Positions 1 to 64,000 are shown, counted from the first letter of the stretch. The stretch is DNA of 64,000 bases from Myxococcales bacterium (GCA_013297655.1 JAAFHV010000015.1:1-64000); one strand, 5' to 3'. Numbers and translations: made by a program. The notes: a model not told the origin generated them from the letters alone.

Positions 1-1074
1 CGCGTCGGTGGCTTCGGCAGAGGCGTCCCGCGCGTCTTCTTCTTTCGTCACGTCGTGGGCGACGACGAGCACCTGCGCGTCGTCGTCGGCGGCGGGTGGG
101 AGCTGGTAGGAGAGCGCGAGGCTTCGATCCTTCGTGCGGTGGCGCTTGGGGAGTTGATCGAGGGCGAGCTCGCGAGGCACGCTCCCGTCGAAGATGGTCG
201 GCCAGGAGAGCTCGCACCACTCGCCCGCGGGTCCGTCGAGCGCGCGCCAGACCTTCTCACCAGTGGGCAGTGGACCGAAGAGGCGCTCGAAAGCAGCGGA
301 CCGAGCGCCGGAGACACCGCCGGTCCGGTCGACCAGGATGAGACCCTCCCCCACCGCGTCGAGGATCCGCTTCATCGCCGCTTGGTTGCGCGCGAGCGCA
401 TCCCTCGCGGCGAGCTCTTCTCGACCGAGGCGCCTCCCGCGCGCGAACGCGAGCGCGATGAGGGATAGACATACGAGTCCACCGGCGCCGGTCCCGAATC
501 CGGCCGCGCGAAAATGCGCCGATTGCTCCACTTCCCGCGCGCGAACGATCTTGGTGACCTCCGTGCGAAGCCCCCGCTGCGACGCTCGTGCGTTCGCGGA
601 GCAACGGTTCATCGCCGACATGTGGCGAGCGGCTGCCTCCGGCGCTCCACGCGCGAGCTCCACGAAGACCGCCTCCGCCTCGACGACGATGTCGCCGACC
701 AGTTGTTCGAGCTCGTCGAGCGCGGCCGAGAGCACCGGCTCGTCTGGAATTCGCGCACGCAGCGCGAGCACCTGCTCGGCGAACCGTGACTCTGCCACGT
801 GGAGCGACGCGCGATCGGAGGCGCGATCGGCGGAGTCGATCGCGTCGTTGCCCGGCGCTGCGACCTCGCCCGCGAGCCTCCCCAGCTCGGCGATGTCGTC
901 GAGCCGCTGCGACCACGTGGCGAGGGCGCTCGCGGTTCGGCGCTGATATTCGACGAGCGCGAAGAGCGTGACCGCGAAGAGCGCGACCGACGCCGCGGCG
1001 AGGACGGTGAGCGTCGTGAACGAGGCGCGCGCGCTCACGACCTCGCCGAGCTCGGTGGGCGTGCGTTCGGACAT
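1..1074 (-). CDS. CheA-like sensor histidine kinase, N-terminal part (3' end outside window)
   Basis: Minus-strand frame open from an ATG at 1074 to the window edge, about 358 residues seen. It starts with a transmembrane helix (about residues 16-40), then a helical periplasmic region of about 130 residues and a second membrane helix (about 178-196). A PAS-like segment follows, containing MKRILDAVGEGLILVDRTGG and later LVVAHDVTKEE. The Hpt, kinase and CheW-like parts expected in deltaproteobacterial CheA-like proteins would lie beyond the edge, so the catalytic class is inferred. Its ATG overlaps the TAA of the upstream CheX-like gene (TAATG), and a CheY-like receiver precedes that, so the three are a translationally coupled chemosensory set. 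An ordinary membrane histidine kinase is the alternative. Confidence 0.7.
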   Translation of the reverse strand, partial: MSERTPTELGEVVSARASFTTLTVLAAASVALFAVTLFALVEYQRRTASALATWSQRLDDIAELGRLAGEVAAPGNDAIDSADRASDRASLHVAESRFAEQVLALRARIPDEPVLSAALDELEQLVGDIVVEAEAVFVELARGAPEAAARHMSAMNRCSANARASQRGLRTEVTKIVRAREVEQSAHFRAAGFGTGAGGLVCLSLIALAFARGRRLGREELAARDALARNQAAMKRILDAVGEGLILVDRTGGVSGARSAAFERLFGPLPTGEKVWRALDGPAGEWCELSWPTIFDGSVPRELALDQLPKRHRTKDRSLALSYQLPPAADDDAQVLVVAHDVTKEEDARDASAEATDA

Positions 1075-1625
1075 TAGAAAAGGCGGTCGTGGCCCGTCGA
1101 GGCGCGAGCCTGTCCCGAGGGCACGGTCTCCGTCAGATCGAGCGGCGCGCGAAGGACGATATCGAAGAGCACTCGGAGCTGGCCCACGTCGCCGCGAATG
1201 GCACGGAAGAAGTGCTCCCGCGTCGCCGCCCCGGCCGATACCGGGCGCTCGAGATCGACGCAACGGACGACCGTGGGGGCGCCCTGGTAAACGGCGCAGC
1301 CTCGGCTCGCGAGGCGTACGCATAGGGCGCCGAACAGGTGATTGACGAGCTCTCCGAACCAATCGGCGAGGTCGGCCGGTCCCGTCGGGGGGGCGAGGTC
1401 GGCCGGCCATAGCGCGCGAACGAAGGCATCGGTCGCCGTACTGCGGAACGAGCCGTGCACGCGCTCACCGCCGAAGTGAATGGTGCAGGCGAGGTCGACG
1501 TTCGTCTCGGCGGACCCGACGATCGCCTCGAGCTCCACTCCGTGGTGCGCCGCTCGTTCGATGACGGCGGCGACGACGGCGGCGTCGAGGATCGCGACGG
1601 CTTCGGACGTGAGCGCGATCGTCAC
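1074..1625 (-). CDS. CheX/CheC-like chemotaxis phosphatase-type protein
   Basis: 183 residues from a GTG at 1625 that overlaps the stop of the upstream receiver gene in a GTGA junction. The segment DWFGELVNHLFGAL matches the conserved E-x-x-N helix of CheX/CheC proteins, in which the acidic and Asn residues dephosphorylate CheY-P. A fold-like GxVHGSF... strand precedes it. Known CheX proteins switch off a phosphorylated receiver; here the partner would be the receiver immediately upstream, and the kinase immediately downstream would phosphorylate it. Length suits a single CheX domain. A non-catalytic relative cannot be excluded because only one E-x-x-N motif is seen. Confidence 0.65.
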   Translation of the reverse strand: MTIALTSEAVAILDAAVVAAVIERAAHHGVELEAIVGSAETNVDLACTIHFGGERVHGSFRSTATDAFVRALWPADLAPPTGPADLADWFGELVNHLFGALCVRLASRGCAVYQGAPTVVRCVDLERPVSAGAATREHFFRAIRGDVGQLRVLFDIVLRAPLDLTETVPSGQARASTGHDRLF

Positions 1626-2026
1626 GCCCGCTCCACGTATTGGCGCACGGTCGCGGCGAGCAACTCCGCCTTGAATGGCTTGATAATCCAGCCCTCGGCC
1701 CCGAGGTCGCGCGCCTCTTTCACGCGCGCGGGATGCCCCTCCGTCGTCAGCATCAATACGGGAATCCGAGCGGTGCTCTCCTTCGATTTCAGCTTTCGGA
1801 GGAGCTCCAATCCACCTACGAGCGGCATGTTCACGTCGCACAGGACGAGTGCACAATCCGGATGCGCCTCTACGACGCCGGAAGCGAGAAAACCGTTCGA
1901 CGCTTCCAGTATCTCGAGATCGAGGCTTTCGAGCGCTTGGCGAACCTGCGATCGGGCCACCTTCGAGTCGTCTACGACGAGGACCTTTGGCCGCTGCGCG
2001 CTCAATACCGACTCCTCCCAACCCAT
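1622..2026 (-). CDS. Stand-alone CheY-like response regulator
   Basis: 134 residues forming one receiver domain. The acidic pair is in VLVVDDSKVAR, the phosphoacceptor Asp in LVLCDVNMPLVGG, the conserved Thr in VLMLTTEGH and the Lys in WIIKPF. No output domain is present, so it should act by protein contact, like CheY. I chose the internal ATG at 2026 because the receiver fold begins about 12 residues later; an in-frame start 20 codons upstream (2086) would add residues unrelated to the fold. Its stop overlaps the GTG of the CheX-like gene, so receiver, CheX-like protein and kinase are one operon. Confidence 0.85.
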   Translation of the reverse strand: MGWEESVLSAQRPKVLVVDDSKVARSQVRQALESLDLEILEASNGFLASGVVEAHPDCALVLCDVNMPLVGGLELLRKLKSKESTARIPVLMLTTEGHPARVKEARDLGAEGWIIKPFKAELLAATVRQYVERA

Positions 2027-2193
2027 GAGAATAGGCCCGGGCTCTCCCGCGTCAAACCCTTTCCGCCCCGTGCGCCAGGAGGGCAAAAAGTTCCGCGCGG
2101 GTCTGGGTTTGCCAGGGACAGCCGCTCGCCCCGCCGCTCACGGATGTCGCTTCGCCGAGTGACATGCGCCGTTCGAGCGCTATTCTCGCGACG

Positions 2194-3927
2194 ATGACCG
2201 CCAAGTTGCGAATTCTCTTCGTCGAGGACAACGAAGACGACGTCCTTCTCTTCTTGCGCGAGCTCAAGCAACACGGCATTTCGATCGACGAGGTAGGCCG
2301 CGTGGAGAGCGAAGCTGCGCTCCGGGAGGCGCTCCGCCAACCATGGGACGTCGCGATCTGCGACTACAACGTGCCCGGCTTCTTGGCTCCGGTCTCCGTC
2401 GCCCTCCTCCGCGAGATCGCGCCGCATATCCCGACGATCGTCGTCTCCGGCGTCATCGGGGAAGAGGCCGCCGTCGAGGTGATGCGCGCGGGCGCGAAGG
2501 ACTACATCTTGAAGGGCAAGCTCGGCCGCCTCGCGGGCGCGATCTTGCGCGAGCTCGACGACGCCGCCGTCCGACGCGATCGTGATCGTGAGCGCGACCG
2601 CGCGGCCTACCTCGAGAAATTCGACCCGATTACGAACCTCCCCACCCGGCAAGCCTTCGAGGACGCCGTGCACGACGCCTGCGCCGCGCCTGCGGTGTCG
2701 GGGTCCACCGCCGTGCTCGCGGTGGAGGTGAGGACGCTCGGGCGCGTTCGCGAGGCTTACGGCCTGGCGGCGGGCGACACGCTGCTCCGCGCCGTCGCCT
2801 CCCGTCTCACGGGGATCGTCTCGCCGGCCGACATGGTCGCGCGCTGCGGCGACGACTTCGGCATCCTCGTCCCGAGCGTCTCGGGGGAGCCAGAGACGCT
2901 CATCCTCGTCGACAACCTGCTCTCGACGCTCCGATCTCCCTGTTGGATCGGTGAGCGCGAAGTCATGGTCGAGCCCGCGGTCGGCGTCGCGATCTCTTCG
3001 TCGGCAGAGCCGGACAGCGCCACACTCGTGCAGAATGCATGGGTCGCGGTGCGCGCGGTCGAGAATGGGCAGCCCGAGCCTTTCAAGGTGTCCGAGGCGG
3101 GGATGGTCGCGCGCGCGCAGCGCTCGATGGACCTGGAGCGTGGCCTTCGCGAGGCGCTCGCGCGGAAGGAGATCGTCCTCTTCTACCAGCCGAAGGTCGA
3201 CGCGCGCCTGCAGCGCATCGTGGGCTGCGAGGCGCTCGCGCGGTGGCGAAGGGACGGCGAGCTCGTGCCCCCTGCGGAGTTCATTCCGCTCCTCGAGGCC
3301 TCGGGTCTCATCGTGCAGGTGGGGCGCTCGCTCATCCGCGACGCGTGTTTCCAGGCCGCGACCTGGGCTCGGCTCGCGACGCCGCTCGCGGTCGCGGTGA
3401 ACGTATCGCCTCGCCAGCTCGAAGAAGGTGACTTCGTCGGCACCGTGCTCGGCGCGTTGGAAGAGGCGAAGCTGGCGCCGAATCTCCTCGAGCTGGAGGT
3501 CACCGAGGGGGCGTTGGTCAAGAACCCGCGCCGCGCACGCGCGCTTCTCCTCGAGCTCCGTGCGGCGGGGGTCGGCATCGCGATAGACGACTTCGGCGCC
3601 GGATATTCGTCACTCGCTTACGTGAAGACGCTGCCGGTGAGCACCCTGAAAATCGATCAATCGTTCATTCGCGAGGTCGTGGACGAGCCGAGCGACGCCG
3701 CGATCGTGATGGCGGTGATCGCCCTCGCGCGCGCGCTCCGCATCGAAGTGGTGGCCGAAGGCGTGGAGACCGAAGCGCAGGCCAAGTTCCTCCGACTCAT
3801 CGGCGTCGATCACCTACAGGGTTATCACTTCGGCAAACCGATGCCGGCCGACCAGCTCACGGCCAAGCTGGTCGCGCAAGGCGCGAAGGACAGAGAGACA
3901 GTCGCGTTCACGCGTCGCCAAAGCTGA
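2194..3927 (+). CDS. REC-GGDEF-EAL protein, probable c-di-GMP phosphodiesterase
   Basis: 577 residues from ATG 2194; an upstream in-frame ATG at 2164 would add ten residues. Domains in order are receiver (about 5-115, phospho-Asp57 in AICDYNVPGF), a charged linker, GGDEF (about 145-300) and EAL (about 320-560). The GGDEF signature is degraded to RCGDDF, so cyclase activity is unlikely. The EAL catalytic set is complete: CEALARWR, NVSPRQ, LEVTEG, DDFGAGYSS, KIDQSF and AEGVET, followed by LQGYHFGKP. I infer a phosphorylation-controlled phosphodiesterase that lowers c-di-GMP, perhaps affecting motility or biofilm. It is divergent from the chemosensory operon, and a shared upstream signal is possible. 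Confidence 0.93.
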   Translation: MTAKLRILFVEDNEDDVLLFLRELKQHGISIDEVGRVESEAALREALRQPWDVAICDYNVPGFLAPVSVALLREIAPHIPTIVVSGVIGEEAAVEVMRAGAKDYILKGKLGRLAGAILRELDDAAVRRDRDRERDRAAYLEKFDPITNLPTRQAFEDAVHDACAAPAVSGSTAVLAVEVRTLGRVREAYGLAAGDTLLRAVASRLTGIVSPADMVARCGDDFGILVPSVSGEPETLILVDNLLSTLRSPCWIGEREVMVEPAVGVAISSSAEPDSATLVQNAWVAVRAVENGQPEPFKVSEAGMVARAQRSMDLERGLREALARKEIVLFYQPKVDARLQRIVGCEALARWRRDGELVPPAEFIPLLEASGLIVQVGRSLIRDACFQAATWARLATPLAVAVNVSPRQLEEGDFVGTVLGALEEAKLAPNLLELEVTEGALVKNPRRARALLLELRAAGVGIAIDDFGAGYSSLAYVKTLPVSTLKIDQSFIREVVDEPSDAAIVMAVIALARALRIEVVAEGVETEAQAKFLRLIGVDHLQGYHFGKPMPADQLTAKLVAQGAKDRETVAFTRRQS

Positions 3928-3950
3928 CTCAAGGCGCAAAAGAGCAATCC

Positions 3951-4050
3951 TCGCGACGCTCCGGAGGCGCGAGCCTCGCGACGCTCCGGAGGCGCGAGCC
4001 TCGCGACGCTCCGGAGGCGCGAGCCTCGCGACGCTCCGGAGGCGCGAGCC
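3951..4050. repeat. Four tandem 25-bp imperfect-palindrome (REP-like) units
   Basis: Four head-to-tail copies of a 25-bp unit beginning TCGCGACGCTCCGGAGGCG, identical as far as I can read. Each is an imperfect inverted repeat around CTCCGGAG, so the transcript could fold into successive hairpins. The array starts 24 nt after the phosphodiesterase stop and ends 73 nt before the next gene. Single near-copies occur at 29754-29778 (opposite orientation) and 54528-54551. Confidence 0.9.
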
Positions 4051-4122
4051 TCGCCTCCGCGCCATCCTCGCGCGGCTCTGACTCGTTGACGGCGCGAGTG
4101 GAATCAGAAACCCTTCGTTGTC

Positions 4123-6402
4123 GTGGGGATCTTCGACGAGAGAGCGCTCTTCGAGCGTGGGCCGGTCGTGCTCTTCTGCTGGCGGGCGGTCGACGGCTGG
4201 CCGGTCGAGCACGTGTCGATCAACGTCGGCGACGTGCTCGGTTACGACAGCGAGGCGTTCCTCAGCGGCGCGGTCGTGTACTCCTCGCTCGTCCACGAGG
4301 ACGACATCGCGCGGGTAGCCTCCGAAGTCGCGACCGGGAGCGCCTCCGGGGCGCCAGCGTTCGAGCACGAGCCCTACCGCCTACGGCGCGAAGACGGGCG
4401 CGTGATTTGGCTCTACGATTTCACCCACGTTATCCGCGACGCGACAGGTAGCGTTACCCACTTCGTAGGATACGTATTCGACATTACGAGCCGCATCGAG
4501 GGAGAGAACGACCGTCTTCGACTCGCGCGCCTCGTGCACGACTCTCGGACCGACGCGTTCGCGCGCGGCACACCGGACATATTCCTCACCGTCGACGAGG
4601 CGGGCGCAATCGCCTACGCGAGCCCCGCGGCGAAGACCGTACTCGGCTACGAACCGATGGACTTGGTGGGATCGCCGCTCGTTCGCCTCATGCCCATGCA
4701 TCTACGAGAGGTGCACGAACGAGGCTTCTCTCATTACCTGAAGACGCGACAGCGCACGATGCCGTGGTCCGGCATCGCGCTACGCGCACTCCACGCCGAC
4801 GGCTTCGAGGTCGACGTGGAGGCCGCGTTCGGCGAGTACGAGGCGGCGGGCAAGCGATACATCACCGCAGTCCTCCGCGACGTGACCGAGCGGAAGCGCC
4901 AAACCGAGCTCCTCCTCGGCGCGCTCGAGCTGAAGCGCGCAGTGATGGACGGCTCACCGATGGCGATCATGGCCTGCAAAGGCACAGGCACGATCTCGCT
5001 CGCGAACGAGCGCGCCGGCGTCATGTTCGAGACGACCACGACCAAGCTCGCCGGGACCCGACTCGCCGTTCTCCTCGGGGCAGAGGCAGGCGCCGCGCTC
5101 CGCAGGCTCGCGGCCGAGACCATCTTCACGCGCGAAATCCGGACGATCGAGCTCCCGTTCTACGGTGTAGAAGGCACGAAGACGATTCGACACGTGGTTT
5201 CTCCGCTCGACAGAGACGATTTCGTCGTATCGAGCGAGGACGTGACGAAGGTGCGCGCGAGCGAAGCTGCTCTCGCGCGAGAGGCCGCGCGGCTATCGTC
5301 GCTCGTGAGCCACCTCGGCATCGGCGTCTACGTCGAGGACGACGAGAAGCGCGTCGTCGTGGTGAACACCACGTTTTGCAAGATGTTCGGGGTAGACGAT
5401 CCGTCGTCGCTCGTCGGCCAAGTGTGGACCGACGTGCTCCCCATCATCATGCGCGATTGGAAGCACGTCGACGAACGGCTGACCCGGATCGAGGGTCTGC
5501 GCACCGCGCGCGTCGCGACCCTCCGCGACGTCGTCGAGATGACCGACGATCGCGTCTTCGAGCGAGACTACCTCCCCGTGACGGAGGGCTCGGTGTTTCA
5601 CGGTCACCTATGGACGTTCACCGACGTGACAGCGGGCCGACGCGCGCAGGCGAAGATCATGGCCCTCGCGGACGCCCTAGAACGACGCGCAGATCACCTC
5701 GCCGCTATCAACGGCGAGCTGGAGGCGTTCAGCTACTCCGTATCTCACGACCTCCGCGCTCCGCTCCGCACCATTCACGGCTTCGCATTGGCACTTAGCG
5801 AAGACTATGCATCGTCGATCGACGCCCAAGGCAAGAGCTACCTCGAACGTATTCTCAACGGAGCCTCGCGCATGGGCGTTCTCATCGACGACATGCTCGA
5901 GCTCGCGCGGCTCGGACGAGCGAACGTCACGCGACGCCCGGTCGACCTCAGCGAGATCGCGCGTTCGATCGCCGAAGAGCTCGTGACGACGGCTCCCGGT
6001 CGAACCGTGACCTGGAACATCGAAGACGGGATCGTCGCCGAAGCCGACCCGACCCTCATCCGCGCCGCGCTCGGAAACCTGCTCGGGAACGCGCACAAAT
6101 ACACTCGCAAGGTAGACCACGCGATCGTCGACTTTTTCGTCGACGCGAGCGACGAGGGCGACCGCGTGTTCGTCGTACGCGACAACGGGGCAGGTTTCGA
6201 CATGGCCCACGCAAAACGCTTGTTTGCAGCGTTCGAGCGGCTCCACACACGTTCCGACTTCGAGGGGACCGGTGTCGGCCTCGCGACAGTAAAGCGCATC
6301 GTCGGCAAACATGGCGGTCGGATCTGGGCCGAGGCGGCGACCGGGAGCGGCGCGACGTTCCGCTTTACGCTCCCGCGCGAGCACGACGGTCCCCGCGGGT
6401 AG
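4123..6402 (+). CDS. Four-PAS sensor histidine kinase
   Basis: 759 residues, soluble, with no membrane helix seen. Four PAS/PAC units end at GYVFDITSRIE (about 125), AVLRDVTERKR (about 250), SSEDVTKVR (about 375) and TFTDVTAGRR (about 505). A dimerisation/phosphoacceptor helix follows with the H-box YSVSHDLRAPLRTIHGF, then the ATPase domain with N-box LLGNAHKYT, G1 DNGAGFD and G2 GTGVGLATVKR. The LRAPLR-type H-box resembles phytochrome-class kinases. It has no fused receiver and no adjacent cognate regulator on the same strand, so it is an orphan kinase; partners could be the stand-alone receivers elsewhere in the window. Start is a GTG just after the REP-like array, with no strong Shine-Dalgarno sequence. 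Confidence 0.93.
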   Translation: MGIFDERALFERGPVVLFCWRAVDGWPVEHVSINVGDVLGYDSEAFLSGAVVYSSLVHEDDIARVASEVATGSASGAPAFEHEPYRLRREDGRVIWLYDFTHVIRDATGSVTHFVGYVFDITSRIEGENDRLRLARLVHDSRTDAFARGTPDIFLTVDEAGAIAYASPAAKTVLGYEPMDLVGSPLVRLMPMHLREVHERGFSHYLKTRQRTMPWSGIALRALHADGFEVDVEAAFGEYEAAGKRYITAVLRDVTERKRQTELLLGALELKRAVMDGSPMAIMACKGTGTISLANERAGVMFETTTTKLAGTRLAVLLGAEAGAALRRLAAETIFTREIRTIELPFYGVEGTKTIRHVVSPLDRDDFVVSSEDVTKVRASEAALAREAARLSSLVSHLGIGVYVEDDEKRVVVVNTTFCKMFGVDDPSSLVGQVWTDVLPIIMRDWKHVDERLTRIEGLRTARVATLRDVVEMTDDRVFERDYLPVTEGSVFHGHLWTFTDVTAGRRAQAKIMALADALERRADHLAAINGELEAFSYSVSHDLRAPLRTIHGFALALSEDYASSIDAQGKSYLERILNGASRMGVLIDDMLELARLGRANVTRRPVDLSEIARSIAEELVTTAPGRTVTWNIEDGIVAEADPTLIRAALGNLLGNAHKYTRKVDHAIVDFFVDASDEGDRVFVVRDNGAGFDMAHAKRLFAAFERLHTRSDFEGTGVGLATVKRIVGKHGGRIWAEAATGSGATFRFTLPREHDGPRG

Positions 6403-6620
6403 GCCGTCGCCACCGCGCCCGATAGCCTCGACCGGTCCGGGTTCGGAGGCGCCGCGACCGGGCCCGAGCGGACGCGGCAGCGCCGATCCAGGCGATCGGA
6501 TCGAAGCGACTCCCCCGCATCACCGATGGCTGCCGACCTCGCTTCCGGCCGCATGCTCGTCGATCCTCGCAGTTCTGGAGGGCGACCACGCGCGGCACGT
6601 ACGTTGCTCCAGAGGCACCA

Positions 6621-7187
6621 ATGACCCGGAACCAGCACGTCGGCTCGCCTCCCGTCGAGGGCAGCGAGCGCTCGCCCGTCGTCGGAGCGCGCGCACAACA
6701 CGCGAACCCGCGCCGTTTCACGCTCGTCGGTGTCGCCGCGCAGGGTGGCGAGCCAACGACGGCGCCAGCGTTGCCCATCGACCCCGCCACCGGGCTCCCG
6801 TCGTTCGCAGACCCGGAAGAAGACCCCGGCGAGACGTTCATCGGCCTCGGCGGCGCGATTGGCTCCGATCCTCGCCGCGCGAGGCCAGTCCAGATCGTCG
6901 GCAATCGAGGTCCCGCCTCGGCCGCAGCAGACTCGGACCGCCTCACACCGCTAATCCCGTTCGTCGATCGTCAGCGGACGGAAGCACTCGCACTCTCTGC
7001 GAGCGACGAGAGCACGTTCCACCAAACGGTGGGCCACCGTCGCCGTAACCCCGCGACGGCGGCGACGCAAGCTCACGAATGGCCATTCGAGGAAATGCCA
7101 ATCGCGCTCGAAGGCGATCGGAGCGCGATGCTTCCGTCGAGCGACGACACGTTCGGAGCAGCCCTCGACGACACGCTCTCCCTCTGA
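6621..7187 (+). CDS. Hypothetical protein, probably disordered
   Basis: 188 residues from an ATG at 6621. The frame keeps strong G/C third-position bias, the best sign that it is real. Composition is rich in Pro, Ala, Asp and Arg, with no membrane segment, signal peptide or recognisable motif, and the C-terminus is acidic (SSDDTFGAALDDTLSL). It lies 218 bp after the PAS kinase and could be expressed with it or alone. The 218-bp gap before it and the 171-bp gap after it hold nothing I recognise. Function unknown. Confidence 0.5.
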   Translation: MTRNQHVGSPPVEGSERSPVVGARAQHANPRRFTLVGVAAQGGEPTTAPALPIDPATGLPSFADPEEDPGETFIGLGGAIGSDPRRARPVQIVGNRGPASAAADSDRLTPLIPFVDRQRTEALALSASDESTFHQTVGHRRRNPATAATQAHEWPFEEMPIALEGDRSAMLPSSDDTFGAALDDTLSL

Positions 7188-7358
7188 GCTGAGCCGAGAT
7201 CCGAGCTACTGCTCTCATACACGAGAAAAACCGACTCGCCGTCGAACGCCACCGATCACGTGCGATGGCGCGCGCACGTCACGACCGTGCCCCGCGAATG
7301 AAGTCCCGAAATGCATCGAGCGTCGGGTCGCGTCTTCGAGCGACGCCCGACCAATCCT

Positions 7359-7880
7359 TCATTCGCGAACGACGATACTCTGCAGTGGCGCCTCGCCGGC
7401 GCGAATCGCCTCGAGGATTCGACTCGTTCGGGGTGAGTCGTCGCCGTCTGCGAGCTCGAGCGCGAGACAAGCAACGACCACCCAGACATTCACGTCGAGC
7501 TTCCGAACCCCGTTCTCCCAGCGCGAGATAGTCCCGGGTCCGAGCCGAAGTAGGCTCGCGAGCTCCTTCGACTGCAATCCTATCGTGCGGCGTAGGAAGC
7601 GGAGGGTGCCACCGTTGACGTTGCCCGAAAACGCGACGAGCCGCAGCGCGGCCATTTCGGCTGCCTTTCTCGCAGCGCCGGCGTGAATAGCGCGCCTACA
7701 GTCCTCGCAACCGCGCACCTCGACCTGAACGATCAACGGCGCGCCGAAGCCGACGTCCAGCGAGTACTGGTCCGTGATCGTGCCGAGTCGTTGCCCCCCG
7801 CAGCGCGTGCACCAGGTACGCGGCGAAAGCTTCGCCTCGGGCTCTTGCTTGGAATCGAGGGGCTCGGAGTGCGGCTTCAT
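7359..7880 (-). CDS. MqsA-type zinc-ribbon/HTH regulator without adjacent toxin
   Basis: About 173 residues. The N-terminal part has two Cys pairs (WCTRCGG and GCEDCRRA) forming a likely zinc ribbon. The C-terminal part is an Xre-type helix-turn-helix (LQSKELASLLRLGPGTISRWENG). This is the architecture of MqsA/HigA-like antitoxins and related regulators. The ATG at 7880 sits 8 nt after GAGG; another ATG at 7886 is nearly as good. No MqsR-like ribonuclease is adjacent: downstream is a 171-bp gap and upstream only non-coding sequence. I infer an orphan antitoxin or an autonomous DNA-binding regulator. Confidence 0.82.
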   Translation of the reverse strand: MKPHSEPLDSKQEPEAKLSPRTWCTRCGGQRLGTITDQYSLDVGFGAPLIVQVEVRGCEDCRRAIHAGAARKAAEMAALRLVAFSGNVNGGTLRFLRRTIGLQSKELASLLRLGPGTISRWENGVRKLDVNVWVVVACLALELADGDDSPRTSRILEAIRAGEAPLQSIVVRE

Positions 7881-8249
7881 TGTCATGGCCTCGGCTTTTC
7901 CGGCGACTACGCACCACCATTCGGGCAGCCCGTCATCCCGCTACGCTCCGCCAGCGCACTCTCTCGATAGCACGTCTCGGCACCGAGATCCGGAGAGTTG
8001 AGCTACCGCATACAACTAGACCAAATCGGAGCAACCTACATTGCCAATTCGGCAATGCACACACCTGCGAAGCCCGCTCACCGCCGTGAAGCCCCCAAAG
8101 CTCGACCGCGCTCCGTTTGGCATGCCAAATGGCGCACTCGACCGGGTCTCCCAACGTCGAGACGGCCCCGGAAGCCCCTGCGAGGAACGGGATTCGAGCC
8201 GTGGTCCTCCGAATCTCGCGCGAGACGGCCCCCCCGAACGCGGGGCCCC
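7881..8249. other. Gene-free stretch with a tRNA T-arm-like fragment
   Basis: About 370 bp with no credible reading frame. On the minus strand, roughly 8180-8210 reads ACGGCTCGAATCCCGTTCC, which resembles a tRNA T-stem/loop followed by the start of an acceptor strand. No matching 5' acceptor, D-arm or anticodon arm is found upstream, so this is not a functional tRNA. It could be a decayed tRNA end or chance. Confidence 0.4.
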
Positions 8250-8814
8250 CTATTTCGCAGGAGCCGCAGACGGCGCGGACGCAGGCGTCGCCCCACTGGC
8301 GAATCGCCAGCGCTCGAGCCCGATATCCAAGAACGTCGACGTCGACGAAACCCACGGCTTGCCGTCCTTGTCCTTGTTGTCGATGCATCCATCGAAGGGG
8401 TGAGCCCAGATGCTCTTCGCTGCGCCGTAGTCGGTGCACTCGCCGAGCTTCTTCGGCGCGGCAGACGAGATCGCTCCCGCGCGGCCGTCGAGCCGCTCGC
8501 TCGTTCCGCCGCCATCGGTGCACGACGACCGTGTCGACGGCGGGCGGCGTGACGGAGGGAGGGAGGAGATGAACCTGCCCCATGACGCAAATCTTGTCGG
8601 TCGTGGCGCTCGCCGTGAGCGCGTCTTGGATAGGCCAAATCGTGCAGGCGCGCGCACCCTCGAACGGCACCCCGCTCGGCGCGCGCGTCCACTCGAGCGC
8701 CGCACCTTGGAGTGGATTCTCGGCCGACTTCGCGGCGAGCAGCGAAGAAGGAAGGAGCTGCCCGCAGCCGACGACGACCGATGCGGCGAGGCGAATGAAT
8801 GCACTGGATCTCAA
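8250..8814 (-). pseudogene. Frameshifted secreted-protein gene
   Basis: Two overlapping minus-strand frames make one protein of about 188 residues if joined. The first begins at a TTG (8814) preceded by a strong GGAGGT Shine-Dalgarno at ideal spacing. It encodes a signal-peptide-like start (RSSAFIRLAASVVVGCG) and continues through KICVMGQVHLLPP to about VDTVVVHRW near 8512. The second frame, shifted by +1, carries DGGGTSERLDGR, KKLGECTDYGA, HPFDGCIDNKDKDGKPW and a TAG at 8250. Both parts have coherent composition with Cys residues typical of exported proteins. Either the gene is broken near 8510-8530 or there is a sequencing error there. I do not recognise the family. Confidence 0.55.
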
Positions 8815-9362
8815 ACGAATACCTCCGAGGTCTCGTCCGGCGCCACCGAACGCGAGCTTCCCCACGCGAGCGACGGCAAGACACCGCGACCGAGGTAATC
8901 CTCGAAGGGCACGCTCTCTACAGATATGCAGTCCGACGGCATCCGTGGCCGATCGCCCAATTGCCGATGTGCTCGCCACCACGAACCGCGAGCCAGACAA
9001 TCGATCCGCGCCTACGACTCGGCGCGAGGAAGAAACGCATGCCACGCGATTCATGCGCGAGTAGCGTTCAAGCCATTCGAAAACGACGAGCACGACTGAA
9101 CGATTCGCGCACCGAACCAACTAACCACTAGAGCACCAAAAAGGCTAAACCCCGTCCGTCGTCAAGGACCTGCAGACTCGTAGCGTCGTCGGTTTTCCCG
9201 CGTTTAGCGGCGTGCCTGCGACGCGTCGTTGCTCCTCCTAAGATAGAATACTGTCCGTCCCTCGTCAGGGACTTGCGGCCCTGTAGCGTCGTCGGCGTCG
9301 CGCGCATCTGGTGGCGCAGCTTGCTAACCACGCAAAATCCTCGATCCTTCGACCTCGGCGCA
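8815..9362. other. 548-bp intergenic region, relatively AT-rich
   Basis: No convincing gene on either strand. The stretch is visibly richer in A/T than its surroundings in places (around 9100-9160) and contains the repeat pair listed separately. It lies downstream of the convergent-facing kinase gene and upstream of the frameshifted gene. Confidence 0.5.
9154..9295. repeat. Pair of degenerate direct repeats (about 40 bp each)
   Basis: Positions 9154-9192 and 9253-9295 share the pattern GTCCGT...CGTCA-GGAC-TGC-G, both ending in GTAGCGTCGTCGG (13 bp identical). The second copy carries a small insertion near its start. The units are 99 bp apart, start to start. There is no further copy nearby and no CRISPR-like regular spacing. 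Confidence 0.6.
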
Positions 9363-11315
9363 CTAAACGCTCGGGCGCGTATAACGACTCGATCGGGCTT
9401 GGTCCAGGAGCGGCAGATATCCCCGGAGTCGATGGGCCTGTCCGACGCTTCGTCGTTCGGCTCGAGTGAGCTCGTCGAGCGAAGTACCGAGCACGCGCGC
9501 GGGCGAGCACAACGGCACCGCCACCATGAGAACGAGGAGCACGACGGTGGGGAACGGAGTGAGCTCGACCATGAACGGGTGGACGACGAGGTCGCCGTGC
9601 TCGAACGAGTACATCGCGGGCAGTACGCCGAGCTGCATGAGCGCGTACGGCGCTAGAACCGCCGCGATCGACGCGAGGGCGAACAACGATCTTGCGCGCG
9701 ACGAGGTCCGGATGGTGAACGTCGCGTTCGTGCCGACGGCGAGCGCTGCTTGGGGCACGGCGATGAACGGCCCGAAGAGCATCGAGAGGCAAGCGACGAC
9801 CACGAAGTTCAGGCCGAAGACGACATAGGTGGCCCTGTCGTCGGGTCGGCGCCGGCGCGCGGCCGTGACCAAGGCGCCGACGAGCACGAGCGCCGCGACC
9901 GTGAGCACGATGAGCGCAGGCCAGCTCCGGACTCCCATCCATAGCGCGAAAGGGACTATCGCAAACCAGGGCAAATAGGCCCTCGCCATCGTCGAGAACA
10001 CGAGCCGAGCGCTCTCTGTTTGCCGGTCGCGGACCTCCTCCTCGGCGGACTTTGGGAGGCTGTCCGGCGATTCGGTCAGCAGCTCGAACAGCGCGGCCTG
10101 GGCGCTCGCGTGGGTAGGGGCGAGCACCAGCGCAGCAGCCAGCTCTCGCAACACCTCGGCCCGCATACCCTCTGCGCGGGCGCCCTCGGAAGTACCGAGT
10201 ATCGCCAGCTCTTCGCGGAGGGCCGTCGCGCGCGCCTCGTGCTCGTCGGCGAGGTTCATCCGCCGCTCGATGTCGCGTGCACCGTCGAGATGCGCCTCGA
10301 GGTCCTCGTGGAGCTCCAGCATCGTCTGATAGCGATCTTCTGGTCTCAGACGGGTCGCTCGATAGCAGATAATGTCGAGGTCGGTCGCCACGTCGGGGCG
10401 AACCTCGGACGCGTTGGCGCCGTCGAGCGCGAGCGTAGACCGGATCAAGTCGGCGCGCGTCTCCCCGCGATGCAGGTCGCGGAGGGTGAGCACCTCGTAG
10501 AGCAGGACTCCGAGCGAGTATATATCGGTGCGACCGTCGCAGAGGAGCGCGCGGCCGTGGGCCTGCTCCGGCGCCATGTAACCAGGAGAGCCGAGCACCG
10601 CGCCCTCCATCGTCGCCTCCGAGGTGCCCGTGTCGAGTATACCGATAGGCCACTCCGATGCCGCCCTCTCGGCGCTGGGTGGCCGGATCGAGGTAGCCGG
10701 AGCCTCGATCTTCGCAATCCCCCAATCGAGCAAGTACACCTCTCCGTAGTCCCCGAACATGACGTTCGCCGGTTTTACGTCGCGATGGACCACCCCGCGG
10801 GCGTGCGCGAACGCGAGAGCGAGAGCGACTTGGCCGAGGGCAGATATCAGCTTTCGCTGCGTAAACCTCGATGTCGCGACGCTGTCGCCGCAGCGGAGGT
10901 CGGAGAGCACGTCGTCGAGCGTCTTGCCCACGATCCGCTTCATCGTGAAGAAGACGTCTCCCGCCTCGGATATGCCCATGTCGTAGACGGGAACGACGAC
11001 GGGGTGCTCGAGCTGACCTTGAATCCTCGCTTCGCGGAGGAACCGTTCGCGCGCCCACGAAGCGTGCTTCGCGAGTGACTTTATCGCGATATCACGCCCA
11101 ATCACCCGGTCAGTGGAAGCGTGGATATTACCCATTCCGCCTTCGCCGAGGAGCACGCTGACGGAGTATCGTGCGCTCGGCATCGACGCGGGCGGCTCGG
11201 CCACGAGGCGGCGCTCGGACGCGCTCGTCGCGTCGAAGTTGGAAGCGCGTTCATCCCCCGTCGCGTAGAGATCCGGCAAATTGGCGAATCGCCCCTCCCC
11301 ATCCCCGTTGCTCAT
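9363..11315 (-). CDS. Membrane Ser/Thr protein kinase
   Basis: 650 residues from the ATG at 11315; a much longer upstream frame is open but overlaps the next gene. The kinase domain spans about 50-340 with the glycine loop LLGEGGMGNIH (56-64), ATP-binding Lys79 (AIKSL), catalytic HRDVKPANV (177-185) and YMAPEQ. The metal-binding motif is DWG (197-199) instead of DFG. The C-terminal third has about six hydrophobic helices, for example YLPWFAIVPFALWM and PFPTVVLLVLMVAVPL, so the kinase is probably anchored with its catalytic domain in the cytoplasm. The upstream same-strand gene is an FHA/sigma-54 activator; FHA domains bind phosphothreonine, so a kinase-activator pair is a reasonable inference. 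Confidence 0.93.
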   Translation of the reverse strand: MSNGDGEGRFANLPDLYATGDERASNFDATSASERRLVAEPPASMPSARYSVSVLLGEGGMGNIHASTDRVIGRDIAIKSLAKHASWARERFLREARIQGQLEHPVVVPVYDMGISEAGDVFFTMKRIVGKTLDDVLSDLRCGDSVATSRFTQRKLISALGQVALALAFAHARGVVHRDVKPANVMFGDYGEVYLLDWGIAKIEAPATSIRPPSAERAASEWPIGILDTGTSEATMEGAVLGSPGYMAPEQAHGRALLCDGRTDIYSLGVLLYEVLTLRDLHRGETRADLIRSTLALDGANASEVRPDVATDLDIICYRATRLRPEDRYQTMLELHEDLEAHLDGARDIERRMNLADEHEARATALREELAILGTSEGARAEGMRAEVLRELAAALVLAPTHASAQAALFELLTESPDSLPKSAEEEVRDRQTESARLVFSTMARAYLPWFAIVPFALWMGVRSWPALIVLTVAALVLVGALVTAARRRRPDDRATYVVFGLNFVVVACLSMLFGPFIAVPQAALAVGTNATFTIRTSSRARSLFALASIAAVLAPYALMQLGVLPAMYSFEHGDLVVHPFMVELTPFPTVVLLVLMVAVPLCSPARVLGTSLDELTRAERRSVGQAHRLRGYLPLLDQARSSRYTRPSV

Positions 11316-11430
11316 GCTCTCGAGGATACGTTGGGGGCGAAATTCGTCAACGCACGGGCAAGCGCGGCACCACCTCCCGGGGTCGCCCCGCGCGAGCTGC
11401 GATCGTGGTCGCAGCCCGACTCCACGGCGC

Positions 11431-12786
11431 TCAGTCTCGGAGGCCGCGCCCCTCACGAAGCCCGTAGTGCTGAGCGAGACGATGAAGGTGCATCCGGTCC
11501 ATCTTTGCCTTTCGCGCGGCGCGGCTGATGTTGCCATCTGCCCACGCGAGCAGCGCAGCGAAGTAGGCCTCCTCGAACGCCGCGACCGCCCGCGCTTTTG
11601 CCTCTCCGAACGAGAGCTCGATATCCGGAGTCGGCGCGGCGGGCGGATTGGAGGCCGTCCTCGAGCTCTGTATCGGTGTGTCCGCGGATTGGAACACGAT
11701 CGCGCGTTCGACGAAATTCCGAAGCTCGCGGACGTTGCCCGGCCACGGGTGGCGAGACATATGCTCGAGGACCTCGGCGCTGAAGAGGTGCGCCGAGGCT
11801 TTTCCCCCGAGCGCGTCGAGGAACGCATCGACGAGCAGCGCGATGTCCTCCGGTCGCTCTCGCAGCGGAGGCACCCTCACGGTGACCACCGAGAGTCGAA
11901 AGTACAGATCCTCGCGAAAGCGCCCTTCGTTGACCTCGCGCTCGAGCACACGATTCGTCGCCGTCACGACCCGCACGTCGACCTTGCGCGCCTGCGTCTC
12001 TCCCAACTTTCGTACCTCGCGCGCCTCGAGCGCGCGAAGGAGCTTGGGCTGTAGCTCGAGGGGGAGCTCGCCGATTTCGTCGAGGAAGAGCGTGCCACCG
12101 TTGGCGGCCTCGAAGGCCCCGGTTCGGTCGCGGTCGGCCCCAGTGAAGGCTCCGCGCGCGTGTCCGAACAGCTCGGACTCGATGAGGGTAGGCGATATGG
12201 CGCCGCAGTCCACGACCACCAACGGTTTTCGCGAGCGCGCGGAGCGACGCACGATCTCCGTCGCGACGAGCTCTTTGCCAGTGCCGCTCTCACCCTCGAT
12301 CAATACGTTGGTGTCGTGGGCCGCCACTCTCTCGAGGATCGCAAACAGCTTACGCATCGCTATCGAACGACCGAACAACGTACCGAACGTGGGCTGATCG
12401 AGCAGGTCGACCTCCGCCCCCCAACCCGCTTCCTCGACTCGAACGCGCGAGTCGGCGACATCGAGGTGTACTTCGCCCGGCGGTAGAAGCGCCTCCCCGA
12501 TTCGGACGCCGCGGATCATCGTCCCGTTCGTAGACCCCGAGTCTCTTACGATCCAACCGTCCTTCCGGCGAACGAGATCGAAGTGGAAGCGCGAGACGGA
12601 TGGGTCGTCGAGGACGAGGTCGTTGCTCGGATGCGAGCCGACACGGACACGCTCACCGTCCACGCTCACGTGCCGCGTCGTGGGTGCCGCTGCCTCACGC
12701 TCCACATGAAGACGGAGACGCGGCGCAGGGGCGGATTTCGCGAATCTCAGTGCAGTATCGATCTCTACCCGGGGGGCCTCGGACAT
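11431..12786 (-). CDS. FHA-domain sigma-54-dependent transcriptional activator
   Basis: 451 residues. The N-terminal FHA domain (about 38-110) has RVGSHPSNDLVLDDPSVSR and GSTNGT. The central AAA+ domain (about 130-360) has Walker A GESGTGKE, the sigma-54 contact loop GAFTGA, Walker B LFLDEIGELP and the arginine-finger region FREDLYFRL. The C-terminal Fis-type HTH ends the protein (NISRAARKAKMDRMHLHRL). All parts are intact, so it should open sigma-54 promoters when its FHA domain docks on a phosphorylated partner, most simply the Ser/Thr kinase encoded 115 bp downstream on the same strand. It is divergent from a degenerate activator at 13197. Confidence 0.95.
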   Translation of the reverse strand: MSEAPRVEIDTALRFAKSAPAPRLRLHVEREAAAPTTRHVSVDGERVRVGSHPSNDLVLDDPSVSRFHFDLVRRKDGWIVRDSGSTNGTMIRGVRIGEALLPPGEVHLDVADSRVRVEEAGWGAEVDLLDQPTFGTLFGRSIAMRKLFAILERVAAHDTNVLIEGESGTGKELVATEIVRRSARSRKPLVVVDCGAISPTLIESELFGHARGAFTGADRDRTGAFEAANGGTLFLDEIGELPLELQPKLLRALEAREVRKLGETQARKVDVRVVTATNRVLEREVNEGRFREDLYFRLSVVTVRVPPLRERPEDIALLVDAFLDALGGKASAHLFSAEVLEHMSRHPWPGNVRELRNFVERAIVFQSADTPIQSSRTASNPPAAPTPDIELSFGEAKARAVAAFEEAYFAALLAWADGNISRAARKAKMDRMHLHRLAQHYGLREGRGLRD

Positions 12787-13196
12787 TCGCGAACCCTAGC
12801 CCAAGAGCTCGCTCGTCGCATTCCACAAGCCCCTCGACTCCGACGGCGCGCCGCGCCAAACGGGCGTCTGGTCATCGAAACGTGCTGAATCGCCCAGACG
12901 ACTTGCCCGCACGACACTCGACTGCCTCGTCGCCCCGCCACGACGCGCTTCGCGGCCATCCAAAACATGGCACTCCGTGCGCGGTCCAGCCCCATCGGCG
13001 CGAGGGGAGGAGGCGGCATTGTGCGAAGCCCGCGCCCAGGTTCGCGCCCCGACCGAGTTGGCCCGCTCCTTTCATATGCGGACGAGATGAGCGCTCCGCC
13101 ACCACCTCGAGCCGTTCCCCTCCCCGCGAGCCGAGAGGCCCGATCGCGCCGCGCGCAGCGAACGAGTCTCGCGACCGCGGCGCACGGCCAACTCGA
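12787..13196. other. Divergent intergenic region between two sigma-54-type activators
   Basis: 410 bp separating the starts of two divergently transcribed AAA+ genes. It must hold both promoters. I see no good -24/-12 element: one TGGCAC near 12967 has no TTGC at the required distance. No gene is supported here. Confidence 0.45.
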
Positions 13197-14102
13197 ATGA
13201 GCGCCCTGCCCGCGTCCGACGACGACGACCACACCGTACGGACGACACGAGTCCACTTCGGCCCGCTGGTCGGCAATACCCCCGTCATGAAGCAGCTCTT
13301 CGCGCGCCTCGAACGGGCCGCGGCCTCGCGCGCGAACGTGATGATCGAGGGTGAGGCAGGTACGGGAAAGGAGCTCGTCGCGCGCGAGCTCCTCAGGCGC
13401 TCGGACTGTCCATCGGGCGAGCGCACCACGATTCGGTGCAGCGTGGCGCCGGCCTCGGTCGGCGGCGACGTCGGGATCGCGTTTCCCGACGCAGGGGTCG
13501 TCTTCCTCGACGAAGTGGACGCGCTGTCGGACGAAGCGCAGGCGAGCCTCCTTCACGTGCTCCGCAGCGCGGGCCGACGAGCGGTGCCCGGCCGAGGTAG
13601 CGTCCGAGTGATCGCCTCGTCGTGCCGCGATCTACGCGCCGAGGCAGCGGCGGGTCGCTTTCGGATAGAGCTCTATCACCGCCTCGCAGTGCTCGACGTG
13701 GTGGTTCCGCCGCTTCGTGCCCGGCTCGACGACCTGGAGATCCTCCTGCGAGAGCTCTTCCCCTTGGAAAGCCAGGCTCCGATGGCGCCCCACGTCTTGC
13801 GGCGCTTGCGTGCGCGCCCATGGCCGGACAACGTCCGTGGATTAGCATCTTGGGGGCGCACGAACCTGCCCTCGACGATGCCTATCGCCCCGATGGCGCT
13901 CGCGCGGCGACGAATCGTCGCGCAGTTCGAGCGGAGCTACCTCGAACAGCTCCTCGCCTCGAGCAATGGCCAATTCTCCCTCGCCGCGAGCCGTGCAGAG
14001 GTGACGCCGAGGCGGCTCGACGCCTTGCTCGACCGACACGGACTGCGTACCTGCGCAATCGGACGGACTTCGGCAGTGGAAGCGCCAGGCGACCCGGACT
14101 GA
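13197..14102 (+). CDS. Shortened sigma-54-type AAA+ protein lacking the GAFTGA loop
   Basis: 301 residues from ATG 13197. Walker A is GEAGTGKE (52-59), Walker B VVFLDEVDAL (101-110), the arginine-finger stretch FRIELYHRLAVLDVVVPPLR is kept, and PWPDNVRGL matches the usual PWPGNVREL. Only about 45 residues separate Walker A from Walker B, and the ELFGH...GAFTGA segment that touches sigma-54 is missing. The C-terminal HTH is recognisable but weak (NGQFSLAASRAEVTPRRLDALL), and there is no sensory domain. It therefore should not remodel sigma-54 holoenzyme alone. It may form mixed rings with the divergent FHA activator, act as a sigma-54-independent regulator, or be decaying. Confidence 0.8.
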   Translation: MSALPASDDDDHTVRTTRVHFGPLVGNTPVMKQLFARLERAAASRANVMIEGEAGTGKELVARELLRRSDCPSGERTTIRCSVAPASVGGDVGIAFPDAGVVFLDEVDALSDEAQASLLHVLRSAGRRAVPGRGSVRVIASSCRDLRAEAAAGRFRIELYHRLAVLDVVVPPLRARLDDLEILLRELFPLESQAPMAPHVLRRLRARPWPDNVRGLASWGRTNLPSTMPIAPMALARRRIVAQFERSYLEQLLASSNGQFSLAASRAEVTPRRLDALLDRHGLRTCAIGRTSAVEAPGDPD

Positions 14103-14423
14103 CGACCTCGCCGTCCTCTCTTTACCGTGTCCGCGCTAGCGACGGCCGCAATCGAGCCGCGTACACGACAAGACCGCGTACGAGGGGAGGCACCTCCGGT
14201 CGCGAGGACCCTGCGTACCGGCAGTGACGGGCACCCCTGGCACTCGGCTGCAGCCGCAGCCCCTCAGCGGCTCGCGTGCTTCGTGCGCTTTTGGCAACGC
14301 AAGGGCCTCGCGGAGCGCGATACGGCAAGTTCCGAGCGCGGCCCGAGCTTTGCTGATGTCCCCATCGGTGACCGCGAGGGCCTGGTCTCGCGTGATTGCC
14401 CACTAGCCATCGGGAATTGCCGA
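14103..14423. other. Leader region of the envelope operon
   Basis: 321 bp between the AAA+ gene and the first envelope gene. The frame of the downstream gene stays open through it, but the signal peptide begins only at 14424. A TGGCAC...CTGCA element near 14239-14252 resembles a sigma-54 promoter, but its GG-GC spacing is one base short. No other feature is seen. Confidence 0.4.
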
Positions 14424-16028
14424 ATGATCTGCTTCTCCTCTCGGGAGAGGTCGCGCGCCCTCGTGCTCGCGTTCCTACTTCCACTCGTTCTCCACGTTCG
14501 CGCGGCTTCGGCCGACGAGCGCGAGCCTCGTGCGTCGCTTCCCGCCCGCGATCAGCTCGACGCGGACGTATCCCTCGTACCCGACGGACTCGGGACGATC
14601 TTCGTGCCCGCGCTCGAGGCCACTGCTCCCGCCGATGTCTCGGTCGTCGTGCGCCAAGACGGAAAGACCGTCGCGATCGGCAGCCTCGGCCGAAAAATCC
14701 CCGTACCGCCGGGCCACTATACGGTCTTCGTCGGGGCGGGACCGATCGACGCCCGCGCCTCGACCGAAGTCGACGTCACGGAGGGGCGAACGAGCGACGT
14801 CGCGCCAGAGTTCGGAGTGCTGCGCGTCGCGCTCGTCGATCCGCGCGGGCGACCCGTCGAGGACACGTTCACCATCGCGCACGTGACCAGCGGGCGCTCG
14901 TATGGCCCGTTCACGACCGTCGCACGAGAAGGCGCGCGTCCGACGATCCCGCTTTATCTCCCGCGCGGGCACTACAGCTTGGCGCTCGGGTCGAACGCAC
15001 GAGCAGAAGAAGGTTCGTTCGCGTGCACCGTCGTCGGCGGAGAAATCTTGCCGCTCAAGGTGGTCGTCGACGACGGCCGCCTCGTGCGCACCGACGTGGG
15101 CGAGGCCGACGTGGCGCCCGCAAAAGGTCCCTGGAAGCTTCGTTGGGTGTTGGCCGCCGACGGCTCACTCGGGAGCCGCTCGAATCAGCTCGGGAGCTTC
15201 AACGGCCAATCGTTGATGATTGGCGGTTTCACGAAGCTCGACCTCGCGCTCGATACTGGCAGGCACCTCGCGTCGTTCTCGCTCCTCGCCGACGAATCCG
15301 CGGTCGGCATTCTCGCCGGCTCGGGGACCAGCACGTCCGAGACGCCCATACAGAAGCTCACCGACGACGTCCGGGCAGAGCTCGCCTATACGTACCGGCT
15401 CGGTGGCGTAGTCGGACCGTACGCGCACGGAATGGCGATGACCTCGCTCCTCCCGACTCGCTATCACCCCGGTCGCGCGCTCGACGCGACGACCCTCGCT
15501 CCGGACGGCTCGGTGGCGCGGCAGGAGAGGTTTCAAACGGGCGAAAGCTACCGACTATTTCCCGAAATGGGGCCGCTCGTTCTCCAACAGGGCGCGGGCG
15601 TGGGCACGGCGTTCGAGGGCGACGTCGTTCGCTTCGCGCTTCGTGGCGGCGTCGCGGCGCGACAGGCGTTCTTCTTCGACGGAAGGTATCCGGTGGAGCT
15701 CGCGGGCGACAACCTGCGCCTCCAGCAGATAGGCGACGTGAAGACCTTCGGCGCCGAGGCATCTGCCACGCTCGGGATGCGCGTTCACGGCCTCGTCGAC
15801 CTCGACTCGCGCCTCGACGCGTTCCTCGGAGAAGACCAATTCGGAGCGCTCTTCGACGGCGTAGGCACGTATCGCCCCGTATATCGATGGGACAACTCTG
15901 CCGCGGTTCGACTCGGCAAATTCGTATCGCTCGTCTACACGTTCGGGCTCCGTCGCGACGCGCAGGCGATCGAGCGCGACCAGGTGGCGCACACCCTACG
16001 ACTGAGGTTCGCATGGTCCGTCTTTTGA
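14424..16028 (+). CDS. Exported PEGA-like/beta-barrel outer-membrane protein
   Basis: 534 residues. The ATG at 14424 gives a textbook signal peptide (ALVLAFLLPLVLHVRAASA, cleavage before DER). The region to about residue 230 contains two Ig-like/PEGA-like repeats, such as KIPVPPGHYTVFVG and PLYLPRGHYSLALG. From about 240 onward alternating amphipathic strands suggest an outer-membrane barrel, and the protein ends in Phe (RLRFAWSVF), the usual barrel-assembly signal. The next gene starts inside its last codons, so it heads a four-gene envelope operon. I recognise no specific family; the fusion could link a periplasmic surface-binding module to a barrel. Confidence 0.78.
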   Translation: MICFSSRERSRALVLAFLLPLVLHVRAASADEREPRASLPARDQLDADVSLVPDGLGTIFVPALEATAPADVSVVVRQDGKTVAIGSLGRKIPVPPGHYTVFVGAGPIDARASTEVDVTEGRTSDVAPEFGVLRVALVDPRGRPVEDTFTIAHVTSGRSYGPFTTVAREGARPTIPLYLPRGHYSLALGSNARAEEGSFACTVVGGEILPLKVVVDDGRLVRTDVGEADVAPAKGPWKLRWVLAADGSLGSRSNQLGSFNGQSLMIGGFTKLDLALDTGRHLASFSLLADESAVGILAGSGTSTSETPIQKLTDDVRAELAYTYRLGGVVGPYAHGMAMTSLLPTRYHPGRALDATTLAPDGSVARQERFQTGESYRLFPEMGPLVLQQGAGVGTAFEGDVVRFALRGGVAARQAFFFDGRYPVELAGDNLRLQQIGDVKTFGAEASATLGMRVHGLVDLDSRLDAFLGEDQFGALFDGVGTYRPVYRWDNSAAVRLGKFVSLVYTFGLRRDAQAIERDQVAHTLRLRFAWSVF

Positions 16029-16420
16029 GCCGCCTAGCGCTCGTGACGGCCGTCGCGCTCGTGGCGAACGGCTGCGGCCCACACGCGGCGGAAGCGCCCC
16101 TCGCTCCGGACACCCGCGCCGACCCGGGCGAACGAATCTTGCGGCTACGCGCTTCTGCACGCTCCATCTCGCGAGAGGCCGACGGCGCCCACGGGGAGGT
16201 AGAGCTCGAACGGGTGGAGGCCTGGACACAAAAGGCCGAGTCCCTCTTTCGCGCGGAGAGCGACCCCTCCCTCCGCGACCTCCTCCTCGACACCGCAGAA
16301 GGTGAGCTCTCCGCGCTCCGCGCCCGCATCGTCCTCGCTCGTGCACGCCAAAACCTGCAAAAGGCGCGCGCCGAATCTTCGAAATCCTCGAACAACCCCA
16401 CTTCGGAATCCCCACGATGA
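16013..16420 (+). CDS. Small alpha-helical lipoprotein (DUF4398-like)
   Basis: 135 residues from ATG 16013, overlapping the preceding barrel gene by 16 nt. The signal peptide ends in a lipobox (LVANGC, lipidated Cys about residue 21). The mature part is almost wholly charged amphipathic helix (ERVEAWTQKAESLFRAESD, ARQNLQKARAESSKSS), resembling DUF4398-type periplasmic lipoproteins. It overlaps the next ORF by four bases (ATGA). I infer a periplasmic adaptor for the OmpA-type lipoprotein encoded next. Confidence 0.8.
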   Translation: MVRLLSRLALVTAVALVANGCGPHAAEAPLAPDTRADPGERILRLRASARSISREADGAHGEVELERVEAWTQKAESLFRAESDPSLRDLLLDTAEGELSALRARIVLARARQNLQKARAESSKSSNNPTSESPR

Positions 16421-19191
16421 AACGCTGTTTTTGTGCCGTCCTCGGCGCGCTGGGGCTCGCCTCGGCTCCCCTCCTCGCCGGATGCGCCTCGCAAGCACCG
16501 CCCCCCGCCGTCGCCGAGGCCGAGCGTTCGCTCGACGGCGCATCACCGGCTGCCAAGCTGGAGCGCGCCGGGCTCGTCGCCGACGCGAAGGAGCTCCTCT
16601 CCCTCGCAAAGGAAGTCGCCGCACGGGGAGAGACGGAGAAAGCCACTCTCTACGCACGGCAGTCGATTCAAAAGCTCCGCATGGCCGGCGCGTTCGCCGA
16701 GCGCGAACAGGTGGAAGCCTTCCTTGCCGCACTCGAGAAGTCGAAGCGCGCGGAGCCGGGCGCGCCGAAGCAAGTGCCACTTACACAACCGCCCACGAGC
16801 GAAGGCCACGTAAGGGAATCGACCGTCGTCGTGCTCGCCCCCGGGCGCGACAACCCGCCCGCACCGATCCGTCCCGAGCCCGCCCCCGCGCCCGCGTCGC
16901 CGCAAGCAGTCGCGCCCCCTCCGTCGGCTCAAGACGGGAGTCTAAAGGCACTATCGGAGCGTAAGCTCGTGGAGCTGCAGTTCAAGCGGAGCGAGGCGCT
17001 CGGCCAAGGAAAGGACCACGCCTGCCCGACGACGTTTCGGGAGTACGAGTCGATCTTGGAGCTCTCGCAGCGCAGGTTCGACGCGCGCGACTACGAACGG
17101 TCGTACGAGTTCTCGCTCCGCGCGGAGGAGCGTTTTCGCGCTTGCGACGCGCGCGCTGCGACAGCCCCGCCGACCAAGGCGAACGACAGGCCGAGCGACG
17201 AAGCGGCAGGAAAAAAAGCCGCCGCGAGCATCCACAAGGCACAGGTCGAGCTCGCGCGCGTCGACGCGAGCACGGAGGGCGACCCCGGCGCAGCGGAAGG
17301 CCGCGTTCTCCTCGCCAACGCCGTAACGTGGTTCGACAAGCGCTCGTTCTCCGAAGCCGACGACCTCGCGCTGCGCGCGTATGCCGTGCTCGCGCGGGTC
17401 CGCCCACGCGCGGCGACGGGAGCGCCCGCGACGCCGAAGCCAGGAGCAGGCGACCCCGGCGCGGAGCCGTGCGCCGACGCGAAGCGACTCACGGAAGAGT
17501 CCAAAGAATCGGAGAAGGCGATCGCGGGCCAGAAGCTCTCTTCCGCAGACGAGAAGGCGCGAACCGACGCCAAGACGGACCTCTCCGAGGGCGAAAAGCG
17601 CGTCGCCAAGAAGGCATGCACGGAGGCGATGCCGCTCCTCGCGCGCGCACGCGACACGTTCGCTCGTCTCGCGCACCCGCAGGAGAAGCCAGCCCTCGGG
17701 CAAAAGCCTTGGGAAGGCGCCCTCGTCGCGATTCAAGAGGCGGAGAAATCGAAGGCGCTCGCCAAAGGGCGAATCACGAACGACGCCGACCGCACGACGT
17801 TCACGCGCGGGGAGACGGCGCTCGCGCGCGCGACGTCGGGTTACGAAAAGAACGACCTCCCCGAGGCGGAGAAGGCAGCGAAGGAGGCGCGCCTCTTCTT
17901 CGACGGCATCAAGGAGAAAGAAGGCCCCCTCGCCAAGGTGGAGCCCAAAGCGGAACCGAAACAAGAGCCGAAGGCGGAGCAGAAGCAAGAGCCCAAGGTC
18001 GCGGCCGACGCAGGCACCGCGGCCGAGCGGCGCGTCGCTGCCTATCCAACGGAGACAGGAGTCGATCAGGCGTGGCGGGGAGCCTATCCGAAGGTTTATC
18101 GCGCGCTCGCGATGCGTGACGAGGCGCGCTCGGTCTCGCCCCACGAGCGGAAGAAGCTCGCCGACGCGGACGCGCGGGTGGAGGCCGCGCGCGCGGCGTG
18201 GGCCGGCAAACGCTACGCGGAGGCAGGGTCCCACGCCGATGCTGCGATGGTGGTCCTGGAGCCGCTGACGCGGGCCGAGCCGGACGGCGGGAGCGAGGCG
18301 GAGCTCGACGCCGCGCGCAAGGGAGCCGACATGGCCCTGCGCGCCTCCGGAGAGCGCGCGACCATCTGCGAGAAAGAGCGCTGCATCGAGCGCGACGTGA
18401 AGAAGCTCGCCGCGGCGAAGGAGCTCCACGAGTCGGCAAAGAGGGCATACGACGCCAAACGATTCAAGGCCGCGACCGAGCTCGCCGACCACGCCAAAGC
18501 AGGCTTCGACGAGGTGCTCGCGATCGCCCTCCCTGGCGCGACCGACGCAGAGAAAGACAAGGCGCTGCGGCCCGAAGCGGAGGACGCCCTCCGCGACGCT
18601 ACGGTGAAGGAGAAGCTCTGCGATACGAATGGGTGCGCCACCCACGCCGCGGAGAGCGTGGTCCGCGCGCGAGAGACTTTGCTCTCTGCCAAAGTGGCGT
18701 GCACCGACAAACGCTACGGCGTATGCCGCGACCGCGCGCGGGAGGCAGAAAAGACCTACCAGCTCGCGATGGACGCGGCCCCGTCGTTCGCCGTGCCCGC
18801 CGACATCAAGGGCATATCGAAATCGGGAGACGTACTGCTCGTGAGCCCTCCGCTCGTCTATACGAACGGGACGACCGCGCTCGACTCGAAGAGCCAGGCG
18901 TCGGTCGCGGCCCTCGCGCGCACGTTGCTCGAAAACAAGAAGACGCTCAAGCGAGTCAACCTCGTCGGGTACACCGACAATCGCGGAATCGCGGCGCAGA
19001 ACAAGAAGCTCTCGGAGGGCCGGGCGCAGACGCTTCGCCAGGCGTTGATCGGCAAAGGCGTACCCGCCGACCTCCTCGTCGCGGAAGGGCGCGGCGCGGA
19101 TGCGCCGATCGCGGACAACACGACCGCCGAGGGCCGCGAGCGAAACCGTCGTGTCGAAATTCATCTCGAGCTTTTGGACGGTGTGAAATGA
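16417..19191 (+). CDS. Long OmpA-family lipoprotein with helical repeats
   Basis: 924 residues. Signal peptide with lipobox (LLAGCAS). After a DUF4398-like first helix pair and a Pro-rich linker comes a very long array of Ala/Lys/Glu-rich amphipathic helices. These include several modules with Cys pairs (TICEKERCIERD, KLCDTNGCATHA, KVACTDKRYGVCRD). The last 120 residues form an OmpA-C peptidoglycan-binding domain (LVGYTDNRG and AEGRERNRRVEIHL). The protein would reach from the outer membrane to the cell wall. Typical OmpA-C lipoproteins have 150-400 residues, so the helical insert is unusually long. It is coupled by ATGA overlaps to the genes on both sides. Confidence 0.88.
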   Translation: MKRCFCAVLGALGLASAPLLAGCASQAPPPAVAEAERSLDGASPAAKLERAGLVADAKELLSLAKEVAARGETEKATLYARQSIQKLRMAGAFAEREQVEAFLAALEKSKRAEPGAPKQVPLTQPPTSEGHVRESTVVVLAPGRDNPPAPIRPEPAPAPASPQAVAPPPSAQDGSLKALSERKLVELQFKRSEALGQGKDHACPTTFREYESILELSQRRFDARDYERSYEFSLRAEERFRACDARAATAPPTKANDRPSDEAAGKKAAASIHKAQVELARVDASTEGDPGAAEGRVLLANAVTWFDKRSFSEADDLALRAYAVLARVRPRAATGAPATPKPGAGDPGAEPCADAKRLTEESKESEKAIAGQKLSSADEKARTDAKTDLSEGEKRVAKKACTEAMPLLARARDTFARLAHPQEKPALGQKPWEGALVAIQEAEKSKALAKGRITNDADRTTFTRGETALARATSGYEKNDLPEAEKAAKEARLFFDGIKEKEGPLAKVEPKAEPKQEPKAEQKQEPKVAADAGTAAERRVAAYPTETGVDQAWRGAYPKVYRALAMRDEARSVSPHERKKLADADARVEAARAAWAGKRYAEAGSHADAAMVVLEPLTRAEPDGGSEAELDAARKGADMALRASGERATICEKERCIERDVKKLAAAKELHESAKRAYDAKRFKAATELADHAKAGFDEVLAIALPGATDAEKDKALRPEAEDALRDATVKEKLCDTNGCATHAAESVVRARETLLSAKVACTDKRYGVCRDRAREAEKTYQLAMDAAPSFAVPADIKGISKSGDVLLVSPPLVYTNGTTALDSKSQASVAALARTLLENKKTLKRVNLVGYTDNRGIAAQNKKLSEGRAQTLRQALIGKGVPADLLVAEGRGADAPIADNTTAEGRERNRRVEIHLELLDGVK

Positions 19192-19940
19192 ATCGCTTTC
19201 AGTCTTGGAAATTCGGCGCCACGTGCTTTGCGGCCCTCGCTCTCCTCGTTGCGTGGCCAGGCGTCGCGCACGCGCAGCCCGATCCGTTCGCCGACTACGA
19301 CGCCGCCAAACGTGGCGCTCCGCCGCCCTCCCACCCCGGCGCCTCCGTGCCCGATTCGGAGATCGTGCTCCCGACCCAAAAGGGTGCCTTCGCGCTCGGA
19401 GTTCGTACCGCGTTCGCCTACTCGACGACCTCGGCGGAAAGTACGAGCGGCCCGTCGGAGACGAACACGACTCTCTTCTTCAGGCTCGCTCCGTCGATCG
19501 AATACCACGTCAAAGACTCCCTCGTGATCGGCGCGTCGTTCGGGCTCATGCAGAAGTCGGTCGGCCGCGAGGAGGGCAGCGGCGGTCGCTCGGAGACCGG
19601 GTGGATGCCAGAGATTTCGGCCCAGTACGATATCCCAATTACGAAACGTTTCGCGTTGATGCCGGGGATCGCGATGGGGCTCTACTTCGGCGGCAGCGAC
19701 CGCAAGCTTCGCCTCACGACCCCGGGCGCTCCGGTAGTCGAAGAATCGACCAGCACGTTCGGCTTCGCCGCCACCGTCGCGCTCCGAGTCGGATACCAAA
19801 TCAGCGAGCACTTCCAGGTCCGAAGCGGGCTCGGGATGTTCGGGACGATCGGCTCCGAGACGATCGCGAGCCAAGATCGTAGCCTGTCGACCTCTTCGGC
19901 GAATTTTACGCTCCCAGTCGAGCTCCACTACACGTTCTGA
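19188..19940 (+). CDS. Outer-membrane beta-barrel protein
   Basis: 250 residues from ATG 19188, overlapping the upstream stop (ATGA). The signal peptide is ATCFAALALLVAWPGVAHA, cleaved before QPDPF. The mature part has alternating strands (GAFALGVRTAFAYS, KDSLVIGASFGLM, AATVALRVGYQI) and ends in Phe (PVELHYTF), as expected for a small OmpW/OmpA-sized barrel of 8-10 strands. It is the last gene of the four-gene envelope operon and is followed 17 nt later by a hairpin. Specific ligand unknown. Confidence 0.82.
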   Translation: MNRFQSWKFGATCFAALALLVAWPGVAHAQPDPFADYDAAKRGAPPPSHPGASVPDSEIVLPTQKGAFALGVRTAFAYSTTSAESTSGPSETNTTLFFRLAPSIEYHVKDSLVIGASFGLMQKSVGREEGSGGRSETGWMPEISAQYDIPITKRFALMPGIAMGLYFGGSDRKLRLTTPGAPVVEESTSTFGFAATVALRVGYQISEHFQVRSGLGMFGTIGSETIASQDRSLSTSSANFTLPVELHYTF

Positions 19941-19957
19941 CCACGCACGCGGGCCGA

Positions 19958-19989
19958 GAGGCGTTCGATGGTCGCAGCCAGAACGCCTC
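19958..19989 (+). terminator. Hairpin after the envelope operon
   Basis: Perfect 9-bp stem GAGGCGTTC/GAACGCCTC with a 14-nt loop, 17 nt after the last stop. No T-run follows, so Rho-independent termination is uncertain. Confidence 0.45.
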
Positions 19990-20049
19990 CAATCCGCCCT
20001 CGCACCTAGAGCCGGGGGTCGGTAGCGGGTACTCACGGAGGGCTGCCTC

Positions 20050-20259
20050 GTGAAAGACGAATCGCGCAAAGGGCGCCCGTGGCTCATGGAAACCATGCAC
20101 GGGCTCGGTACGGAGCGGGAGCGCGTCGTACGCTATACCGCGGCGCGCGTCGGCGCGAAGTCGAGACTCACGTTCCGTCTCGCGGCGTCGCTCGTGCTCG
20201 CGGCGGCGACCGGGCTCGCCTTCGGAGCCTTCGGCACTTGGCTCGTGCTGCGAAGTTAG
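20050..20259 (+). CDS. Small single-span membrane protein
   Basis: 69 residues from a GTG at 20050 preceded by GGAGGG. The first 40 residues are basic and the C-terminal part is one hydrophobic helix (AASLVLAAATGLAFGAFGTW), so it is probably an inner-membrane protein with its N-terminus in the cytoplasm. No family recognised. It stands alone between the envelope operon and the convergent acyl carrier protein gene. Confidence 0.5.
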   Translation: MKDESRKGRPWLMETMHGLGTERERVVRYTAARVGAKSRLTFRLAASLVLAAATGLAFGAFGTWLVLRS

Positions 20260-20372
20260 TCGATCGAGCGCCGGAGCGCGTCCCTCGGGAGAGCGTTCGG
20301 CAACACCCAAGGTGTCTCCGCGGCACGCATCGTGTGCTTCGTAGAGGAGCGGGCGGCCGTACTCCCGCGGTC

Positions 20373-20435
20373 GACCGCGACGGGATCATCGGCGTCGAAG
20401 AGCTGCTTCCCCGTGCACATCTCCCACAGGAGGTG
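20373..20435 (-). pseudogene. Fragment of a Ser/Thr protein kinase
   Basis: One minus-strand frame reads HLLWEMCTGKQLFDADDPV, which matches the conserved C-lobe segment of bacterial Pkn kinases (typically LLWEMLTGRRLFDG-D-P). Nothing kinase-like continues on either side in any frame, so this looks like the relic of a deleted kinase gene. The match is short and could be coincidental. Confidence 0.4.
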
Positions 20436-20505
20436 TGCTCGACTCTGCCGCGACGGCAGCGCTACGTGCGCCGATGGCGATTCGAGGCCACGACTCGGGC
20501 ACGAA

Positions 20506-20538
20506 CAAAAACGGCGCCACGCATGGTGCGTGACGCCG
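20506..20538 (-). terminator. Rho-independent terminator of the acyl carrier protein gene
   Basis: On the minus strand, CGGCG-T-CACGCA pairs with TGCGTG-G-CGCCG around a short loop and is followed by TTTTT. It lies 30 nt after the acyl carrier protein stop. Confidence 0.8.
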
Positions 20539-20567
20539 CCGTGCGGGGGCACCGCGAAGACGCGCGA

Positions 20568-20810
20568 TCAGCCCTTCTTCTTCTCCACGAACGCGGTGAT
20601 GCGCGCGATCGAGTCGAGGTTCTCCGGGAGGAGCTCCGCGTCGTCGACCTTGATCCCGTAGGTGGACTCGAGGTGCGCGACGACCTCGAGCACGCCAGTG
20701 GAGTCGATGACGCCCTTGTCGAGCAACGACGCGTCGTCCGCGAGGCCCGCCGGGTCGGCCACGTAGAAGTTTTTCACGATGAACTGGCGGACATCTGCCT
20801 GAATGCTCAT
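20568..20810 (-). CDS. Acyl/peptidyl carrier protein
   Basis: 80 residues, one four-helix carrier domain. Ser37 in GVIDSTGVLEVV is the phosphopantetheine attachment site. The first residue, spacing and length match free-standing acyl carrier proteins. It lies 152 bp downstream of an asparagine synthetase gene on the same strand, with its own terminator after it. It is not in a fatty-acid operon (no fabF or fabD nearby), so it probably serves a dedicated pathway; asparagine-synthetase/carrier pairs occur in amidation and secondary-metabolite loci. Confidence 0.9.
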   Translation of the reverse strand: MSIQADVRQFIVKNFYVADPAGLADDASLLDKGVIDSTGVLEVVAHLESTYGIKVDDAELLPENLDSIARITAFVEKKKG

Positions 20811-20962
20811 GGCTCTCTTCCCTCACCCTTCGTGGGCCAAAGTGGGCTCGATACTCTCAGGTTCCACGAGGGACGACAAGCCCGTCACCCTTGGATTTTC
20901 GGCGGGGGCGGCCCGTGCTTGCGAAGCGGCGGCTCCCTCGTCGTGGCGTGTTTCTCCTGCGC

Positions 20963-22957
20963 TCACGCGAGTCGGTCGACCATCGTCTTGATCGGAACGT
21001 CCCGCGGAGCCGCCGGCCGCGCGAGGATCGACTCGTGGACGAGCTGGGTCGACAAGATGCCCACGACCGCCATGTTGTCCGCGTTCGAGAACTGGCCACC
21101 CGCCGCCCGCGCTTTGCACTTGTCCCAAAGGGTGCGCGCGCCATCGACCGAGAACACGCCCGCCTCGCGGACCGCCTTCTCGCTCATCACGTCCTCCACC
21201 CACGAAGGGGTGCCCGCGCCCACGAACGAGAGCGCGTCCGGAGCGCGATAAGGCTGCTTTTTCCGCGCCAGAATATCGGCCGGCACCAAGTCTTTGCTCG
21301 CGAGCTTGAGCACGTGTTTCTCGTCGAGAACGTGAAGCTTGTAGCTTGCAGGCAACGAGTCGGCGAGCGCGATCACGTCCTTGTCGAGGAACGGGAAACG
21401 CCCCTCGACCGAGTTGCCCATCAGCATGCGATCGCCCTGCGACGAGAGCAGGTAACCCGTGAGCAGGGTGCGAATCTCGATGTACTGATCTTGCGCCAAG
21501 TGCGACCAGCGCGAAAACTCGGGCGGCAACGTGGCGAGGAAATTCGCGGTCACGTCGGTCGTGCCCACCTTCGCGATCACGTCGCCCGAGAAGAGGCGCT
21601 TGAGGGCCGCGGTAGAGCGCCAGCGCGCCTCGTGGGCGAAGCCAGGGGAGCCCGAATTTTCCAGGTTTCGACCGAAGAACTGCGTCGCCATTGCCTTTTG
21701 CGCGACCGGCGACCGCGCAAGATACGGGTAAAGCCGATCGAGCAGGAGCGGACGTCGCTTCGACTTCGGATCCTTCGCCCAGAACCGCCGCACCTTGCCC
21801 TCGCGGAAGAGATCGTAGCCGGCGAACATCTCGTCGGCGCCCTCGCCGGTGAGCACCACCTTGATGCCTGCATCATGCACGAGCTTCGAGAGCAAAAAGA
21901 GCGGAGCGGGCGCGGTGCGGAGCACGGGGCGCTCGGCGAAGCGGATCACGTCGGGGAACACGTTCGCGATGTCGCCGCTCTTCACGGTGATGGCGTGGTG
22001 CTCGGTGCCGAGGCGCGCCGCCATTTGTTTTTGGAACTGCGTTTCGTCGTACTCCGCGTCCTCGAAGCCGACGGAGAACGTGGAGAACTTTTCGCCCTTC
22101 GCGCGGAGGCCGAGCGCCGCCACGAACGAGCTGTCGAGCCCTCCCGAGAGGTAGCTCCCGACCTGCACGTCGGCGCGGAGCATACGGAGCGCGGTGGCCT
22201 TCTCGAGGGCCTCGCGCACGGCGACGGTCGCGTCCTCGAGGGTGCCTTTGAACGTATTGGCCCCGCCCGGCTCGCAGTACTTGGGCTCCCAATACGCGTG
22301 CTCGTGCACCTTGCCGTTTTCATAGGTGCGCACGTAGCCGGCACGCAGCTCTTCCACATTCTCGAACACCGACCGCGGGGGCACGATGCTCCAGAACGTG
22401 AACGTCTCTTCCAGGCCCACCGCATCGAACGCGCGCGGCACGCTCGGATCCGCGGCAAAAATAGCCTTTACCTCGCTCCCGAAGAACACGCGGCCGGCGT
22501 GCTCGGTGATGTAGAGCGGGCGCACCCCGACCCGATCGCGGGAGAGGACGAGCTTCTTCTTTTTTTCGTCCCACAGCGCGACCGCCCACTGCCCGTTCAT
22601 CTTCGCGAAGGCCTCGTCGCCCCACGCCTCGTAGGCGTGCACGATGACCTCGGTGTCGCTCTTGGTCTTGAACACGTGGCCGAGCGCGACGAGCTCTTCG
22701 CGGAGCTCGACGTAGTTGAAGATCTCGCCGTTGAACGCGATCCAGAGGGTGCCGTCTTGGTTCGAGAGCGGCTGCTGCCCGGTGGAGAGATCGATGATGG
22801 ACAGGCGCGCGTGGGCGAGGCCGCAGCGAGCGTCACGGAAGATCCCGAACTCGTCCGGCCCGCGGTGGTGCATCGCCCCGCACATGCGCGCGAGCTCCTC
22901 CCGGGTGGGTGTCTTGGCCGTCTCGTTCCGCGCGAAGATCCCCGCTATTCCGCACAT
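20963..22957 (-). CDS. asnB: Asparagine synthetase (glutamine-hydrolysing)
   Basis: 664 residues. It starts MCGIAGIF, with Cys2 as the glutaminase nucleophile, followed by HHRGPDEFG and FNGEIFNY of the class II amidotransferase domain (about 1-215). The synthetase domain has the pyrophosphate loop SYLSGGLDSS and VVLTGEGADEMFAGYD. The enzyme converts Asp, Gln and ATP to Asn and Glu. Length is normal for the AsnB subgroup that also includes amidotransferases working on carrier-bound or sugar substrates. The adjacent carrier protein makes a specialised role possible, but housekeeping asparagine synthesis remains the default. Confidence 0.93.
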   Translation of the reverse strand: MCGIAGIFARNETAKTPTREELARMCGAMHHRGPDEFGIFRDARCGLAHARLSIIDLSTGQQPLSNQDGTLWIAFNGEIFNYVELREELVALGHVFKTKSDTEVIVHAYEAWGDEAFAKMNGQWAVALWDEKKKKLVLSRDRVGVRPLYITEHAGRVFFGSEVKAIFAADPSVPRAFDAVGLEETFTFWSIVPPRSVFENVEELRAGYVRTYENGKVHEHAYWEPKYCEPGGANTFKGTLEDATVAVREALEKATALRMLRADVQVGSYLSGGLDSSFVAALGLRAKGEKFSTFSVGFEDAEYDETQFQKQMAARLGTEHHAITVKSGDIANVFPDVIRFAERPVLRTAPAPLFLLSKLVHDAGIKVVLTGEGADEMFAGYDLFREGKVRRFWAKDPKSKRRPLLLDRLYPYLARSPVAQKAMATQFFGRNLENSGSPGFAHEARWRSTAALKRLFSGDVIAKVGTTDVTANFLATLPPEFSRWSHLAQDQYIEIRTLLTGYLLSSQGDRMLMGNSVEGRFPFLDKDVIALADSLPASYKLHVLDEKHVLKLASKDLVPADILARKKQPYRAPDALSFVGAGTPSWVEDVMSEKAVREAGVFSVDGARTLWDKCKARAAGGQFSNADNMAVVGILSTQLVHESILARPAAPRDVPIKTMVDRLA

Positions 22958-23053
22958 CTGTGGCTCTCTCCCGTTGGCTCGATTTCGAAAACGATCCGAG
23001 CCTCGAAGCTAACGAAAAAGCCTTCGCCCGTCGCGCCTTCGTTGTCGCCCGAA

Positions 23054-24112
23054 TCAACGACCGTGCGGGCCCGTCGCCTCGAACACCTCACGAAGAAGCG
23101 CCATCCCGGAGGTGGCCTCGCGACGCGCGACCTTCCACACCGTGTCGCGGACGACGTTGTTGACCTTCGTGGGGACGCCGTGCTTCTCGCCGAGGGCGAC
23201 CACCTCGCCGTTCAGGAAGTCGACCGCCGGGGCGCGGCCGCGCTCGATCGCCTGCAACATCGAGCTCCGCATGCGACGGAATCGGAAGCCGACCGCGAGC
23301 AAGAGCCCGTGCTTCGCGAGGAGCCCCGGCGAGCCGACCGCGTCCTTCTCGGCCTCGGTGAGCGCAACCCAATCGAGATCGATCGTGCCGGAGACCTTCT
23401 CCAGCGAGACGCGCTCCTTGCGCGCGACCTCCACCGTCTCGGTCATGATCTCGAGGGCGAGCCGGCGCACGAAACGATGCTGAAGGAGCACCCCGAGGCG
23501 GTCACCACCGAGCGTGCCGAGCGACGAAATCGCGCAGTTGATCGCGAGCTTACTAAAGCGCTTTCCCTTTAGGTTTCCTGTAGTTTCAACGGGACCAATC
23601 GCCTCGAGGGCGCGGGTGAGGGCGCCGTCCTCGGGGTCGAGGGGCGCGCCGTCGTAGCGGCCGATCGTGAAGCCACCTTGGGCCGTGCGATCGTAGAGAC
23701 CCGGCTCCGGCATCGCGCCGCCCCAGCCCACGATCGCGCCGACGACGCGGTCTTTGCCCACGATCGATTCGACCCGCGGCTCACAGAGCCCGTTCTGGAG
23801 ACACACCACCTTGCCGCGCTCACCCAGCACCGGAAGGACCTGACGCGCAGCTTCGTCGACCTGCGGAGGCTGCACCGCGAGGATGACGAAGTCGAAGGGG
23901 CCCTCCGGCACCGCGCGCGCAATCGGCCCGTGGACGACCTGCGCGTCTTCTTCGCCCTCGCCTTTGAGGCGATACCCTTTGGCCTCCACCGCGCTCGCGA
24001 TCGCGTCGTTCGTGGTGACGCACACGACGTCGTGCCCCGTCTGGAGGAGGTGAGCCGTCACGATGCCGCCGAGGCCTCCGGCGCCCATCACGAGAATGCG
24101 AGGAGTGGACAT
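23054..24112 (-). CDS. Ketopantoate reductase-like (ApbA/PanE family) dehydrogenase
   Basis: 352 residues. The N-terminal NAD(P)-binding motif is GAGGLGG. The family Lys lies in KGKRFSKLAINCAISSLGTL, and the C-terminal segment FLNGEVVALGEKHGVPTKVN carries the conserved Glu and Asn. Family members reduce 2-dehydropantoate to pantoate in coenzyme A synthesis; others reduce related 2-oxo acids. No panB or panC is nearby, so the exact substrate is open. It lies 96 bp upstream of asnB on the same strand, near a carrier protein that needs the coenzyme-A-derived arm, but this may be coincidence. Confidence 0.88.
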   Translation of the reverse strand: MSTPRILVMGAGGLGGIVTAHLLQTGHDVVCVTTNDAIASAVEAKGYRLKGEGEEDAQVVHGPIARAVPEGPFDFVILAVQPPQVDEAARQVLPVLGERGKVVCLQNGLCEPRVESIVGKDRVVGAIVGWGGAMPEPGLYDRTAQGGFTIGRYDGAPLDPEDGALTRALEAIGPVETTGNLKGKRFSKLAINCAISSLGTLGGDRLGVLLQHRFVRRLALEIMTETVEVARKERVSLEKVSGTIDLDWVALTEAEKDAVGSPGLLAKHGLLLAVGFRFRRMRSSMLQAIERGRAPAVDFLNGEVVALGEKHGVPTKVNNVVRDTVWKVARREATSGMALLREVFEATGPHGR

Positions 24113-24216
24113 GCTGCCGCGACTCTACCGCGAAGGCCACGCGAAGGCATGCGCTCGAGCTAGGAAATCCAGGCGGAACTGCGCTGCGGCTCCCTCGTTC
24201 GCCCAGCGAGTGACAG

Positions 24217-25827
24217 TCAGCGGTAGCCGCGGATCTTCGAGGGTGCGCGGACGACCGATGGCGCCGGGCGCTTGCCCTTCGTGTTCGGCGCCGACGCGGA
24301 AGCGGGAGCCGAAGGCGAAGGGGCCACGCTCGCGCTCGTGCTCGCAGAGGTCGCCGGAGGCGCGAAGCCCACCGCTTCCCCCGGGGCCGCGATCGCAGAG
24401 AGATCGGAGACCACAGGCGGCGCCGCGAGGCTCGTCGTGACGTTCACGCCGGCGGCGGCGTCGGGCTTGGCGCGGACGAGCACACGCCCACGGAGGCCGA
24501 CCGCGATCGCGAGGGCCGAGGCCATCAAGAGGCTCGCGACCACGAACCCCGATCGACGACGACGGCGCGGCGCGAGGCTGACGAGGCTCGCGTCGGAGTA
24601 GCTATCGTCGGCGCCGTTCATCTCCGCGCGCACCTCCGCCGGCAAGATCACCGCGGTGGACGTGCTGACGAAGAGCGCGGGGATGACCTCCGGAGGTACG
24701 ACCGGCGTGGGGTGCTGAGACACTGGTTTTTCCCGTAGCTCCTCCGCGATGAGCGCCTCGAGCACGGCGGGCGGAACCGGCGCCGTGATGGCGTCGCGGG
24801 TGGGCGCCGAAGGAAGGATCACGCGCGGCGCATGGATGCGGGCGGTCGACTTATCCGACATGGATTGTGCCGGCGCGAGGAGCCGCTTCGGGCTCGTGTC
24901 GCCCGACTTCATCTCTTCGCGAACCAGATACGCGAGCTCGCGGCGGGTGTTGCGCGAAGGACATGACGCGGTGAGGTACGTCTCGATCTCGGTGCCCATC
25001 TCGCGGGTAGAAGAGAAGCGCTCTTCCCGATTCTTGCGGAGTGCACGCTTTACGATCGACCACACCGGCGCGGGGAGCGAGCTCTCTTCCGGGAGCTCCG
25101 GCTCGCACGAGACGAGCTTCACGAGCGCGGCGATGTCGTGCTCGCCCGAGTAAGGAATTCGCCCGGTCGCCGTCTCCAGGAGCGTGACGCCGAGGGACCA
25201 CACGTCGGCGCGGCGGTCGAGCGCTTGGCCCATCGCGTGCTCCGGCGCCATGTAACGAACCTTGCCGCGGAGCACCCCCTCGGTCGTGTCCTCGGAGAGG
25301 CGACCGCGTGCTTTGGCGATCCCGAAGTCGATCACCTTCACCCGGCCCGACTCGCTCACGAGCAAGTTGTGAGGCGACACGTCGCGATGCACCACGTGGA
25401 GCGGCTCGCCCTCGTCGGTTCGCGCTTCGTGCGCGGCGTGGAGGCCGTCGCACGCTTCCATGCACACGCGCAAAAGCAGGGGCAGCGGCATGCGCTCGGG
25501 CCGCTCGGCGAGCCTTCGTAAGGTCACGCCCTCGACCCACTCCATCGCGAGGAACGGCACGCCGTCGTCCTCCCCCGCGTCCACGATTTCGAGCAAATTC
25601 GGGTGCCGAACGCTGCCGGAGATGCGCGCCTCTTCCACGAACAAGCGCGCCAGCTTCTGGGTGGACCGCTTCGTGGTGAGCACGGTCTTCAAGGCCACAC
25701 GACGGCCCTCGGGCCCGCCTTCGCGTGCCCGCCAAACGGACCCCATTCCCCCGCGCGCAACTTCGCGCTCGAGGAGGAATCGACCTACTGCCACGCCCGG
25801 CCGCAGCTCTCGCACTGCGGGAAGCAT
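24217..25827 (-). CDS. Membrane-anchored Ser/Thr protein kinase
   Basis: 536 residues from ATG 25827. The kinase domain (about 12-290) has the glycine loop ARGGMGSVW, Lys in VALKTV, catalytic HRDVSPHNLL, DFGIAK and VRYMAPEH. A Pro-rich linker leads to a single membrane helix (FVVASLLMASALAIAVGL, about 435) and a Ser/Ala/Pro-rich extracytoplasmic tail of about 85 residues. Topology is that of PknB-type kinases, but no PASTA or other sensor repeat is seen. It lies 138 bp downstream of an ECF sigma gene on the same strand. Targets unknown. Confidence 0.94.
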   Translation of the reverse strand: MLPAVRELRPGVAVGRFLLEREVARGGMGSVWRAREGGPEGRRVALKTVLTTKRSTQKLARLFVEEARISGSVRHPNLLEIVDAGEDDGVPFLAMEWVEGVTLRRLAERPERMPLPLLLRVCMEACDGLHAAHEARTDEGEPLHVVHRDVSPHNLLVSESGRVKVIDFGIAKARGRLSEDTTEGVLRGKVRYMAPEHAMGQALDRRADVWSLGVTLLETATGRIPYSGEHDIAALVKLVSCEPELPEESSLPAPVWSIVKRALRKNREERFSSTREMGTEIETYLTASCPSRNTRRELAYLVREEMKSGDTSPKRLLAPAQSMSDKSTARIHAPRVILPSAPTRDAITAPVPPAVLEALIAEELREKPVSQHPTPVVPPEVIPALFVSTSTAVILPAEVRAEMNGADDSYSDASLVSLAPRRRRRSGFVVASLLMASALAIAVGLRGRVLVRAKPDAAAGVNVTTSLAAPPVVSDLSAIAAPGEAVGFAPPATSASTSASVAPSPSAPASASAPNTKGKRPAPSVVRAPSKIRGYR

Positions 25828-25964
25828 ACACGTGCACGTTCGCCGGACAACCGGATGCAAAAAGGTCTGTGGGAGCCGACCGCATAGCCTAGGTCGAAGT
25901 ACGAGGAGCGCTCTTTTGCGTCTCGATCGTGGGGAAAACCCGGCCACGCGCGATCGCGCGCGAA

Positions 25965-26666
25965 TCACACCATTCGCTCCCGAAGCGCCTCCCTCACCCG
26001 CGCCACGATGCGATCGCAGCGCTCGCCGTCGAAGGAGTAAAGACCGGTCACGCCCTCTTCCACGATCGCCTCGAGCGACTCACGGAGCGCCCGCCGCGCG
26101 CGAAAAAGTCGCAGTCGTACCGTGAGCTCGCTCACACCCAAGATCTCGGCGGCCTCTGCTCCCGAGAGCTCCTCCACGTCGCGGAGCACGAGCGCCTGGC
26201 GCAGCCCGTCGGGGAGCGCGTCCACCGCGGATTCGAGGAGACGTCGAATCTCGGTCCGGTGGGCGAGGCCGTCTGGGAGCGACACGGGACGCCCGCTCGT
26301 GTCCGCCGTCTCCGCTTCGATCGCGTCGAGGGTGCGGGCGCGAGAGGCCGCACGGCGGTGCTGACCTAGCGCGTCGTTCACGGCGATCGCGCCGAGCCAG
26401 GTGCCGAACGAGCCTCGATCCGGATCCCACGACGCGAGCCGTTCGAAGGCCGAGAGCCAAGCGTTCTGGGCCGAGTCCTCCGCCGCGGCGTCGTTCGCCA
26501 GCACCGAGCGCGCGGCGCGAAAGACGCGACGATTGTACTTTCGCATCAACGCGGAGAACGCGACCAAGTGCCCACCACGCGCGAGCGCGACGAGCTCCGA
26601 ATCGGGCATCTCGACGAGCTCGACCTCGGGCCGAAGAGGAGCAGGGTGACCTTCGAGAGCTTCCAT
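25965..26666 (-). CDS. ECF-type RNA polymerase sigma factor
   Basis: 233 residues. Region 2 (about 22-95) contains LMRKYNRRVFRAARSVL and a region 2.4-like helix; region 4 (about 150-205) contains LPDGLRQALVLRDVEELSG and the HTH AAEILGVSELTVRLRLFRAR. A roughly 30-residue C-terminal extension with one Cys (GERCDRIVARV) is beyond normal ECF length. No anti-sigma factor is adjacent. Instead a cytochrome c lipoprotein gene ends one base before its ATG (TGA-C-ATG), so the two are co-expressed. A redox-linked envelope response is possible but is only inferred from this coupling. Confidence 0.93.
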   Translation of the reverse strand: MEALEGHPAPLRPEVELVEMPDSELVALARGGHLVAFSALMRKYNRRVFRAARSVLANDAAAEDSAQNAWLSAFERLASWDPDRGSFGTWLGAIAVNDALGQHRRAASRARTLDAIEAETADTSGRPVSLPDGLAHRTEIRRLLESAVDALPDGLRQALVLRDVEELSGAEAAEILGVSELTVRLRLFRARRALRESLEAIVEEGVTGLYSFDGERCDRIVARVREALRERMV

Positions 26667-26667
26667 G

Positions 26668-27144
26668 TCACCTCGGGATCGTGAGCGTCTTGGCGAGCTC
26701 GGGTCCGAGCGGATCTTCGAGCTCGATCCCGTTCGCCGAGAGATCGAACGCGAGGATGGCCCACGCTTCGTCTGCCTTCAGCGTACCAGGCGCGTCCCCC
26801 GGCATCGCCTCGACGACGAACGCGGCCACGTCGGCGACGGTCACGAACTTCGTCGTCCGCTTCGACCCTGCGCGCGGCTCGAGTGGCAGCGCGCCCTCCT
26901 TCAGCCCCACGAGCCGAGGCGCGCGCGCACCTTCGCCTGCGGCTCCATGGCAGCTCGCGCACTTCGCGCCGTAAGCCTCGCCGCCGGTCTTCACTTGGGC
27001 CTTGAAGGAGACCACGGGTGCGCTCGCCGACGTCGCCGGTGCGCCCTGCGCCGTCTCCGCCGCGCATCCGTTCAGCGACAGGAAGGACGACAGCGCCGGA
27101 ACGAGCACGCCAAGGGAAAAGAGCAGGTTGGATAGTCGATTCAT
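26668..27144 (-). CDS. Lipoprotein cytochrome c
   Basis: 158 residues. The ATG at 27144 has a GGAGG Shine-Dalgarno. The signal peptide ends with lipobox SLNGC (Cys27). A single haem site CASCH (62-66) is followed by a probable axial Met in EAMPGD (about 114), giving class I cytochrome c. It would sit on the periplasmic face of a membrane and carry one electron. It is tightly coupled to the ECF sigma gene downstream and divergent from a Ser/Thr kinase gene at 27311. Confidence 0.9.
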   Translation of the reverse strand: MNRLSNLLFSLGVLVPALSSFLSLNGCAAETAQGAPATSASAPVVSFKAQVKTGGEAYGAKCASCHGAAGEGARAPRLVGLKEGALPLEPRAGSKRTTKFVTVADVAAFVVEAMPGDAPGTLKADEAWAILAFDLSANGIELEDPLGPELAKTLTIPR

Positions 27145-27310
27145 AGGAGCCTCCACGCGATTCGTTCGCGATTCGAGGCCTCTATGCGCGCCGACGGCGG
27201 GACGTTTCACACGAAAGCGAGCGCGCCGACAATATCCCGAAAGGCATAGACGCCAAAGCGGGTCCGTGGGGATCGCTTCATGGGCAGGACGAGGTGCTAA
27301 AACCCCTCTC

Positions 27311-29095
<1,785 letters not shown>

Positions 29096-29211
29096 CTCTT
29101 GGCGTTCGTGGCGTCCTTCGGACCTTCCTCCCCACGGTCCATCGGGCCCTCCGTGCGAGCTTCGCTCTCCCGGTTGGCACGAACGGTTCGTGGCGTCGGT
29201 CGGTTCCCAGC

Positions 29212-29622
29212 CTACGCGCGGGCGTCGGGGCTTCCGAGGTCCGTGCTGGGATACGTGCTCGCGACGACGTGATTCACCATCGCGACGAGCGCCTCGAGGC
29301 CAGCCAGCTTCGAGACGAAGCCCGTCGCCAGAGAATCGGCGCAGCGACGCTCCAATTCTCCGTCCGGCAGACCGGAGACGAGCAAGATCGGCGCGGTGAC
29401 CGAGTGTGTGCGGCGCAACGTGGAGACCACGCTGTCGCCGTATGCCTCTGGCATTTGCACGTCGACGAGGAACACGTCGGGGACCGGTCGCACGCTGCGC
29501 AAGGACTCGAACTCCGCGAGGGTGAGCGCGGTGTCCACGTCGTAGCCCTCGTTCTCGAGTGCCTCTTTGGTGATCTCGAGCGTCGTGGCGTTGTCGTCGA
29601 GGACCAAAATTCGCGGAATCAT
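29212..29622 (-). CDS. Stand-alone response regulator
   Basis: 136 residues, receiver domain only: acidic pair in ILVLDDNAT, phospho-Asp in VFLVDVQMPEAYGD, conserved Lys in GFVSKLAG. It closely resembles the receiver at 38908-39279 (shared VDVQMPEA-(Y/F)-GD and GF-(V/I)-SK--GL), so the two are paralogues. No kinase is adjacent; the orphan PAS kinase or the phosphorelay further along could phosphorylate it. Start ATG at 29622, with a TTG three codons upstream as an alternative. Confidence 0.88.
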   Translation of the reverse strand: MIPRILVLDDNATTLEITKEALENEGYDVDTALTLAEFESLRSVRPVPDVFLVDVQMPEAYGDSVVSTLRRTHSVTAPILLVSGLPDGELERRCADSLATGFVSKLAGLEALVAMVNHVVASTYPSTDLGSPDARA

Positions 29623-29753
29623 GTTCGACAAGCTACTAACACGTGCCCGCGCCGGCGAATAAAACGCGTTCCGGGCGCCATCGCGCGCTCGCCGTCCCGA
29701 GGATCGACAAGGTCCTCCGGGCCGACCTCGGCCGTCGCTCGCGGCCCGGAGCG

Positions 29754-29778
29754 TCGCGCCTCCGGAGCGTCGCGAGGT
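29754..29778. repeat. Single REP-like repeat copy, inverted
   Basis: GTCGCGCCTCCGGAGCGTCG and the next five bases match the reverse complement of the 25-bp unit at 3951-4050 at 24 of 25 positions. It lies in the gap between a receiver gene and the O-methyltransferase gene, and a second half-copy (CGGAGCGTCGCG) precedes it directly. Confidence 0.75.
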
Positions 29779-29792
29779 CCGGGCGAGCCCTC

Positions 29793-30803
29793 TTACGCGG
29801 GCTTTCTCGCGAAGACCACCTCGAAGAGACCGCCGCGATGCTCGACGTCGACGAAGCCGACCCGCGTCAAGGCTTCCTCGTACCATGTACGCTCGCGCAG
29901 TCGACTGACGCAGCTATCGATGCCGACCAGGAAATACGTCCAAAAGAACTGCACCGCGAGCCGCTCGGACGTGCGGAACTCTTCACAAATGAACAGCGTG
30001 CCGCCGGGCGGGAGCGAACGAAACGCCTTCTCGATCAGCGTGCGCGCCACGTCGGCGGGCCAGTCGTGGAGCACACGCACGAAGGAAACCACGTCGTAGC
30101 CGCCGGGAAGCTCTTCCGCGAGAAAGTCGCCACCGACGAAGCCGAGGCGGTCTGGGCCGAGCCCGAGTCGCTCCGCGCGCGCGCGAACCAATGGCTCGAC
30201 GAGCGCTAGGTTGTATACGTCTGCCACGAGCGCCGGCCGCACGGCGAGGAGCGCCGCCGCCACCACCCCGTCGCCTCCGCCCACGTCGAGCCAGCGCGAA
30301 CGCGACGCACGGAACAGGGTGTCCCCCGCCGAGGTGAGCGCCTCCACGATGGGAGGCGTGCCCTGCGCCATGCTCTCCTCGAACGCCGCGACTTGCTCGG
30401 GGGTGGTCGGCGGCCACGAGAAGCCACCCGGATGGTGCTGACCGCGCACGATCTCGGGGAGCTTGCCGAACGTTTCCATATACGGATAGGCGTCGCGATT
30501 CTTCTCGATCGAGCTCGGTCCGAGCACCGCGTCTACCGCCGGGCCGAGGGGCTCGGAGGTCTCGTAGATCGCCGACGCGATCGCGTCTTCCGGCTGACGA
30601 CGCGCGACCAACCCGAGGCTCTCGAGGCCATCCATGAGCTTGAAGAGGCGCCCCGGCACGGCGCCCGTCAGCTCACAGAGCTCCCCGAGCGTGACCGGGC
30701 CGCGGTCGAGCCGCGCGACGATCCCGAGCCGGTTCGCGGCGTCGACGAGGTCGAGCGCTTTTTTTCCGTGAAAGAGCAAACTGAGCATTCCGCGCGCGTT
30801 CAC
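29793..30803 (-). CDS. SAM-dependent O-methyltransferase (family 2 type)
   Basis: 336 residues. An N-terminal winged-helix dimerisation domain (about 10-90, VDAANRLGIVARL) is followed by a Rossmann methyltransferase core with SAM motif WLDVGGGDGVVAAALL. The catalytic-His region is FVRVLHDWPADVA, typical of acetylserotonin/flavonoid-type O-methyltransferases. It would transfer a methyl group to a hydroxyl on a small aromatic substrate. Its ATG overlaps the stop of the kynureninase-like gene (ATGA), and a tryptophan-dioxygenase homologue comes first, so it probably methylates a product of those enzymes, for example a hydroxylated anthranilate, kynurenine or indole derivative. Confidence 0.9.
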   Translation of the reverse strand: MNARGMLSLLFHGKKALDLVDAANRLGIVARLDRGPVTLGELCELTGAVPGRLFKLMDGLESLGLVARRQPEDAIASAIYETSEPLGPAVDAVLGPSSIEKNRDAYPYMETFGKLPEIVRGQHHPGGFSWPPTTPEQVAAFEESMAQGTPPIVEALTSAGDTLFRASRSRWLDVGGGDGVVAAALLAVRPALVADVYNLALVEPLVRARAERLGLGPDRLGFVGGDFLAEELPGGYDVVSFVRVLHDWPADVARTLIEKAFRSLPPGGTLFICEEFRTSERLAVQFFWTYFLVGIDSCVSRLRERTWYEEALTRVGFVDVEHRGGLFEVVFARKPA

Positions 30804-31945
30804 TTGGACTCCTCGCGAGCGAAGGTGACGAGCGCGTCCATGAAGGCGTCTATCTCCTCGTCCGTCGAGTAGAAGTGGGGCGCGACGCGGAGGTAGCCGC
30901 GATAGCTGGAGACCATGTTCTGCGCGAGGAGGCGCTTGTGGACGTTCGCGTCCCCCGGAAACGAGAGGCTCGCGATAGCCCCTCGTCGCTCGGGCGACTC
31001 CGGGCTCGCGACGCCCAACTGGGCCTCTTTCGCGCGTGTGATGACGCGCTGAGTGAGGACCAGCGAGCGCTCTCGGATCGCCGCTATCCCGAGCCTCGTG
31101 ACCATCCTGAGCCCTGGCAAAGACACGAACGCGCCCATGACGTTCGGAGTCCCCGCCAAGAACCGACGCGTACCCGTTGCATGACGAAGCCCGTCACCGA
31201 ACGCGAGCGGATCTTCCGTTCCCATCCACCCCGTCGCCGCGGGCGAGAGGCTGGGGAGCAGAGCCGGTTTGACGTAGAGGAAAGCCGCTCCCATCCCACA
31301 GAGGAACTTGTGGGAGCCCCCGAGGAGGAAGTCGACGTCGAGCGCCGTCACGTCGATCGGCACCGCGCCGACCGTCGCGAAGGCATCGACCGCCACCAGC
31401 GCGCCGACCGAACGCGCGCGCGCGACGACCGCCGCGAGATCGACGAGCGCGCCCGTGCCCGGAGTTGCGTGTGGAATACACACGAGGCGCGTCCGCTCGT
31501 CGATCGCGGCGAGGAGCGCTTCGAGGTCGATCGTGACGCCGTCACGCGACGGCACGACCACCGCCTCGGCGCCGTAACGCGAGAATCCGCCGAACAAGAA
31601 CGGAGCGGTGGGAAAATCGAGCGTCGTCGTGACGAGGCGCGGTCGCTCCTCGAACGAAAAACAAGAGACGACGCGACTGAGCAGCGTCGCGACGTTCGCG
31701 TCGGTGACCACGGAGCCACGCGGACCGTTCACGAGCGCGGCGAGGGCATCGCCGTGCTCGGCCAACGCGGGAAAGAACCGCTCCTTCCATACCTCGTCCC
31801 TCCACGCCGCCCAGGTGCTCCCGAACGAATCGAGGCCTTCGCGCGCCGCGATCGGGAGCGCGCCGGTGGAGTTGGAGTTCAAATAAATGCCGGTCGCGAG
31901 CACGGGAAACTCGCGCCGCAGCGCGCGCATCTCTTCGACGCTCAT
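30800..31945 (-). CDS. Kynureninase-like PLP-dependent enzyme (aminotransferase class V fold)
   Basis: 381 residues. PLP-binding Lys213 is in GGSHKFLCGMG, cofactor-pairing Asp187 in VAVDAF, and LNSNSTGALP sits at the start. The segment LDFPTAPF recalls the FP(S/T) signature of kynureninases. Other class V enzymes such as isopenicillin-N-epimerase-like proteins are possible. It lies 4 bp after the dioxygenase homologue and overlaps the methyltransferase start. If a true kynureninase, it would cleave kynurenine to anthranilate and alanine; no kynurenine formamidase is encoded in the cassette. Confidence 0.85.
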   Translation of the reverse strand: MSVEEMRALRREFPVLATGIYLNSNSTGALPIAAREGLDSFGSTWAAWRDEVWKERFFPALAEHGDALAALVNGPRGSVVTDANVATLLSRVVSCFSFEERPRLVTTTLDFPTAPFLFGGFSRYGAEAVVVPSRDGVTIDLEALLAAIDERTRLVCIPHATPGTGALVDLAAVVARARSVGALVAVDAFATVGAVPIDVTALDVDFLLGGSHKFLCGMGAAFLYVKPALLPSLSPAATGWMGTEDPLAFGDGLRHATGTRRFLAGTPNVMGAFVSLPGLRMVTRLGIAAIRERSLVLTQRVITRAKEAQLGVASPESPERRGAIASLSFPGDANVHKRLLAQNMVSSYRGYLRVAPHFYSTDEEIDAFMDALVTFAREESK

Positions 31946-31949
31946 TCGG

Positions 31950-32885
31950 TCAACCTGCGCGACTCGACGACGGCCCCGGCATCCCCTCGGGTTCCGAGTC
32001 CTCGGCGACGGCGGGATGAGTGCCGCTCACCGATTGGGTCACGCCGACGCTCATCGTCCCCGACGCGTGTGTCGGCGGGCCGCCCGCGTTCGTCGTGCGC
32101 GCTTCCCCGGGCTGGAAACCGCCCGCTCGGTTCCACGTCTCCGTCATCTCGACTCGGATGTCCCACAGCTCCGGGAAGAGAGGCCGCGTCATGCGCGAGG
32201 CGAGCAGCACCGTCGGGAATCCGTCGAGCGCTTTGACCGACTTCGCGACCCCGATCGTTCGCCGCACCAGCATGTAGTGAGTGACCAGCCACGACTGGAC
32301 CGCCTCGTCGAGGTCGAGCAAGGCCTCCGCGAGACGGTGGCTCTCCGCGTGAGACTGCGGATCTTGATAGATATCGATCGGCCGAATGCCGAGACGCGCG
32401 CACCAACGCCCGAACGCAGCCCGGAGGCCCTCGCTCGCGACGTTGAAGCGGTTATAGCCAGGCGATTCGAGCCCGCTCCCGTTCCCGAGCTGGCGACGAA
32501 CCACCTGAAACACGTCCGGTGGCATCGTCTGCAAGATTCGGATTTGGTCGCCGAGCCCACGCGCGATGACGAGCATGCGATGCAACGTCGCGACGATCGC
32601 AGGAAACTTTGCGCCGTCCATCGCGCGAACGAGGTTCACCGCCTCGAACGTGAGCTGCTTCATCCAGAGCTCTTGCGTCTGGTGAACCACCTGAAACAAG
32701 AGCTCGTCGGGGGCGCTCAGCGCCGCGAACGGTGTCTGGAGCGCGAGCAGCTCGTTGGTATTTAGGTAAACTTCGTAGTCGAGAACACCTTCTCCTACGT
32801 TCTTACGCAACGTCGAGTTGAAGACGGTTCCTTCGATCGTTCGCTGGAGAGCGTCGGCCGACGTCCCCGAGTCTTTGGCAGTCAT
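31950..32885 (-). CDS. Divergent tryptophan 2,3-dioxygenase superfamily haem protein
   Basis: 311 residues. Typical TDO features are YLNTNELLALQ, the distal-site helix FQVVHQTQELWMKQ (His68) and the proximal haem helix VTHYMLVRRTIG (His203). Two canonical substrate-site motifs are missing. Where TDO has the carboxylate-binding Arg in FRLLENK, this protein reads SPGYNRFNVASEG. The GTGGSSGY loop after the proximal helix is replaced by GVAKSVKALDGF. A Pro/Ser-rich tail of about 50 residues follows the fold. It may accept a substrate other than free L-Trp, or insert oxygen differently, as known for TDO-superfamily enzymes of natural-product pathways. First gene of the three-gene cassette. Confidence 0.85.
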   Translation of the reverse strand: MTAKDSGTSADALQRTIEGTVFNSTLRKNVGEGVLDYEVYLNTNELLALQTPFAALSAPDELLFQVVHQTQELWMKQLTFEAVNLVRAMDGAKFPAIVATLHRMLVIARGLGDQIRILQTMPPDVFQVVRRQLGNGSGLESPGYNRFNVASEGLRAAFGRWCARLGIRPIDIYQDPQSHAESHRLAEALLDLDEAVQSWLVTHYMLVRRTIGVAKSVKALDGFPTVLLASRMTRPLFPELWDIRVEMTETWNRAGGFQPGEARTTNAGGPPTHASGTMSVGVTQSVSGTHPAVAEDSEPEGMPGPSSSRAG

Positions 32886-32945
32886 CGCGTAGTCCCCTCG
32901 GTCCCGCTTGTGTATCGAGCGCCGCGCTTGAGCGGCGGCACGGGC

Positions 32946-33335
32946 TCACGCGCCAGTGCTGGTGCGCTTCGCGGCGAGGTCGCGGAGCCTCGTGGCCATC
33001 TCCGGTACCGGCAAGCTCTTGGAGAGCCAGCCGTCCGTTTCACACTCGAGCGCCACCCTCCGCAGCTTTCCTTCGTCGGCCGCGGAGAGGAGCAAGACGA
33101 GCGTGCGCGGTGAGGCAAACGCTCGGACGATTTTCACGGAAGCACGAGGGTCCGCGCCGAGCACGCTCGCGTCGAGCAAGACGACGTCGTGCACGCCGTT
33201 CGCCAGCGCGCTCGCCACGGTCTCGAGCGACGGAATGCCATCGAGCTCCACTCCCTCGTACGTGAGCGCGCGCCCGAGCAGCTCTACCTGCATCGGATCG
33301 TCGTCCACGAGGAGGACACGAAGCGCGACGGTCAC
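32946..33335 (-). CDS. Stand-alone response regulator
   Basis: 129 residues from a GTG at 33335 that overlaps the stop of the hybrid kinase (GTGA). One receiver domain: acidic residues in VLLVDDDPMQ, phospho-Asp in VVLLDASVLGADP, Lys in WLSKSLPV. It has no output domain. As the last gene of the FIST-kinase-receiver operon it is the natural final acceptor of that phosphorelay, acting by protein interaction. Confidence 0.88.
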   Translation of the reverse strand: MTVALRVLLVDDDPMQVELLGRALTYEGVELDGIPSLETVASALANGVHDVVLLDASVLGADPRASVKIVRAFASPRTLVLLLSAADEGKLRRVALECETDGWLSKSLPVPEMATRLRDLAAKRTSTGA

Positions 33336-35425
33336 GATCTTCCCTGTGGAAGGAGGCGACGAATGACAGACATGAGGTGGTCTCGCTCGACGGGTTTCGT
33401 GACGTATTCCACGCAGCCTGCGTCGCGCGCTTTCTGCCGCTCTTCCTGGCCGGCATGCGCCGTCACGGCGACGATGGGGACGTGCGCGACCGAGGGGCTC
33501 GCCTTGATTCGTCGCGTCGCTTCCCACCCGTCGATCCTCGGCAGCGAGAGATCCATCAGGATGAGATCGGGGACTTCGCGCGTCGCGCGCTCGACTCCGG
33601 CCTCGCCGTCCTCCGCTTCCATCAGCTCGAAGTCGGCAGAGAGGTAGCGCCGCACGATGTCGCGGTTCTGCGGGTTGTCCTCGACGTAGAGAATGCGCGG
33701 GAGAAGCTTCTCGATCGAGCGCTTCGACGCGACGAGCTTGGTCGCTTGGCGCACGAGCTCGTCGAGCGCGACGCCACCCTTCGCGAGCACGTGCGAGACG
33801 CCGTCTTCGAGGGTGCGCTGCTCGTCACGCGACAGGCTCTTCCCCGTGAGCACGAGGATGGGGACGTCGTTGCCCTCTGCACGCAACGTTCGCAGCACTT
33901 CGAAGCCGTCGATGCCCGGCATCAAGAGGTCGAGGACGACCATCGCGGGAGAGACGACCCGCGCGCGAAGGAGCGCCTCTTCACCGTTCGCGGCTTCTAC
34001 AGTGGTGAAGCCTACTCGGCGCAAGCTGCGCGAGACCAGCTCGCGCATCGCAGGATCGTCGTCGACGACGAGCACGTCGCCCGCTTCGGGCCGAATCGAC
34101 TTTTTGACGACCGCGACGAGCATGTCGGGCTCGACCGGCTTGACGAGGTAGTCGCAAGCTCCGAACGAGAACCCGCGCGCGCGCTGCTCTTCGACCGAGA
34201 GGATGACGACGGGAATGTTGGCAGTCGCAGGATCGCCCTTGAGGCGCGCGAGCACCCCCCAGCCATCGAGCTTCGGCATGTGAAGATCGAGCAAGATCAT
34301 CGACGGACGGTGCTGCTTGGCGAGCGCGAGGCCCTCCATGCCGTCCGACGCCGAAATCACGTCGAACGAGCCGTCGAGGAGGTGACCACGAAGGAGCTGA
34401 TGCACCATCGGGTCGTCGTCGACGATGAGCACGGTGACGCCGCTCGCGGGCGGGGTCGAGTCCTCGCGCTGGACGACCAAGTGCTGGCGCTCCTGCGTGC
34501 CGTGCCCGAGGGCGTTCGGCAGCTTCACGAAGAACGTGGTGCCGCGGCCGAACGTGCTCGTCACGCTCACCACGCCGCCGAGCACCTGCGTGACCTCGCG
34601 GACGATCGCGAGCCCGAGGCCGGTCCCACCGACACGACGGCTCGGACTGCCGTCGACCTGGCGGAACTTGTCGAAGATATGGGGGAGTTGGTCGGCCGGA
34701 ATACCCGAGCCGGTGTCCTCGACCTTGATGAGCAATGTCTTCGCGTCGGCCGAAGCGGTCACGACGATCTCGCCCGAATCGGTGAACTTCGCGGCGTTGG
34801 AGCACAAGTTCAGCAAGACTTGCTTGAGCTTGAGGGAGTCGGTGAACGCAGAGCGGGCCTCTGCTTCGACCACGGTCTTGAGCTCGACGTCCTTGCCGCG
34901 GAGAAACTCGCGGACAGTGGCCGTGCACTCCGTGAGCATTTGCTCCACGTCGACCGTCTCGTGGACGATCTCGACGCGCCCGGCCTCGATCTTGGACAAA
35001 TCGAGGATGTCGTTGATGAGGGCGAGGAGCGTCTTCGCGTTCGCCTTGATGACGTTGAGGTCTCGCCGGCCGTGAGGCGTGAGGCGCTGCCCCTCCTCCC
35101 GCAGCACGAGGTCGCAGTAACCGAGGATGCCGTTGAGAGGAGTGCGGATCTCGTGCGAGAAGTTCGCGAGGAACTCGCTCTTCAACCGAGCCGACGCCTC
35201 CATCTCGTGGGCGCGTTGCTCTTCGACCTTACGCGAGCGCGCGAGCTCGATCGCGAGACGATCGAGGTCCTCGTTTTGTTGGCGCGTCACTTCCATGAGG
35301 AGCGCGCGCTGCTGGAACGTCGCGAGCGCACGGGCGGCGACGACGGCCCTCGCTTCGAGCTCTTTACGTAGCGCCGCGTTCTCGTCGCTGAGCCGCTTGA
35401 TCTCGGCCTGGAGAGTGTCGCTCAC
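33332..35425 (-). CDS. Hybrid histidine kinase with three receiver domains
   Basis: 697 residues from a GTG at 35425 overlapping the FIST gene stop (GTGA). The first 80 residues are a coiled coil with no membrane segment. HisKA has FLANFSHEIRTPLNGIL (His91); the ATPase domain has LCSNAAKFT, DTGSGIP and GGTGLGLAIV. Three receivers follow, with phospho-Asp in ILLDLHMPKLDG, VVLDLLMPGIDG and LILMDLSLPRIDG. The middle one ends in LAKGG instead of the usual KP. The kinase lacks its own sensor, so the FIST protein encoded just upstream is the likely input. Confidence 0.95.
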   Translation of the reverse strand: MSDTLQAEIKRLSDENAALRKELEARAVVAARALATFQQRALLMEVTRQQNEDLDRLAIELARSRKVEEQRAHEMEASARLKSEFLANFSHEIRTPLNGILGYCDLVLREEGQRLTPHGRRDLNVIKANAKTLLALINDILDLSKIEAGRVEIVHETVDVEQMLTECTATVREFLRGKDVELKTVVEAEARSAFTDSLKLKQVLLNLCSNAAKFTDSGEIVVTASADAKTLLIKVEDTGSGIPADQLPHIFDKFRQVDGSPSRRVGGTGLGLAIVREVTQVLGGVVSVTSTFGRGTTFFVKLPNALGHGTQERQHLVVQREDSTPPASGVTVLIVDDDPMVHQLLRGHLLDGSFDVISASDGMEGLALAKQHRPSMILLDLHMPKLDGWGVLARLKGDPATANIPVVILSVEEQRARGFSFGACDYLVKPVEPDMLVAVVKKSIRPEAGDVLVVDDDPAMRELVSRSLRRVGFTTVEAANGEEALLRARVVSPAMVVLDLLMPGIDGFEVLRTLRAEGNDVPILVLTGKSLSRDEQRTLEDGVSHVLAKGGVALDELVRQATKLVASKRSIEKLLPRILYVEDNPQNRDIVRRYLSADFELMEAEDGEAGVERATREVPDLILMDLSLPRIDGWEATRRIKASPSVAHVPIVAVTAHAGQEERQKARDAGCVEYVTKPVERDHLMSVIRRLLPQGRS

Positions 35426-36582
35426 GAGGAGGCCCCGAATACGAGCGAGGTGAGCGTGGTGTTGATGTGGAACCCGCAGTACGTCTCGAAATAGACATTG
35501 AAGCCCACGCACTCCGGCGCGCTGCCGAACGCCTTGGAGAGGTTCTCTGCTTCGCCCATCGCGGTGGCCTGCCACATGCGACCGGAGCAATGAAAGAGGA
35601 AGGCAGCTGTGGGCGACTGCACGCGCGCCGGAATGTCGACGTCGAAGAACTTCCGAGTATCGCCGACCGGATCCCCGATGCGCACGAGCTCGAGCTCTAC
35701 GCCCTCTTCGAGCATGTTGGCGAAGAGGATCGAGCCGTCGGGGAGCGGCTTCCACGGTGCACGAATGAAGTACTCGCGCCCAACCTTGAGCGCGGTCGGC
35801 ATGATCCCGAAGCCCTTCGGCTTCCCGAACTCGAGGTCGTCGATGGTCACCCCGAGCAGCTCGGCATAGCGTTGCGCCGCGGGTTTGCCGTCGATCTCGA
35901 TCGCGCGGTTCGTCGTTACGTCCACCTTGGTGAGGCGCAAAATTCGGCCCGTCGGGTGATACCAGTGATTGCGCATCGCCGCCCAGGGAGCGTCGGTTTT
36001 GAAGAGCACGGTCGCCACGGAATCGGTCGTCACTTCGTCGTCGACGTGGATCACCGAAGACTGCTTCGCGGGATCGGACTCGGAGTCTGCCGCCCCACCA
36101 CCGACCGCCACGAGGGCCTGGTTGCGGGACATGATGCCCATCAGAAACTCTTCTTTTTTGTAGCGAAACCCGTCATCGATCACGAGCGCGACGTAGCGCT
36201 TGGTGCCGAGCGCGTCGTCGCGCACGTCGAGCTGGCGCGCAGCGTCGCCGATCGCGCTGTCGCCCGCCGCCACCGCAGCCGTCGTCAAGTTGCGACCGAG
36301 GCCAATGCCCACCTCGAAGTCACCGCTCACGGCCCCGAGCAGCACCGAGTTCTGGTGGATTCCGTCACGATCGATCTCGCCAGCGGAGCTCGCACCGATG
36401 AGGCGCGCTTTCGGAAACCGGGAGCGCACGGCCTTGTTGAGGGCGACGTGGTCGAAGGACCGCGGGGCGTACACGGTCACGAGCTTGGGCTCGGCGCCTT
36501 CGAGCTTCGACACGAGCTTGTCAATCGCGCGAACCGGATCCTGCTCGTCGGTCCTCGCCGACTTGAGAGTCACGCTGGGCAT
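35422..36582 (-). CDS. FIST-domain sensory protein
   Basis: 386 residues covering FIST N (about 20-220; LIGASSAGEI and VGGGAADS motifs) and FIST C (about 225-370; GVELELVRIGDP, AFLFHCSGR and VYFETYCGFHINTTL). FIST proteins are cytoplasmic sensors of small molecules, possibly amino acids, usually encoded beside or fused to kinases and c-di-GMP enzymes. Here the stop overlaps the hybrid kinase start, so it should control that kinase directly. There is no signal peptide or membrane segment. Confidence 0.93.
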   Translation of the reverse strand: MPSVTLKSARTDEQDPVRAIDKLVSKLEGAEPKLVTVYAPRSFDHVALNKAVRSRFPKARLIGASSAGEIDRDGIHQNSVLLGAVSGDFEVGIGLGRNLTTAAVAAGDSAIGDAARQLDVRDDALGTKRYVALVIDDGFRYKKEEFLMGIMSRNQALVAVGGGAADSESDPAKQSSVIHVDDEVTTDSVATVLFKTDAPWAAMRNHWYHPTGRILRLTKVDVTTNRAIEIDGKPAAQRYAELLGVTIDDLEFGKPKGFGIMPTALKVGREYFIRAPWKPLPDGSILFANMLEEGVELELVRIGDPVGDTRKFFDVDIPARVQSPTAAFLFHCSGRMWQATAMGEAENLSKAFGSAPECVGFNVYFETYCGFHINTTLTSLVFGASS

Positions 36583-36662
36583 GGAATAGTCCTGGTCTTT
36601 CCTTTGGGGAGGCGCTCGGCCTCGTTCTCACGGCAACCCTCTTCGACGAAGGAAAGCCAATC

Positions 36663-36697
36663 GGCAAAGAGGGCATCGCGTGATGCCGCTCTTTGCC
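36663..36697 (-). terminator. Strong hairpin after the multihaem cytochrome gene
   Basis: GGCAAAGAG-GGCATC pairs with GATGCC-(G)-CTCTTTGCC: a 15-bp stem with one bulge and a GCGT loop, about 30 nt downstream of the cytochrome stop. No T-run follows on the minus strand. Confidence 0.6.
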
Positions 36698-36726
36698 TAC
36701 TCGAAAGTTGGCTGCCGGTCTATTTT

Positions 36727-38508
36727 CTAGTTGAGTCCACTCTTCGGGTGGGTCGTGTGACACGCAGAAGTGCATTGGTCGAACGACTCGCGACCGCCGC
36801 CGACGTACATGCTCTCGATCGGACCGAATTGAGCAACGTGGGATTGCGGATAGCTCTTGTGGCAGGAGAGGCAGGCGGCTTTGCTGGTCCGCTGGATTCC
36901 CGCTTGGTCGAGGTGGCAGGCGCTGCACTTGTCCAGACGCTCGTCGAAGCGGTTCGAGCGCGAGTGGATGAAGTGGGTACGGACGGCGATCGGGCCCTCG
37001 AGCTCGAAGCCGAGCGGGACGTGGCACGATGCGCAGGCCGCGCGGTTGTCGTTTCCGTGAAGCACCTTCGAGAGCTCGCCGCCGCCGGAGTGGCAGCTCG
37101 TGCAGGGGCCCGTGTTGAGCTTCGCGACGGTCTTCGTGGTGGTGCCGACCTGGATTTGCACGGTTCGGCTAAACGGAACATCTTCACCGAGATAGGTACG
37201 GCGACCCTTCACGGTCACGAGGTACGTGCCGGGGCGCGCGTCCGCGGGGAGGCTGTAGACCCAGTTGTCCGGCGGCGTGCGGGCCCAACCGGCGCGGAGA
37301 GGATCGAACGCACCGCCGAAGAGGTCGCTCGAAGTAGGGAAGAGGCGGAACTGCGCGAACACGTTGTCACGTGCGAAGGTGCCCACGGTCTGGACGTCCT
37401 CCGGTCCGAGGAATTGAGAGAGCTCCGCGATCGAGCGGATCGGCTTTACGTCCTGCGCCGGTCCGATGATTTGGCTCATCAGCATGCGCTCGCGGTGCTT
37501 ACGACGGTAGTACGTGGTCGTCGGGTCGAAGAACGCGCGGTAATACTGGATTCCAGGCTCGTTCGCGCCGAATACGACCTCGTTGTACGTAGGCAAGCTC
37601 CCCTCCGGGTGGAGCCGAGCTCCCTGGCCGTCGCGGAGGGTGATGCGATATCGGATGTCGGTGCCCGGAGCATACGTGCCGTCCGCCCGAGGGGGAGTCA
37701 GCGCGTCGAGGTCGATCGAGAAACCGTACGCGTAGGTCGGGTTCTGAATCTGAGTGACCGGGATGGTGTAGGAGGCGTTGCTCTTTTGCGACCAGGTCAC
37801 GCGGAGGCGCGTGGTGTTGGGGTGGATGGTGAAGGTCTTCTCGGGGCTCCGCGTGTAGCGAAGCTCGACGAGAGCCTCTTCTTGGAACTTGGTGGCGCCG
37901 ACGCAGTTCGTCGCGGACACGCAGTCGTTCGTCCACTGGATGGCGCGGTAACGACGCGCGAAGAAGTCGTCCGACTCGCGGCGCTTGTCGTCGCTTCCGG
38001 CGTTCAGGACGATCGGCGAGCCCAAGGTCGCTCCCGCGGCGTTCTCCTGTCGCACTACGAACGAGTTCGACTGGTTCATCCACTTCGCGTTGCGGAAAAA
38101 GCGGCGTCGCGTGAAGGTACCGTCTGCGTTCGAGAGGAGTACGAACTCTTGGTCTGCGAGGCTGACCCCGCGCCAGTCGAGGGTGCTGAAATCGCCCGTG
38201 TGATCGAGCGCTGCGACCCCTTCGTCGACCGCGGCGTCGACGACGGCGCGCAGGTCGATCTGGTTGATGTGGAACTTCTGCCCTTTCTTGACCTTCAGTG
38301 GGGCGCCGACTCCATTTTCGATCTCTAGCGCGAGCCCCACGCTCGCCTGGTGATCATCATCGTCGCAGCGCGTTGCCTGAGAGACTTCTCCCAGACTCGC
38401 CAAATCTGCACCATCGTCGCTGGCACAACCCGCGAACGAGACCAAAAGGGCTGCCCCAATGGCCATGAAAATCGGCTTGCGGATACTCGAAGGTCTTGGG
38501 TCTTCCAT
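36727..38508 (-). CDS. Five-haem outer-surface cytochrome c lipoprotein
   Basis: 593 residues with a strong AGGAGG Shine-Dalgarno. The signal peptide ends with lipobox VSFAGC. About 430 residues of beta-rich sequence precede the haem region. There CTSCH, CASCH, CSACH and CLSCH give four ordinary sites, and a fifth, CTSACH near the C-terminus, has three residues between the cysteines. The layout resembles OmcA/MtrC-type surface cytochromes but with fewer haems, so extracellular electron transfer is plausible but not shown. It lies between two signalling operons on the same strand, each separated from it by a gap. Confidence 0.85.
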   Translation of the reverse strand: MEDPRPSSIRKPIFMAIGAALLVSFAGCASDDGADLASLGEVSQATRCDDDDHQASVGLALEIENGVGAPLKVKKGQKFHINQIDLRAVVDAAVDEGVAALDHTGDFSTLDWRGVSLADQEFVLLSNADGTFTRRRFFRNAKWMNQSNSFVVRQENAAGATLGSPIVLNAGSDDKRRESDDFFARRYRAIQWTNDCVSATNCVGATKFQEEALVELRYTRSPEKTFTIHPNTTRLRVTWSQKSNASYTIPVTQIQNPTYAYGFSIDLDALTPPRADGTYAPGTDIRYRITLRDGQGARLHPEGSLPTYNEVVFGANEPGIQYYRAFFDPTTTYYRRKHRERMLMSQIIGPAQDVKPIRSIAELSQFLGPEDVQTVGTFARDNVFAQFRLFPTSSDLFGGAFDPLRAGWARTPPDNWVYSLPADARPGTYLVTVKGRRTYLGEDVPFSRTVQIQVGTTTKTVAKLNTGPCTSCHSGGGELSKVLHGNDNRAACASCHVPLGFELEGPIAVRTHFIHSRSNRFDERLDKCSACHLDQAGIQRTSKAACLSCHKSYPQSHVAQFGPIESMYVGGGRESFDQCTSACHTTHPKSGLN

Positions 38509-38596
38509 ACTGCACCTCCTAACTGCACATGGACATGATTCAGGTCGCTCGCTCTTCGTCGTTCTCCCTTCGATGCTTATTCAAGTTGACGTTCTA

Positions 38597-38908
38597 TTAC
38601 TGGAACGAGCTCTCGAAGCGCCCCAGCGCCATCTCGAGCTCGGACAAGGCTGCGACGAGGCCGTCGCGGCGGGCAGCGCTCACGTCGGCGTGAAGTTGCG
38701 TCGCCGCCTCTTCCGCTGCTCGCGCGATCACGACGAGGTCGCCGAGGCCGAGGAGCCCCGCTTCACCGGCCAACGAATGCATGTGCCGTGCGAGGTGGAG
38801 GGCGCCGTCGCCCTCGACGTTCTTGGCGGTGCGAAAGCCCTCCGCGATGCGTTCTTTGGCCGACTTCGCGAACCTCGGAAAAAACTTTCGTTGCAGATCG
38901 GCGAGCAC
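38597..38908 (-). CDS. Histidine phosphotransfer (Hpt) protein
   Basis: 103 residues from a GTG at 38908 that overlaps the upstream receiver stop (GTAG). The four-helix Hpt signature is RHMHSLAGEAGLLGLGDL; His44 is the likely phosphoacceptor. A stand-alone Hpt passes phosphoryl groups between receivers, and three receivers are encoded immediately upstream while a hybrid kinase with three receivers lies 3 kb away. It is probably the shuttle of this signalling block. Confidence 0.85.
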   Translation of the reverse strand: MLADLQRKFFPRFAKSAKERIAEGFRTAKNVEGDGALHLARHMHSLAGEAGLLGLGDLVVIARAAEEAATQLHADVSAARRDGLVAALSELEMALGRFESSFQ

Positions 38909-39279
38909 TACTTGGGTCCTCCGACCGCTTCGTGGACGCGGGCGACGAGCTTGTCGAGGCCAGCGCGTTTCGAGATGAACCCCGTCGCTTCGGCGGCGGC
39001 AGCGCGCATCGCGAGCTCCTCCTCGCCGAGGCTGGAGAGAAGGAAGATGGGCACTCGCACCGAGTACGCACCGCGCAGGAGCGCCGTCAGGTCGTCGCCG
39101 AAGGCTTCGGGCATCTGGACGTCGACGAGGATGAGGTCGGGCGGTGCAGACCTGCGGAGCGCCTCGAACTCGTCGAGGGTCGTCGCGACGGAGACGTCGT
39201 ACCCCTCGTCCACGAGGGCGTAGCGCGCCAGCTCGAGCACGAGCGGACTGTCGTCGATGATGAGGATCTTACGCGACAC
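38908..39279 (-). CDS. Stand-alone response regulator
   Basis: 123 residues, receiver only: ILIIDDSPL, phospho-Asp in LILVDVQMPEAFGDD, Lys in GFISKRAG. It is a paralogue of the receiver at 29212-29622. Its start lies 11 nt inside the end of the PilZ-like/receiver gene and its stop overlaps the Hpt gene, so it belongs to a four-gene operon (40006-38597 on the minus strand) of receivers plus Hpt. Confidence 0.9.
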   Translation of the reverse strand: MSRKILIIDDSPLVLELARYALVDEGYDVSVATTLDEFEALRRSAPPDLILVDVQMPEAFGDDLTALLRGAYSVRVPIFLLSSLGEEELAMRAAAAEATGFISKRAGLDKLVARVHEAVGGPK

Positions 39280-40009
39280 CGACGTCCTCCCTTGCCATGA
39301 GAAACTCGAGGGTCTGGAAGAGGTCGCGCAGCACGAGGGGCTTCGCGAGGAAGATGTCCGCGCCGGCCGCGAGGGTGGCCTCTCGGACGTCGCTCCCGCC
39401 CACGCTGATCGCGACGACCGAGGCCTCCGCGTGGCGAGGGTCCTTCCGCAGCTTCGCGATGAACGTCGCGCCGTCTTGCATCGGCAGGTAGTAGTCGACG
39501 ATCACGAGGTCGTAGCGGCGCTCGGCGAGCTTCTCCATCGCCGCCACGCCGTCGTCCGCTTGATCGAGATGGAGCACACCGCTCCGCTCTCGGAAATATT
39601 TGTAAACTGCATACGAGAACATGTCGCGGATGAGGCGATTGTCCTCGACGAGGAGGACGGAGAGCTCGGCGCACTCGGCGAACGAGCGTGGCCCGGTGAG
39701 GCGCTTCACGAAGCGGCGCACGTCGACCCGCCCCGCTTCGTCGGCGTCGAATCGCACGCAGAACCCCGAGGGGGCCCCCGGGCCGCTCGAGAGGCGCACC
39801 TCGGAGACGACCCCCCGAACCCGGATCGGATCGACCGCCCGCGAGAGCGAGAGGCGAAGCGCGACCTCGGAGCCGACCGGAGGCAGCACGTCGGTCACCA
39901 AGAACACGGAGGACTCGCCGAGCTCGGTCGCGTACGACGTCACGATCCGGTCCGAGAGCTCGGCCTCCGCGCGGAGGAGCGGGCTCGGCTTTTTCGAGAT
40001 GGCGGTCAT
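39269..40009 (-). CDS. PilZ-like plus receiver protein
   Basis: 246 residues from ATG 40009, overlapping the upstream stop (ATGA). Residues about 10-110 look like a PilZ domain (GESSVFLVTDVLPPVGSEV, RVRGVVSEVR, GFCVRFD), although the RxxxR c-di-GMP motif is not clear. Residues about 117-245 form a receiver with VLLVEDNRLI, phospho-Asp in LVIVDYYLPMQDG and Lys in FLAKPL. It may join c-di-GMP status to the phosphorelay; if the Arg motif is truly absent it may not bind the nucleotide. Confidence 0.8.
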   Translation of the reverse strand: MTAISKKPSPLLRAEAELSDRIVTSYATELGESSVFLVTDVLPPVGSEVALRLSLSRAVDPIRVRGVVSEVRLSSGPGAPSGFCVRFDADEAGRVDVRRFVKRLTGPRSFAECAELSVLLVEDNRLIRDMFSYAVYKYFRERSGVLHLDQADDGVAAMEKLAERRYDLVIVDYYLPMQDGATFIAKLRKDPRHAEASVVAISVGGSDVREATLAAGADIFLAKPLVLRDLFQTLEFLMAREDVGVA

Positions 40010-41022
40010 GCGTGGCGCGCCCTTCCAATCGCCATGTTCGGGGGCGACAACTTCATCGTCATTTCCACGACCTCCCGCACGAAGCTGTCGAGGCCTCGGC
40101 TCTTCGAGACGAACCCGTCTGCCCCTGCCGCCATCGCGAGCAAGCGGAGCTCGGCATCGGGCAAGGTGGAGCAAAGAAGAATACGGAGCTCTTGCGAGCC
40201 GACCGCGTGCTTGAGGCGTGCGCAGAGCGCGTCCCCCGCGAGATCGGCGCGCCTCACGTTCGCGACGACCATGTTGGGGCACCAGTTGGCGACGATCGAG
40301 TCGACCTCGCCGAGGGCGACCGCGATGCGCACGTCGGCGCCCTCTGCGACGAGGCGCTCCTGCATGAGCTCGAGGGTCATCTCGCTCTCATCGATGAGGA
40401 GGAGACGAACGCGCTCCCACTCGCCCTGACGCGAGCCCACGCCCGCCTTCGGGGACGCACCACTCTCCGGACCGGCGAACGACGGTTGCTCGCGATCGGA
40501 GCGCGGCAAGCCGACATCGGCTGGGCGCGGAGAGCTGCCGATGGTGAACGGGTTCGTGGGCCGCTCCGACTCTTCCCCTCCGCTGGAGCGAGGATCGGGG
40601 AGGAGGCCCGCGAGCAAGTCGAGCAGACCGTCGCGCATCGGCGAGCGGCGCGCGGAAGACGAAGCGGGCGACGAGAGCGGGCCCATCGGTGGCTCCGTCC
40701 GCGGGGTCTCGGTGCGATCGCCGTAGAGGACGATCGGGCATCGGTCGGCGACCGCGTCGGCCACCATGGCGTGGCGTTCGCTCATTTGGCGAGCAGCGCC
40801 CGGCGCGGAGATGTCGAAGAGCACGACGGTAGGCGCCGGGTCGTCGAGGAGCCGGGCGATCCTCGCGACGTCACGCTCGAGCACGACGTCGTAGCCCGCG
40901 CCGAGCAGGACCGCGCCGGTCTTTGCGGCTCGTGAAGGATCGTCGTCGATCAGGACGATGCGGCTGCCACCCGAAGACTCACCCACGTTCCCCTCGATTC
41001 TCGATGATTCGCCTATCCCCAT
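40006..41022 (-). CDS. Double-receiver protein, second receiver lacks the phospho-Asp
   Basis: 338 residues. The first receiver (about 20-110) has IVLIDDDPS and a candidate phospho-Asp in VVLFDISAPGA. A Ser/Pro-rich linker of about 90 residues follows. The second receiver (about 205-325) begins LLLIDESEM but reads MVVANVRRADLAG where the phospho-Asp is expected, with Asn in its place; Lys is kept in GFVSKSRG. The second domain is therefore probably a pseudo-receiver used for protein contacts. First gene of the receiver/Hpt operon, coupled by an ATGA overlap. Confidence 0.85.
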   Translation of the reverse strand: MGIGESSRIEGNVGESSGGSRIVLIDDDPSRAAKTGAVLLGAGYDVVLERDVARIARLLDDPAPTVVLFDISAPGAARQMSERHAMVADAVADRCPIVLYGDRTETPRTEPPMGPLSSPASSSARRSPMRDGLLDLLAGLLPDPRSSGGEESERPTNPFTIGSSPRPADVGLPRSDREQPSFAGPESGASPKAGVGSRQGEWERVRLLLIDESEMTLELMQERLVAEGADVRIAVALGEVDSIVANWCPNMVVANVRRADLAGDALCARLKHAVGSQELRILLCSTLPDAELRLLAMAAGADGFVSKSRGLDSFVREVVEMTMKLSPPNMAIGRARHA

Positions 41023-41240
41023 TTACATGCCGGCAGTGAACGTCTGAACGTAGATGGCTGCCAAAACGGTGTCCACAAGTCCTCGGATGGTTTGGAGTTT
41101 TTTGGTGACGAAAGGGCTTACGGTGTCGCACACGAGTGCCTACGAGCGCTTTCGCTGCGCCATAATTTCTCGCCGAGCCGCGCGACGCGAGAAAGAAGTG
41201 TGCCAAGCATTTTCCTCGAAAAAACCGCGATTTCACGGAG

Positions 41241-41300
41241 CGAGTCGCGCCACTTTTGGCGCGACCTACCCGATCCCTGCGCCAAAAGTGGCTCGACTCA
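41241..41300. repeat. Long inverted repeat, 21-bp arms
   Basis: Arms 41241-41262 and 41279-41300 share GCGCCAAAAGTGGC flanked by complementary CGACTC/GAGTCG, with about one mismatch inside the stem and a 16-nt loop. The transcript of either strand could form a very stable hairpin. There is no T-run. Confidence 0.8.
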
Positions 41301-41538
41301 TCGGGTGCCTGCGCGCGTCTTTCGGGGGGCCTAAGCCCCCTCTCGGCGTCATGCGTCAGCGCCTCGAATGCCTGGACGAACGACTAGGTCCGCCAACCAG
41401 CGACGGATAGTCCCGCTCCGGATCGCACGTCCGGAGCGGTCTCGTGTGCTCCCGTCGAGGCCCGCCGGCGACCGTGCTCGGCGGCGGACGTTGCGCCGAA
41501 ACAAGGCAAAAACCGCTCGAATCCACGATCCTTCGCGC

Positions 41539-41576
41539 GCGTGGGGCGTGGCATTTCGCGACACCACTCCCCACGC
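41539..41576 (-). terminator. Hairpin downstream of the phytase-like lipoprotein gene
   Basis: GCGTGGGGCGTGG pairs with CCACTCCCCACGC (12 of 13) around a 12-nt loop, 60-100 nt after the minus-strand stop. No T-run. Confidence 0.45.
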
Positions 41577-41638
41577 TCCGTGGGTGATCGACGTGAGCCT
41601 TCGCGCCGGCGTTGGCGCGCCAAGCTCGATGGAAATGC

Positions 41639-42736
41639 CTATGGAATTCCCGGGATCGCGAGGGTGAGCACGCGCGCTACCTGAGTGCTCTGCGCGTTGT
41701 CGTCCGAGGTCACGAACACGACGCGCCTGCCGTCGACGAGCTTGGGCCCGAGCGCGAGCGCCTCGTAGTTGTCGAGGATCGGGTTCGGCTGGCGCGACGG
41801 ATGGGCGCAACCGCCGCAGTCGAGCGAGCCGAGGTCGACGACGAGGCTCTTTTCGAGCAGCCGAGCGCTCGCTGGGAGCACGTCCGTGCTCGCGGGCAGC
41901 GCGTCGGTGCTCGCGGCGAGCGAAACGCGGTAGATCCGCACGGTGTTGCCGTAGTCGCTCTGGAAGCCCCGCTCGAGGACGAGCAGCTCGGTGTCCGAGA
42001 TCGCGAGCATCTCCGAGACGCCCATGTCGCCGCCCGTCCCTGCGCCGAGCGGATCTGTGAGGTACGGGAAGATCACGTCGTCGCCGGTAGCGAGATCGCG
42101 ACGATCGATCCGAACGCGCGTCCCGCGATCTTTGCTCGGGCCGGCCCCGTCGACGGTGAGCGCTTGTTCGTTCGCGAAGAAGAGGTGCTTGCCGCTCGGT
42201 GAGGCCGTGAGCGACTCGATGCCCTTATTTCCAGGGCGAACCCCCGCGTACGGAGCGGGGAGCACGAGCGGCTCGACCACCTTGCCCGCCGCGTCGAGGC
42301 GCTCGATCGTGGGGCCGCTCTCGTTCGTCACCGCGTAGAACGACGCGCCGACCTTCGCGAGCCCTTCGCCGTCGTACGGCCCCGCCGCGCGACCCTCGAT
42401 CGCGATCGGCTCACCTACCGTCCACGTGCGGTAGTCCGCGCTCGGCGTGAGCCGCACGAGCACCGGCTCGCGATCGAGGAGCGCGACGAGCGCGCGGCCC
42501 GCCTCGTCGTACACGGTCGCCGAGATCGCTCGCGTCGCGCGGGATCTCGGCAAATCGAAGACCGAGAGCAGGGTGACCCCGCTCGGCCTCCCGCCATCGT
42601 CCGCCGTGCTTGCATCTGCGGAGACGGAGCCATCCGCGCCGGTGCCGACGACCGCGGGAGGGCTCGACCCGCCGCACGCGACCGCCGCGATGACGAGCGC
42701 GGCCGAAATCGAGCCCGAACGAAGCAACATGCGCAC
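41639..42736 (-). CDS. Lipoprotein with phytase-like/esterase-like beta-propeller
   Basis: 365 residues from a GTG at 42736 (GAGG six nt upstream; ATG 42730 possible). The lipobox is AAVACGG. The mature protein has features of the esterase-like-activity-of-phytase family: ISATVYDEAGRALVALLDR, YDGEGLAKVGASFYAVTNES, GNKGIESLTASPSGKHLFFANE and a C-terminal DNYEALALGPKLVDGRRVVF. These proteins fold as beta-propellers with acidic metal-binding loops and often have no proven phytase activity. It lies 15 bp downstream of another lipoprotein gene on the same strand. Confidence 0.82.
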   Translation of the reverse strand: MRMLLRSGSISAALVIAAVACGGSSPPAVVGTGADGSVSADASTADDGGRPSGVTLLSVFDLPRSRATRAISATVYDEAGRALVALLDREPVLVRLTPSADYRTWTVGEPIAIEGRAAGPYDGEGLAKVGASFYAVTNESGPTIERLDAAGKVVEPLVLPAPYAGVRPGNKGIESLTASPSGKHLFFANEQALTVDGAGPSKDRGTRVRIDRRDLATGDDVIFPYLTDPLGAGTGGDMGVSEMLAISDTELLVLERGFQSDYGNTVRIYRVSLAASTDALPASTDVLPASARLLEKSLVVDLGSLDCGGCAHPSRQPNPILDNYEALALGPKLVDGRRVVFVTSDDNAQSTQVARVLTLAIPGIP

Positions 42737-42751
42737 GAAGGACCTCGTCGA

Positions 42752-43225
42752 TCAGTACGCGGTGGTGAAGGCGAACCGCTTGGAGCTGCGCGGCCAGCTC
42801 ATCGCGCGGACCGCCTTGTCGACACAAGAGGCGACCTCCGGGCTCTGCGGCTTGGTGAAGACGGTGACACCGGCAGCTTTTCCATCGACGACGGCGACCT
42901 TGACGACGAGCTTCATGTCGTCCGGCGCGCCGCACTCCGAGATCACCTCGCCGCTCGCCATCGGCGAAGAGAGGTCCCGATCGCTGAGCTCGGGCGAGTT
43001 TTTTGTCGCGTTCAAGTCTTCCGGGACCCCCATCGCCTCGTCGTACGAAGGGCCTCCCGCGGTGTAGGCGGAAGGCGCGATCGGCTCCGTGACCGGGTGC
43101 GACGGGTGCGCGTGCGGATGCGGCTTGGGAACCGCCGGGACGTTCGGAGGGGGCGTCGCATCACCGCAGGCCACGATCGCGGCGGCGAGCGAAGCGGCGA
43201 GGAGCGTCGAGACGAGCGTTCGCAT
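42752..43225 (-). CDS. Small lipoprotein of unknown function
   Basis: 157 residues. Lipobox AAIVACGD. After a Pro/His-rich linker (PKPHPHAHPSHP) comes a compact C-terminal domain with ISECGAPDDMKLVVKVAVVDG and two Cys likely joined in a disulfide (SECGA, ASCVDKAV). The ending resembles the AgmX/PglI C-terminal type of myxobacterial exported proteins, which is suggestive only. Likely cotranscribed with the phytase-like lipoprotein downstream. Confidence 0.75.
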   Translation of the reverse strand: MRTLVSTLLAASLAAAIVACGDATPPPNVPAVPKPHPHAHPSHPVTEPIAPSAYTAGGPSYDEAMGVPEDLNATKNSPELSDRDLSSPMASGEVISECGAPDDMKLVVKVAVVDGKAAGVTVFTKPQSPEVASCVDKAVRAMSWPRSSKRFAFTTAY

Positions 43226-43463
43226 CGTGGAGAGCCTAATTCAGCGGCGGCGAGATCGCTTCGAATCTTGCGTCCGACCGTGGCGGCGGCTCGGGGCCCG
43301 TCGGACGGCGGGTCGAAGCTCGCCGACGCGACGCCGACCCGCACCACGCGTTTTGTGAAATGGCGCGCGCGCGTACCCGCCAAGTCGAAGGTAGACCGCG
43401 CGTGATGCGAGACGATGGCCAACCTGCCTCGTCCTCGTCGTGTCCGCGCCGAAGGAGGATCCG

Positions 43464-45731
43464 ATGCGACTCGTGCGGCCCCGCGCCACGATCATGCCCC
43501 TACTCGCGCTCGCGCTGATCGGCAGCGCCGCGTGCCTCGACCGGCCCATTTCCGTCGCCGAGCCGAGCACGAAGGCGAGCATCGTCATCACTTCGCGTCA
43601 GACGAAAGTCGACAGCATCGACCTGCTCTTCATGATCGACAACTCCGCGTCGATGGCAGACAAGCAGCGGATCCTCGCCGAGGCGGTCCCGGATCTCGTC
43701 GCGAGCCTCGTGCTGCCGCCGTGCGTGGACGCGACCGGTCAGCCGACCGGCGAGCGCGCCGATCCGAGCGCCGAACAAGGCAAGGAGTGCAAGGCCGGTA
43801 AGCCCGAATTCGCGCCCGTAGTCGACATTCACATCGGCATCGTCTCGTCGTCGATGGGGAGCTACGGAGGCACTCAGTGCAAAAACCCCGCGTTGCCCGA
43901 CGAGCGTGACGGCGGTCGCCTCGTCGCGCGGAGCCTCGGCGGCCAGCCGATCGCGGGGATCGGGGCGTCGAAGTTCCTCGCGTGGCTGCCCGATGTCGCG
44001 AAGAACAAGGAGAAGCCGCGGCTGCCCGGCGCTCCTCCAATCACCGATCTCGAGGTCCTCAAGCGAAGCGCCGTCGCGCTCGTCGAAGGTGTCGGCGACC
44101 AGGGCTGTGGCCTCGAGGCGCAGCTCGACAGCGTTTACCACTTTCTCAACGAGCCGAATCCACACTTGGAAATGAAGCTCGACGAGCGAAACCGCGCGCA
44201 GCTCGTCGACCTCGACACCACCCTACTCGCGCAGCGTGCCGAGTTCCTCCGCCCCGATTCGCTCGTCGCGGTGGTGATGCTGACGGACGAGGACGACTCT
44301 CACGTCAATCCGCTCGCCGCGGGCGGGCTCGGTTACCTCTGGGAACGCGAAATCGGACTCGATGGCGACCCCGCCGCGGGGAGGACCACCTACCGCGCGA
44401 CCTCGATCTGCGCGACGCAGCCCTCGTCGCCCGAGTGCAAATCATGTTGGTTCCCGGACGCGAAGAACGATCCGGCGTGCAAGGAAAACGGCGGATTTTA
44501 CTCTTCGGCGGAGGACCATATCAACGTGCGCTTCCACAAGATGAAGGCGCGCTACGGCATCGACGTCCAGCACCCCGTCTCGCGCTACGTCGACGGCTTC
44601 TCGAAAGCCAAGATCGCAAAACGGGACGGGACGGGAGTTTGCCAGAACCCGCTCTTCGCCGCCAAGCTCCCCACCACCGCCACCGGCCCCGACGATGCCG
44701 CCCTCTGCAACCTCCCGCCCGGCAAGCGAACCGCAGACTCCGTGTTCTTCGCCGTGCTCGGCGGCGTGCCGGGCGAGCTGCTCCACTTCGACCCGAACGA
44801 CCCCGCGAAGAGCGCGCTGACCGACGCCGACTGGGACAAAATCGTAGGGAAAGACGAAGACCACTACGCTCGCAACGAAGGCATCGATCCGCGCATGGTC
44901 CAGTCGACCAAACCGCGAAACGGACGGCCGCCCGCCGTCACGCAGGCCGGCGACAACTTTGCCAGTGGAGAGCTGCGCGAATGGAACACCGGCGACAGGG
45001 ACCTCCAGTATGCCTGCACGTTCCCTCTCCGGCCGGAGCAAGACTGCTCCGTGCCTGGAAAGTGCGATTGCAACAATACGAAAATCTCCACCCCGGCGCC
45101 GCTTCCTCCGCTCTGCAGTGCCGACCAAAAGAAGCAGACCCACGCCAAAGCGTACCCTACCCCACGACAGCTCCGCGTCGCTCGACTGATGGGAAAGCAG
45201 GGCATCGCCGCGTCGCTCTGCCCGCTGTCGCTCGAACCCACCGTGAACGGCGCAACGAATCCTTATTACGGATACCGTCCCGCGGTCGCCACCATCGTCG
45301 ATCGACTAAAAGGAGCGATCCTTCAAGAGTGCCTCCCACAGGCGCTCCCCCGTGACTCGGAAGGCAAGGTCGCGTGCGTCGCCGTGCACGGCCTCCCCGG
45401 CAAAGGCAAAGACTGCGCGACGGAGGGCCTCGCGACGCTTGCGCCGGAGGTCGCGGATTCGCTGCTCGCACGCAAGCGAGCCGTCGGCGACACTTCCTAC
45501 GACGAACGCACCCTCTGCGCGGCCAACCAAATCGGAATTCGCGCGGGGGAGACGTGCAAAGAGTCGGAGGCGCGCGGCTTCTGCTACGTCGAGAACGCTG
45601 GCGACCAACGGCCTCTCGCGAAATGCTCGCAAGCGCTCGTGTTCTCGCGCGCGGGCGAGCCCGCGAAGGACGTGACGACCGACCTCTTGTGCATCCGCCA
45701 GGACAAGGCGACCGAAGAAGCGAATCGCTGA
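43464..45731 (+). CDS. Large lipoprotein with von Willebrand A-like domain
   Basis: 755 residues from ATG 43464, which has a perfect AAGGAGG Shine-Dalgarno. The signal peptide ends with lipobox IGSAAC. A VWA-like fold begins with LLFMIDNSASMADK, matching the metal-binding D-x-S-x-S site, and VAVVMLTDEDDS is the typical later strand with Asp. Long Cys-containing insertions follow, with many paired Cys (SPECKSCWFPDAKNDPACKE, CSVPGKCDCNN), suggesting disulfide-stabilised loops exposed outside the cell. Large VWA lipoproteins of this kind are common in myxobacteria; the ligand is unknown. It is divergent from the two lipoprotein genes. Confidence 0.85.
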   Translation: MRLVRPRATIMPLLALALIGSAACLDRPISVAEPSTKASIVITSRQTKVDSIDLLFMIDNSASMADKQRILAEAVPDLVASLVLPPCVDATGQPTGERADPSAEQGKECKAGKPEFAPVVDIHIGIVSSSMGSYGGTQCKNPALPDERDGGRLVARSLGGQPIAGIGASKFLAWLPDVAKNKEKPRLPGAPPITDLEVLKRSAVALVEGVGDQGCGLEAQLDSVYHFLNEPNPHLEMKLDERNRAQLVDLDTTLLAQRAEFLRPDSLVAVVMLTDEDDSHVNPLAAGGLGYLWEREIGLDGDPAAGRTTYRATSICATQPSSPECKSCWFPDAKNDPACKENGGFYSSAEDHINVRFHKMKARYGIDVQHPVSRYVDGFSKAKIAKRDGTGVCQNPLFAAKLPTTATGPDDAALCNLPPGKRTADSVFFAVLGGVPGELLHFDPNDPAKSALTDADWDKIVGKDEDHYARNEGIDPRMVQSTKPRNGRPPAVTQAGDNFASGELREWNTGDRDLQYACTFPLRPEQDCSVPGKCDCNNTKISTPAPLPPLCSADQKKQTHAKAYPTPRQLRVARLMGKQGIAASLCPLSLEPTVNGATNPYYGYRPAVATIVDRLKGAILQECLPQALPRDSEGKVACVAVHGLPGKGKDCATEGLATLAPEVADSLLARKRAVGDTSYDERTLCAANQIGIRAGETCKESEARGFCYVENAGDQRPLAKCSQALVFSRAGEPAKDVTTDLLCIRQDKATEEANR

Positions 45732-45847
45732 GTCCATGGCGGGGCGAGCAGGGCGCGCCGCAGCATGCGGCGGCTGTCGACGAGCCAATGATCGCGCGCG
45801 GCGCGGGGCCGTAGCGGAACCGACGGGCGCGCATTACTCTCGGGGCG

Positions 45848-46666
45848 ATGGCGCTCGTTGGACTCTCGGGAAGGCCGTTCGTCGACCTCGAACCTTACGT
45901 CGACCTCGAGGCGCTCGAAGGTCTCGATCTCGAGATTTGTTTGGGGCTCGCGCGGGTGCAGACGTTCGTCACCGGCGGGAGCCACAAGAGCATGGGCATC
46001 GTGCCGCCTCACCTCGAGGACGACCCCTATGCCGATTATGGCGAGGTCATCGAGGGCATGTCGCGCGACGAACGGATCCTCTTCTATTCGCTCTCCGATA
46101 CGCCCCACCTGCTCGATCCGGACGCGGAAGAGGGGTACTCGTTCGGCGAAGAGCGCGACGTGCCCCTCAGCCGTAAACAAGTGCGCTTTCTCGAGTATCG
46201 GTACGGCGTCTACTTCCCCTGGTCGACGTATCTGGAGCTCATGCCCGGCGGTCTGTGGGACCAACAATCGTTCCCCGACGGCAAAGCGTTCACGAAGGAC
46301 GCTCTCGTGTACTTTCCACGTACCGTCGCGTTCGTGCGGGAGCTGCCCTTCGCCTCGATCGGGAGCGTGAAGATCCTCGGCCTCTCGGCGCGCCAACACG
46401 GCACGATCCACCGCGACCGAGAGCCTTCCGGAGAGGCACGCGGGAGCGAGGGCGACACCTTCATGATGCTCTCGCCGACGGGGAAGAAGCGGCTCTTCCT
46501 CTGGGACGACACGGACAAGAAGGACCTCGTCGTCGACAAACGCGCCTACTGGTTCAACGACGCCGACTACCACGGCGTGCACGACGACCCGTTCTTCCGC
46601 TACTCGATCCGCGTCGACGGCGCGTTCGCCCCCGAGCTTCGCGAAGAGCTGGGCCTCGGAGCGTGA
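45848..46666 (+). CDS. Aspartyl/asparaginyl beta-hydroxylase-like protein
   Basis: 272 residues, soluble. The C-terminal half resembles the double-stranded beta-helix of Fe(II)/2-oxoglutarate beta-hydroxylases: GTIHRD (His188, Asp190), FNDADYHGVH (His242) and SIRVDG (Arg255 as possible 2-oxoglutarate ligand). The N-terminal half has no recognised motif. The fold assignment rests on the spacing of these residues, so a metal-free cupin-like protein is possible. It stands alone, 154 bp upstream of the DUF350 operon on the same strand. Confidence 0.65.
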   Translation: MALVGLSGRPFVDLEPYVDLEALEGLDLEICLGLARVQTFVTGGSHKSMGIVPPHLEDDPYADYGEVIEGMSRDERILFYSLSDTPHLLDPDAEEGYSFGEERDVPLSRKQVRFLEYRYGVYFPWSTYLELMPGGLWDQQSFPDGKAFTKDALVYFPRTVAFVRELPFASIGSVKILGLSARQHGTIHRDREPSGEARGSEGDTFMMLSPTGKKRLFLWDDTDKKDLVVDKRAYWFNDADYHGVHDDPFFRYSIRVDGAFAPELREELGLGA

Positions 46667-46684
46667 GCTCGCCCTCGGTGTAGC

Positions 46685-46706
46685 GCGAGGCCCGTCGACG
46701 CCTCGC
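46685..46706 (+). terminator. Possible terminator hairpin
   Basis: GCGAGGC/GCCTCGC stem with an 8-nt loop, about 20 nt after the hydroxylase-like stop. No T-run. Confidence 0.35.
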
Positions 46707-46820
46707 AGGCGCGCGACGAGACGCTCCCACGACGCAACGAATTCGGGAGCGGTTTCGTAGAGTTCGCAGCGCCCTCGAGCGCGCGCAGACGCTTGGAAAA
46801 GCGTGGTACCCTCGTCGCTT

Positions 46821-47675
46821 ATGGAGGAGTCCGCGATCTATCGCTTGGGCATCTGCGCCTCACTCGCGGTGCTCTTGCTCGTCGTGCTGGAGGTGAGCCT
46901 CCGGTTTCTCACGAAGGCGCCCTCGATTCGGCAAAACCGCGAAGACAACAACCCCGCCGACGCCCTCCGTCACGCCGGTGACGTCGTCGCGACGTTCCTC
47001 ATCGCCGGCACCGTCGCCGATATGTGCACGAAGGGGGAGTCGCTCACGAGCGATCTCTGGCACTCGGCGCTCTTCGGCCTCGTCGCGCAGGTGCTGTTCC
47101 TCGTGTGCTCGCGCGCGCAGACCCGCTTCTTCCTCGCGCAGCGCCTCGCCGGCGAGGTCGAGCGCGGGAACCCCGCCGCCGGGGTCGCCGCCGCCGCCCA
47201 CTCGGTCGCGACCGGAATCCTCGCCGCCAACGCGGTCGCGGGCGACGACCTCCACGACCTCGGCACGTCGCTCGTGTTCTTCGTCCTCGGGCAGGTCGCG
47301 CTCCTCGGCATCGTCGCGCTCTTCCGCATGCTCACCGTCTACGACGACAGCGAGGAGATCCTCGGCGAGAACATGGCCGCCAGCATCAGCTACGCGGGCG
47401 TCACCGTCGCGGTCGCGGTGCTCGTCGGCCGCGCGAGCGAAGGCGATTTTACGACCTGGGGCGAGTCCCTCGTCGGCTTCGCGCAGGTCGTGGCCTACGC
47501 GCCGCTGCTCTACGTCGTCCGTCAGTTCGTCGTCGGGAGCGTCGTGCTCGGGAGCGCCCCTGCCCTCCGCGGTGGTCCCCTCGATCGCGCGATCGCCGGC
47601 CGCAACGTCGGCCTCGCCGCGCTCGAAGCCGCCACGTACCTCGGCACCGCCCTCCTCGTGAACAGGCTCCCGTGA
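46821..47675 (+). CDS. DUF350 family membrane protein (two DUF350 units)
   Basis: 284 residues from ATG 46821. About eight hydrophobic segments can be read, in two related halves (ALRHAGDVVATFLIAGTV and AASISYAGVTVAVAVLVG), each matching the DUF350 pattern of a conserved small-residue helix. E. coli YjfL is a single DUF350 protein encoded near YjfC, an ATP-grasp relative; the next gene here is such an ATP-grasp enzyme and its start lies at or just after this stop. I infer a membrane partner of the ligase system, possibly in an envelope-stress setting. Confidence 0.88.
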   Translation: MEESAIYRLGICASLAVLLLVVLEVSLRFLTKAPSIRQNREDNNPADALRHAGDVVATFLIAGTVADMCTKGESLTSDLWHSALFGLVAQVLFLVCSRAQTRFFLAQRLAGEVERGNPAAGVAAAAHSVATGILAANAVAGDDLHDLGTSLVFFVLGQVALLGIVALFRMLTVYDDSEEILGENMAASISYAGVTVAVAVLVGRASEGDFTTWGESLVGFAQVVAYAPLLYVVRQFVVGSVVLGSAPALRGGPLDRAIAGRNVGLAALEAATYLGTALLVNRLP

Positions 47676-47677
47676 CC

Positions 47678-48976
47678 ATGCGAGATACGGCAGCGAGACA
47701 CGGCAGCGAGCCCGCGTCGGAGACACGAAACGAGGGAGCCTCGCCGCTCTCGTTCGACGCGCGCATCGTCGCCTCCGGCCTCATCGGGGACCCGTATTTC
47801 GAGGGCGTGCCTCGCTTTCGCGAAGAGCCGGTCGTGCTGTCCGCCGCGAGCTACGCCGCCATGTGCCGCGCGGCCGAGGGCATCGTCGCCGCTCACGACG
47901 AGGCGGTCCGGATGATCGAAAAAGACGAGCCCCTCCTCGACTCGTTCTTCGAGCTGATGCCCTGCCAGAAGCTCGCGTTCCTCGCGTCGGCTCCGTTCTG
48001 GCACGGCTATGCGCGCGCCGATGTCTTCGACACCAAAGACGGCCTGAAGATCTGCGAGCTCAACTCCGACACCCCCACCGGCCACGCCGAAGCGACGTGC
48101 CTCTCGTCGCTCGTCCGCGACGACTCTGGCCGCACGTGGGACCCGAACGTGGGCCTCGCCGAAGCGCACGTGCACATGTTCGAGGCCTACCTCGCGACGC
48201 GGGTCGAGCCCGGCGCACCGAAGACCGCGGGCATCCTCTATCCTACCGATCTTACGGAAGATTTGCCGTGGGTGCGGCTCATCCAGGGCTGGCTCGAGGC
48301 GCGCGGATTTCAGGTATCCACCGGCGCCCCGCAGAACCTCACCCTCGGGGACGACGGCCGCGCGCGCCTGCTCGGTGTGCCCTGCTCGCTCGTCGTTCGT
48401 CACTACAAGACCGACTGGTGGACCGAGCGCGTCCCGGTGTGGCAAGGCGATCCGCCGTTCGACGATCCGCTCCCGCTCGCGGGCCCGCTCGAGGTTCTCG
48501 TGCGCGCCGAGGTGGCCAAAAAGACGGTCGTCGTGAACCCGTTCGGCGCGATCCTCTCCCAGAACAAACGCATGCTCGCGTTCCTCTGGGAGCACCTCGC
48601 TCGCTTCTCGGAGCAGGCGCAGAAGGCGATCGTCGATCACCTCCCGGAGACCTTGCGCCTCGAGTCCCTCCACCCCGCGATGCTCTCCGTCGAGCGCGAG
48701 GCGTGGGTCTTGAAGAGCGACTACGGCTGCGAAGGCGACGAGGTGGTGCTCGGCTGCGATCTCTCCCAAGCCGAGTGGGACAGGGCGATTTCCCTCGCCC
48801 AGCGCGGTCGTTTCGTCGCGCAGCGTCGCTTCTCGCCGCGGCTCGGGCCCAACGACGAGAGCATCAACCATGGTGTCTACGTGGTCGCGGGGAAGGCGGC
48901 GGGCCTCTACGCGCGCACGCACCGCGGAACGACCGACCGCGCCTCCACGAGCGCGCCTGTGTGGGTGAAAAAGTGA
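47678..48976 (+). CDS. Glutathionylspermidine-synthase-like ATP-grasp ligase
   Basis: 432 residues from ATG 47678; a GTG two codons earlier overlaps the upstream stop. Motifs match the GSP-synthase ATP-grasp family: KICELNSDTPTGHAEA, VVVNPFGAILSQNKRMLAFL, AWVLKSDYGCEGDEVVLG and FVAQRRFSP. The glutathionylspermidine amidase domain of E. coli GspSA is absent. The family joins a carboxylate to an amine using ATP. YjfC-like members in operons with DUF350 proteins have no settled substrate, and glutathionylspermidine itself should not be assumed. Confidence 0.88.
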   Translation: MRDTAARHGSEPASETRNEGASPLSFDARIVASGLIGDPYFEGVPRFREEPVVLSAASYAAMCRAAEGIVAAHDEAVRMIEKDEPLLDSFFELMPCQKLAFLASAPFWHGYARADVFDTKDGLKICELNSDTPTGHAEATCLSSLVRDDSGRTWDPNVGLAEAHVHMFEAYLATRVEPGAPKTAGILYPTDLTEDLPWVRLIQGWLEARGFQVSTGAPQNLTLGDDGRARLLGVPCSLVVRHYKTDWWTERVPVWQGDPPFDDPLPLAGPLEVLVRAEVAKKTVVVNPFGAILSQNKRMLAFLWEHLARFSEQAQKAIVDHLPETLRLESLHPAMLSVEREAWVLKSDYGCEGDEVVLGCDLSQAEWDRAISLAQRGRFVAQRRFSPRLGPNDESINHGVYVVAGKAAGLYARTHRGTTDRASTSAPVWVKK

Positions 48977-50364
48977 GCACGCCCAAGGATCCGAAGACCA
49001 TCCCGGGGGACACGCGCCTCCCGTTCGTCATCGCCGAGCGCATCGACAACCCCACCTATGTCGGCGCGCGCTGGTGGTTCGAAGGGCTCGAGCGCGAGGT
49101 CGACGGCGTCGCGCGACGCAAGGCGCTCCTCGGTCTCATGGCGCTCGGCGTCGGCATCGCGGGCGTGGGTTACGGCATCTCGCGCCTCGTCAAGCCGAGC
49201 ACCACGAACATCGACTCCGACGCCCTCGAGGCTCAAAAGAGCTACGGATGGAACGTGGGCGCCGACGGCGCGCCGCTCGATTACCAGGCCGCTGCCCTCA
49301 CCGAAGCCCCCGAAGCCGAGACGATGACCTCGCTCGCCGCGCGCCTCCGCCCTGCCGACGGCGCCTTCGTTCCGCACTACCGCGCGACCCTCTTTCAGAG
49401 CCTCTCCGCGACGCCGACCGCGAACGGGATCGTCGACACCGGCAAGGCGCTCCGCGATCAAATGCGGCTCGTCTCGAACACGGAGACGAAGCTCGCGTTC
49501 GACAAAGGGCGCGCGCTCGCGTCGCTCTTCGAGAACGACGTGGAGAAGGGCAAGACCGTCTTCGTCGATCTCCCCGGGCCGCTCGCGGTCGCGTTCGCGG
49601 CGGGCCTCTCCGAGAAGATGGAGCCCGTGTTCACGTTCGATGGTTGGCCGCACCCGAAGGGCGTCGTGCCCTCTCATCTCACCCTCGGCTCGACTCTCTT
49701 TTACCTGGGTTTGCTCGAGGAAAACGCGAAGAAACGGCCCACCGGCGCGCCGCCCGTGTTCGTGCTCGACCGCGCGCGCCTCTCCCCCTACGACGAGGAC
49801 TCGGAGAAGTTCGACAACCGCTACCTCGCGACCCTCCCCAACGCCGACGCGCTCTCCGCCCTCGGCCTGAAGAAGATCCTCTACGTGAGCACCGACGGCG
49901 ACAAAGAGGCCGACGACCTCGTCGACGACATGATCGCCTTCACCAAAAAAGGCATCGAGGTGCGCATGGTCTCTGCCGCCGAGTTCCTCCCCGACCCTGC
50001 GAGCACGAAGCCGCCGGTGGTGCTCGCGAAGCGCGGCGCTTCGGCTTCGTACGAGTCGAACCCGAACGTGTATTACGGCGGCTCGAGCAGCACCCACTAC
50101 TGGTTTTGGAGCTCGTACGGCTGGGGCAGTCCCCCGCGGCCCGCCACTCGCCCCGCGTTCGTCAGCGTGCGCCAGCCCTACGTACCCGTCACGAGGACCA
50201 CGCCGTTCTCGAGCTCCGGCACCGGCACCCGCACGCGACCGAGCGATTTCGGCCGCGTCACGGTGCACACCACGCCGTCGTCCAGCAAGCCGACCGGCTT
50301 CTCTTCGTCTGGCGGTGGTGGCTCGTGGGGCCGAGGCGGCTCGATCTTCGGGAGCGGCGGATGA
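48973..50364 (+). CDS. Membrane-anchored protein of unknown function with Ser/Gly-rich tail
   Basis: 463 residues from a GTG at 48973 overlapping the ATP-grasp stop (GTGA). One membrane helix (ALLGLMALGVGIAGVGYGI, about 53-72). A central folded region (about 100-350) includes GKTVFVDLPGPLAVAFAAGL and KKILYVSTDGDKEADDLVDD. The C-terminal 110 residues are low-complexity, rich in Ser, Gly, Thr and aromatics (THYWFWSSYGWGSPP) and end FGSGG. The terminal glycines invite the guess that it is the peptide substrate or carrier acted on by the ATP-grasp ligase; that is inference only. Confidence 0.75.
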   Translation: MSTPKDPKTIPGDTRLPFVIAERIDNPTYVGARWWFEGLEREVDGVARRKALLGLMALGVGIAGVGYGISRLVKPSTTNIDSDALEAQKSYGWNVGADGAPLDYQAAALTEAPEAETMTSLAARLRPADGAFVPHYRATLFQSLSATPTANGIVDTGKALRDQMRLVSNTETKLAFDKGRALASLFENDVEKGKTVFVDLPGPLAVAFAAGLSEKMEPVFTFDGWPHPKGVVPSHLTLGSTLFYLGLLEENAKKRPTGAPPVFVLDRARLSPYDEDSEKFDNRYLATLPNADALSALGLKKILYVSTDGDKEADDLVDDMIAFTKKGIEVRMVSAAEFLPDPASTKPPVVLAKRGASASYESNPNVYYGGSSSTHYWFWSSYGWGSPPRPATRPAFVSVRQPYVPVTRTTPFSSSGTGTRTRPSDFGRVTVHTTPSSSKPTGFSSSGGGGSWGRGGSIFGSGG

Positions 50365-50392
50365 GCGGAGCACACGAACGGAGGGGTGAAAC

Positions 50393-50950
50393 GTGAAGGT
50401 CTCGCTCTTCGCGCTCCAAATTTTTCTCCCCCTCCCGGACGCCGACACGGCCCGCTTCGGGCTCGTCGACCTCGTGCGTACGGCGCCCGATCGCATCGAT
50501 TTTCAGGCAAAAAACGACCTTTATTCGCGGGTCGCGCGCACCCTCCTGCCCCACACCGGCAACTTCGTGATGGGCGTCTGGGACTACATCGAAGAAGACG
50601 AGCGCGCCAAATCCGAGTTCGAACAATGGTGCGAAGGCACCGAGAACGACGCCGAAGAGGCCGCCCCGACCGACGCGTACCGCTCCGGGAAGCTGCACAT
50701 GTTCGTCACGATGCTCTTCCTCATGGCGCACGAGAAGGCCGCCGATCGCATGATCTGCGAGGCCTGCCGCATGCCCGAGGGCACCGAGTGGCAGAAGAAG
50801 ACGTTCGGTCAGCTCGTCTCCATGTTGCCGCACCTCAACTTCGCGACCATCTCGTCGGACGCGATCTACGTCCGGCCGGCGGCGAGCGGCGGAGTGACCG
50901 CGCAAGAGCTGCAAGCCGAGCACTACGGATACCTCCGCAAGCTCGTTTGA
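50393..50950 (+). CDS. Hypothetical protein of the DUF350/ATP-grasp operon
   Basis: 185 residues from a GTG with GGAGGGG eight nt upstream, 28 bp after the previous gene. Soluble, with acidic middle (CEGTENDAEEAAPTD), two Cys in MICEACRMPEG and aromatic-rich helices. No recognised domain. Position suggests it is the fourth component of the DUF350/ATP-grasp system. Confidence 0.7.
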   Translation: MKVSLFALQIFLPLPDADTARFGLVDLVRTAPDRIDFQAKNDLYSRVARTLLPHTGNFVMGVWDYIEEDERAKSEFEQWCEGTENDAEEAAPTDAYRSGKLHMFVTMLFLMAHEKAADRMICEACRMPEGTEWQKKTFGQLVSMLPHLNFATISSDAIYVRPAASGGVTAQELQAEHYGYLRKLV

Positions 50951-50968
50951 GCCACGCCACGTGTGGCG
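50951..50968. terminator. Small hairpin between convergent genes
   Basis: GCCAC-GCCACGT-GTGGC stem-loop in the 39-bp gap between convergent genes. Short and without a T-run, so weak evidence. Confidence 0.3.
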
Positions 50969-50989
50969 CGACATATACGGGGCGGTCGC

Positions 50990-51763
50990 TCAGGGCAGCT
51001 TCGTGTTCTTCTTCGACGCTTCCACGTAGACCCGATCGCGCGCGAGGCCGCTCGCGACGAGCTTCTCGGCGTTCTCGATCTCCGATTTCACGAGCGCGTC
51101 GAGCTTCTCTTTCGTGGTCGGACCTTCGAGCTCCGTCCCGTTCGCGAAGTAGGTCGGCGTGCGCGTGACACCGAGCTTCCGCGCGAGCGCGTCGTCGGCG
51201 GCGAGCTTCGCGGCATAGCTAGGATCCGAGACCGCCAACCGAACCTTCCGGTCGTCGACCCCCGCCTCGGCGCCCCACGCGGGGTACGATTCGCCGGAGA
51301 GGAACGCCTGGTTGCGGAACGCGGTGTCGTGGAACTTCCAGAACGCGTCGTTGCCGCCGAGCGCGTGCACGGCGATGCCCGCGAGCCCCGCGCCGCGTGC
51401 TTTTTCGTGGGTCGGCGCGATGTACGTCTTCCACACCAGGCGCAACTTGGAGTCGCCGTACGCTTGCCGGATCGAGAGCAGATCGGGCTGCGCGCGGGCA
51501 GTGTAGGGACACTGGAAGCTCGCGAAGACGACGAGCGTCACGAGCGCGTCGCGTTTGCCCACCATCGGATCGGCCACCGTGACCGAGACCGGCGACGCGC
51601 TGTCGTCGTAGGCGGCGGGATCGAGCGGGACGAACGTGGGCTTGGCGGCCGCCGGGGCGGTCGAGCGCGATATCAGCAAGGCAATCAACGCGACGCCGGC
51701 GAGGCCGAGGGCGGCCACGCCGTAAACGCGCTTCGATGCCCCGTCGGTCGAGGGGGCTGTCAC
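50990..51763 (-). CDS. DsbA-like thioredoxin-fold protein with a single active-site Cys
   Basis: 257 residues from a GTG at 51763; longer starts would run into the upstream gene. An N-terminal membrane anchor (VAALGLAGVALIALLI, about 15-32) and a thioredoxin-fold DsbA domain, in which FQCPYTARAQPDL is the active site, CPYT in place of CPxC. The cis-Pro loop is TRTPTYFANG. With the second Cys replaced by Thr, it cannot cycle as a dithiol oxidase; monothiol isomerase or chaperone-like roles are possible. It lies 25 bp downstream of a lipoprotein gene on the same strand. Confidence 0.85.
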   Translation of the reverse strand: MTAPSTDGASKRVYGVAALGLAGVALIALLISRSTAPAAAKPTFVPLDPAAYDDSASPVSVTVADPMVGKRDALVTLVVFASFQCPYTARAQPDLLSIRQAYGDSKLRLVWKTYIAPTHEKARGAGLAGIAVHALGGNDAFWKFHDTAFRNQAFLSGESYPAWGAEAGVDDRKVRLAVSDPSYAAKLAADDALARKLGVTRTPTYFANGTELEGPTTKEKLDALVKSEIENAEKLVASGLARDRVYVEASKKNTKLP

Positions 51764-51788
51764 GTCGTTCGGTTCCTCTGCGAGTTGC

Positions 51789-52472
51789 TCAGCGCAGCTT
51801 GGAGATCGCGATGCCGCAGCGGCCGAACGCGTCGCCGAGGCCATCGTCGAGGTCGCCCTTCACGCAGGAAGCGGAGCCGAGCGCGTCGCCGAAACAGCGA
51901 AGTACCGTGCCGGCCTGCGGCGGAATCGGCGTTTGTACCTTTGCGAGCGCCGCGGCAACGTACGAGGGACACGACGAGGGCACCATGCAGACACTCTCGG
52001 AGATGCCCTTGCTGGAGCACCGCGCGATGTAGCGGCACAAGTTGCCAATCATGTAACAGGCCGCGTCGGCGAACGAAGACGCTCCCCCGCTGCCGCTCGG
52101 ACCGAGGGCGACGCCGCCGTTCCCGGCGCCCAGTGGGCTGCCCGCACCGCCACCGAGACCTGGAGAGCCCGCGCCGCCGTTGCCGGCGTTCGTGGGGGTT
52201 CCCGCGCCGCCGGAGGGGATGCTCGATGCTCCCGCCTTGAGCGCGCCCCCGAGCTCGACCGCGTCGATACCGCCGAGACCTCCCCCAGCGTTTCTCGCGT
52301 TTCCGCTCCCGCCGTCGACCTCGGCGGCTTGGAGGCGAACGTAGGTGTCGATCGCCTCCTGCATCTCGCTCGAGACTCGCGCCTCTTCCGTCGCGGGGGT
52401 GGAAGAGCACGCGGCGCAGGCCACGACGACCGCGGTGGCACCAAGGCCAAAGCCAATCCGGGAAAGCTTCAT
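51789..52472 (-). CDS. Gly-rich lipoprotein
   Basis: 227 residues. Start ATG 52472 (GAGG nearby). Lipobox VVACAACS. A low-complexity Gly/Ala/Ser segment (about 60-135, GGAGSPGLGGGAGS-like) precedes a C-terminal domain with six or more Cys (AACYMIGNLCRYIARCSSKG, VCMVPSSCPSY, LRCFGDALGSASC), probably disulfide-bonded. No family recognised. It is followed by the DsbA-like gene, whose product could act on these cysteines. Confidence 0.75.
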   Translation of the reverse strand: MKLSRIGFGLGATAVVVACAACSSTPATEEARVSSEMQEAIDTYVRLQAAEVDGGSGNARNAGGGLGGIDAVELGGALKAGASSIPSGGAGTPTNAGNGGAGSPGLGGGAGSPLGAGNGGVALGPSGSGGASSFADAACYMIGNLCRYIARCSSKGISESVCMVPSSCPSYVAAALAKVQTPIPPQAGTVLRCFGDALGSASCVKGDLDDGLGDAFGRCGIAISKLR

Positions 52473-52568
52473 CGGGACCTCTTCGAGAAGTGGCGCGTCA
52501 TGCACGATGCGCCGGACGGGGACAGCAAGACCCCGTCCGTGGGGAAAGGATACGGCACCGGGGACGGC

Positions 52569-53159
52569 TTACCAGTAAAGATTGCCGTAGATGCCGGAGG
52601 TACCGGTCGTGAAGTTGATGCTCTTGAATTCGTCGCGGAACGAGACGCCGACGCCGGTCTGACCGGACACGCTGAGGTGGTCCGAGAAAAAATACTCGGC
52701 GCCGAGGCCCACGTTGAAGGCCATCGAGAACGTGGGGAGGAAGTCCCCGCCGCCCGAAGGGCGCCCGAAGAACGCGCTCGGCTGAACGAATGGGGAGAGG
52801 TTTCCCGCCTTCGCGATGTACGCGCGGTAGCCAACCTCGACCGAGAAGCCGGGCAGGAACGTCGAGTTCTTCGTCCCGAAATCCATACCGAAATCGAGCT
52901 TGAGCGCGCCTTGGTCGCTCAGGAAATACGAGATGCCCGCGGTGGGCGCGCCGCCAGCGGGGAGGCCGAGCGAGATGCCGAGCCAACCTTGGTGCGGACC
53001 GTAGTTGCCATCGGCAGCGGGGGCAGCCGGCGGCGGCGCCGTGTTCGTGGGCGGGGCGGGTGCCGGCGGCGGGGGCGGGGGGGGCGGCAACGCAGGCTGC
53101 GCGAAGGCCGTGGCAGGCAAGGTGACGATGGCGGCAACGGCAAACAGTCGTTTCATCAT
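52569..53159 (-). CDS. Small outer-membrane beta-barrel protein
   Basis: 196 residues from ATG 53159 with GGAGGA upstream. Signal peptide LFAVAAIVTLPATAFA, then a Pro-rich linker (PALPPPPPPPPAPAPP) and amphipathic strands (LGISLGLPAGG, SVEVGYRAYIAK, FNVGLGAEYFF), ending in an aromatic residue (YGNLYW). Size and pattern suit an 8-strand OmpW/OmpX-type barrel. The poly-Pro linker before the barrel is unusual and may cross the peptidoglycan. Confidence 0.82.
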   Translation of the reverse strand: MMKRLFAVAAIVTLPATAFAQPALPPPPPPPPAPAPPTNTAPPPAAPAADGNYGPHQGWLGISLGLPAGGAPTAGISYFLSDQGALKLDFGMDFGTKNSTFLPGFSVEVGYRAYIAKAGNLSPFVQPSAFFGRPSGGGDFLPTFSMAFNVGLGAEYFFSDHLSVSGQTGVGVSFRDEFKSINFTTGTSGIYGNLYW

Positions 53160-53347
53160 TGGGCTTCCTCCGAGGACGCCTCCCCCCCAGCAGCGTGGAG
53201 GAACCGAGAACCGGCTCGCATGGGCATGAGGCCGAGGCGCGTCCGCGGGCGAACCTCGCAAACGGGGCTATCCCTGGCCAAGAATTCGGGGCGCTTTTGT
53301 GCTCTAGGACCTTGCCCGGCCGCGCGTTCTGGGTTTGAGATGGGTCG

Positions 53348-54229
53348 GTGAATCGCCAATCTCAGCAGGCCGCGAGCTCCTCCTTCGTCGAACGCGAGCC
53401 GGTCTACCGAGACATCCTGGACGTGGGGAAGAACACGCTCTCCCCGCTCGAGCGCGCGCAGATTCGCTTCGTACGAAAGACGTTCGAGCCCGGCCGGTTG
53501 AGCGACACGATGGTCACGCTCCAGCGTGTGCTCGGCAGCCAGTGGATCGAGCAGTGCATCAAGAACGTGCGCGAGTTTCACGGGCTCGATCGGGTGCCCA
53601 AGCTCGCCAAGTCCGACAGCCTCATCCTCGTGTCGAACCACCGGAGCTTCTTCGACATGTACGTGCTCGCCGGTTACTTCGTGTACCGCGGCATGCAGCA
53701 GCGCCTCGTCTTTCCGGTGCGCTCGAAGTTCTTCTACGACTCGCCGGTGGGCCTCTTCGTGAACGGGCTCATGAGCTGGTTCGCGATGTACCCGCCCATC
53801 TTCCGCGACCGCTCGCGCGCCGCGCTCAACGTCGCGAGCCTGGAGGAGACCATTCGCCTCGTACGGTCCGGCGGCATGTTCCTCGGCGTGCACCCCGAGG
53901 GTCAGCGCAACACGAGCGACGATCCGTACGCGCTCCTCCCCGCTCAGCGTGGCGTCGGGAAAATCTTCCACGAGTGTCCAAAGGCGAAGGTCGTCCCCGT
54001 CTTCCTCAACGGCCTCGGCAACGATCTCACGAAGCAGGTGCGCGGAAACTTCGACGGCAAGGGCGAGCGTGTCATCGCCGTCTTCGGGGAGCCGATCGAC
54101 TTCGGTGATCTCTTGCACCGCCCGTCGTCCCCCAAGGTGCACCGCGAGCTCTCGGACATCGCGATGCAACACGTCGCGAAGCTGGGCGAAGAAGAGCGCA
54201 CCTACCGCGCGATGGCCCCGCGGCGCTGA
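53348..54229 (+). CDS. 1-acylglycerol-3-phosphate acyltransferase-type (PlsC-like) enzyme
   Basis: 293 residues. The catalytic H-x4-D motif is NHRSFFD (His98, Asp103), and FLGVHPEGQRN is the second conserved block. The central hydrophobic stretch (MYVLAGYFVYRG) is a membrane-associating helix. The family transfers fatty acyl groups from acyl-ACP or acyl-CoA to lysophosphatidate or related acceptors in phospholipid synthesis. The N-terminal extension of about 85 residues before the motif is longer than in the minimal enzyme. No lipid-synthesis gene is adjacent. Start is a GTG. Confidence 0.88.
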   Translation: MNRQSQQAASSSFVEREPVYRDILDVGKNTLSPLERAQIRFVRKTFEPGRLSDTMVTLQRVLGSQWIEQCIKNVREFHGLDRVPKLAKSDSLILVSNHRSFFDMYVLAGYFVYRGMQQRLVFPVRSKFFYDSPVGLFVNGLMSWFAMYPPIFRDRSRAALNVASLEETIRLVRSGGMFLGVHPEGQRNTSDDPYALLPAQRGVGKIFHECPKAKVVPVFLNGLGNDLTKQVRGNFDGKGERVIAVFGEPIDFGDLLHRPSSPKVHRELSDIAMQHVAKLGEEERTYRAMAPRR

Positions 54230-54452
54230 GGGTCGGTCGAGCGGGTTGCCCGCTCGCGCCGCTCGACCGAACGCGTCCGCGCGCGGCGTCCGCGATCCAA
54301 CCACGCCGATGACGATCGTCGCCCGCGTCTGGCGGCGTCGTGCGGCGCGTCCGATGCAAAGACGCTCGCCTCCGCCGCACGCTCCGCCGAGCCCGCTCGT
54401 CCAAACCGATCCGCTCTCGCATCCAGACCTGGTCGGACCTGCCGCTCCTCCG

Positions 54453-54524
54453 CCAATTGGCGAGGATCGTTGTTAACCAATCGGCGAACATCGTTGTCAG
54501 CCAATTGGCGAATATCGTTATCAG
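54453..54524. repeat. Three tandem 24-bp repeats with CCAATTGG cores
   Basis: Three consecutive 24-bp units start CCAATTGGCGA, CCAATCGGCGA and CCAATTGGCGA and continue with a shared ATCGTTGT/ATCGTTAT segment. CTCCTCCGCCAATTGGCG at 54445-54462 recurs exactly at 54553-54570. The cores are palindromic and could bind a dimeric regulator; the array ends about 190 bp before the lipoprotein start. Confidence 0.85.
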
Positions 54525-54527
54525 CCT

Positions 54528-54551
54528 CACGTCGCTCTGGAGGCGCGAGCC
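54528..54551. repeat. Diverged REP-like repeat copy
   Basis: CGCTCTGGAGGCGCGAGCCT matches the repeat unit of 3951-4050 at 19 of 20 positions, same orientation. Confidence 0.65.
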
Positions 54552-54711
54552 TCTCCTCCGCCAATTGGCGGGCACGCGCTATCGGCCTGGCCAAGCGGGG
54601 CCGCGTAGGGCAACAGGAAGTTGGCTATCGAACGTGCACGTGCGCCAAGGACACAGTCCCCGCGCGGGCTACGGCCGTAGCCAATCACCAGACACCCAAG
54701 GCAAATCCAAT

Positions 54712-54990
54712 ATGAAAAAGCTACTTAGCGTCAAAGCCATTTCTCTCGTATTCGTGGGACTCTCGATGGTCGCGGGCTGCGCGGTCGAGAGCGCTCCCGA
54801 GCCCCAAACCGACGACGGGACCGACACCGCGGAGTCTGCGTTGAGCTCCAAGCCCCTGTGCGACGACTTCAAGGGCAAGGCCTGCGTCTACGGGACGACC
54901 GCGCCCTTCGCGTGCCGCGTCGCGGGAGCGCCCGGCGAATCTGGCCGCTGCACGTGCCTCACGACGAACAAGCTGCGCTGCATCTACTGA
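54712..54990 (+). CDS. Small Cys-rich lipoprotein
   Basis: 92 residues from ATG 54712. Signal peptide with lipobox VAGC, an acidic linker (EPQTDDGTDTAE), then a tiny domain with six Cys (LCDDFKGKACVYGTTAPFAC, RCTCLTTNKLRC), certainly exported and disulfide-linked. The type is common in Polyangia but has no known function. A repeat-rich 482-bp region lies upstream and a hairpin downstream. Confidence 0.8.
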   Translation: MKKLLSVKAISLVFVGLSMVAGCAVESAPEPQTDDGTDTAESALSSKPLCDDFKGKACVYGTTAPFACRVAGAPGESGRCTCLTTNKLRCIY

Positions 54991-55094
54991 CCTACGCGTC
55001 CACGTAGGGCCAACGCGCTCGCCTCGTGAGCCACGGAGCGCCGGCCGCTCGAGCGCGACGAGGCGGCACTGCACGAGTCCTCTACCTTCGCGAT

Positions 55095-55120
55095 CGGCCT
55101 CTCGAGCACTCGAGAGGCCG
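55095..55120. terminator. Bidirectional terminator hairpin
   Basis: CGGCCTCTCGAG pairs perfectly with CTCGAGAGGCCG over 12 bp, in the gap between the convergent lipoprotein and 2OG-oxygenase genes. No T-run on either side. Confidence 0.55.
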
Positions 55121-55215
55121 GTCGGCGTCAACGCCTCGAGCGGCGAGGAGAGCGACCGTCACGAGAGCGAGGTGCGCGCCGGATGAAGATCCACCGGTTC
55201 GGCACGTCCGAGGCG

Positions 55216-55965
55216 CTAAAACCAGGCGGACCACGCGCTGAGCCTCGCGACGTGGCACGTCGCCGATACACGCGCGGCGTCGCCTTCGAACGGCTCGATC
55301 TGGTGCAGACGGTAGCTATCGAAGAGTACGAGATCGCCGGGCTCGTACGGCACCGTGACCGGCGCTCGGAGCTCCCCGAGGAGCGGATCTTCGTGGCCAT
55401 CGTAAGGCAAATCCCACAGCCTCAGGCCACCACCCGCGACGACACGGGAGAGCGACAGCACCGCGGTGAAGGCCGGGCCGCGGCTCGCGAGGTAGGGCGC
55501 GGGCAAGCCCTCGGTGTCGAAATGCACCTCGCCGCCCAGGCGCGCGCACGGGCCATGCGCTGCGAACACGTGCACTCCCGGCCCCGCGTGCCCCGCGCGA
55601 CGCGACACAGGCACCGCGAGGACCTCGCCCACCAAGTCGAGGAACGCGCGCTGAAACCCGGGGACGTGACGCTCGACGCACGCGTCGGATGCGGCGGCGC
55701 GCTCGAAATACTCCCGCGCGCGGCCCTCTTCGAGATGCGTGTACCATGCAATCCCGAGGCTGGCTTGCGCGCCGAACGCGACCGAATAATCCGCCGACGC
55801 CGCAAGCACGCGCGAGGCCCAAGCGTGGGCGCGGGTGGCCTCGATCGCGCCACGGATGCGCACGCCGAGGCTCGCCGACACGTGCTCGCGACGCGACCCG
55901 TGCGGGACCGCCGCGAGGTACGCGGGGAGCGAGGTGTACGTGTGTACGACGCGGGCTTCGCTCAT
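55216..55965 (-). CDS. 2-oxoglutarate/Fe(II)-dependent oxygenase
   Basis: 249 residues. The iron triad is His148 and Asp150 (EVHFDTEG) and His221 (RLHQIEPF); Arg232 (ARVSATCH) is the probable 2-oxoglutarate ligand. The fold fits small-molecule or protein hydroxylases of the PhyH/prolyl-hydroxylase class. Substrate unknown. It lies 27 bp downstream of a small unknown gene on the same strand. Confidence 0.8.
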   Translation of the reverse strand: MSEARVVHTYTSLPAYLAAVPHGSRREHVSASLGVRIRGAIEATRAHAWASRVLAASADYSVAFGAQASLGIAWYTHLEEGRAREYFERAAASDACVERHVPGFQRAFLDLVGEVLAVPVSRRAGHAGPGVHVFAAHGPCARLGGEVHFDTEGLPAPYLASRGPAFTAVLSLSRVVAGGGLRLWDLPYDGHEDPLLGELRAPVTVPYEPGDLVLFDSYRLHQIEPFEGDAARVSATCHVARLSAWSAWF

Positions 55966-55992
55966 GGTGCGCGCCCGATGCTCACGTGATTT

Positions 55993-56406
55993 TCAGAGCG
56001 CGGAGAGGCGGGTCATCAGCCGGCCGCAGAGGTCGCTCTGCGGGTTGCGCTCGCGCTCGAGGCGGAGGCCTTCGCGGATGGCGAGCGCGGCGGCGTCGGG
56101 GTCGCCGAGCACTTTGCGGCACACGCCGAGCATCTCGTAGTCTTCCGGATCGTGCGTCGCCTCGACGAGGGCCTCGAGCGGCCCGTTCGCGGCGCGGAGG
56201 GCTTCGATGAGCGTGGCCGGGGGCTCACCGCTCCGCTTCGCGAGGACGAGGAGCTTGAACGCCTGGCGGCGATCTTCCGGCCGCTGGTCGGCAAAGAGAG
56301 GGCTCGCGAAGAGCTCCCCGAACGCGGTGTTCGCGCTGTCCGGTTCACCGCCGCGCATGAGGCCGACGATACGCTTCACTTCGGCCACGAAGACCTCTTT
56401 GCTCAT
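55993..56406 (-). CDS. Hypothetical helical protein
   Basis: 137 residues, soluble, almost entirely helical (QAFKLLVLAKRSGEPPATLIEAL, YEMLGVCRKVLGDPDAAALAIREGL). The pattern resembles TPR-like repeats. It lies 82 bp downstream of the VWA gene and 27 bp upstream of the 2OG-oxygenase gene on the same strand, possibly one transcript. Function unknown. Confidence 0.65.
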   Translation of the reverse strand: MSKEVFVAEVKRIVGLMRGGEPDSANTAFGELFASPLFADQRPEDRRQAFKLLVLAKRSGEPPATLIEALRAANGPLEALVEATHDPEDYEMLGVCRKVLGDPDAAALAIREGLRLERERNPQSDLCGRLMTRLSAL

Positions 56407-56488
56407 GCGGCAGCTCTATAGTTCGTCGGTCGCGGGAGGTAAATCCTCGCGAAAGCGCGGATTCGTTCTACGGCCGTTCCTCGATTCC

Positions 56489-58954
56489 CTACGATTTCGG
56501 GGTGGTCTCTTCGTGGAGGGCGCGCAACGCGGCCGCGAGACGCGGTCCGTGGCGGCCGAAAGTCGCAAAATAGCGCGCCGGCGTGAGGTGAGCGTCCGGG
56601 AGGAGGCGCTCCACCAAGTCGATCGCGTCGGCCTTTCGGGATAGCTCCGAGCCCCCGACGACACGCACCACCTCCACGATCGACGAGATCATGACGTGCA
56701 CCGCGTCCGCGTCGGCCTCGTGGCCCTCGTGGAGCTCGGCGGTGGTGTCGGCCACGGTCTCGGGGCGCGGAAACCACCGCTCGAACCTTCGCCCGAGGGC
56801 GGCGTGGTCCTTCTGGAGCGACTCTACCCGCGCGCGCTCGCCCTCCCCGAGCGCGGTCTCGTGCTCGAGCCCCACCTCGCGGAGCGCTTGCCTCTCCGCG
56901 TCCATGCGATCGAGGGCCTCGAGATCGCGACCGCGGCACAGATCCTCGAGCTCCGTGACCACGTGCCCGAGGGACCGATCGAGCGACGCCTTCAGCTCGC
57001 GGAGATCGCCCGCCGTCTCGGGGAGGTGGAGCGGGAGCCCCGGATCGAGCTCGCCCTTCACCATCGCGGCGAGGGTCTCGTCGTCGACGAAGTGGTAAAA
57101 CGCGCGCTCGCCCTTGGCCCTTTGCCGCGCGACGAGGCCACGAAGCGCTTCGTTTTCCATGCCGAGGGCCACCACGCTCACCCCGAGCGGGATGTCACCG
57201 GAGGCCATCTCGCGCGCGGCGACGACGACCGCCTCGTCGACCGGCGCTTCACCATCGGTGACGATGACCACCTGCGCCTTCACCAGATCTTTGTCCGACT
57301 CGCGGGCCTTCGCGACGACGTCGAACGCGGCGAGGAGCGCCTTTTGGATGTCGGTGCCGCCGACGTGGACCTCGGAGCAAACCATATCGATCGATCGCGC
57401 GACGCCCTTCGCCGTCGACACCTTCATGATCGGGTGCACTTGTTCGTCGAAATAGCCGAAATAAAGCGCGCAGCGGACGTTTTGCGCCATCCCGAGGCGC
57501 CGCTCGAGGGTGGCGAGCTCCGACACGATCATCGCGTCGCGAACGCGCGCGCGCGGCCCGAGCATGCTCCCGGAGCCGTCGAGGAGGAACACGCGTACCT
57601 CGGAGGTCATCACCACCTTGGTCGTGCGCTTGACCTCTTCTCGAAGGTACCTCCGCGCGAGCAACCGACCGGTCGCGAGTTGGAGCACGAGGAGGCGAGG
57701 ATCTTCGATCAGCGCGTCGGGGATGTCTTCGATCGCCTCTGCAGCGACGAGCGCGAGCGACGCGGCGGGATAGGGCACGCGCCGAAAGCTGCGCTGCTCG
57801 GCGACGACGCGCACGGGAGAGAGGGTGCCCCCGAGCTCGAACGCGCCGTCGATCGACAGCGACGCGGTGAGGAGCTGCGTCTCGGCCCCTTCGGCGAGGT
57901 ATTGGCGCGAGGCATACGTGACCTCGTGGTTCGTGTTCGGCGCCGCCAGCATTTTCTCGCGGCCGGTCTCGAAGGCGCTCTTCACGCGTGCGCACACGTC
58001 GGCGCCGAGGCGATCCTCCACCGAGCGCTCCATCGAGGCGCGCTTCACGTCTTCGGGGATCGCGCGCGCGTCGCCGAACATCTCGCGCGTGGCCTTGCGG
58101 GTGAACCTCCGAAGGGAAACGTCTCCCGACGTGCGCGCCACATGATCGAGCGCCGCCATCACCGCGCGGAGACGCGACTCCTCCCCGCGGGTGAGGGCCG
58201 AGCGCGCCTGGTGAACGAGCCCCACGTCGAAATCGACCCCCGCCCCCTCCAGGCGATCGAGGCGCGTAATCTCGGCGAGTATCGCGCTCTTACGCTCCTT
58301 CACGGCCTCCGGATCGAGCGGGATCGCGGCCGACGCGTCGAGCAACACCTGGCGCGCCGCTTCGAAGAGGCGGCGCCTGCGGGCGAGGATCTCGCGTTCG
58401 TCGCGCGCGGCGGCGAGCAGGTGGTCCACCGCCGCGAGCTCGAGCATCACGATGCGCTCGCGCGACGCGGTCTCTTCCTCGTCGTCCGCGCTCGCGTCCT
58501 TTGGTCGTTCGAGCGGCGTGAGCGGCAACGCGAGGGTCACCTTCGCGGTGCCGGCGACGAGGTCCGCGAGCTCGTCGCCCTCGTCTTCGTCGACCGGCGC
58601 GAGCGAGCCGTCGGCGCGGAGCAAGAGCTCGTAGCTCCGTCGAAGCCACGACGCGTGCGCGACAGGCGCTTTTTTCCCTACCGCGGCGAGCCGCTCCACG
58701 TTCATCACGTTCTCGTCGAGCTCCGCGATCGCCTTCGCGAGCTTCGCGCCGAGCAGCGCTTCGGTCGCCTTCGTCTCGTGCGCGAACGCGTCGACGAGCG
58801 CGCGCACCGCCGCGACGGAGAGCTTCGGTTTCCACCCGAGGACGCCAAAAACAGGCGCCGCGACACGATAGAGGAGCTTGACCTTCGTCGGCCCCGACAC
58901 GCGCTCGATACGCTCGCCGAGCGCGCGCAACGTCTCGCGGCGCGTCGCGCTCAC
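56489..58954 (-). CDS. Very long VWA-domain protein (ViaA/CoxE-like partner of MoxR)
   Basis: 821 residues. A helical region of about 450 residues precedes a VWA domain with intact metal site: VFLLDGSGSM (Asp459, Ser461, Ser463), VGGTDIQ and VVIVTDGEAP. About 220 residues follow it. It overlaps the upstream MoxR gene by four bases (ATGA). MoxR/VWA pairs such as E. coli RavA-ViaA act as chaperones that insert cofactors or subunits into complexes; ViaA is 483 residues, so this protein is much larger, with large unassigned helical parts. Confidence 0.85.
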   Translation of the reverse strand: MSATRRETLRALGERIERVSGPTKVKLLYRVAAPVFGVLGWKPKLSVAAVRALVDAFAHETKATEALLGAKLAKAIAELDENVMNVERLAAVGKKAPVAHASWLRRSYELLLRADGSLAPVDEDEGDELADLVAGTAKVTLALPLTPLERPKDASADDEEETASRERIVMLELAAVDHLLAAARDEREILARRRRLFEAARQVLLDASAAIPLDPEAVKERKSAILAEITRLDRLEGAGVDFDVGLVHQARSALTRGEESRLRAVMAALDHVARTSGDVSLRRFTRKATREMFGDARAIPEDVKRASMERSVEDRLGADVCARVKSAFETGREKMLAAPNTNHEVTYASRQYLAEGAETQLLTASLSIDGAFELGGTLSPVRVVAEQRSFRRVPYPAASLALVAAEAIEDIPDALIEDPRLLVLQLATGRLLARRYLREEVKRTTKVVMTSEVRVFLLDGSGSMLGPRARVRDAMIVSELATLERRLGMAQNVRCALYFGYFDEQVHPIMKVSTAKGVARSIDMVCSEVHVGGTDIQKALLAAFDVVAKARESDKDLVKAQVVIVTDGEAPVDEAVVVAAREMASGDIPLGVSVVALGMENEALRGLVARQRAKGERAFYHFVDDETLAAMVKGELDPGLPLHLPETAGDLRELKASLDRSLGHVVTELEDLCRGRDLEALDRMDAERQALREVGLEHETALGEGERARVESLQKDHAALGRRFERWFPRPETVADTTAELHEGHEADADAVHVMISSIVEVVRVVGGSELSRKADAIDLVERLLPDAHLTPARYFATFGRHGPRLAAALRALHEETTPKS

Positions 58955-61590
58955 GACTTGAGGACCTCTTTCCAGCCGTGATCGGCTCGCGCCGCGCGGA
59001 GGTTCTTCAGCAGATCGCTCGACTCGGATTCGAGCGCCGCGATGCGACCGCGAAGTCCCGAGACGCCTTCGGCCACCTCGGGGAAGACCTCTGCGACGAC
59101 TCGAGCCTCGAGCGAGAAACGAAGGAGCGCGCCCTCGTCGCGTGTGACGTGGAAGAACTTCGACGTGCCGAGGCTATCGAGCGCGACGCCGACCGCGCCG
59201 ACCTCGCCCGTCTCGAGGGCCGCCTTCGCCGCGTCGCCGAGGGGACGAAAGAACGCCTCGAGTTGCGCGACGGCGCGCTCGATCCGCTCGAGATCGAGCT
59301 GCCCCATCGAGGCGCGCAGCTCCTTCGGGAGCTCGCCCACCGCGCGGGTGAGCTCGGCGAGGGCCGCATCTGGGGGGCTATCGGGCGCTATTTTTGGCTC
59401 TTTGATGCGCGACGCGGCCTCGACGAGGGTGAACGCGAGCGACACCCGTTGCTCGGCGTTGCGAAGCGCGCGGTAGCCCGCGGCGTCGGACGTGGGACGT
59501 GGAGCCTTGCCGCGCGTCGCCTCTCGTTTCGCGAGCGCCATCGCCGCCATCTCGAGCAGCTCACGCGGGGCGAGCACGTTCTCGAGACCCCCGCGATCGA
59601 GCTCCGAGACCAAGGTGCCGATTTGAGCGACGAGATCCATGCGGTCCTCGGCGTCGAGCCGCTCGAACGCGGCGGTGAGGAGCGGCTTCACGCGCGGGCC
59701 GACGACCCGGGACTTGAGCTGTATCGCTTTGCCGCCCATCCCGTGGAACCTCGAGCCGAGGTCGTCGATGCGGACGAGCGTAGGGCCGAGGGCGGCGAGG
59801 ATCGCTCCGAGCTTCGACGCGTCGAGGCGGCCGAGGGCATCGGAGATCGCGTCGCGGAACGCGGTGTCCATGATCTCGACGACCTCGTCCTCGGCGCGGG
59901 CGAGCGCTTTTTCACGCGCCAAAGGCCACGATACGGTCGCCGGCACGTCGGCGCCGAGGCGATCGAGCCGCTCGCGCGACGCGAAGATACCCTCCACCTC
60001 CGTGAGCACGTCGCTCGCGCGCTTCGCGTAGTCCGAGAGGCTCGCGTCGGCCGGCATCTCCGCGTCGAGCGACGCTCCCACCTTGGTCGACATGAGGCTC
60101 GCCGCGTCGTCGAGCAGCGCTATCGCCCGGCCGCGGAGCCATCGCGCGAGGGGCCGCGTGCTCCCGGCCGACTTCTCGAGGCCCTGCGCGAGCTCTTCGA
60201 GCGCGGACGCGATTTCGATCGGCTGACCGCTCGCCGTACCTCCGCCCGCGCCCGCGCCCGCGAGGAGACCTTTTCGCACCGCGCGCTCGACGAGCGACGA
60301 CACGGTGTCCTCGAGGAGACGTTGCGCCTTCTCTGCTCCTGGCGCGCCGCTGTCGGCCGCGACCGCGATCTTCTGCGTCGTCGCGAGGAGGGCGCGCGTG
60401 TCACCTCCTGGCTTCGCGCGCTCCACCTCCCGCTCGAGGGCGCCGAGATCGACGAGATCCTTGGGAGGCTGCTTCGGAGATTTTTTCGGCTTCGTCAGCC
60501 TCGCGAGGGCGCGGTCGAAGATCTCTCGCTCGGTGCGCATGATCGAGAGCTGGCGGCGCTCCCGCGGATCGGTCTCGCGGGCGAGCAGCGCGGCGAGGTG
60601 ATCCGGCGGCGGGCCGGACAAAAGCAGGCTCAAGCGGAGCTTTTCGAAGTCCTCGAAGCTCACCTCTAGAGGTCTGGAAACATTGGTAATTTTGTCGAGC
60701 ACACACGCGGCGCGGAGCACCTTGCCGAGGCGCACCGCGGTGCGGGTGGAGAGGTAGCGCGTGGGGACGAACGACGGATCGTGGCGCGTCGCCGCGGCGA
60801 GATCGGCCTCCACGGTGGTCATGAGCTGCTCGAGGGTCTCGCAGAGCGAGTCGTCCATCGTGACCCGCTCGGTCGCGAGCTGGAGCACGTCGAGATCTTG
60901 GATCGTGAGCACGCTCTTCCATGCCCCGGTACGCGAGCCGCCCACCTGCGAGCGGAGCACGCGGCCCATCGAGCCCGGCGCGCCGAAGCCCTTCGGAACG
61001 AACGCGACGAACGCGATGCGATCGACGAACGCGAGCAAGGTCTCGCGCGAGCTCTCCAGCACCTCCGCGAGGTAGCGGTTCGTGGTCATGAGGGCGCACT
61101 CGATGAGCCCCGTCGTCACCTTCGTGCCCTGCTTCAGCTCGCGCTCGTTCAGCACGTTGAGCGTGGTGCGGAGGAGCATGTCGCGGCCGTCGAGGACCTC
61201 GTCCAAGAACGCGTGCACCGCGCCGAGCATGCCCTGATCGGTGAAGTGCTCGGTGCGACCGGTGGACATGAGCGTCTTGAAGTCGATCGGCCCCACCAGA
61301 TCGGTCTGGACGGTGCTCTCGGTGAACTGCCGCGCGAAGAGGCTGGGTTTCCCCGTGGTCTCGTCGAGGATGCGCCCGAGCACGGCGGTGGCGACGCCGC
61401 TCTTCGCGGTGCCGGGTGGGCCCGTCATGAGCACGTGCTCGCGCGACAAGAGCGCGAGCGACACCTGGGCGAGGAGATCGTCGCGCTCGACGAAGGTGCG
61501 GCCTAGCTCGGCGAAGAACCCACGAAATCGCCCAGCGGCGACCTCGAACGACGTGGCGGAAGGAAGGGAGGATCCGGGGGCGGAGGTCAC
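58951..61590 (-). CDS. MoxR-family AAA+ ATPase with long C-terminal extension (RavA-like)
   Basis: 879 residues from a GTG at 61590, which has GGAGG-like sequence upstream. The AAA+ core (about 25-300) has Walker A GPPGTAKS (57-64), Walker B AFLDEVLDGRDMLL and sensor ALMTTNRYL. From about 320 there is a very long helical extension, about twice that of E. coli RavA (498 residues in total). It overlaps the VWA gene (ATGA), forming one unit. A YHS lipoprotein gene lies 103 bp upstream on the same strand. The client is unknown; a membrane or respiratory complex would fit the family's known work. Confidence 0.9.
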   Translation of the reverse strand: MTSAPGSSLPSATSFEVAAGRFRGFFAELGRTFVERDDLLAQVSLALLSREHVLMTGPPGTAKSGVATAVLGRILDETTGKPSLFARQFTESTVQTDLVGPIDFKTLMSTGRTEHFTDQGMLGAVHAFLDEVLDGRDMLLRTTLNVLNERELKQGTKVTTGLIECALMTTNRYLAEVLESSRETLLAFVDRIAFVAFVPKGFGAPGSMGRVLRSQVGGSRTGAWKSVLTIQDLDVLQLATERVTMDDSLCETLEQLMTTVEADLAAATRHDPSFVPTRYLSTRTAVRLGKVLRAACVLDKITNVSRPLEVSFEDFEKLRLSLLLSGPPPDHLAALLARETDPRERRQLSIMRTEREIFDRALARLTKPKKSPKQPPKDLVDLGALEREVERAKPGGDTRALLATTQKIAVAADSGAPGAEKAQRLLEDTVSSLVERAVRKGLLAGAGAGGGTASGQPIEIASALEELAQGLEKSAGSTRPLARWLRGRAIALLDDAASLMSTKVGASLDAEMPADASLSDYAKRASDVLTEVEGIFASRERLDRLGADVPATVSWPLAREKALARAEDEVVEIMDTAFRDAISDALGRLDASKLGAILAALGPTLVRIDDLGSRFHGMGGKAIQLKSRVVGPRVKPLLTAAFERLDAEDRMDLVAQIGTLVSELDRGGLENVLAPRELLEMAAMALAKREATRGKAPRPTSDAAGYRALRNAEQRVSLAFTLVEAASRIKEPKIAPDSPPDAALAELTRAVGELPKELRASMGQLDLERIERAVAQLEAFFRPLGDAAKAALETGEVGAVGVALDSLGTSKFFHVTRDEGALLRFSLEARVVAEVFPEVAEGVSGLRGRIAALESESSDLLKNLRAARADHGWKEVLKS

Positions 61591-61693
61591 CGCCCGAGGG
61601 TACGTTCTCTCGCGCGCGCTTTGGGCGGAAATGCGGCGCGCGGCTCGGCCGGGAGGCGACGAGCCGCGCGAATTCACGCCGTGACGCGCGTGA

Positions 61694-61993
61694 TCAGCTC
61701 TTGCTGCCGCCGAGGTACTTCGCGGGGTCGGCCTTGAACTTCGCCGCGCAGCCGGAGCAGCAGAAGTAATAGGTCTTTCCGTCGTGCTCGGCCTTCGGCG
61801 AGCTGTCCGACACGGTGAACTCTTCTTTCGAGATGAGGCAGGTGGTCTTGTCGCCGACCTTCGCGTCACCGGGCGCCTTCACGTCGCCGGCGGTGGTCTT
61901 CGGGGCTTCGGGAGGAGTGGGCGTCGCGGCTCCGCCACACGCGGCAGCGGCGAGGCAGAGGACGACGGCAGAGGCAAGAGCGAGGTGCTTCAC
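61694..61993 (-). CDS. Lipoprotein with YHS/TRASH-type metal-binding domain
   Basis: 99 residues from a GTG at 61993 (AAGGA seven nt upstream). Lipobox AAAACGG (Cys about 20). The C-terminal domain has CLISKEEF and YYFCCSGCAAKFKADPAKYL, the YHS pattern that binds copper or other soft metals through Cys residues. It would sit in the periplasm as a metal sensor or carrier. It precedes the MoxR/VWA pair on the same strand; a metallation role for that pair is possible but speculative. Confidence 0.85.
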   Translation of the reverse strand: MKHLALASAVVLCLAAAACGGAATPTPPEAPKTTAGDVKAPGDAKVGDKTTCLISKEEFTVSDSSPKAEHDGKTYYFCCSGCAAKFKADPAKYLGGSKS

Positions 61994-62376
61994 GGGATAT
62001 CCTTTCGAGTCGATCCACATAGCGACGGGGACAGTATCGGGTTCGAGGTGAGGCGTCACCGGAACGCGAGCCGGATCACGATTCGACGGACGGCTCTGCC
62101 GACCCGGCAAGGCGACGCGGCCGCGCCCGACGATGCCCGCACAACGGCCCGAGCTCTGCGGGCACCGGCTCGAACCCGCACATGGCGTGGCGCGCGCAGG
62201 TCAGCGCTCGCGGCGCGACGCCTCGTGAATCTCCGCCCGCAGATCGCATCGGTGCGATCTCCCGAATCGCACGCAACGCCGTTCGAGCGCGGCGATCACG
62301 CGCGTTGCCCACATTTCTTACACATGTAGGTGCGGCACGCCCCTTGCGAGGCGCCGAGGCAGAAAGAGGTGCTCGG
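61994..62376. other. 383-bp divergent intergenic region
   Basis: Separates the divergent YHS lipoprotein and Cys-rich lipoprotein genes, so it holds both promoters. No clear promoter, repeat or small gene was found. Confidence 0.4.
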
Positions 62377-63087
62377 ATGGATCGAATCGTTGGCAATCTC
62401 CTGTTCGTTGGGTTTCTCGCTGTTCTCGGCGTCGCGTGCTCGGCCGAGACGGACGACGAAGCCACCGCTTCCGAAAGCGAGTCGGCGATCGACAGCGAGT
62501 GCAGCGGCAAATTCAACGGCGACACGTGCGGCAACGGCGGGCCGGCGGGCACGAACGTGAAGCTCTGCTACCGCGGCAAGTGCAAGCAGTCGTGCGGCGC
62601 AGGGATCCTCGGCGGCCCGACCGAGGCGATCCTTTGCGGCCTCGGAGTGACCTGCCGCACCATCCCGGGCCTCTTGGCAGGCAACGGGAACCAGGTCGGC
62701 GGCCTGTGCAACTCGAATATCCGCTCCGACTTCCCGACGGACATCAACACCTGCGACAACGGCGTCGCCTTGGGCGGCTGCGCCACCGGTGGCGGGACGC
62801 GATACAAGTGTGTCGCGCCGGGCGGCCGCCCCTCGCCGGCCCAGGCCCAGGGCGGAACCGACTTGCGCTACCAGTGGGCCGCTTGCCCGGCGCGATCGTG
62901 CACGTGCACCGAGACGGCCACGAGGCCCACGACCTGCGACAACAACACTCCCCGAAACACGTGCGCGACCGGCGGCGGCGGGCGCAGGTTCAAGTGCATC
63001 AACCCGGGTGGCGCGTCGCAGGCGGCCGTCACCAACTCCCAGTGGCAGGCCTGCCCGGCGAACGTGACTGCCCCAGGGTGCTGCTGA
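62377..63087 (+). CDS. Cys-rich lipoprotein with two repeated modules
   Basis: 236 residues from ATG 62377 (GAGG upstream). Lipobox GVACS. The mature part has about 20 Cys. The C-terminal half has two similar modules of about 45 residues: each begins TCDN, has CATGGG, then KC-(V/I)-PGG, and ends QW-ACP. The middle has GKFNGDTCGNGG, LCYRGKCKQSCG and LCGLGVTCRTIPG. It is clearly a disulfide-rich surface protein; no family recognised. It is convergent with the FAD oxidase gene. Confidence 0.8.
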   Translation: MDRIVGNLLFVGFLAVLGVACSAETDDEATASESESAIDSECSGKFNGDTCGNGGPAGTNVKLCYRGKCKQSCGAGILGGPTEAILCGLGVTCRTIPGLLAGNGNQVGGLCNSNIRSDFPTDINTCDNGVALGGCATGGGTRYKCVAPGGRPSPAQAQGGTDLRYQWAACPARSCTCTETATRPTTCDNNTPRNTCATGGGGRRFKCINPGGASQAAVTNSQWQACPANVTAPGCC

Positions 63088-63109
63088 GCGCGGGGAGGCG
63101 GGAGCAGCG

Positions 63110-63136
63110 CCGCGCGTGACGTATCAACACGCGCGG
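63110..63136. terminator. Hairpin between convergent genes, overlapping the oxidase stop
   Basis: CCGCGCGTG/CACGCGCGG, a perfect 9-bp stem with a 9-nt loop. The right arm and loop include the last codons of the minus-strand oxidase gene. It follows the lipoprotein stop by about 23 nt, so it best serves the plus strand. Confidence 0.5.
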
Positions 63137-64000
63137 TGCGATTGGGCCGGGAAGATTTTTCCCGGGTTCAACAGGCCCTTCGGATCGAAGACCCGTTTGA
63201 CGTCTTGTTGGAGCCGAATCAGCTCCGGTGCTTGTTCGAGGGTCATGTAGGAGGCCTTCGCGACGCCGATTCCGTGCTCGCCCGAGAGGGTGCCCCCGAG
63301 CTCCACCGTCGCGCGCATGAGCGCGGCCACCGCGCGATCGACCGCGGGATACTCCGCCATGTCGTTCCATAGGAAATTCACGTGCAGGTTGCCGTCACCG
63401 GCGTGCCCGTAGGTGAGGTGGCGCACGCGGTGTTCTTCGCCGATCGCGTGGGTGCGATCGAGCAGCTCGGTGATGCGGCTGCGCGGCACGACGATGTCCT
63501 CCGAGAGTTTGTACTTTGCAAGCTTCCGGGTGGCGGGGGAGAGCGCGCGCCGTGCTTCCCACAGGCGGTCCCGCGCCGCCGCGTCTTGCGCGACCTGCAC
63601 CTCGAGAATGCCGGACGCAGACGACAGGGCCTCCCCTGCCCTCTCGAAGGCCTCTTCTGCTGCGCGCGGCGCGCCGTCGACCTCGACCAAGAGCAGCGCG
63701 CCGGCGCGGGGATCGACCGGGGCTCCGCTGGCACGAAGCGCGACCAAGGTCTCGCGGTCCATGAGCTCGAGGCAACGCGGGACGTGACCTTCGCGCACGA
63801 GGGCGCTCACGGCGGTCGCGGCGTCGCGCGGGCTGTCGAAGAGCGCGAGCAACGTGTGCACGCTCGCGGGCTTCCGCACGAGGCGGAGCGTGATCTCCGA
63901 GAACACGGCGAGGGTGCCTTCGCTGCCAACGAGGAGCGCCGTCACGTCGTAGCCGGTGACGCCTTTGATGGTGCGGCGCCCCGGCTTCACGATCGTGCCG
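63124..64000 (-). CDS. GlcD/lactate-dehydrogenase-type FAD-linked oxidase, C-terminal part
   Basis: The frame is open to the window edge, so the start is missing; about 291 residues are seen. The end of the FAD-binding domain (KGVTGYDVTALLVGSEGTL) is followed by the C-terminal FAD-oxidase domain: ELMDRETLVAL, TYGHAGDGNLHVNF with metal/substrate His residues, ELGGTLSGEHGIG and VFDPKGLLNPGKIFP. The family oxidises 2-hydroxy acids such as D-lactate or glycolate and passes electrons to the respiratory chain or to iron-sulfur partners. Substrate cannot be told from this part. No partner gene is visible in the window. Confidence 0.92.
   Translation of the reverse strand, partial: GTIVKPGRRTIKGVTGYDVTALLVGSEGTLAVFSEITLRLVRKPASVHTLLALFDSPRDAATAVSALVREGHVPRCLELMDRETLVALRASGAPVDPRAGALLLVEVDGAPRAAEEAFERAGEALSSASGILEVQVAQDAAARDRLWEARRALSPATRKLAKYKLSEDIVVPRSRITELLDRTHAIGEEHRVRHLTYGHAGDGNLHVNFLWNDMAEYPAVDRAVAALMRATVELGGTLSGEHGIGVAKASYMTLEQAPELIRLQQDVKRVFDPKGLLNPGKIFPAQSHRAC

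Follow-up and report, generated by a model that had tools for sequence, protein, structure and literature searches.

A tryptophan dioxygenase-like gene trio as the probable enzyme arm of a FIST, hybrid-kinase and pentaheme-cytochrome locus in a Myxococcales bacterium

Three genes on the minus strand of a 64,000-nucleotide stretch of Myxococcales DNA (the window), at positions 29793–32885, encode a tryptophan dioxygenase (TDO)-like heme enzyme, a kynureninase (KYN)-like PLP enzyme, and an O-methyltransferase (OMT). The trio is very probably the tail, or enzyme arm, of a single functional locus, in which it forms one unit with genes for a pentaheme cytochrome, a FIST protein, a hybrid histidine kinase, and receiver (REC) proteins. 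Gene anatomy and comparative genomics show that these genes are associated with each other and that one control block can be combined with different enzyme sets. An earlier note had named the three genes from the DNA sequence, and the open reading frames, their strand, and their matches to PF03301, Aminotran_5 plus KYNU_C, and Methyltransf_2 bear this out. The trio is real and coding, but its extent as given in the note left out six co-directional genes located upstream.

Organization of the locus

The genes on the minus strand are ordered REC – Hpt – pentaheme cytochrome – FIST – hybrid kinase – REC – TDO-like – KYN-like – OMT. The first of the six genes positioned 5' of the trio encodes the stand-alone response-regulator receiver REC3 (38908–39279; Pfam Response_reg, run on 38911–39279), and overlaps by 1 bp the gene of an Hpt phosphotransfer protein (38597–38908; Pfam Hpt, 25.7 bits against a cut-off of 24.6). 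The following genes encode a pentaheme c-type cytochrome with heme motifs and an FAGC lipobox, which is probably a lipoprotein (36727–38508), a protein with FIST_N and FIST_C domains (35422–36582), a soluble hybrid histidine kinase with HisKA, HATPase_c, and three REC domains (33332–35425), and the stand-alone receiver REC1 (32946–33335; Pfam). The trio consists of the TDO-like heme enzyme of 311 residues (31950–32885), the KYN-like fold-type-I PLP enzyme (30800–31945), and the SAM-dependent OMT (29793–30803). An additional stand-alone receiver, REC2 (29212–29622, minus strand), is encoded 3' of the OMT, is 53% identical to REC3, and is likely to be part of the unit.

The TDO-like and KYN-like genes are separated by a gap of 4 bp, and the KYN-like and OMT genes overlap by 4 bp. 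The tight coupling described in the earlier note is thus present, but the overlap reads GTGA rather than ATGA, with GTG as the start codon of the OMT. GTGA overlaps occur at two more junctions, FIST/kinase and kinase/REC1, where the GTG starts of the kinase (35425) and REC1 (33335) were placed by start-codon inspection and overlap the preceding stop codons. As the note had stated, there is no kynurenine formamidase gene near the trio, and a search for family PF04199 found no member in the whole genome.

FIST protein and phosphorelay

The FIST protein matches NosP (NF041558) over its full length with a score of 168.6 bits, which is below the equivalog cut-off of 450 bits. A sequence comparison with the PDB gave no credible hit for it, and its structure predicted without an alignment had a mean pLDDT of 35.5 and was set aside. 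The Pfam matches of the hybrid kinase include no sensor domain, and a built-in sensor domain has likewise not been recognised in the published partner kinase of NosP (PMC12570481). Orthologues of the Hpt protein were identified by tblastn in genomes G064 (59% identity) and G149 (45%), and an orthologue of REC3, also 59% identical, is encoded at the equivalent place in G064.

The arrangement is similar to the NosP–NahK/NosK systems of Pseudomonas, Burkholderia, and Legionella, which combine a FIST_N/FIST_C protein with an adjacent sensorless kinase and a relay of Hpt and REC proteins (PMC12570481, PMC11784011, PMC12997753). In Pseudomonas aeruginosa, NahK acts on the redox-active metabolite pyocyanin, and loss of NahK raises the amount of this electron shuttle (PMC11784011). 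The window locus differs from these systems in the sub-threshold score of its FIST protein and in the joining of the FIST gene to Trp-modifying enzymes and a pentaheme cytochrome.

Exchange of the enzyme set under one control block

The window proteins were compared by tblastn with loci fetched from a sample of 318 genomes of one class, many of them fragmented. In nine genomes, the TDO slot adjoining the KYN-like gene is occupied by a gene for a fusion protein of ~600 residues that contains Trp_DMAT and Haem_oxygenas_2 domains, and several of these loci also contain a methyltransferase gene. The fusion-type genomes with the same FIST family are G029, G030, G105, G106, G148, G149, G312, G313, and G314. 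The fusion-type genes of G030 are distributed over two contigs, the contig of G313 ends inside the fusion gene, and that of G148 ends at FIST, with the kinase beyond view. The N-terminal half of the fusion, for which the best PDB match is 6zry (1.2e-39), resembles bacterial DMATS-type Trp prenyltransferases such as 6-dimethylallyltryptophan synthase, whereas its fusion to a heme-oxygenase-fold domain (PF14518) and the KYN-like gene next to it set it apart from them. Pairs of prenyltransferase and KYN-like genes also occur without this FIST family, in G081–G083, G087, G088, and G224.

The KYN-like proteins of the fusion-type loci form a separate clade, and each KYN type is monophyletic. The FIST tree interleaves TDO-type and prenyltransferase-type loci. 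This pattern would be expected if cassettes had been exchanged more than once under a single control block, and it indicates repeated swaps of the pathway. The presence of a Trp prenyltransferase in place of the TDO-like enzyme strengthens the case that the KYN-like enzyme acts on a Trp-derived amino acid.

The C-terminal part of the pentaheme cytochrome carries four CxxCH motifs and one CxxxCH motif. Of 21 homologues inspected, 19 keep this set, and the remaining two, which are the most divergent, have fewer motifs. The N-terminal ~430 residues match no known family, and the protein has no PDB relative by sequence and only weakly resembles NrfH and Ext-type cytochromes. Homologues with 47–65% identity adjoin TDO-type and prenyltransferase-type loci alike, and others with 28–39% identity adjoin three prenyltransferase-type loci without this FIST family. 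At one of these three loci, in G224, a different FIST gene adjoins the fusion gene.

The position of putative synthase genes next to a sensor gene within one apparent operon would also suit an autoinducer system, in which the product of the trio is the ligand bound by FIST, which then switches the kinase. Models for such logic are CqsA with CqsS, and the methyltransferase signal synthase PhcB with PhcS–PhcR. The PhcB–PhcS–PhcR system and the use of anthranilic acid as a cell-density signal have been published (PMC7608240). Nevertheless, we consider an autoinducer rather unlikely. The same FIST/kinase family, with identities of 44–66%, accompanies two enzyme sets of different chemistry and is not sorted by set, which would be odd for the receptor of one product. 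Furthermore, the known ligands of FIST domains are heme and NO (PMC12570481, PMC8846402), and an autoinducer leaves the cytochrome without explanation.

Conservation of the trio and its linkage to the control block

The order of the three genes, for which the earlier note had proposed a search and whose absence elsewhere it had listed among the points against its proposal, is found in 14 of the 318 genomes (the window counted) from three families, with 33–59% identity per gene. Because the order recurs in 14 genomes, the arrangement is not a product of chance. The identities are 42–59% in G064, G101, G081, G082, G083, G213, G218, and G258, and 33–49% in G263, G264, G288, and G289; the trio of G040, which is among the 14, is cut by a contig end.

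The FIST, kinase, and REC genes are positioned beside the trio in the window and in G064, G081, G082, G083, G263, G264, G288, and G289. The trio and control block are thus kept together in nine genomes of two families, in several orientations. In G264 they are split over two contigs, with a contig end inside the TDO gene. The order cytochrome–FIST–kinase–REC1–TDO–KYN–OMT, on one strand, is shared without change by the window, from family f1, and G263, from family f4. FIST is present in 13 of the 14 trio genomes versus 30 of the 318 overall (hypergeometric p of 4e-14, a value that ignores kinship). It is on another contig or distant from the trio in G040, G213, G218, and G258, and G101 has neither FIST nor the cytochrome. 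Eight genomes with FIST have neither pathway. In family f29, KYN-like genes adjoin gcvT/gcvH-like genes; these neighbourhoods contain no TDO and no OMT and were rejected as not relevant to the locus.

The trios of G101, G213, and G218, which have no adjoining control block, are what would be expected of a free-standing cassette for a Trp-derived natural product, next to which signalling genes merely regulate or are present by accident. However, this explanation is improbable, given that nine genomes from two families retain the linkage in different orientations, and that the cytochrome is seldom found where both pathways are missing. At an identity of at least 46%, the cytochrome is found in 24 of the 318 genomes; among these, 21 carry one or the other pathway and 23 carry FIST. 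The proposal of the earlier note that the trio may be a small natural-product locus rather than a catabolic operon is supported with respect to a specialised and conserved Trp-derived pathway, but not with respect to a three-gene locus standing on its own.

TDO-like enzyme

The TDO-like protein matches Trp_dioxygenase (PF03301) with 96.7 bits, above the cut-off of 34.9, and scores 117 bits against the TIGR03036 equivalog, for which the cut-off is 390.7, in agreement with the divergence claimed for it previously. The residue assignments given here are based on sequence alignment. His68 and His203, which had been reported as kept, align with the distal His55 and axial His240 of xcTDO, and Arg130 corresponds to its carboxylate-binding Arg117. 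All three residues are invariant within the clade of trio TDOs, with Arg130 present in each of the 13 proteins aligned. The trio TDOs retain the equivalents of xcTDO Tyr24, Tyr27, Phe51, His55, Arg117, Ser124, Gly125, and His240, whereas the position of Tyr113 is occupied by Phe in the window protein and by Phe or Tyr across the trio TDOs.

Thr254 from the GTGGS loop of TDO serves the amino group of the substrate. This loop is absent from all 13 trio proteins, in which the segment FKRGTGGSSGV of xcTDO gives way to a sequence whose ALDG.PT core is invariant. In the window protein, the sequence KSVKALDGFPT (codons about 32211–32243) is in place of GTGGSSG. The second active-site stretch, SSGFQS, is present as GSGLES and keeps its Ser and Gly, so the claim that two substrate-binding motifs are lost is about half right. 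The protein is also ~48 residues shorter than xcTDO between xcTDO residues 132 and 202: 22 residues (145–167) face about 70 in the alignment, and a single long helix, H142–165, is predicted at the shortened region.

The structure of the TDO-like protein was predicted from a 10-row alignment with a mean pLDDT of 67. Residues 19–50 and the loop 214–223 have values below 50, and we therefore draw no conclusions about pocket geometry from the model; its last ~50 residues are disordered. The superposition suggested in the earlier note showed a TDO-like fold that fits MarE (Z 20.7) and xcTDO (Z 19.3) nearly equally well; in sequence, canonical TDO is the nearer of the two, at 73 bits against 38 bits for MarE. 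The structure of MarE, a 2-oxindole-forming HDAO, is without helices αF/αG and has SLGGR in place of GTGGS, but keeps His55 and Arg118 (PMC11904535). The window protein shares with MarE the absence of the αF/αG residues and of GTGGS, together with the distal His and carboxylate Arg, but has ALDG.PT and NGSG where MarE has SLGGR and DATG loops, and the partner enzymes are not the same. The carboxylate-binding Arg, which the note had taken as a mark of an ordinary TDO, cannot separate TDO from MarE, because MarE retains Arg118 too. Loop swaps in this superfamily shift the balance of mono- and dioxygenation (PMC12312684). In view of MarE and these swaps, the missing GTGGS loop does not prove the loss of a Trp-type substrate.

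KYN-like enzyme and O-methyltransferase

The KYN-like protein scores 81.9 bits against the kynureninase equivalog TIGR01814 (cut-off 246.4). As both are far under their equivalog cut-offs, the TDO-like and KYN-like enzymes are both divergent. The KYN-like protein retains Lys213 (PLP), Asp187, Phe111, Trp240, and the C-terminal Arg353, and so shares with KynU (1QZ9) the PLP Lys, the equivalents of Asp201, Phe129, and Trp256, and the C-terminal Arg. It differs from KynU in the replacement of Tyr226 by His212 and of Asp132 by Ala.

The OMT matches Methyltransf_2 with 58.6 bits (cut-off 22.3). Its glycine-rich SAM motif GGG(D/N)G and LHDW motif are conserved in the trio; the His of the latter is present in 13 of 13 members, 12 of which have LHDW and one LHDV. 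A C-methylating pathway of the PBD/actinomycin type was considered and rejected, as the locus contains no kynurenine monooxygenase gene and the methyltransferase has an O-type His.

The trio TDOs form one monophyletic clade with a support of 100/100, and the trio KYN proteins one clade with 99/100. The genome of the window (G000) encodes only one other TDO, which has a normal GTGGS-type loop, and a profile search of the genome found no kynureninase above the curated cut-off. The monophyly of the trio proteins, the separate normal-loop TDO, and the lack of an above-cut-off kynureninase support a specialised Trp-derived pathway. Ordinary catabolism of Trp to anthranilate with a divergent TDO is quite unlikely, even though Arg130 and both His residues are retained and the nearest relatives are short TDOs that are often paired with KYN-like genes. 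One such pair (L148) is followed by genes for an enoyl-CoA hydratase and an acyl-CoA dehydrogenase, a gene with a weak 2Fe-2S match, and one for an OYE-type oxidoreductase, and this cluster looks catabolic. In contrast, the trio TDOs have a clade and a loop of their own, the trio contains an OMT and no CoA-type catabolic genes and is set in a signalling operon, and the genome has a normal-loop TDO elsewhere. That the neighbourhood is shared chromosomal context with no common function is hardly credible: all the genomes are of one class and kinship inflates co-occurrence, but the linkage persists through rearrangements of order and strand between lineages (L036, L119, L120, L121, L041), the enzyme set is swapped at one address, and the trio occurs in three families of the class.

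Proposed function and implications

A fuller reading of the locus, in which a NosP/NahK-like phosphorelay governs the formation of an O-methylated Trp-derived aromatic redox or signal product, is evenly balanced in our estimate. The TDO-like heme enzyme would open or oxygenate the indole ring of L-Trp, the KYN-like enzyme would, with no formamidase involved, split off the side chain of the amino acid to yield an anthranilate-type or (formyl)amino-aromatic product, and the OMT would methylate an oxygen. The NosP-like FIST protein may sense heme, NO, or a related ligand and tune the sensorless kinase, from which the signal would pass through the REC domains of the kinase, the Hpt protein, and the stand-alone receivers. 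The result would be a redox-active or signalling Trp metabolite under heme, NO, or redox control, with the surface cytochrome as its partner, by analogy with the effect of NosP–NahK on pyocyanin in Pseudomonas.

The neighbouring cytochrome is what points to a redox role of the product, which the NahK/pyocyanin and rhodoquinone precedents make plausible. In C. elegans, a precursor from the kynurenine pathway feeds the synthesis of the electron carrier rhodoquinone (PMC6656428). The common feature is a Trp/kynurenine-derived aromatic as electron carrier; the organism, the enzymes, and the prenylation are different, and the comparison is an analogy.

More tentatively, the locus may represent an undescribed class of myxobacterial heme-centred control loci, in which a FIST/kinase phosphorelay and a pentaheme cytochrome are combined with interchangeable Trp-diversifying cassettes for redox-active signals or electron-shuttle molecules. 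Each cassette of this possible class would consist of a heme oxygenase or a prenyltransferase/heme-oxygenase-fold fusion, then a kynureninase-like enzyme, and then a methyltransferase. No description of this gene combination was found in the open-access literature, an absence that is weak evidence.

If this is true, NosP-type FIST sensors gain a dedicated metabolic output within one operon, which would allow the ligands sensed by FIST domains to be probed genetically and would point to a family of new Trp-derived metabolites with the pentaheme cytochrome as predicted partner. The clade-specific ALDG loop would serve as a natural experiment on the part that published work gives the GTGGS/SLGGR loop in mono- versus dioxygenation. 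The make-up of the locus suggests that its product is a redox or signal molecule made under regulation, and that Trp is not simply degraded.

Kynureninase-like genes and their partners

Genome G224 carries a prenyltransferase-fusion gene paired with a kynureninase-like (KYN-like) gene, and the pair is adjoined by a divergent second FIST gene (locus L163, 11589-12839). This is an independent instance of the same FIST-pathway association. Tryptophan dimethylallyltransferase (PF11991) is joined to a heme-oxygenase-fold iron enzyme (PF14518) in single proteins encoded in loci L124 (6748-8577), L125 (6459-8228), L127 (3823-5664), L129 (5349-7223), and L130 (3924-5951); no description of this fusion was found in the open-access literature.

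The short tryptophan dioxygenases (TDOs) of loci L148, L149, L150, L151, L153, and L081, from several families of the class, are partnered by KYN-like genes; they also lack the GTGGS loop, and contain a (T/A)(P/K)SLKG loop. In L148, the pair is followed by genes for an enoyl-CoA hydratase and an acyl-CoA dehydrogenase, a gene that gives a weak 2Fe-2S match, and one for an OYE-type oxidoreductase. The cluster is probably an operon for aerobic tryptophan/anthranilate-CoA breakdown, the short TDO of which is uncharacterised. Outside the class, a short TDO is paired with a KYN-like gene in Endozoicomonas (L025 and L028), where no O-methyltransferase was detected with the pair. The KYN-like genes of L076 and L079 (family f29) belong to a different clade, and are adjoined by genes that resemble two glycine-cleavage-system genes, gcvT and gcvH.

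Neighbours of the trio and control block

In G101, which has the trio and lacks FIST and the cytochrome, a TENA/THI-4/PQQC-family gene (L037, 8289-9002) immediately precedes the trio and has the same orientation. In the window, another protein with a C-terminal REC domain is encoded at 40006-41022, upstream of REC3 and Hpt and co-directional with them; it may be part of the relay.
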